Under the pieces are notes generated by a model. The model had not been told where the DNA came from. It made no database searches and saw only the letters and a program-made list of their open reading frames with translations. A stretch of DNA of 64,000 nucleotides. Source: Paralichthys olivaceus (taxonomy: Eukaryota > Chordata > Actinopteri > Pleuronectiformes > Paralichthyidae). The DNA lies in contig NC_091100.1 of NCBI RefSeq assembly GCF_024713975.1, forward strand, positions 11,996,001 to 12,060,000, read 5' to 3'. Both the position numbers and the translations under genes were made by a program. Of this stretch, positions 1 to 64,000 are shown in pieces. Within the stretch, counting starts at the first letter, position 1, and each line of letters starts with the position of its first letter.

Positions 1-762
1 ATTTGTGAGCAGTGAGAGTGAAAAAGTGAGAAAGGGGGAGCCAGGAAGGGAAACAGGGAGAGCAGCTGTAGGGACAGTCGCCCTCCTCCTGGGCAGCCAG
101 GGGGACACAGAGATGGAGCCTGAGTCCAGCCCTGAGGGTGTTACCTGTGAGAGGAAGAACATAGAGAGATGCCCCCTCCCACAAGAGCAGAACAGCGGTG
201 CAGCCAGGTCCAACAAAGATAACCAGGGAGATGCCAAGTTCACAATGAGGGGAGTGCCCTCTGGAAGGCAGGGCGAGCCCAACAGTGGAGGGAAGGCAGG
301 CGGACTGGCAGTGAGTTGGTTTTGTCGAGGAAGTCACAAAATATCTGACACTGAACCTTCTGTGTTGTGATATCTATGCTGGATCACATCATGTAGAATG
401 AACTTTAAATTGCTGGTTATTATTTTTGTTTTTTGAAAAGACCTTTCGCATATATAAAAATACAGTACAAATTAAATCAGCGGAGGATGGACACACACAC
501 ACACACGGATGTAACTAGGATTCGATTTTTTTACAACCCACCAAAAATACCATTCAAAGTTTTGGTGTTTATCTATTTATTGATTGAAAAGATCAGTTTT
601 ATTTTTGGCTTGTATTATATTCTGCATTTTAAAGCTTCACACTGTGACGACAGGTTTTTCCATCACAGTGACAGTAACAGATAGTAAATGATGCAGACAT
701 CAAACTTTTTCTTTCTTTTTCAGGTAAAGAGAAAACCGGTGAAGGGGAAATCAAGACTGTAG
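1..762 (+). CDS. pds5a: C-terminal end of a + strand gene, probably cohesin regulator PDS5A (partial)
   Basis: Two coding exons are visible: 1-310 (continuing from left of the window) and 724-762. Exon one is open only in the frame whose codons start at position 2. It ends in phase 0 at GCA|GTGAGT. The next exon follows a TTTTTCAG acceptor and reads VKRKPVKGKSRL then stop. The visible part is Ser/Glu/Gly-rich, low in hydrophobics and ends in a basic tail, as expected for the disordered C-terminus of a chromatin protein. The PDS5A name rests mainly on position: in human 4p14 PDS5A lies tail to tail with UBE2K, and this gene is tail to tail with ube2k. PDS5 proteins bind cohesin and regulate its loading and release. 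I could not confirm the name from residues alone. Confidence 0.5.
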
Positions 763-1885
763 AGAACGGGCCATACTCTTCCACGTAAACTCCCCAGCCC
801 TACGCACATGCTCCTCTGACTCTTAAAGCTTTCCTGGATACGTTACGGACCTTTCGTAAAAAACACACATTAAGTATACAAACACACACACTTAAACACA
901 CACCACCACTGACACCCTAGAAGGTTTTAAACACCTTGTAGTCTTGATTTAAAGTGCACTGTATGTAGGTGTTACTCAAAAAACATGTTATTTTTTCCCC
1001 TTTGTGTTTGTTGCTCTTTGCTTCTTTTGTGGAGCTGTTTTTAAAAAAATAAGAAAAAAACAAAACAGGATGGACATTTTACAAACGTTTTAATCTGATT
1101 ATGATTGTTGCTTATTAAATTCCCTGGGAAAAATCCTACTCTGTCTTCTGACCTCTTCCTCATGTCCTCTGTTGCATTTCTTTTCCCCAGCTCACCAGTT
1201 TTACACAGTTGATTTTCATTTTTTTTTTTGTAAATACCTATGTGCAACTTTCCAGTTAAATTTTTTGAATATCCAGTTAAAAATTGCAGCAAATGGTTAA
1301 AATATGGGAACATTAATGTATAAACGGATGTACCGGCACCAAAATTTTATAAACTTTGGTATGTTTAGGTTTCTAACTTTGGTATGTTTAGGTGCTTTAG
1401 CTTGGTTATAGCATTAAGAGGCAAGGTAGAAACTCCACGGTTTCTTACCCGCCACCTGTTATTCTGTTGAAAGGCCTTTTGATTAATTTCCAGTGTGTTC
1501 TCAGACTAATTTGAATTTTCAGACATTTCTAGAGACTGTGTTCCATGCTCTGTTTGCCTCCTCGTCCCCTGGTCAAGGGGTCAGAAATCGAGCTGGTTTT
1601 GAATTACCTTTTTGTTTTTTAACTGCTCAAGTTTTGGAATGCATAAAAGAAATATTACTATACAAGTTTGTGTTCAGGATTTTGTTCCATCTTTTACAAT
1701 GATATATATTTTGTACTTCTGTCAGTTCTGTTTGGTTAAAGCCTGGTTTTAGGCATCGATTGAGTGGAAACCTCTGTAGGTTGTGTTGAGGACAACTTAT
1801 TTTTTATGTAGTTTAAAGTATGCCTATTCTCTTGATCATATTTAATTTTTTTTTCCAGAAAATAAATGCTTTTAGATGTTACCTC
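763..1885 (+). other. 3' UTR of the first gene, with polyadenylation signal
   Basis: Non-coding, AT-rich sequence follows the stop codon. A canonical AATAAA lies at 1861-1866 and is followed by a GT-rich stretch, so cleavage near 1880 is expected. A short tandem (about 22 bp, two copies) is at 1352-1395. No competing ORF is convincing. Confidence 0.6.
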
Positions 1886-1949
1886 GAGTGCGTCTGTCTT
1901 CACCATCATGTTTTTTTTACCTGCAGCTTTTTAGACACGACACAAGCAA

Positions 1950-3928
1950 ACTTGATTTTCCACTGTTTTTTAATCAAAGAAACATGACACCGTCACAATA
2001 AATAACCATGCTTTTTTATACTGCTGATGCTTGCTTCCAAGGAAACAAAAAAAGAAAAATAAGTCTCAATCCAAATGGAGAAACTGAGATGCAACAGCCC
2101 CTTTTTATGCTGTCATCGTGCAATATTGTACATAGTGAGAACACCAGGAAGACAGGGAGGTGGTGGTGGAGAGGGGGCCTCTTTTTGTCCTTTCTTTTTC
2201 TTACAAAATATAGATCCAGCCAAGTGATAACAGGACGGCTCTTTATCAAGGATCTGACTATTTACAAGTAAAAGGAGATGGTGTTTGCATTCTACCCTTT
2301 GACCATGAACCATTCTTTTTGTTTCTCGCCTGGAAACTCGTTCAACGTCAAATTAGATGATTGCATGATTAACTCAATGTGTTTGTCATACGCTGCTGTG
2401 TTGGTAGGGACTGAGCTGGAGGTCAAGCAAAAGGGAGTTTTCTTAAAAACAAAAAAAGGGGATGTGTGAGGATGCACCAACGCCCCACTTTTCTGTACTA
2501 TGAAATTCATTTACAGTTCATGTACCCCAAATCAAGAATGTGAAAAAACTGCAGAACAGAGGAGTTCCAGCCTCTTGTCTGACTCAAACATCAGTAAAAG
2601 ACAACCCTCCATGAGTATTTTATTTGGCTGTGTTGTAAAGCATTTCTGGCAATATAGGGCGTCGCCTATATTGCCTCAATATATGGCCAAAGATCTGTTG
2701 GAGTCATTTGTGATAAAGCCCCTCCCCCTCACAGCTGAGAGGGTGAGCGATCCCTTAATTCGTGCCTGTGGTTGAAGCTGACTGCTCTGAAGAAACCAAC
2801 AAATTGCATTGCAAACTCAAATCCTTAATAACATTCAACACATTCCTTCTCGAAGTGTGCCGGACGCAACATACACCAGAGGGGGCTTTGGTTCCCTACG
2901 CGCACGCACACACACACAAACCAAACTGGGTGTGCTTGAGCAGTTTGCCGAGCAGAAGTCCCAGGTGTCTCTTTCCGTAGATCAGAAAGAGTCAATTCAA
3001 CCTCAAAGTCCCATCACATCAAGTAGCCAAACTAAATACAAAGGCAGCATAGAACATGCGAGGATAAGAAAAGATAAACAGATTGGTTGGATTGTGGCGT
3101 AGCAGAAAAGGTGACAAGTAACGACCTTTACTGCCTGAGCTGGCTGTTACCTCCTGTTCCGTTAGGGCCAGGATTTTTGGCTGTGCCACCTCAGGTCAAT
3201 CTTTAAGGAAACAAGACAGAGGGATTTCTCATGGGTCACAAAGCATAAAAAGATATCTCTTCCATATAACTGTAAACTAGGCATAGTTTATATTTAAAAT
3301 AATTTGTTTTACAATGCCATGTAAGAAAAAAAGTATATCCCCATCGTATTTTCAAATTTACACGCGTCTATTTACAGATAACATTTTTCTTCTCTGCATG
3401 TGTGTGGATGTTGAAGGATGTCTGTGTGTGGGATCTTTCTCTACTTCTGCAGAAGACAAAAGTGTGAACATCCAAACCTCTGCAGATGAATGAAGCATCA
3501 TTATGCAGGATTTCCTTCAATTTTTGCCCTGAAAAAGTGGCAGTTACTCTTTGCAATACTACAACACATTTGTGAAAAAGAAATTTCATGATGCTTCAAA
3601 GCTGATATGATTAAAGGGCATGGAAGACAAGATGCATGATAGAAATATTTCAGGGCTCATTACAAGAAAAACATGATTGGATTTTGTGGGACTCAGCATG
3701 ATGAACACATGGGATCAGACAGGCAACAGTGTGGTGAGAATATTGGCGATTGTGTTTCTACCGGTGTTTGTAGTGATCAAACTTGCTATATAAGTGGGTT
3801 CAGAGTACTGCTGTGGAAAATAGGATGTTGTCTGTGCGATCAAAAGAAAAGGCAATGGTGGAATGTGCCGGGGGAGCTGATGCTGTGATGACAGGAGTTT
3901 GTTTGGGATCCTCACACCTGGCTGGATC
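1950..3928 (-). other. ube2k: Probable 3' UTR of ube2k
   Basis: About 2 kb downstream of the ube2k stop has no recognisable exon. On the minus strand an ATTAAA signal (plus strand 1969-1974) is the furthest plausible polyadenylation site. A TTTATT near 2617 (AATAAA on the minus strand) would give a shorter form. ORFs in this stretch have no support. Confidence 0.4.
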
Positions 3929-7285
<3,357 letters not shown>

Positions 7286-7839
7286 GGCTGTGTCCGCTGA
7301 GCCGCCGCCGCTGAGCTGCTGCTGCCGCTGCCTGGAAGCGATAGACCCGGGGCCTCTCTCCGCGTGTTGTCTGTCGGTGAGCGGTGGGGACTGCGATGTC
7401 GTTATGGAGCCTTCCTTTCACTTTCCACCGCTTCTTCTCTCCTCAGAGGCAGATCACCGTCAGCCGCCTGCCTTCCAGCGGACAGAGTCAGCGAGTGTGT
7501 CCAGAACATGCACACACAGCTGCGGGTAAATGGAGACCAACCTGGAACTTTTCATTAATGAGCTGCAGAGAACATGGGTTCATGTGCTTTTCAAACTTCA
7601 CGATTTTTCCTCATCATCGCGCCTTGAAAACAGATAGTTCCTTTTTCTTCAGCCTGGTTTATGCTCAGGATTTTAAATCTTAATGTATTTTTTGTTTTAG
7701 AATGAATGAGTGAGCAAAACATACAAAAAAGACAGAAGACAGATCTCTGATAAGACACCATTTACAAGTTGCAAATCATGACTTTAATTACTTTTAAAAT
7801 CATCATAGATCAGATATAAACTATTAATAATTAGTCGAA

Positions 7840-8000
7840 TGGCATTCAGTAGAGCGCATATACCTCCACCATGGCCAACAGTCACATTATGAAACCACAA
7901 TGAAATTCACTAGATCTGAATTTAAAAAAAAATCAAGACCCATGAAATATTCTCTGAGAAATTGACAACAATGTTGAACAATACAAAGTGTAATGCCCCC
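7840..8000. repeat. Degenerate teleost repeat, family D fragment
   Basis: It contains GAGCGCATATACCTCCACCATGGCCAA, matching the AGAGCGC...ACCTCCRCCAAGGC block seen at one end of related copies near 9905 and 62840. Probably a decayed non-autonomous or LINE-tail element. Confidence 0.35.
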
Positions 8001-8010
8001 CCCCCCCCCC
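7996..8010. repeat. Homopolymer C15
   Basis: A run of fifteen C residues, directly visible. Confidence 0.95.
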
Positions 8011-8196
8011 TCCTTAAATATGGCAGGACTTGTTATTCAAACGGCAGACTAGAAACTTCTTGAAAATGTAATGAAACTAGCTCAACTACACGTTGGGAAT
8101 TGTTGGGGAATTCATGAGGAAGGAGACTTGTTCTTATCAATTGCTACATCTGATCTATAAAGAAATTTTAAATTGTCTATTAACCAATTAATTTAA

Positions 8197-8218
8197 ATAT
8201 ATATATATATATATATAT
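8197..8218. repeat. (AT)n microsatellite
   Basis: Eleven AT units, directly visible. Confidence 0.95.
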
Positions 8219-9052
8219 TATAAACTCTTTAGTTCACTTCAACTGATTTCCACTGCTTACACACCAAAGCTTTAACTGTCTTCAACTTTCTCGTTCTTTC
8301 AGTTTGATGGTGTAGCTGCTTTCGTTTCTTTACCATCGACTGACATTGGAGTGACCTTTATCTTAAGTGGCTCATAGCAATCTGAGGCCTTCAGCTTCTC
8401 CCTTGACCTGCTGACAAGTATTTGAAATTAACCAGAATATTTCAGAAAAGGAGAACAACTATGTAGTTTTCTAGATTTTGAGGTATGCATTGTGAAACTT
8501 TTTATTTTAATGATACCGTGAAACATTGTTCTTTGTAAGAGGTAGCAGCCAAAACATTGAAAATCATTTATTTCAAACATAAGAATTCTAAACGTACTAA
8601 TCTGAAAGGTAATTGTCAGATTGGTGCCACTCTGATAAGGCTCCATTTATAAACAGTTTATAAGCTGTACTTAGTGGCTTTATTCACATTAATGTGTCAT
8701 TTTTCTTAGATCATTTATAAACCATAAATAAAAATCATTTCTGGATTGCCAGATTGTGGAAATTTCTCGAGCTTAACTCTTTTCTTGTCGTATTTAACCG
8801 TTTATTAACTTAAACATAGAGTTTGACTTCTGTTATGAGTTCAAAACTTAAAATCGTAAAAAATGTAGCGAGCACACGTGAAATGCAGAAGGTAAGAGCT
8901 GCGTTTATCATAAGAAGGAAAGTTTGGTGTCATTGAATATCTGCAAACCTAATGAGCTGTAGCATGAAATACCCGGGTAGAGCACAAGTACCTCCAGTTG
9001 CTCAGTTTAAACAGCTGTCCAGATGTTGGGAGTCTCCATCGGCCCCTGTGTG

Positions 9053-9367
9053 TGACGTCATATAGATGGAATTGTTTGTTTACTCGGCAGACGTTACAAT
9101 CGTGCCTCGCTGTGATTGGCTGAAGGGCCGCTCGTCAAACGCGTGGCCCAATAGGACGCATTTAACCCGCCCCTTTTCCCAGGAATGTCCCGGATGTCCG
9201 TCGTGAAGAATAGCTGGGCTGCTTCACGTGTGTGAAACAAACACACACACACGGTCCGTTGACATGTCTGCGGTCTAACGGAGACAGTGAAGCTGCAGCA
9301 GCTCCTCCTCTTCATCACCGGCTCCTACAAACACGACCATCCTCTCCGGGATATTCACGAACGTCAA
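9053..9367 (+). promoter_or_regulatory. smim14: smim14 promoter and non-coding first exon
   Basis: A perfect CRE palindrome TGACGTCA is at 9053-9060. An inverted CCAAT box (GATTGGCTG) is near 9114, a direct CCAAT near 9148, a GC box (CCCGCCCC) near 9167 and an E-box CACGTG at 9225-9230. A strong donor CAA|GTAAGT follows exon end 9367. The next exon probably begins at 11003 after TTCTTCCTAG. The start of transcription is inferred, about 9200-9280. Confidence 0.6.
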
Positions 9368-9904
9368 GTAAGTGAATTGCGTTTCGGTGCAGCTCGCTGT
9401 CGCATCTGTCTCCAATCATGTGATCATCACAAAGAAGACATGGCTGTGATTTCCTCTGGCTGCACTGGCTGGGTTAGCATGAAGCTAGTCTGATCTCGGC
9501 TAGTTTATGTCTGGATCAGTACAGATGTGGATGTGAAACACATGTTGTTGTTGGGTGGTGACGGCTGTTTGATTCCTGCAGGGACGAGCTCATGTGGGGT
9601 TTTTAATCACTCATGGAAAATATAACGTGCATGTTTTCATACAAACAGCTGTAACTAAGGCAGAATGTGTGTTAAATGAACGTTTGCTGCACTAAATGGC
9701 TTTAGTTTGCACATATCATTTATGCAATTAATCCGTATAAAATAATACAATATTCTTAAAAAATCAAACCTAGTGTTTATTTGGAGAAACATTCTATGAA
9801 GACAATATCCACATTTAATTTTAGCATGTTGAAGTGAAGTGATCAATATTTAATTGTACGAACACCAACCGTAGAAATATACAGGAGACATTACAATAGC
9901 TTTC

Positions 9905-10190
9905 AGAAAGTCACATACCTCCACCCTGGCCCAAGTCCCCTTAAATCAAGCTGCACAAAATTTTAGCTAATCAGTACCCTAAATGTGCCTGATTTTTTTT
10001 CATCTATAGGTCTTCCCTCTGATCCAGACGTGCACCAAAATGTAATGTTTTTTTCCCTGACCCATACCACATCCATACACCAAGTTCTGTAGTAATCTGC
10101 CCAGTAGGTTTTGCTTAATCCTGCTGACTAACAGACAAACCAGACAAAAAAACCAAACTCTTTGTAGTAAATAGCTGCAAGAGATTATGT
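9905..10190 (+). repeat. Dispersed teleost repeat, family D (smim14 intron 1)
   Basis: It reads from ACCTCCACCCTGGCC through AAATCAAGCTGCACAAAATT, CCCTGACCCATACCACATCC and CAAGTTCTGTAGTAATCTG to AATCCTGCTGACTAACAGAC. I recognise this block order from abundant fish repeats, probably a LINE or SINE 3' tail. A related copy is at 62840-63095. Family assignment is from memory. Confidence 0.55.
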
Positions 10191-11045
10191 TTGGAACGTT
10201 GAGGACCAGCAGACTGATCTATATATATCTGTACGGCCAGAAAAAAAATGTGTTTAATTTTCTTATAGTCAAGCTAGACAGGAATATTGACCAGGTTGAT
10301 ACAGTATATTAGGTGATACTGGTCTAAATCAGTGTGCTCATTGGTACATGTCACTGTGACATCTCTCCATCATCAGAGTCTCTGATGATGGTACTATCGT
10401 AATATCACAGCTAATGAAAAATGACCCAGGGGGTTGTTTAAGACTGGAGAACCACTGAAGTGAATCATTTGAGAGGATGTAAAGAAAATTGAAGGACTGA
10501 AGGAGAGATATCTGGATGTATTAGTATCATATTGGTAAAATAATTCATACCAATAAATTGCATGAAACTGCAGAACATAAATGTTTTAAGATGTGTTCTA
10601 AAAGTTAATGTAGAAACAGCTCCTGACTCATCACAGCTAGTAAATCCATTAATAAGTGTACAGTATTTTAGTTTCTCTGGGGCCTACAGTGCTACATTAA
10701 ACATCAGAGACAAGTCAGTTGAACATAAGGAACCAGGACAAACTTAAACAAGTGATTTATTTATTCCCTTTGAATGTGCAAAATTGAGACAACATATCGA
10801 GTTGACTGGCATGGTTAGACTTATGGTTCAGCTCAACATGCCCTGCAACAGCTGGAAGACATCAATGTTGCGTGTAAAAAAACAAAACAAGATTACACAC
10901 AGGGTTTCAGTCACAGTCTGCATCCTGTCCTAACTTAGCAGTCTCCTCCCCCTCATCTGTGAGACAACAACAGAGCACAGCGTCAGCTTTCGTTCTTCCT
11001 AGTTTAATCCAGCACCTTTGTTCCAAGGTGGACGCCGTCTGGTGA

Positions 11046-12690
<1,645 letters not shown>

Positions 12691-15159
12691 CAGCGGAGCC
12701 AGATGACCAAGACTCCTCCACCTGCTCTGACTGGAAGTGCACAGTTATCTACTTACTGTGACCAAGACAGTGCCATCTCCCTGTCCCTTCATACAGATAT
12801 CTTTAGCCTTTTTTTCTTTTTCTAACTGCTCAGTGTTGTTGGGTTAATCCGTCTTTGATTCTTGTTTGCAGATCCTAACTGATATTGGATTGATAAAGCC
12901 AATGCAGATATGAGTTTAAAAACATTTGATGATATAATGATCAACAATCAATTCACAACATGAACAGTTGTGATGGTTTATGTTTCAGCTTTGGTCATTT
13001 TTTAAAACGTCATTAGAAAATTTCATAATAACAAAAAATATAAATAATAAATAAATCAATCACATTAAAAAAAATTAAATTTAAAGACTATTAGTTTTGC
13101 ATATCTTCTGACATATGTCAATACAATATATCTGTTATTAGCCGGTTTAGACTGATAATATTGGTCGACAATATCAGCATGTAAATGCATCAGTTGGGTT
13201 CTACCTTTTATCTCAACCTCAACATATCTTTAATCAGGAGGTGTGGCAGGCTTCTGTGTCAATCCCTGATCGCAGACTGATCCTCAAAGAGAGACGTGAG
13301 ATCAAAATGAAAGAATGTGTCACATCGGTTGTGGGTTGAAGAGTGAGGTAGCAGTGTATTTTTTGTGAGAGGGGTATGAAGAGTCATGGGTTCTTTACAT
13401 TCTCTGAAACATTCCTCTATTCTCACTTGTAAGTCTCTGCACAGTGCCAGTAACGATGTCATATCGCATTTCACAGCACATTCAAACCAGCATCAAGTTT
13501 TTAATCATTTAAAACATGTATTTGATTAAATTTAACTCTGGGTTAGGATTTAGTTTACGATAGCATTACATATTGATTTTAATGCAACAAGTTCTTGTGT
13601 GTTTACGTCCAGTTTACAAAATCACCTGAGCCAGCAAATAGCTTACATACTATTAACTATTTCCAATATAGTCTGTCCCATAAATAGTTTTTAATAAACA
13701 AAACAATCATTGTCATCACCTATTCATTTCGATGTATTTGCAAATCCAGCAGAGTAACACTTAAGTCATGTTTGCACAAATTCATATATCCTTATTCTTT
13801 CAGTTCTGATTTTAGTCTCTTCCACTAAAAAATTAGTTATAATTTATCATGAAACTCTGTTAATTCAAAGGGATCTGTAGATTCAGATAAATCTGTGAAT
13901 GTTCATCACTAAAACAAACCCCTCGCAGTCTTCACGTTTCCATTTGATACATTTCTATCAGAGAAATACTAGATTGTTTGTTTAGTCTCCATGATGAAGA
14001 GGAAAATACATTTGCAATATATCGATATGATAAGATTTGATGCACAAAACAGCTCTTCCCTTTTACACTTATTTGCAGGCAAACAGGGTTTAATAGGTCT
14101 GATAACACTGAAATCAGCACAAGCAAAATCAGTCTTAATCATGACGATGATCCGATGTAGTGGAATAATTTTGTTGATAAATGAAGAAAATGGTTATTGT
14201 ATGCTGACGTATTGGTATTAGCTGTCAAGAATCGTTTTTATTAGCACTTTAGCTGTTGTATCTTGATTTTGAAGGTGTATTGGAAGATGAAACTGTCTAA
14301 ACAAACATGTTGGTCGTGTTGGAACGTGTTCTTCTTAGCGGTGTGATTACTGGGAGCGACCCAACGTTTATACTTCACAACTTCTGTATCATAAATATGT
14401 CAGTGAAAAGGAAAGAAAGAAACAAAAAGGTGCATTTTCAATCTGTGCCAATGTCATGTATTGGTTCTTGTCTTAGACAACAACTTTGTGACAAGACAAC
14501 AATATTTTAGGTCATTTTTATTTTAGCTGTATGTCTGGGACAATGGAATCATCTGCAGTTGGATTCTCTGTGACTTTCTGATTATTAGCCTGGTTTATGT
14601 TACAGGGTTCTTTTTCTTACATCTCTAACTCTTGTAGTTCTAAAGCTGCTCTTCTAAAAGACTTATTGATTTTACATCTAAATGACTTTAATGGAGGAGT
14701 TTGAGTTAAAGATGAAGTGAACAGAATAATAGAAACCCCTTAATGCCCCAACACATGTTCCTCCAACATGTACTGTATGTAAATGTGGATATATACAACA
14801 TTGCAACAGAAACACAAACTGAAGCCTCAAAGTTTGTGGCTTTGATACAATCTTAAGACAGATTTCTGTTTTCTTTAGTCACTGACTGTGTTCTCTGAAG
14901 GTCTGTTATGCCCCGATCACAGGAACATGGTTAAACACGTGTATGTCGGTCTCACTCTCCAACATATGATATCAGAAATGAGTCTCTTTTGAATCTGGAC
15001 ATGAATTGGAACAACTGGGATCCCAACTGTCTTCAGTGGCTGGCTACTCTTCACTTTCAAATCAAATTGTTTTTTGATACGTCTTTCTAGACTTCTAGAC
15101 TCGGATATGACAGGGAGGAGATAGAAGGGAAATCTTGGATAAAAAAACCTCAAGTAGTC

Positions 15160-15288
15160 TTAAATAATGAAGGGGAAGCCCATGGGGAAGTAGATGATTG
15201 AGATGAACAACTGGACGATCTGGTAGAGGAGATCTTGATTTACACTGTCAACCTTGAAGAGTAAAAGGGCTTCAACTATGCACTTTTC
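15160..15288 (-). other. Orphan exon-like open stretch, function unknown
   Basis: On the minus strand a TTTTGTTATAG acceptor-like site is followed by 42 open codons and TAA. The peptide begins EKCIVEALLLFKVDSVNQD and ends in a hydrophobic run YQIVQLFISIIYFPMGFPF. I see no upstream partner exon and recognise no family. It could be a terminal exon of an unknown small membrane protein, a decayed gene fragment or chance. A second minus-strand ORF (14917-15153) lies just downstream in another frame. Confidence 0.2.
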
Positions 15289-16162
15289 CTATAACAAAAC
15301 AAAAAATAAAATAAAAAATCAGTCTGACTTTCTGCCTGTGTTTTTGTTTAAAATTTGTGGATTCCTGAGTCCATTAATGCAGACATACACAATGTTAGTG
15401 AAAAATATTATTCTCTGCAATGATGTCTATTGATTTTTAATTGTTTTTCAATGCAATTTAAGAGTAACAAGTAGTGAAACACAGCCAAGAATAATTACTG
15501 TTATTAGTCTACTTAAGTACATTTGAACATTTAAGCTATGTTATAGTTAAGGTTTTTATTCCAAAAAAAAGTATAATTAGTGTATAACTATATTTACTTT
15601 GCAGATAAAGATTTGACACATAAAATGTGGTAGACAATTAACTACCCATTACTCATCAACAATGAACATGCCGCCTAATGCAGTTGTAATAGGAATCAAC
15701 CCATGTAATACATCATGTTCACACTGACAGGAGACGTCTGACTGCGATTTAAAAAAAATTACGTTTTCTTTTGATACTATTTTGCTCATAACAGCTGATA
15801 TGTCCTTACTTTTAGTAAAGTTTCTGTTGCAGAACTTAGACTTGTCATGAAGGAAATTGTGATATTATTTAAGTAGAGGATCTGAAAACGTCAGTATAAC
15901 ACTGGTGTATAAATGTTAAATGATGTTATTTTTATTCCTTTCTCTCTCTAACATTAAACTCTTACTTATCTTGGGCTGTCATGTAAAATAACCAAGTAGG
16001 CTATATTTGATCAAATACTAAATTTGAGTACAATTTTCAGGTATTCACACCATCCTGCAGTGTTCCCATTTTCTATGACTTCATGCTTTTACTTCTGTTG
16101 TTCTCGAGTTAGGCTATATATTGAACTTTTCATTCAACTGCGTTTACTCGAGCTACTGTTTA

Positions 16163-16330
16163 AATATAATAATATACATTTTATTTATATAGCACTTATC
16201 TAAACGAAGTTACAAAGTGCTTCACACAAAGGTCCATGGCAAAATGAATTGATAGTAATAAAAGATAATCTGTTCAGCCCAATATAAGAGCCAAATCATA
16301 ATCAAGACCTAAAGTTTATAGAGAAACCCA
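16163..16330 (-). repeat. Dispersed teleost repeat, family C
   Basis: Contains TTTATTTATATAGCACTTATC and GTTACAAAGTGCTTCACAC, the well-known fish repeat end with a TATAGCGCTTT core. Related fragments are near 40478 and 54150. Confidence 0.5.
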
Positions 16331-16425
16331 ACAGCTTCCCTATAAATGAAATATAATCAACAAAATATAACACGTGCAGAATTAAAGGATAAATTATATA
16401 GATAATCGTACAGTTGATCATTTAA

Positions 16426-16477
16426 ATGTATTTTTATGCTAGTCATTTTATATGTATTTTTATGCGAGTCATTTTAT
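16426..16477. repeat. 26-bp tandem repeat, two copies
   Basis: Units 16426-16451 and 16452-16477 differ at one base (GCTAG versus GCGAG), so the duplication is recent. Confidence 0.9.
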
Positions 16478-16504
16478 ATGTATGACTTTAATTTCTGTTT
16501 TGTG

Positions 16505-16515
16505 TGCGCATGCGC
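16505..16515. promoter_or_regulatory. map9: NRF1 site in the map9 promoter
   Basis: A perfect palindromic NRF1 motif TGCGCATGCGC lies about 270 bp upstream of the map9 start codon. NRF1 sites are typical of TATA-less housekeeping promoters. Confidence 0.65.
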
Positions 16516-16783
16516 TCAGCTGAAGCGGGTTTCCCTGGGTTACCGTCAACAGGTCTGTTAGCTTGCTAAGCTAAAGCAACGTGTCTTTGGATGACGGTAC
16601 TTCTGCAGCTGTATTCTGCCTCGCGGACCACACAGCTCCCAGATGTGACGGGTTAGACTTGATGTTAGCAGGAGAAGCTTGTAGTAATTATCGACTTGTT
16701 ACTAGGGAATTGGCGAACAGTAGCTAATGCTAACGCTAACGCCGACGTGAGTAAACAAGAGGGGAGTGCGTGAAGTTTCCAGG

Positions 16784-19700
16784 ATGACAAACCAAGAGTT
16801 CAGGACACTGGCCTACGCGAAGAGCCCGAAAACGTCGAGAAGAACAACATTTCAGGTAAAAGGAACAAAGCACATTGTCTGTGCTCAAATATAGAACATC
16901 ACGAGAGACAGAGGTGAGGATCAGCCCTGTGAAGGTTTCTCATATCTGCCTGAATGATTTAAGGATGAACTTCAGGCTGCTGTCTCTGCCAGAGCCAACA
17001 AAACAACCACAGATCCCTTCTCCTACTCTGATGACTTCGATGAGGATGAAGATGGTAAGATGACAGAGCATCAGTATATTTACGAATGCAGCTCCCTTCA
17101 GTACCTTTGTTTACATTCTATGACTCATGACGTTGAGGGTGTTTCATTGCCTCCTCGTTTTAAACATCTATAAATCACTATTTGTTCTTACCCTCAGGGT
17201 TTATACAGTAGTCCACATTCACAAATCACAATTTGTTTCATATGGCTTCACAATGTGCAACATTCTCCGCCCTTAACCCTCAACAAGAGTGAGGAAAAAC
17301 TCCCAAAATAAACTCTTTTCAAATGGGAAAAACAGAAACCTCAGAGTGAGCCGCATGTGAGGGATCCCTCTCGTGTAGCAAAGCACTTCAACAATATTTA
17401 GTCATGAATGTGCCTAACATGAATGAGAGGTGTATCAATGTTTAAAGGTATTGTCAATAATGGTAGTATATGTAGGCGGGCGTATTATATATCTAAGCAG
17501 TCTCATTGTAAAAATAAGCCCCAATTAGATGTCACCACAATCCACTACCCCTGATCCTAGTTAACTTACTATCGTGCATAACAACAAAAGCATCAAATCA
17601 GCACATGTGAGAAGCTATAAGAGAAGAGACAATAGAAAGAGAACTCAATCAATTTTGTTGATCAGCTTACCACTGAATTGACTATCAGTCACAGCTCTAC
17701 ATCTGTTCTGTAATGCACCAAATTTCTATTTTTCCACAGATGTTTTCAATGAACTCCTCGAATCGAGAAAAAAGAAGACGGGTGCATTTAAGGCTACGAA
17801 ATCTAAAGTGAACACGAACGACACCTTTGACCTTTCCGATGATAAAGGCAAACATGGGAAAACAAAGAGAGTTTCATTTCTGAAGAGCCAGAGAATCAGC
17901 TCCTCCTCAGGGGACGCATCAGAGTCACGTGAAAATGAGCAGCTTGACTCTGTCGTTGGACATTACAATCATAATAACTCGTATTCCTCACAACACTCAA
18001 CAGGTGTCAGCAAATATGACACACAGAGTAAAAATAGTGCTGTGGAACCTGTCGATTCCCAAATCCCAAGAGGGAGCTTTAGTAAATCTCTCTCATACCA
18101 AACCTCAGATGATCTTCTGGACATGTCTCTGCCTTTACCATCTGACAGCAGTGTGACGGAAACTCCAGGTCCTGAGGAGAAGAGCAACACTCTTCTGGAA
18201 GAAATATCCCAGACTCTAAATTTGTCAGGACCTGACATCAAACCCGAGCCTTCAGCAGGTCTGTTTACACTGTTTTACCATGCATGTAACTATCAGTGCA
18301 GATTTTAAATGTATATTTCCACATTATTCAGATATTGCTACAGAGAGGGAGCCACCCAGACCCAAACCAAGACAACGGACTCTGGGGTTAAGCTCTCACG
18401 CTGTAGAGAAGATGCCTGAGGAAACTGACTCTCAGGATATGAGCAGGCCCCAGACGTCCTCTGCATCCATTCCCTTCTCTTCTGACGCATCCAGCAGCAC
18501 TGCAGGGAGGAGCTGTAGTCCACATGTGTGTCTCATTGCATGATATTTTTCAGCATTTTAGGTTTCAGGGTAAAAATGATGGTTCTCTTATAGAAGATTG
18601 TTTGTTGTCTTGTGTCATCGTAGTGGACAGAAGATGATCGCACAGTTTCACAAAGCCGCAGCAAATCTTCTTTGAGTGAGCAGTCACAGCTCCCTACCAA
18701 GTCAACTATTGATTCTGAATCCAGAGGTAATAATTAGCATGTTTAACACAATAACCGTATTATTCCCTAATTGTTTTTTTTTTTCAACTCAAGATTTGAT
18801 ATTAAATATCTTGTTTCAGGTGATTTTATTTCTGATGACAGCAAAGATCAGGATGGAAAGTACTCTACATCATTTGAAGAATTTCGTGTAAGACATGGTG
18901 TCCTTTGCATTCACCTCATATCAGACACACTCTGCCTCTTATTCTTATTATTTTTAGTTTAGTAACATCCGTGTGTTATTTTCAGGAGGATTTGGGAGAT
19001 CACTCCGATCATTCTGCTGCTCAACTCTCTCACACTCAGGAAAAGTCATTTGACACCAGGTAGCTCATTCACTCACACACATCTTCATGGATAAAACAGG
19101 ATAATAACATAATCAACATTGATTTCCTTTTTTTATTTAAATTAGGGCGTCAAGTTCACACTCAAAGATCACTCAGAGGTCTCAAAGTGCCTGCTCCAGA
19201 AAAGTGGAATCAAAGTATTTGGGATCTCTCAAAGTTCTGGACCGTAAAGTATCGCTACAAGAATCTCAGCCACAAGCAGCAGATTCACTCAGAGCTGCCA
19301 TTTACCAGGTCAGTGTCATAATGAGCCTGTGTTTTCTTCACTGTTAATATGTTGGATTTAAGGTTTTATTATATTATTAATTATGTGGTACAGAGGAATG
19401 TATTCTGAGAAATAAATCTGGGTTCAAAATAGTGAACTTTTCAGCATTTTAAAGGGTTTCAGGAAAGCAGAAATCAGTCTTACCATGTGTATGGCAGCTC
19501 TTTTCATCCTGAGATATTTGTATTCTTCCATTTCCGGTCTGTTGAGGATTAGAAACTTCATCAATTTGACCACTTTCTGTGAATTCTCCAGAATCTTTCC
19601 TGCTGTATTCTCATATGGGCTCACTTGGACATTTTACCAGGGAGCTGGCAGGCAAAGTTCTGGAAAATATCTGGAGCAACTTACTTGGACATTTGCGTTG

Positions 19701-21466
19701 TCACATACAGCCCTTTTGGAAAATATCTGGACTTGAGTGCATGTCTGAAAGCAGCTACAATGTCCTGTGAAAAGATGTGTATGATTTGTACACTGATTAT
19801 TTATGTGACTAGAGGACATAGAAGTATTAACTGCATTCTTAGTCAGGTAAAAATCACTCTCCACTCTTACCAGGAATGGCTGAAAAAGAAGATGGAAAAG
19901 TCAAGAGAGAACATGCAACTAAAGAAGAAAGAGGAACTCCTCCAAGAAAAAAAGAAAAAGGTGAACTATTACAGTGCAACATCTCTAAAGATTAAAAGAA
20001 GTATGTGGTTGTTACTGATATATGCATACTTCTCTTTATCGTTCTAAATAATAAATAGGAAGAAGACGCAAAAAAGGAAGATGCTGTTGCATCATATGCG
20101 GCTTGGAAGGAAAAGAAAGCACAGAGTCTTAAAGCAAAAGCCAAAGAAAAGCAAGATATGATGAGAAAAGAGCAGAGAGCAAGTGAAGAGACAAAAGAAA
20201 AGAGGCAGTCCGCTAAGCAGGTATGTCACTGATATGTTGTGTGTATGTTTCTGAAAGATATCAAAAACATTGGGAATATTAATTCTATCTAATATTCACT
20301 GCAGGTGTTTGAAAAATGGAAACAGGAGCACGATCATCTGCTCGGAGAAAAGTACAGAAAACAGAAAGAAGCTGAAAATAAACTTCAGCTAAAAAAGCAA
20401 ACAGAGGAGGAGGAAAAAAAGAGAGAGAGTGCTTCTGCTTTTTCTGAGTGGTGAGTGAATAGTTGACTTTGTCATTTGTTATTTATTTATTTGATGATGC
20501 AATGAAAAAAATGTTCTCATTAAATTAGGAGTTGAGTCGTGTAATACTATGACTTAAATCTCCATTATGACATTATTCTTGTGAGATGATTATATAAATT
20601 GGCCCTAATACTTTAGAGAACTTAGCTTTATTAACACTGACCTCCATTGATAGAAAGTTTTGTGTCTGTTTCACTTGTGGTAAATATTGTGTTGTTCAAG
20701 CTTATTTAAAAACAAATCAATTACTTCATTTAATTATACTTGATTTGTATCATTTTAATTGGGCTCTGTAAATAATTATAGTAACATTACCAAAATAGAG
20801 GTTGTGTCAAACTATCCATTTGGATGTGGAAATCGTTGACCAGTAGGTGGCAGCCAAAGCTCGACGTTTAGCCATGTGTTACCAATCAACCTCTCGGTCA
20901 TGAAAACATGAACAGGGAAATAAGCTTCCTCTTAAGTGTTTTTATTGTTACTTTTCTCTTGAAATGATGAAGGTGTGAAAAGAAGAAAGATGTTCTCCAT
21001 GAAAAAGTCACCATGGAGCACAAAGAAGTCAAAACTAAAGCAGAGGAGGAACGATACATGAAAGAGGAGAGAGATAAAATGGCTGTGGAAATGTATGAAA
21101 ACTGGCTGGTGAGTAGAATTACCTGGGATACCTTGGATTAATGGCGTCCAATGTACTGCTGCTTATTTGCTTTTGAGACAGTTGGTATCACTAAACAATG
21201 ACCACCAGCTTGCACTGTAATGTCTTCAGTGTTCATTTCCTTTTTTTGATTTCCTTGATCTGCTACTATTCAAAGAGGTACTTGTGGTGGAGGAGTGTTT
21301 ACAAAAGGTTATATTACTTATTACTGATTTTTTTTTTCCCAAACAGGCAAGAAAAGATCTAGAACAGAAGAGACGGAGAGAAGAAAGACGGATAAAAGCT
21401 ATTCTCCAAGACAGTCCTCCTCCACCATGGAGCCCTCCTAATAAAACTATAGGATTTGGAAAATAA
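16784..21466 (+). CDS. map9: MAP9 (ASAP), microtubule-associated protein 9
   Basis: A spindle and microtubule protein needed for bipolar mitosis in other vertebrates. Thirteen coding exons: 16784-16855, 16964-17054, 17740-18258, 18332-18525, 18624-18726, 18820-18887, 18986-19059, 19146-19308, 19874-19960, 20059-20220, 20305-20450, 20973-21108, 21347-21466. They give 644 aa against 647 in human. Landmarks shared with human are the N-terminal LAYAKSPK..RRTTFQ, the FSYSDDFD acidic patch, KYLGSLKVLD at about 396-405, the long Glu/Lys coiled coil from about 430 to 605 with repeated W-containing segments (AAWKEKK, FEKWK, YENWL), and a proline tail PPPPWSPPNKT. The middle third is Ser-rich and poorly conserved. 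The exon 2 acceptor (GATTTAAG) has a weak pyrimidine tract. The gene lies between smim14 and ugdh, a place it does not occupy in human. Confidence 0.95.
17205..17385 (-). repeat. Dispersed teleost repeat, family A (map9 intron 2)
   Basis: An inverse-orientation copy of the element at 5896-6084: AAACCTCAGAGTGAGCC then GTGAGGGATCCCTCTC. It is shorter and diverged. Confidence 0.55.
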
Positions 21467-22390
21467 CATTAATATGTAACATGACACTCCGGGGAATCTG
21501 TGGATGTTGTGTGGCATTTTTAATTTTAGTTTTTTACTGTATTTTGTAACAAAAGTATGTGAAGTTTATTTATGTTTTAGAGTTACAAGAAGCTCCAAAC
21601 CATCACACCACCTTTGAAACAGATCTGTTCAACACCCACTGCTTATTTCATGGGTGGATGTATTTGTGGTCATCTTTATGTGCCACAGAAATAGCAATAA
21701 ACCGATTCATTCATGAATGACTATTTATTGAATACAAATGTGCATCTTCAGATTTGTTTACAAAACATTTTAGTCACTGTAGAAATATTATATATGTGTA
21801 ATTAAAATATGTGTAGACATTTGAAACATTGAGTCGGAGAGATTAACATGAATTGAATGTTTGTGATGCGGAATTTTCAAGCTTTGAGTTGCAAGCTTGT
21901 GTTTTTCTTTATATGCAGTCTGTGGTTTTGACCCTGTTTTGACAGACCTTCTAATCAGACAATGGATTGCACAAAATATCCAGAACATATTTCTTCAGCT
22001 CCAAAACCTTTTTATGCAAGAAAATTATGTGTGGAGGAGGAACGGGATGACTTTCAAGCAAACCTTGAAATACCTGGGATTCCTAAATGAAAACTTTCAG
22101 GAATTGAGATCTTGCTGTCTTCCAAGGACTCACTCTAATAAATGAGTCCTTGAATCCTCTAGAACTCCAGGAGCGGAAGAAAAGCAATAGCTTGAACACA
22201 CTGTGATGGTCTGAGTTATCATATAATCATCTGACTGTCTCGTGTAGGTGTCCTGTTTTGTCCTTTATTTACCTAATGCACGACCAATTTAGTGCAGCCT
22301 ATTTACAATAAAAACTCTGCTTTTACTTTGAAACCCGTCACAGCGGAAGTAATGGCGTTGTATGACAGACATCCCTGAGCTCAGAGGATA
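21467..22390 (+). other. map9 3' UTR and spacer before ugdh
   Basis: AATAAA at 21696-21701 is the likely map9 poly(A) signal. The rest is spacer with no supported gene; an 82-codon ORF at 21897-22145 resembles nothing I know. Confidence 0.6.
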
Positions 22391-22619
22391 AAAGTGTCGA
22401 CACTTAAAGTTGGGAGAGCAGAGTTGTCGTCCGTCCTCCGCAGGTCGAGTCCACAGTGAAGACAGTCCACAGTCAGAGGACAGTCCACAGTGAAGACAGT
22501 CCACAGTCAGAGGACAGCAGCTCCGGACTCCACGTTTGTCTCGACGAGCAACAAAAAGCAGCGAACACACAAACTCTGCGTTTTATTCCCTGGAGCTTCA
22601 GACCGTCGAGCTGGCAGAG
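22383..22619 (+). promoter_or_regulatory. ugdh: ugdh promoter and non-coding exon 1
   Basis: GGATAAAAG at about 22387 could act as a TATA-like element. The following GC-richer stretch ends in a good donor AGAG|GTAATG (exon end 22619). The coding start is in the next exon, immediately after its acceptor. Exon 1 would carry the 34-bp tandem at 22451-22517. Confidence 0.5.
22451..22517. repeat. 34-bp direct tandem duplication in ugdh exon 1
   Basis: Two virtually identical copies starting CCACAGTGAAGACAGTCC at 22451 and 22485. Each unit also contains internal CAGTCCACAGT repeats. Confidence 0.9.
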
Positions 22620-23383
22620 GTAATGTAACCTAACGGGAGCTAGCTACAGCTGCTAACTGCTGCCACACACAGACCATTCGTTCGTTTCCCTGGATTTCTT
22701 TGACCCGCACAGGGAAGAGGGAGGTGAGCTAGCTTAGGTTGTGTTCGTGTTCACGTGCAGAAGAAGTAGTGACACTGTGTAGCTGAGCTATCGGGAGCTA
22801 GCTGGACGGTGAGGGGCAGAGGGACGTGGCTGAGCTGCAGTGAAAGGCTCTCTCTGTTCTACCAGGCTGTAACGGTGCGACTGGTAGCTGGTGTCCACAC
22901 GACACCGAGGACAGAGTGAAGAAAACCAACCTACATTTTCTCTTAAAGCTTCATTCACTGTACTGAAATCCACCATATGGAGCCTGCACTCACAGCTCTA
23001 CGTCTATTAGCAGAGTACACAGCAGGCTGGTAGGTTAGAACTTATGTTCTCCATTCATCTGGGTTTTTTTTTTTTTTTTTTGATTTGTGTGGATTCATCA
23101 TTTTTCATTTCACAGTTTGTGTTGCTGTTGGATTGTTTCACCACAAACCACAGCTGTAACACACACATGTATAAAGTCAAATGAGACACAGGAAGACGGT
23201 AGATTTCCACAGCTGAGCAGCTTGAACTAGTTAAAGCTCTGAAGTGAATTGGTGAACTATGTGAAAGGAACCTGAACAAAATGAGAATGTAATTGTGAAA
23301 TTGAATAGAAACCAAATCTTATCTGATGTCACCTTACATGTTAGATCAAATCAGCCCGAGGGGCTTACAGTCTTAATATTTGA

Positions 23384-27641
<4,258 letters not shown>

Positions 27642-29453
27642 AGCCCCACCACCACACACGCGCTCCACATTCCCTCTCAACCTTTATATTGTGGGTGAAA
27701 TGTCGTTCACCTCTGTCGGTACACGCCTTCTCCTCCTAAAGGCGAAACAGGACTTGAACAAGAGCTGCGTTAAACCTCTTCAGTGACAAATCATTCCAAG
27801 CACAGACGTAATTTTATGCATTTCATGTTAAACAGCATTAATGAACCAAACATTTCAGTGTAGGTACACATGCAAGGTCATCACTTTCAAACACTCTCAG
27901 TGAGTCTGCTTTCCTACAGTATTTACTGTAAAATCATAAACTTTTATACATTTTTAAAAAATATTTTTATAAATCATCTTACTGTACGTAATCAGTGTGT
28001 CCTCTGTCAGTGACTTTGTTTACTAAAAGGGCCAATGCAATAAAATGTGAAGTGTGTCCTTAAATTGTGCCTCGTTTTTATTAAACGGAAAGAAAATGTT
28101 GATGCAGTGATTCAGAGCTGCAGATGTGACACAACTCAACAATTATTCTTAACTGCTGCTGCTGTCATCTACAAGATTACGTCTACAAATATCACTCTCG
28201 CAGTTTTCAGTTTAACATCTAGTCTGACTGAACTGTTGCCATCTCCCCTCTCCCCTTCTCTCCCCACTTTTCTCTGCTAACTCCAACTGGTCGAGGCAGA
28301 TGTCCGCCCACAGAGTCTGGTTCTGTTAGTGAGGGAGCTTGTCCTCTCCACAGTGGCCAAATTGCTCGCTCATCGTGGGAACTGTTAAGTTTCTCTCCTA
28401 TTTTGTAAGGTTTCGATCTTACTACGTAAAGAGCCTCGAGATACTGCATGTTGTGATTTGGTGCTGCACAAATCTAATTTAATTGGATTGAATATAGCAG
28501 ATCAAAGGACATCAGCTGGAAAGAATGTGACCTAATGTGACACAGACCACCTCCAGGCGTGGTTTGAGTGATGGTGCGTTCAGACCTGTACTTAATGCTG
28601 ACCACTTGTGATTGGATTCGTTAGGACAGATGTTAGTACATGATGGGAACAGGGTCATTGTCGAAATAGTACAAACCAGAACTGTAGCGGACAAGTTATA
28701 AGAATTCATTTATTTTATTTAAACAACCAGTGTGTGAAATAAATTTACATCTTTCTTGTCTGGGTGTGAAATTTTAATTTGATCACATTAGAAAAAAGCA
28801 GTTTAAGTACAGGAATTCCTTCGCAGGTTTAGATTTGTTTTAGTAGCAAATGTAATATCACCTGACTGAGTCCCTGCGAGGAACCTCGGATCAAAAAACT
28901 TGTTGCTTAATTAAATTAAATGAAAGTCCTGAAACCAGGTTAACATCAAAGTGCTCGTAAACTGAGCTCGCTGTCAAAGGTCAGTGGCTCTCTACCTGGA
29001 GTCCAGAGCCCCTGAGGGGAGGGAGCTGAGGCTGGATGTGATTTAGGGGCCCCTGACATGCAGACATGGTAAATTACAGCTGCTGATCACAGCAGGTTGA
29101 ATTTTTCCTGTTGGACTGACGTGGACAGAGTCTGCACCCTGGTTATCTGCATGTCTGCAGGCCTTTTACTGCTCCTTATACACTTTGAACTCCTCCTGCA
29201 TTGAACTCTGGGTCTTCACACACGAGCAGTAAAGGAAAGTGAAGCGTATTGAAAAGTAACAGAATGTTAACATTACTTCTGCATCCTTATTTAACTTGTT
29301 ACCAGTCATTAAGATAAATGTGTTTCCTCTTCTATGACTAACAACAATGCATTGTGGTCCTGCTAGTAGTAAAGCGTATCCTGTAATTATGTGTGATTAA
29401 AGGTAAAGACGAGGTTAAAGTTATACGCAGAACAGACAGTAGTTCTGTGCTTT
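27642..29453. other. ugdh 3' UTR and convergent spacer to lias
   Basis: Contains the ugdh poly(A) signal (28039-28044), a family B repeat (28278-28497) and a candidate lias poly(A) signal on the minus strand (TTTATT at 28709-28714). No gene is seen. Confidence 0.55.
28278..28497 (+). repeat. Dispersed teleost repeat, family B
   Basis: CTCCAACTGGTCGAGGCAGA through CATCGTGGGAACTG to GTGATTTGGTGCTGCACAAA. Same order of blocks as 24342-24572, with moderate divergence. Confidence 0.65.
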
Positions 29454-34260
<4,807 letters not shown>

Positions 34261-35006
34261 GACTTTAGTCAGCAGGAGAATGTCATTGGCAACAAAACTC
34301 GACGAGCGGCTGGTCTGGTCTTGTGCCGTGTTCACGTGAAGGGGCAGACTCAGTAAAAAGGAGAGCCTCCTGTTAGTTCGTGGTTTTGATGATTTCCTCC
34401 AATCCAAATGATACTAGGCCCAGAATCCACTGATACAAATACCGATAATAATACTTATTTCAATAAATAAAACCAGCTTGTGTATAAAAGGCAAAAAGAT
34501 TAACCAACTAAACGGCAATAGTTTTTTATTAAGCTACATTGGTTGTATAAGAATGTATCTCCCCACAAGATAATAACAATGAACCACTTGAATTTGATTA
34601 AAATGAAACCACCTCCTAATGTTTTTATTTACCCAATCCACCAAGCAGTTCTATCAACACCCTGCAGTTTATTTCACAGAGCATTAAAATGACAACATAA
34701 AATAAAACTGAGGTACTATTTCCCCACTGTGCTTGCAGATCGTGAATGCGGCAGGCAGAACCACACAAAATATTGAAAGATAAATAAACACGATCTATAA
34801 ATATATAGAGTAAATATATAAATAGTAATATTCCAGTTTACAGCTTCGTGTTGTTTCCTCACATTTCTTATTATCGAATATTTGAGCGTTGTCGTCGATG
34901 TCGTATCGACGCGTTGATCGTCTACTAATGCCTGATGACGTTACGTACGTGCTCTACAACAGCGTGGTGACGTCCTTCCGTCCTCCTTTCCTCTGCTACC
35001 GGCGAG
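34261..35006. promoter_or_regulatory. Shared lias/rpl9 intergenic promoter region
   Basis: The lias start codon (34260, minus) and rpl9 exon 1 (about 34975-35006, plus) are head to head about 0.7 kb apart, as in human. Near the rpl9 side are TGACGTTACG (about 34936), TGACGTCC (34968-34975) and an ETS-like CTTCCG. These are followed by a long pyrimidine tract (34973-34996) that fits a 5' TOP transcription start. Exon 1 is non-coding and ends GGCGAG|GTGAGG at 35006. Confidence 0.65.
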
Positions 35007-35560
35007 GTGAGGATAAGCAAGAATTTCCTCCCGCAGCTTTTATCTAACTCCATCTTTGTAAATTAAACATGTTTGAGTTTTTATCTTCAACCATCACACG
35101 TGTAGAGCATTGTATTTCACGTCACATGCTGTATTTTACCTCTACACGATCTGTAGAAGTAGATATATTGGTTTATTGTGTATCGCTGTGTTTCCAGGCC
35201 TGACGCCGCTGAGGGCCGCGGCAGCTTTTTCCATGATTATTTCTAAAAGCACATTTTCGTGTGTTTCCCGTTTTCACTCTCAGTCACAATCCTGCTGGAC
35301 ACGTGTGATTGTTCAGTGTAACACAAGTGAAGCAACAGTCTAGCTAATGTAGCTCCATGATAGCATTAGCATCAGTGGTAGCAGATGTATGGCAGTGTGG
35401 CTGTTGACATTAACCAAACTCCAACATGTCGCCTTAACCCAGATTTGATATTACCTCCCCAACCTGACTCTAGAACGTGGATTCTTAAAAGTGACCCAGT
35501 TGTCATAACGTGTGTGATCGGGCCTCACAGCCTCTGACATGCTGTGTTTGTCCCCACAGA

Positions 35561-38500
35561 ATGAAGACCATTCTCAGCAGTCAGACTGTCGACATCCCCG
35601 ACAAAGGTAAGTCTGTCTGAACGATCCTGTGCATTCGTCCCGCTTCTTGAACCTGAAGCGGCTCCTCACACCGTCTCCTGTCTGCTCTCTTGTTGTGGTG
35701 CAGTCGAGGTGAGGCTGAAGGGCCGGACGGTGATTGTCAAGGGGCCCCGTGGCAAACTGACCAGACAGTTCAACCACATCAACCTGGAGCTCAGCCTGCT
35801 GGGCAAGAAACAGAAGAAGGTAAGAGGCAACCAGGAAGCAGCTCTCATATCGGTCTACTGCAGTAAACACTCATTTAAATATACATTGTGTGAAATGCTG
35901 GTGTTGAAGAGATTCTTGTAGTAATGGAGGATACACAGTCATCCCCAGCTCCCCTCAACATTTAGAGGGTGAATAGTTCACACTCTGTTGCTTTCTCATC
36001 CACAGTGTGCAGCTGTATGTTCAGACTAAACCTTAAACAATACATCTGCTCTTTATTAAACTGCTGACCCTCGACTAGAGGCTGAGCTCAGTGGAGCGTT
36101 TATCAGTCACAGGGTAAAATGTTGCTGTAGGTGGGAGACATTCTGTTTCCAATTGAACTCAATGTCATATTACGCATTTAATTTCCCAACTGCTGGAGAG
36201 ATTCATCTTATCAACATAGAAGCTGAGAATGTGTCAGTGTTGTGATTGCAGCTTATTTCTGCTCCCTCCAAGTGTCACTGCAGGATTTATAACTAAACAA
36301 TGTGTTGGTTGGTTTAAATGGTAAAATCATTATCACACTAAGTAATGTGTGCAACAGTTGTTAGGCATGTGCTCATTAGATAACTTAATTAAAATCTCCT
36401 TGATGTATAGAATGATACTCAAGTCCCATCCTCACGAGGGTTGGGACTAACATTTTTCCATGTGTTTCATAGTGTGGGAAATGGCAGGAAATCATTAAAA
36501 TCACAACAGCCAGAGATGCATTTGTCTTTAGAATATTAGTTTCAGACTCATGAGACTCACTGACTCTGAAAGCAGAAATATCTGCCTTAAAAGAGGCTGG
36601 ATTAAGAAATGTGGTGTTTTATTAATTGACCACATTGTATCAGAAATGAACGTGAGTCACTGTTCTCCTCAGCTTCGTGTGGATAAATGGTGGGGAAACA
36701 GGAAGGAGCTGGCCACAGTCCGCACCATCTGCAGCCATGTCCAGAACATGATCAAGGGCGTCACTTTGGTGAGACTTCAGTTCTTTGAGTTATTGACTGT
36801 GACCAGAGTTAAGGTTCAAGCCGTCTGTAATAATTTGTCTTCTTGGTCTGGCTCGGTGACTCACTCTTCTGTCCGTCTGCAGGGTTTCCGGTATAAAATG
36901 CGTTCTGTGTACGCCCATTTCCCCATCAACGTCGTTATCCAGGAAAATGGCACCATGGTGGAGATCAGAAACTTCCTGGGAGAGAAGTACATTCGCCGCG
37001 TCAGAATGAGAGCTGGTGAGTCCTCAGACTAACATTGTAGCGTCTGTAAGGTCAAAGGTGTTTAAGTATTTAATGCTTTGAAAATGGGTCTGGATGCATA
37101 TTTAAGATTTTTCTCACAAGGTTAGACTATGAATGATACGATGATAAAACACCTGCATCAGAATAAATGTGAGGATTTTTTTTGTGTGAATTAGAATCAA
37201 GTGTAACCAGAGATTAGATCACGTTTCATGCAAATACATTTTACAAGTTACCAAACAGCTCATTGTGATGTTGCTGTGTATTTTGGGTTGTATTCTAACC
37301 CTATCTAGTAGACTAGATTATATAACCAGATATATAAATATAACCTGCTATAAAAAACACTGTAGACTGAGACCAGGATTAAGCGACAGTGTTATAAAGC
37401 AGCTCTGTCACCTCCTGTCCATTGGACCACTTGTTATACTTGTACTGGACATGTGGTGATTTCTTCTGTCTGTCTCTCAGGTGTGGTCTGTTCAGTCTCA
37501 GCGGCCCAGAAGGACGAGCTGGTTCTGGAAGGCAATGACATTGAGCTGGTGTCAAACTCATGTATGTTACTGCTTTTCTTTCAGACAGAAATTTCTCTGC
37601 ATATTATAACTCAAATTTGTAGAACTATGCCACTATGTCCTCAATGTATCCTCCTTGATATTGAGCCTCCACAGTCGCCCCCAATAAGATGCTGCAAGTT
37701 TTCATGAGCGTTTCAGGCAGGATACCTGATATAATTCTTTCACTTCAGGCAGCTTCATGTCAAGTACTACATTCATCAAACAAATGAACTTTGCAGTTAA
37801 ATGATGCAGAGGCGATATCACAGAAATCTGTTGATGGCATGTGATTGACAGACGGCTGGTACCTCTCCTAAAACTGTATACTTTCACATCGCCCCCCCCC
37901 TCCTCCTGCTCTACAGAATAGATCATTACTTCCCTGAACATCAGTGGTGTTTACACTTTTCTGTCGTCAGATAGTAGGAGAATATTACGTTTCCTGTCAA
38001 AGTGAAGTAATATTCTTCCTCATTACACTGAGGTGTACTGATTTGTTTCATCATCAATAAGATGGAAAATGTCGACGTAGAAAAGTGTTTTTTGTTTGAG
38101 TTATGTGAAATGTATGTGTTAATTCTGGCACTTCAGTACTTGATATATTTGTAGTGATTCCAAAGAGTAAATTGAACGTTTTTTAGAGCCTTGAACTGAA
38201 AACATTGATGGTTTCAGTGAAACCAATAATGTATGTTCAAAAATGTTTACATATTTCAACTGAATACAATTATCTCACATCACTCTATACATTGCAGTCC
38301 CTTGAGAGAGGGGACGTAGAATCCCTGAACTACTGACTCAGTCACAAGTGACATCAATGTTCAACACCTTTATTCCTCTTCAGTTCATTTCTTGTTTGTA
38401 GGATTGTTAGAATCCACCATCTACACTCTGACAACTGATGGTAGATTTTATATTTAGTTGTCACCTTGTACCACAATGCATCTCTCCCTTCCATCCTCCT

Positions 38501-39586
38501 CTGTATTGATTGTGATCTGTGTGTGATGTGACATGCTGCTTATCTCCCCAACCTCTCTGTTCCAGCTGCTCTGATCCAACAGGCCACCACAGTCAAAAAT
38601 AAGGATATCAGAAAGTTCTTAGACGGTATTTACGTCTCTGAGAAGGGAACAGTAGTGGCGCCGGATCAGTAAAAGTTACATCTGCAGTCTTAGAGGTTAG
38701 ACAACGCCGCCAAAGCCTCCTCTGTGGCCTACAGGGAAAAACCTCTTCTTTTTTTTACTTTTCTGAGTGTTCCTTAACTTTGTCTGTCTTTGTAAAAGCA
38801 TGTTTCTGTTTTTTTCTTTGTTTCCAATGTGTAGAAGTGTGAGGACGGGTCAATATGATTACAACAAATCCTTGTTTTTGCATTCTCTTGTGTGTTCAGT
38901 ATTATTGCCATAACTGTTTACAAAATAATTACCCAGAGCCAAAGATGTCACTTAGAATTTCTTCTTCCAAACAGCCCAACAATCAAAAAGATAATCAATT
39001 GGCTTTTATTAAGTGCTCTCATTTGAGAAGCTAGAACCAACAAATGACTGAAACCATTGATATGAAAATAGTTTTCTGGTTTTATTTGTTAATGGACTTA
39101 TTATTTTGTCTCGTAAAAGTTAGCTATTATATCGTGGAACAGCAAATTACTGTTCTCACCACAACTGGACCTAATTTCTGAAACTGACAAAAGTTTTTTG
39201 GGGGATTTATGAATTTCTTAATGTCTCTGTTGGCTCTTGAAATGTAAGCCAACTGGTTAATATTAATATTTGATATTTCAGTCCTATCCTTTTGATAAGT
39301 TAAACAGCATGCATCAAAAATATAAGTTATCCAAATGTATTGATAATTTTCGGATTAAATATCTCTTCTCTGCTCATGTCTTGCAGGCTGTCAGGCCTTG
39401 TTAGATTTGTGTTTAACTACAGACATGTTGCTGTATGTGACCTTATTTTCCTCTCACACTTGTCTCTTTTTTTCAGCGGCCTTGATCCAACAGGCCACCA
39501 CAGTCCGGAAGAAGGACATCAGGAAGTTCCTGGACGGCATCTACATCAGCGAGAGGACCACTGTGGTGGAGACCAATGCTGAATAA
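35561..39586 (+). CDS. rpl9: RPL9 (uL6), 60S ribosomal protein L9
   Basis: A large-subunit ribosomal protein of the uL6 family. Shared coding exons: 35561-35606, 35704-35819, 36673-36768, 36883-37015, 37481-37561, then a last exon present in two versions: 38566-38672 (A) or 39477-39586 (B). The protein starts [15 protein letters not shown] and matches human almost throughout ([35 protein letters not shown]). With exon A it is 192 aa, with exon B 193 aa; human is 192. The coding start is at the head of exon 2 and exon 1 is a short TOP leader. The canonical poly(A) signal AATAAA (39609-39614) follows exon B closely. Confidence 0.98.
38566..38672 (+). CDS. rpl9: rpl9 alternative last exon A
   Basis: It follows a TCTCTGTTCCAG acceptor in phase 1 and encodes [16 protein letters not shown], then [19 protein letters not shown] and stop. 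This version is nearer to the human C-terminus ([16 protein letters not shown]). I see no AATAAA between its stop and exon B (an ATTAAA is near 39354), so its 3' end is unclear. Confidence 0.75.
39477..39586 (+). CDS. rpl9: rpl9 alternative last exon B
   Basis: It follows a strong CTCTTTTTTTCAG acceptor, also in phase 1, and encodes [16 protein letters not shown], then [20 protein letters not shown] and stop. It agrees with exon A at about 26 of 31 alignable residues, many codons differ silently, and the last few residues are unlike. A canonical poly(A) signal lies 23 bases past the stop. Confidence 0.85.
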
Positions 39587-40477
39587 ATGTTCTCGTTCTC
39601 TTACGACCAATAAAATTACCATCTTTTCCAGTTAATCTCTGGTTGTTTGTTGCCTTTATTGGACACTGCTGCAGCTCAATGTACCTGTGGCACTAGTTTT
39701 AAAAAGGAATAGAAATTAAAGGTGATCAGAAACTGAACATAAACTCTAAACAATTGTTAAAATGTGATGGAAATGGATTCTGAAACTGAAAAATCACAAT
39801 TTATCAACACAATTTTAAGACATGAAATTGTTTATCTTATGGATAAAAAGCAAAAAAATTGAAACCCAACATGTATTTACACTTGTTGATTTTATTCTTT
39901 AATAATAAGCAAAAAACACTTAAGGTGGTGCTGTGGTTGTTTATTCCTGATTATTTAAAAATATGTCTCAGGTTTGAACTGACATTGAACTATGGTCTGA
40001 GGGGAGTGAACTGGATTTCTGCTGAACAACTTAACCTGACGTCTAATCATCATTCAATCTGATCTCTTTACTCCCAGTGTGTCTCTGTTTGTGACGTTTC
40101 AGCATAAAGTCTCAACAAGGTACATAAAAGGTTTTGAACAAGAGGTCAACCCTATCTCCTCCAGTTTCTATAGCATACTGCACAGATCAGGGCTGAAACT
40201 AAGTGAATATCATTTCTTCAGACAGTAATGTGGCCTCCCTAAATGAAAGGTCAGACTCAGGAAACGGTTGAAAAATTAAACTGCAGACAATGTAAAATTT
40301 AATTACTTATTAAAGGGGGGTTGCAAATTGTACCTTTTTTAAACAAACAGTAATGTATCTCCAATCTGTCTTTTTAATGACAGAATTTAGTATTAATTCT
40401 AAAACGTGGAAAGGCATTTACTAACTAATTTATTTGAAACATATTCAAAGTATTACAATCCCACTTTATCTTTTGAA

Positions 40478-40600
40478 TAGTAATAATGATAAACTGTATT
40501 CGTATAGCACTTTTCAAAACAAACTGATCAAAAAAATGAATTTAAAGAAAATGTCATTCAATGTCAAAATCGGCTAAATAAAAGAACAATATAATATAAT
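40478..40600. repeat. Degenerate family C repeat
   Basis: ATAAACTGTATTCGTATAGC then ACTTTTCAAAACAAAC resembles the TATAGCGCTTTTCAAAACAAAG end of a common fish repeat. Confidence 0.4.
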
Positions 40601-41012
40601 TAAAATAGTCAAAGATGAAGAATGACTTAAACATTAAACATTTAATGAATGTTCCTTTTGTTTTGGGGCAGTATTTTATTTTATTTTAATAATAAAACAA
40701 GATGACTTATTTTTTAACTTGTTGTCTTTCACTTTATTTTAATCATTAAAAAACACGTACAATGTCCGGAAAACATTTATCTTGTAAATATAAAAACTCA
40801 AATATTCTAAATATTCTAAATAAATAAATAAAGCAAAAACAATATAAAATCATTAAAGATGGCGATGTTTCCATCTAGAATATAATCGTACAAACTGACC
40901 ATGATATATTTAGTGTAGATGATGTTTTTAACGTGTTGTCTTCATTTTATTCTTATGAATAAAAACAACAACGCAGAGTGACGCACAGGACGTAGACGCA
41001 GCTCGCGGTTTT

Positions 41013-41054
41013 TACGTCATCACCAGGCGCCCGCAGAGTCCCGCTTCGCGCCAA
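41013..41054 (+). promoter_or_regulatory. rfc1: rfc1 promoter: CRE-like and E2F sites
   Basis: TACGTCAT at 41013-41020 and TTCGCGCCAA at 41045-41054, about 70-110 bases upstream of the ATG. The second matches the E2F consensus, fitting S-phase control of a replication factor gene. Confidence 0.6.
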
Positions 41055-41122
41055 GCGGCTGCAGGATTTTGTGACTGCTGACAAATAACCTGAGAGTGAA
41101 ACTGCGAGGAAACATCTCCATC

Positions 41123-44100
41123 ATGGTACGTTACAGACTTTAAAACACTATTGGGATTTGCAGTAAAGAATTGAGCAGTGCTGAGATGAATGCCAGTGAG
41201 GATCCCCCACAGGGTTGTTTGGAAAAGTGTGATTTTATGTATCTGTTATATTTTCAATTTGAATTTTAAGTAAATAAAGGAACAAACTGAGGGACTATGT
41301 TGATTGTGTGCTCACAGGACATCAGGAGGTTCTTTGCACCGACTGCATCGAAGCCTGCGGTGCACAAACCGACCCCAAATGGAAACACGGACGCTGAAGA
41401 GAAGAAGAAGAAGAATAATAAGAAGAGCAAGCCACTGTCTCCAGATGATGAAGTGAAGCAGAAAAAGAAAGAGAGCAACAAGGCAAGGAAATTGACTTAA
41501 AGAAAGACACAGGAAATGTCCAGTGTCCCTGTTAAACTAATCTTTTGATCTGGAACTGGTCTAATGTGGAAGACAGCTGTCACATTTCCCATTTTGAGTT
41601 TTTTTCTAAAATATGAAAAAGTGTTTTTGGGGTCGTTAGCTTCTGTAGAATAAAATAGTCCACGATTAATCAGGTTAATCAGGTAAAGAGGTAGTTTAGT
41701 TGTTCTTTAATTTAGTTTTTCTCTTTCAATATTAACATTGCTTGGGCTTAATTAAGATTTTTTAACACACCTTCACTACCAGAAATGGATATTTAAAATA
41801 AATCTACCGTGTAATATTGTTAGTTTCCTACAACTCTCCTCTTAATTTCTGAATCCGAATATAACTTCAGCATCATTGTTACCTTGTCTTTGTCACTGTA
41901 TTGTTGTATTGTTTTCATCTGGGTTAATTATGTTTTTATTTTGTTTTGTTTTTTTCAGGGCAAAAGCCCAAAAACAGAAAAACACCTTCCCTGCGTTTCC
42001 AAGGATGGGGAGAAAAAACGAAAGAAACATGCTGTCATAGAGTCAGGTCAGAACGATCCCATACTGCTCTATGGTTCCCCTTGAGAATCATGCTCACATT
42101 GCTCTACATCCTTCCTGTGTGCTTGTTTTCAGTACATCTTTCTTTTTCCTCCAGACTCGGAGGAGGAGCCAGTCAGGAAGTCAAAGAAATCCCCCAAAGA
42201 GAAACAGAAGAGCAGCAAAGCAGCACCGCCTCCTAAAAAAGATCCTGTGCAATATGTCTCTGAAACAGGTGATGTTGCGTCATCATAGTTCAGACATACT
42301 CTACATGCTGGAGCTCATGTCATGCTCATGATGTTTTCTTGATTTAGGAGAATGGTGGGTTTTATTGGATATTTTTCTTGTTGGATTGTAGACTCAGACA
42401 GTGACAACTTTCAGTCCTTGAAGAAGGTTTCCCAAACCAAGCATGACGACACGTCCAAACTGAGGAAGACCGAGGCAGAAAGTGCTCGTCCGGGGACCAA
42501 AGAGGCGGCGAAACCTCCTGTCAAGTCGTCCACTACACAGGCGAAAACTGGGCTCAAGTCTCCTCCAGTGCTTGTATCCCCCAAGTCGCCTCCTCAGACC
42601 AAACAAACCCCCACCTCAGTGCTCGACTACTTCGGCAGCAGCACTATTCAGCGCTCAGAGAAGAAGCTGGTAGCCAGCACTAAACGAAAGGCTGTGAGTA
42701 AAATGGCACATGATTTTCTTAAAGGTCACTACTCTGCTCTACCTATTAATTGCTTTGTGGAGTCGTCTTTGTCTTTCCAACAAACTGACTTAACAAAAAC
42801 TATTCTCCTCTTCAGCCAATTCAGGACACAGATGATCTGATCAGTGATGAGGAGATTGCCAGACAGCTGCAGATGAGTGAGGACATGGAGGTAGGCTGAT
42901 GGACATAAACAGCAGCTCAGTCAAGGAGTAGTTGATTTAACGAGAAGTCAACCGACAGAATATTATATTATGCTGCTATTTAAATCAACTGAATGACACT
43001 CAGTGGTGTTAATAAATCTGCCAAGGTCAAAACATTCTATTACTTGGATAAAAAGCAGAAAACTAAAGCACTTTTGGAAAATGGTCGGCTTTATTTTCAA
43101 ATTTATATTTTATACATAAAATTACTAATCTGTAAAATTGATGTGCAGATTAATACATATATGTTATGAAAATATAATTCAAGAAAGTGTTATTAATGTC
43201 CTCTCTGTCACTCTGAAACTTTACAATTTGTTATGAAGCATTTGGAGAATTCCTAAAATTCTAAATATTAATTTAGTGTTTGCTAGAATCCTTGAATAGA
43301 AAAATCAAAAACAACGTGACAGTTGCTTTTCCTTTCTTCTCCTGACTTTACTCAGCTGGAAAAGCAGGTCCATGAGGATGAAGAGTTTGCCAAAACACTG
43401 GCCATGCTGGAGGAGGAGCCACAGGCCAAGAAGGTAACTAGCACAATGATACTAATTCAAGCTCACTTCTGATGCCTGCGGTTATGAAGTATAAATTGTA
43501 CTGTCCTCCTCATTCAGGCTCGTAAAGGCTCTGATGACAAACAAGCTGCATTTCCCAAAAAGAGCTGCACAGACTCTGCTGCTGGCAGCACGAGCAGTCC
43601 GCCGGCCAGGATCAAGTCGGAGGACGTGATCAGTCCGTCTCCTAAGAAGAACCTTTCCCCTGTCAAAGCCAGCTCCAAACTGGCCATGATGAAGAAAAGA
43701 AATGAAGAAAACAGCATAGGGTCGAAGAGTAAGACCCTTATTTCACCCACAAAAATTAAAACCTCTCCCAAGAAGGAGCCCATCGCTTCATCGAGCTCAC
43801 ACATGAAGTTCACACCCAAAACCGGAACGACACCCACTGCACTTAAAACGTCTCCCAAGAAACCAGAGGTGAGCTTTGAAGATACCTTAATATCTTAACA
43901 TATTAATAATTTATTATTGTTTGTCCCCAAAAGCAAACTGGTTTCTGGACACAAACTCAGGATAAAATAAAAAGCACAAAGTTAGAAGTGAACATCTACA
44001 CAAGTACATGTTAAAACAATTTTAAAGAACAAGTTAATATATCTCATATTTCTCCTAATCTGATCAGAGCACAAGCACGAGTCCTGACGACGCAGAGAAG

Positions 44101-47100
44101 AAGAAAGTCAACTCGTCATCTTACAGGAACTACCTCAACAGAGATGGACCGCGAGCTCTGGGCTCCAAGGAAATCCCAATGGTAACACACACACTTCATA
44201 CAGTTGTGTAAAGAAAACCTGCTGACCATCATCTTAATCTCTGGCTCTACGCTGTGTGTGTTTTCTCCAGGGAGCAGAGAACTGTTTGGAGGGCTGTGTG
44301 TTTGTGTTGACGGGGGTTCTTGAGTCTATGGAGAGAGACGACACCAAATCCCTCATCGAGCGCTACGGAGGCAAGGTGACGGGCAACGTGAGCAAAAAGA
44401 CCACCTACCTGGTGCAGGGCAGGGACAGCGGAGTCTCCAAACTCGACAAGGTAACTGATATGTCACATATTTGCTGAGTCAAAGTAGTATCAACAATTTT
44501 AAATTCACAGTTATAACATGGAAATTGTTTAATAGCACTTTAACAGTTTAATTTCCCTTCCTGCCTCATTTCTGCAGTGTTTCCCTGTGTCTGTCTGAGA
44601 CATCATGTCCATCCAGTTTTTAATTCTCTTCTGCCTCACTCTGCTCAGGCCGAGAGTTTTGGAACCAAGATCCTGGATGAGGACGCTCTGCTGGAGCTGA
44701 TCAGAACCAAACCAGGGAAGAAGTCCAAGTATGAGATTGCTGCAGAGGCAGAGGTCAGCAAAGTATCTACTAAATGTAAAATCTCTGACTCAGTTATTTG
44801 TTGATAACATATAAGGATTCATTTCATTTGAATGTGTTTATCTTTCTCAATTAGAACAAAGCTTCTAAAACCAGGACTCCTCCCAGCCAAACGTCAAAGA
44901 GAACCCCTAAAGCTCAGAAGATCTCTCCTTCAAAGGGTAATTCCAGGTCCCCTCACACCCCGAGCCCGTCAAAGACCAGCCAGGCACAAGGTCACGGGAG
45001 CAGGACTAGAGGTGGTGGCACTCCACCTGGCAGAGGCTCAGGTCACACGGCCCGGCGGGAGCTGGGCCTTTCCTCCTCATCCACAACTGCAGAGGACGCC
45101 AGCCTGCTGTGGGTGGACAAGTACCGCCCGCGCTCTCTGAAGACTGTGATTGGCCAGCAGGGGGATCAGAGCTGCGCCAATAAGCTGCTGCGGTGGCTGC
45201 AGAACTGGCACAAAAACCACAGTGGCGCAGTTTCCAAGCCTCCAGGTAGCAGTTTAACTTTGTTTGTATTAATGATGTGTGTTGAAAACCATTTTTATTC
45301 ACTACATTTTAGCTCGATATATATTCACCTGTGTTAAAGACCACATGCTTGGTGCTGTTTGTCATGTACAGTAAGGTTTGGCAAGTTTGGCGGAGGCAAA
45401 GATGATGGATCAGGATTTAAAGCTGCTCTGCTCTCTGGACCTCCGGGGGTGGGGAAGACCACCACTGCTGCGCTCGTCTGTGAAGTCAGTCACAGCAATA
45501 TTTGGATCAATCTTTGGTGTTTTTTGACCATTACGACAACCACGACTCCAAGCTGTGACTCAGCCTCTCCACTGTTTGTGTGTGTTGCAGGAGTTGGGCT
45601 TCAGCTACGTGGAGATGAACGCCAGCTGTACTCGCAGCAAGAACAGCCTGAAGGAGGTCGTCGCAGAGTCACTGAACAACACAAGCATCGAGAGCTTCTA
45701 CAAAGGTGAGGCCTCTCACAATTCTTCTTTCTGTTCTTCACATGTGAACCCACATCAGCGCACAGTCACGTAAATGGTTCCCCTGTGAGCACGCACACAC
45801 CTGAAGGAAGATATGCCAAACAGCGGAGAACTGTATGTCTGTCGTGGTGATTCGCACAGTGAAAACTATGTCTGCTGAAATCTTCCTGCCTGCAGAGGGT
45901 TGTAAAAATGTAATGGATGTTTTGTCTGGACATTGACACGGTGAGGGAGAGCAACAACAGTGAAAAGAACTCTACGATGAAGCTACATTTTTTTTTATGT
46001 TATAATGTGAAGTGGAAAATGCTCCAGATTCTGAAACTGTTACAGGACAGATTGGTGCTGCCACAGTCTATGAATGGGAAACACTGTGGTAACTGTTGGT
46101 GTGTGTGTTCTTTAGGTACGTCTCAAACAGTGAGCAGTAAACATGTCCTGATCATGGATGAGGTTGACGGCATGGCTGGTAATGAAGACCGTGGAGGAAT
46201 CCAGGTAAATAAACACATTTCTGTATTAGTCGCACCACAGTTTCACATTTTGTAGAAAGATTATCATACTTCCTTCAAATATAACCAGATCCAGAGGTCA
46301 CAGTTCTCTGACTTGATATGATCTATCCACTTCCATTAATAACAGCTCTCAAATCATTGTTTCATTAGTTCTCTGCTGCTAGCAATGCTTGGATATGTCA
46401 CTTTCCACTGAATGTTTTCTAACATTAGCACTATGTCAGACTGAATAATGAAGTGACATGAATGAGTAGTGTCTGATAATGGTGATAATTGGTTCCTCTG
46501 CCACGTGTTCATGATACTGACTTCTGACGTCTTGTAGGAGATGATCGGCCTGATCAGAGGCTCAAAGATTCCTATCATCTGCATGTGCAATGATCGTAAC
46601 CATCAGAAGATCAGGTCACTGGCTAACTACTGCTTCGATCTGCGCTTCCAGAGGCCGCGGCTGGAACAGATTAAGGTCTGAACACATCCGGCCTGACATC
46701 TGACTTTATTTTCAAATGAAATGACAAAAGCTTAGAATTGATAGTGTCTGTGAATATTATAAATTATTAACCCCTCTGACTTTCCTTTGAAATTTTTTAG
46801 GGAGCCATGATGTCCATCACTTTCAAAGAGGGAATCAAGATCCCTCCTCCAGCTCTCAACGAAATCATCCTGGCTTCTAATCAGGACGTCCGGCAGGTAA
46901 AGAAGACGACATAAACGTAAAAGTCTGTTCGTGCCGAGGTTCTGTCTTTGTTTTCCACCCTCTCACCATTCTAGCTTTTTTTTCTCTCCAGGTGATTCAC
47001 AACCTGAGCATGTGGTCCGCTAAAGACAAGGTGATGACGTACGACCAGTGCAAGTCTGACGCAGCCAGCGCCCGCAAGGACATGAAGCTGGGGCCGTTTG

Positions 47101-48603
47101 ACGTTTGCAGGAAGGTGTTTGCCTCAGGCGAAGAGACCGCCCACATGAGCCTCATCGACAAGTCCGACCTCTTCTTCCACGACTATTCGCTAGCTCCGCT
47201 CTTCGTCCAAGAGAACTACCTGCACGTCCGTCCAGCGGCTGCCAGGTGAGAGGCTGACTGTTCCCACCTGAAATCAAAATACAACAGCAACAACTTATAT
47301 TGAATGTTTCTGTGGTTTCTCCTCACACAGCGGAGATCTGAAGTCCCACCTGGTGCTGCTCAGCAAGACGGCGGATTCCATCTCAGACGGAGATCTGGTG
47401 GACAGACGGATACGCTCTGGGCAGAACTGGTCTCTGCTGCCGACGCAGGTAACAAACAAAATGATCCTTATATTATAATAATAATAATAATCCTTTGAGA
47501 ACAGATGTTTGTTTAGATTGTTTTGTTTGTGAGAAATGTAAGATCTGTTTATTTTAACCTCATCACCTCATCATTCTTGTCATAATTTGAAGTGTGTTTG
47601 TGTGTGTTCGTAGGCCATCTATGCCAGTGTGTTACCAGGTGAACTGATGAGAGGCTACATGAGTCACTTCCCCACATTTCCCAGCTGGCTCGGCAAGAAC
47701 TCCTCCACCAGTAAACATTCCCGTATCGTTCAGGAGCTAGCCTCACACATGTGTTTAAAGTGAGTCTAGCCTGCACCACTGTTTATCTCTTATCTCTTTA
47801 CACATTCAACACAAAGTCACACTGAGTTTTAACCTGTTTGTCTCCTGCAGGACATTTAGCAGCAGACAGGCGGTGAACCTGGACTACCTGCACTACCTGC
47901 GGCAGGCGCTGCTGAGCCCACTCCAGAGGAACGGAGCTGAGGGCGCCAGTCAGGCCGTGCAGCTGCTGGACGACTACCACCTCATGAAAGAGGACGTTGA
48001 CAGCATCATGGAGATCAGCATCTGGGGCGGACAACCTGACCCCTACTCCAGACTGGAGTCAAAGGTCAGGAGGAGGCGAGGGGTGTATAGTTTGAAAGGA
48101 TAGTTGGTTTGGGCTGTTGGGATTAGTTGATTTACATAAACTTACTTCAGAACATCGAATACAAAGATTTTCTACAGTTTTTTAAATGTGTGCTGTCCTC
48201 ATCCTCCCAGGTGAAGGCAGCTTTCACACGCGCCTACAACAAAGAAGTTCATCTGACGCCGTACTCGCTGCAAATTGTGAAGAAGGGTCGCCGTGGTGGT
48301 GGAGAGTCAGAGCTGGGGGGAGAGGACATGGACAATGAACGCCAAGAGTCCGAGGAGGAAGGGGAGGGCCTGAAGGCCGACGCTATGATCAAAGTAATTC
48401 AAACTGCGATAATCATGTGCAGTCATCTTCTTCACATTTCATTTAAATCACATCATGTTCTATCTATTTATTATATCTGATCTGTCTCTTGTTCCTCCCT
48501 GCAGCAGAAGAAGGCAAAGGTCACCAAGGAGTCGAAGGAGAAGAAAGAAGATTCTGGAAAGGGGAAAGGAAAAGGCAAGGGGAAAGGCAAAGCTAAGAAA
48601 TAA
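41123..48603 (+). CDS. rfc1: RFC1, replication factor C subunit 1 (clamp loader large subunit)
   Basis: The large subunit of the ATPase that loads PCNA onto primed DNA in the nucleus. Coding exons: 41123-41125, 41318-41482, 41959-42046, 42155-42268, 42392-42693, 42816-42890, 43356-43433, 43518-43868, 44068-44181, 44271-44450, 44649-44753, 44855-45245, 45372-45484, 45591-45705, 46116-46204, 46538-46675, 46801-46896, 46992-47245, 47331-47448, 47614-47759, 47851-48064, 48211-48393, 48505-48603. They give 1176 aa (human 1148). Visible parts are MDIRRFF at the start, the conserved TSVLDYFG (PCNA-binding-like) in the fifth exon, a BRCT domain from about 431 to 515, Walker A GPPGVGKT at 678-685, Walker B DEVD at 746-749, the RFC1 C-terminal domain from about 960, and a Lys/Gly tail. 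The first coding exon is only the ATG, and the next intron appears to be GC-AG. The Asp expected in the NAS-D-TR motif is Cys706. AATAAA is at 49195-49200. Confidence 0.97.
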
Positions 48604-50390
48604 TAGAGAAAAACAAACCTCCAACAAAACGTACTGTTTTCTAATGCACTTACAATGATCCTGAAATGAGAAGTAGTGAAGCTGGACTTAGACTTAGACA
48701 TCTGTCTCTCAACCAAACAAACACTCTTCCTGTCTTTTTTTTTACTTCATGACTCCATCCTGTGCAAATGATGCGTAGTGTCTGCTTGTTCCACCCGTTA
48801 TCATGTGTGTACACGTCTGCAGTAACACGTGTCCAATCAGGAGCGATGTGCGTTTCTTCTGTCATCTGTTTCTGGTCCAGGTGTCGAGGCTGTAAATAAT
48901 GTTACTATTACCTTTTTGCTAAGACCACAGTAGATGAATACTCCTGCTTTGGTTCTAAGGTTAGTACTGACGACTCTGTAAATGTCACTTTTGTAAAGAT
49001 TTCATGAGGATGAATAGAGAAATATGTCACTCATGGCTGTCAGTGTTTTTTTGTTCATTTGTTTTTTCTAAAAAAGATATTTGGATCACACATTTGTTTA
49101 AAAAAATCCAGCCTCTTAGAAAAATAATTTACGGTGGAAAAATAAAAATTACCTTCAGGGCAAGGATGTCTATTAATGATCCTATTTGTAAAGAAATAAA
49201 GACAAACTAGAGATAATATGATGTTTTCACTAGTTCCTTTTATCTAAATTGTATGAATTGTTTTCTTTATCCTAGAAAAGGCCCTTTATATTTAAATACT
49301 TTATATTTACATCCAGGGGTCCTCTCTACGGAGGCCGCCATGTTTTTAACAGTTGTCCAGACTGAACAAACTAAACACCTTTAGTTTTTATGACAACTCT
49401 TTCATGTTTGGAAGGAGAGGGTGAGGTCAGGGGTGTTCAGCTGCAACATGCAATTTCACCACTAGATGTCACTAAATTCTACACACTGTACCTTTAAATG
49501 TTAAAATGACCAAAATGAATACTTTTTTTTTTAATCAAAATAATTTCATTGTATTTCACTTTCTGTCAAGTAATTTGTTAATGATTTATAATTAATTTCA
49601 TATTTATATTTCTAATTAAATCCAGTACTAAATGGATAAATCCAGCATTACTTGTGCAGCTTCTCTTTTGGACAGAAAACATGAAGACAACTGTGCAAAC
49701 TTCATCTGAAGAAGACTGACACGTGATAGAAAGCTCCAGAGCAGCTACTGACTGGACAGTGGTGGTGAGATGCTTGGACATAAATGTTGCTGAATAAAAA
49801 TAAAACTGCTGTCAAATTAACAGCACTTGAAGTAAACTCAGTGTCTCAAAAGTACTTTAAATCTTCAGTTTGTAGCACCACAAAGAACCTAAATCTGAAG
49901 AACCTAAATCAGCATTCGTCGAGGTTAAACAATAAGATGACTCATCTGTTTACAAATAATTAGTCAGCAATTTCAATATTCACTTTATCTTTTTTTTTTA
50001 CACTATAATATTAATAATATTATTTGCAGAACTAATTAAAGTGAAATTAGTGAAACTTTTGTCATCCTAATCTAACAAATACTCGCTGGTACATAAACAT
50101 GTCTCAATGTATGAAGCATCTTCAGCCACCCAGTTTAAAATTTTGAAAATTAGTTTATTTAAAATTTACATGAAGTATAAAGAATCTGAGCTTTAACAAA
50201 AATCAGTAACACAAAAACAAACAATTTCTCCTAAATATATATATATTACATTATTGTATTGTGTATCAAAAGTCCTTTTAGTCTTTGAAACAGTTTCACA
50301 GTTCTCAGTTCACATAATAGAAAATGAAAAGCTTCATAAATAACATTAAAAATATATATTCCACTGATCTTTTTGAGCGGACGTTCGTCT
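48604..50390. other. Convergent 3' regions of rfc1 and wdr19
   Basis: Holds the rfc1 poly(A) signal (49195-49200), a family E repeat (49300-49497) and a candidate wdr19 poly(A) signal on the minus strand (TTTATT at 50154-50159). No gene is recognised. Confidence 0.6.
49300..49497 (+). repeat. Dispersed teleost repeat, family E
   Basis: Blocks GGAGGCCGCCATGTTTTT, TTTATGACAACTCTTTCATG, CAGCTGCAACATGCAATTTC and CACTAGATGTCACTAAATTC ending TACACACTGTACCTTTAA. I recognise this as a frequent percomorph repeat; the family name is not recalled. Confidence 0.6.
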
Positions 50391-60888
<10,498 letters not shown>

Positions 60889-61019
60889 GTCGCCGACTCT
60901 TGTTCTTCTGCTCTTCTACGGGTGTTGGTGAACAATCTGCGACACTTGATTCACTGTCATTCTTCTTCAACGTTCGGTTTATTGACGAGTGGCAACCGAC
61001 GTCTTCTTCTTCCTTTTCT

Positions 61020-61085
61020 TCCTTACGCTAAAGGCGCATTACCGCCACCTATATGCTGGAGTGTGAACCAGCGTGTTGGGTCTGC
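61020..61085. repeat. Short teleost repeat fragment
   Basis: AAAGGCGCATTACCGCCACC then TATATGCTGGAGTGTGAA matches a common fish repeat I recall (TACCGCCACCTACTGG-type). Confidence 0.4.
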
Positions 61086-62839
61086 AGAAATACATTAATA
61101 AACATTTAAAAACAACCATAACTGAAACTTAAATCCTCTTCATTAAACCAGATTCTTTTAACAAATTCTTCAGGTTTCATTTTTCCACCCCACATTTCCT
61201 CAGCTCCCTCTTTAGTTTTCCTCTCTGTGTTATATATCTGGCAGTGACATGGTCCACAAGATTTAGAAATAATGATGCTGATACATTAGGAAATAAGGCT
61301 ACACTCACCAAATACCTTTACTTCTTTTAGTAAGCAAGCACTTACTCACTTTTGCTCAAGTAGAAAAGTTAATTTGGTTCTTTTACTTTAATAAAATGCT
61401 TGAGTACTTCCTCCACCAGTGATAATTACTGAGGTTAAAGACAGAAAACCGGCTCATGTTGTGATGGCCTTTCCAAAATTTAAATTTGAACTTATTACTT
61501 TGATGCGCCACCATCTGTCTGTTTAGTCCAACAAGTTTTTTGAGGGAACTTATTGAACATAATGTCCAGGGTCATGTTTGTAGCTCAGTTCAGCTCACAT
61601 TTTCCATCGTATATGTCCTGTCATCGTATCTCACATGTATTAGTGTTAGAATAAAACTTAGATCCAATGCTGTGACCTTGACCTTTAAAGAATTTGAAAG
61701 AAAATCAACAGCTCAGGTCTTGATCCTGCCCTCAACCAATTGAACAGGTTCCCTACTTGTTGGATTAAAATTCTGTCATCCATATTGTTGCGCTTCCACC
61801 TCAGATCCAGTAGGAGGAAGCCTTGTACAGTTTTTATGACTCAGGTCACAGTTTTTAAATACAGACAACCAGAAATGCTTTTCTAAAAAATACAAACATT
61901 TTGCGAGTTAATAGCGAACATGATGTTCTTCTGCAGTAAATCTAGCTCAGCTGATTCCTTCTCTTGAATTTTCATTATTGACAAAAGGTGGCACAACACC
62001 TTCTGTCCTTTTTTCACACATTGATGAAATGACGGCAACTTATTTTTCCTGGTAGCTGGGATGAAATAGTAGCTGCATGACACCAATATTCCTCTGTGTG
62101 CTCTGGCATGCTGAAGCAGAATACACCCTGCTGACTCAGTCCTCATTAAGATGCACTGAAGGGAGCAGCTGTTGGATTTCCGAGCAAAATAGTAAAATTA
62201 GAGCAGAGAGATGAAAAAAGAAAGGATGAAAAATGAATCTTGTGAAATGTTTCTGCCAGCGTGACAATAAACCCCAAGTGAGTAAAGCGGCAGAATATAT
62301 ATGCAATCCAAGGAACATTTTTAAATGAAGTACCACACCAGAGATGAAATACAATTATCTTGTTATCCTGCAATAAATCATTTATGATTTACTGTAAATA
62401 CACACATTTCCCTGTGCCCATCAAACTGTGCTGACGTTAAACTTTGTGTGCCAGAAGAAATTTTCTCCTAAAAGGATTTTAGTTCATTTGTCTGCTTCAT
62501 GAATTATATAGCCTTACAGAAAAAGTCCAATAAGAATTTAATTCTGTCCTGTAGGGATTATGATGGGACAGTGCTCATGGACATTTAGAACAGTCCATCA
62601 CATTCGCAGGAAATCTTTATATTGTGCAGGATCTGATTCTGTTTGGTCAGTCCCAAATCTTCTACTACTTACAGCGTGCCCTCCTTAGATTGTCATTTGG
62701 GTTGGTTTATTCCTGTTCGACTGTTGTCTCTGCAGGACAGTCAAATTGTTTGATGAATCAGATCTTTTATGAAGCCATGTGTGCGTCATCCTCTGAAGAA
62801 CTTTGGTGCACCTACTATTAATCCCTATATTGCTTGTAA

Positions 62840-63095
62840 TTACTAGAAGACTTCTCTGAGAGCGCATAACACCACCAAGGCTAACACCCTGTCTCACCAT
62901 GTTAAAGAAAATGTAATAAACTCTTGATTCTGCCTGCTAATCCAGATCCTAAAAAAACCCTGCATCTACCTTCCTCATATATATACCCATAACATATCCT
63001 TCCACCAAGTTCCCTGGTAACTCATCCAGTAGTTTTTGTGTAACCCTGCTTAAAGACAAGAGACAGACCACCTCCTTGGCGATAACAATGTTAAA
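62840..63095 (-). repeat. Dispersed teleost repeat, family D
   Basis: From GAGAGCGCATAACACCACCA through CAAGTTCCCTGGTAACTCAT and CAGTAGTTTTTGTGTAACCC to ACCACCTCCTTGGCGATAAC. Shares block order with 9905-10190. Probably a LINE or SINE tail, old and diverged. Confidence 0.5.
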
Positions 63096-64000
63096 ACAGT
63101 CCAACCTTTGCACTAAATCACTCCCAGCTGATGTATCGTAGATTGTAAAATTTCGACACCCTCTGCTCAGGAAGATCCTGGGATGTGATTGAAAGCTCCA
63201 TAACAGCAACTAAATGGAAAATTATTCAGTAACTATTAGCCTACAGTATTTTACATCAATTAATTGATATTCTGAGCCAATTGTATTTATAGAACAAAAT
63301 GTAAACTTATATTTTCTTTCTCAAACATGATTTCATTGACCGTTTATAAGAAGAGTACAATAAAGATGTCTGAATGCACAAAACACAACTCTATCCTTGT
63401 TTATTTCCCCTGAAGCTTTAAGCACTGTTATTGAAGCTATATGATGTTTATCCTCTGGGACATATTGAAACCTCAGACTTTAATGTAGCACTCACTCAAA
63501 TGGAAATATTCTGGAAGTTTTGTTTTGTGCATAACTTACACAGCTCCAAGTATTCAGACAGTTTTCTTTGGAAACTCTGAATCTTCTTTTGACTACTAAG
63601 TTTAGTGTGCTTGGCTGCCCAGCATGTTTGGATGACTCCACTGGGCTAATTAACCTACATGGAAAATGTAAATGTGTACACCTGGGTGTAGCACTGACAG
63701 ACACTGTGGGGACATGTCCAGCTGTTTTCAGGTCACCTCTAGTTAGTTTTTGAACATGTGGACAGTCCATCATTCTCCAGTCCATCGTTCTTCTTGTTCC
63801 TGTCAGACATTATGGACTCAAGACAAGGTCACTGGCGTCATCTCTCATCGCGAACAGGAGCCGTTCTGTTAGAGCTGGTTATGATCTAAAGCTTCTATAC
63901 AATAAATACCAGAGTGAATCAGCTGGCAGTTGGCCGCTGTCTAGAGGTTAAAATATGTGTAAATTGTGAGCATCCCTCTTTCTCACACTCATTTCAGTTG

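Follow-up and report, generated by a model that had tools for sequence, protein, structure and literature searches.

The question raised by this locus is whether a single copy of rpl9, the gene for the ribosomal protein uL6, can end its protein in two different ways. The window, by which we mean the whole stretch of 64,000 nt that was analysed, is part of contig NC_091100.1 of Paralichthys olivaceus. In this window rpl9 is located on the plus strand, with the ATG at position 35561. Its coding exons are the following (positions refer to the window and a slash marks the exon boundary in splice-site motifs).

35561..35606, plus strand: first coding exon, with the ATG; acceptor CCCCACAG immediately upstream, donor AAG/GTAAGT
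35704..35819, plus strand: coding exon 2, from the joined frame and the protein search of the own genome
36673..36768, plus strand: coding exon 3; the boundary 36768/GTGAGA yields VTLGF, matching the uL6 chains of the PDB
36883..37015, plus strand: coding exon 4, again from the joined frame and the own-genome protein search
37481..37561, plus strand: coding exon 5, common to both forms, ending in phase 1 with the donor CAT/GTATGT
38566..38672, plus strand: exon A, an ancestral-type uL6 C-terminus, with the TAA at 38670-38672
39477..39586, plus strand: exon B, a diverged uL6 C-terminus, with the TAA at 39584-39586

The domain Ribosomal_L6 (PF00347) was detected in two stretches of each predicted protein, with E values of 1.1e-30 for the form ending in exon A and 3.9e-30 for the form ending in exon B. 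uL6 chains of the PDB match the rpl9 protein down to an E value of 4e-112. Upstream of rpl9 and head to head with it, lias is encoded on the minus strand (LIAS_N, PF16881, E 7e-13), and rfc1, recognised by eye, lies downstream. The human RPL9 gene has 8 exons and also neighbours lias. A strong donor-like site, GAG/GTGAGG, follows a pyrimidine-rich stretch at 35006 (score 10.2 in the simple matrix that was used to score splice sites) and is likely the end of an rpl9 5' UTR exon. The rpl9 leader was judged by eye to be of the TOP type.

Joining 37561 to exon A yields a protein of 192 aa and joining it to exon B one of 193 aa, with no internal stop in either. Both exons, of 107 nt (A) and 110 nt (B), begin behind an AG acceptor (CTGTTCCAG/CTG for exon A and TTTTTTCAG/CGG for exon B) and complete the codon that is split after 37561 (phase 1). 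This arrangement of acceptors, phase, open frames and protein lengths had been stated in the original prediction and was confirmed base for base. Over 31 aligned codons, 26 residues are identical and 5 are replaced. Codons differ at 16 of the 31 positions, 11 of them silently, which agrees with the residue count and the excess of silent differences noted before. At the nucleotide level, 23 of the 93 aligned sites differ, namely 6, 4 and 13 at the first, second and third codon position. The final residues diverge as well, as had been noticed: after a common VV, the form with exon A ends in APDQ and the form with exon B in ETNAE, i.e. the last 4 or 5 residues.

Being adjacent and homologous, of equal phase and equipped with their own acceptors, the two exons form a tandem-duplicated pair. 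Mutually exclusive exon pairs are a class of tandemly duplicated alternative exons. The likeness of rpl9 to such systems consists in adjacent homologous exons of equal phase that are alternative in the mature mRNA, the last point being predicted for rpl9 from its sequence. The difference is that both rpl9 copies are last coding exons with a stop, so that inclusion of both would give the form encoded by the first.

With 23 of 93 aligned sites differing between the copies, an assembly artefact or a split haplotype was ruled out. A retrocopy or a second gene supplying one of the exons was also considered. The whole own genome (588 Mb, 25 contigs) was searched with the 192-aa protein, and all six of the six scored candidates fall at this locus, where they correspond to coding exons 2-5, exon A and exon B of rpl9. 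Sequence resembling rpl9 elsewhere in the 588-Mb genome was not found among the best candidates scored, the short first exon being unmatched. Rfam gave no match at the gathering score in 33000-41000 and no relatives were found in IMG/VR. The GTDB scan yielded 2 distant loci, one in a Bathyarchaeota and one in a Parcubacteria MAG record.

To place the two tails, ten distinct PDB chains were aligned: nine of the vertebrate type (7oya, 7qgg, 7cpu, 6swa, 5lzs, 22tu, 11he, 3jaj and 6gz3) and the fly-type chain 4v6w. We take 7oya to be from zebrafish, 4v6w from fly and the others among the vertebrate-type chains from mammals. All nine vertebrate-type chains have the A-type tail and are 190-192 aa long. 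Exon A matches 7oya in 30 of 31 residues, and the sole difference is a serine instead of alanine in codon 1, which results from the last base of exon 5 (T, where alanine needs G). This serine is common to both forms, and because of the same T, exon 5 also has a weaker donor than any of the other four coding exons (6.2 for CAT/GTATGT, 7.2-12.4 for the others). In the 30 codons belonging to A alone there is no replacement compared to 7oya.

Exon B carries five replacements relative to the vertebrate-type tail, namely K to R (the first and the fourth), N to K, V to I and, as the last, G to T. At the first four of these positions all ten chains agree, and at the last one the fly-type chain 4v6w has T. 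By this alignment, exon A keeps the ancestral-type vertebrate tail. The claim that A is nearer to the human C-terminus holds in the sense that A is closer to the vertebrate-type chains. According to a chordate survey that includes tilapia, medaka, fugu, zebrafish and human, zebrafish is the only one of these five with an RPL9 of deviating length (PMC7072992), so tilapia, medaka and fugu should have the human length. The 7oya chain, with 192 aa, is at odds with the listing of zebrafish RPL9 as length-different in that survey (PMC7072992).

The ratio of replacement to silent change between the exons, which the original prediction had proposed to compute, is about 0.10. The Nei-Gojobori comparison of 31 codons gave a pS of 0.635 (14.3 of 22.6 sites) and a pN of 0.123 (8.7 of 70.4 sites), corresponding to a dS of about 1.4 and a dN of about 0.13. 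With only 31 codons compared, the error on dS is wide and the bootstrap range of the ratio extends from 0 to 0.26. Over 35 codons, with the tails included, the ratio is 0.15. The silent sites of codons 11-31 are saturated between A and B. Since the silent sites are near saturation, the duplication is regarded as old. The similarity between A and B extends from 13 nt upstream of the exons to a point inside them, which are the limits expected if the introns diverged long ago.

In simulations with 23 unselected changes on one branch, five or fewer replacements were obtained in 1-2 per 10,000 runs, and a stop was introduced in 43-49% of runs. The comparison covers A and B alone, and the 23 differences are those of both branches together. 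With only 8, 10, 12 or 14 unselected changes on the B branch, five or fewer replacements occurred in 47%, 16%, 3.8% and 0.7% of runs, respectively. For exon A, with simulations started from the sequence of B, zero replacements were observed in 0.1% of runs with 5 unselected changes, and in only 2% with three. As to the proposal that selection kept both exons, the signs at the protein level look strong in A and fair in B, where codon usage is suggestive as well, the changes being unpolarised. The locus holds a real, old and intact duplication of the last exon in a core ribosomal protein gene, and this duplication most likely gives two uL6 C-termini.

The exons also differ in codon usage. G/C is found at 28 of 31 third positions in B, at 16 of 31 in A and at 115 of 157 in exons 1-5 (Fisher's P 0.0016 for A vs B, 0.031 for A vs exons 1-5 and 0.063 for B vs exons 1-5). 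Codons 11-31 of B have G/C at 20 of 21 third positions. Among the single upstream exons, exon 5 has the lowest fraction (0.63) and exon 2 the highest (0.87), with A somewhat below and B somewhat above that spread. The four rpl9 introns measured have a GC content of 34-39%. At its silent sites B resembles a heavily translated gene, and A looks closer to the surroundings, with the protein unchanged. Based on its G/C third positions, B is suggested to be the major exon; A would be conserved but of lesser or narrower use. We infer that an unused copy of B's age should have drifted from G/C third positions. The lower value of A could be the start of decay.

Three further sites are relevant for the 3' end of transcripts that include exon A.

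38695..38696, plus strand: candidate donor GAG/GTTAGA, 23 nt past the stop of A, with 38695 as the last base of the exon; score 5.9
39354..39359, plus strand: ATTAAA, a possible poly(A) signal for exon A
39609..39614, plus strand: AATAAA poly(A) signal from the hexamer scan, which could serve both forms

The acceptor of A scores 8.1 and that of B 11.7, compared to 6.3-11.9 for the five upstream coding acceptors. A's acceptor ranks 11th among the sites listed for 37600-40400, and as nine non-exon sites score higher, its score is weak evidence. The candidate donor at 38695 scores just below all five coding-exon donors. It could join A to the acceptor of B, in which case B would become 3' UTR. 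Nonsense-mediated decay usually follows a 50-55 nt rule, and the junction at 38695 should not trigger it, because A's stop is only 23 nt away. Among the donor-like sites between A and B, AAT/GTAAGC at 39243 scores highest (7.6); it lies 571 nt after A's stop. Joined to the acceptor of B, it would make A transcripts targets of decay, a possible side path. As the main reading, an autoregulatory poison exon was set aside, since the conserved protein sequence of A would then be unneeded.

A canonical poly(A) signal does adjoin exon B, as described before: AATAAA at 39609 lies 23 nt past its last base. Between A's stop and B, a scan for 13 hexamers detected only ATTAAA at 39354 and AATATA at 39319. 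AGTAAA at 38668 overlaps A's stop and AATAAA at 39582 overlaps B's stop. The G + T fraction downstream is 0.63 after AATAAA 39609 vs 0.59 after ATTAAA 39354, which does not separate the two. Use of 39609 by A appears as likely as a poly(A) site of its own. Since the poly(A) signal of B can serve A transcripts, there is no need to regard A as an alternative polyadenylation exon.

Two repeats were also seen around these exons. Despite the saturated silent sites of codons 11-31, A and B share an identical block of 23 nt that reaches from codon 3 to 10 (38572-38594 and 39483-39505) and may be due to local gene conversion or a common splicing element; its longest-run P of about 0.03 by codon shuffling is too weak to use. 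An inverted repeat (38272-38283 and 38523-38534, 11 of 12 paired) has its 3' arm over a possible branch point of A, judged by eye. It was equalled in 3% of 60 simple shuffles, which is likewise too weak.

Two intact exons at one locus, with their phase and stops, their age, the conserved protein of A and the contrast in codon usage, are what the DNA presents. The explanation that we favour, with a probability of roughly 0.6, is that an old tandem duplicate of the last coding exon of rpl9 was kept and that two uL6 proteins are made by choice of the 3' splice site. The last coding exon would have been duplicated in tandem together with its acceptor and then retained. With A skipped and 37561 joined to 39477, the product would be the B form, which probably makes up the bulk. 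With 37561 joined to 38566, it would be the A form, which has the vertebrate tail of ancestral type. The A transcripts would keep B and its poly(A) signal downstream as 3' UTR, either unspliced up to 39609 or spliced from 38695. The choice would reduce to whether A's acceptor is used or skipped, and because B remains 3' UTR in A transcripts, neither a device for mutual exclusion nor a second poly(A) site is needed. We infer from the sequence that both exons are spliced, that B is the major one and how A transcripts end.

For an alternative C-terminus of this kind, RPS24 (eS24) is a clear precedent and the nearest one. In human and mouse lemur, the splicing of its C-terminus depends on the cell type (PMC8563012), and another study describes tissue-specific isoforms (PMC11162997). 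Both cases concern a core ribosomal protein gene with a C-terminus varied by alternative splicing, for rpl9 as predicted from its DNA. In RPS24, however, microexons of 3, 18 and 22 nt are included or left out, whereas in rpl9 a whole coding exon of 107 or 110 nt is duplicated and either copy could end the protein.

Paralogues of ribosomal proteins likewise make two forms of one protein available to the cell, and those of RPL22 and RPL3 in fish appear in the chordate survey (PMC7072992). The predicted rpl9 forms differ from these in that they come from one gene and are distinct only within the last 25-26 residues. In the same survey, which covers ribosomal protein genes of 13 chordates, tilapia has paralogues of ten proteins, RPL9 not being among them, and the main text never uses 'splic' or 'alternative' (PMC7072992). 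Among the open-access papers searched, no description of an alternative last exon or an exon duplication in RPL9 was found, and the tail peptides led to a single paper, with a peptide of the A type; genome annotation pipelines may well list two rpl9 transcripts already.

The features that set A apart from B can also be read as signs of loss. Exon A might have been abandoned recently, with B taking over as the only C-terminus and A as yet unbroken; its fewer G/C third positions (16 of 31), an acceptor weaker than that of B and the lack of an adjacent canonical poly(A) signal would all fit. Yet A has zero replacements relative to 7oya in its own 30 codons, although its silent sites are far from those of B, and the abandonment must therefore be very recent, if the silent sites of A moved at all. 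This counter-argument weakens if the third positions of A are simply ancestral, in which case A may have changed little. We consider such an abandonment unlikely. Less probable again is the reverse, in which A is the working coding exon and B serves mainly as 3' UTR with a poly(A) signal, its frame being a leftover. The conserved protein retained by A, the A-type tail of the nine vertebrate-type PDB chains and the human length of RPL9 in tilapia, medaka and fugu (PMC7072992) are in line with it, and five replacements are not unusual if the branch of B was short. Against this stand the intact frame of B, a stop near the expected place and the conservative nature of its replacements, together with its G/C third positions, which amount to 90% although the surroundings are AT-rich and the silent sites have reached saturation.

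A stronger form of the favoured reading, two proteins by splice-site choice, is a regulated switch, with A and B serving different tissues or stages and the resulting ribosomes behaving differently. It is possible, although we regard it as doubtful. The long retention of both exons speaks for it, as does the cell-type-specific C-terminal splicing of RPS24 in human and mouse lemur (PMC8563012). The position of the protein does so as well: uL6 has helix 97 on one side and ES39 on the other and places a loop at helix 95 of the sarcin-ricin loop. In addition, a human uL6 missense variant is incorporated into ribosomes and increases readthrough at UAG and UGA stops (PMC6954397). However, most of the replacements in B are conservative (K/R twice, V/I and N/K), and the diverged copies RPL9B, RPL9C and RPL9D of Arabidopsis uL6 behave as dosage copies (PMC8647923).

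It is not settled whether ribosomes that differ in their proteins do different work. Many cases of varied ribosome composition involve paralogous genes, which differ in dosage as well. Tentatively, one rpl9 may supply two kinds of 60S subunit, their uL6 tails near the sarcin-ricin region being either ancestral or diverged, in proportions that splicing would set by tissue or life stage and that would have been long kept in fish evolution. Such a switch is a hypothesis rather than a result, though a well-posed one that is cheap to test. A pair of alternative exons within a single gene, with one promoter, would separate composition from dosage, which could be tested by deletion of either exon. 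To our knowledge, few core ribosomal proteins have alternative ends made by splicing. If the reading is true, uL6, which lies beside the factor-binding region, would join them.
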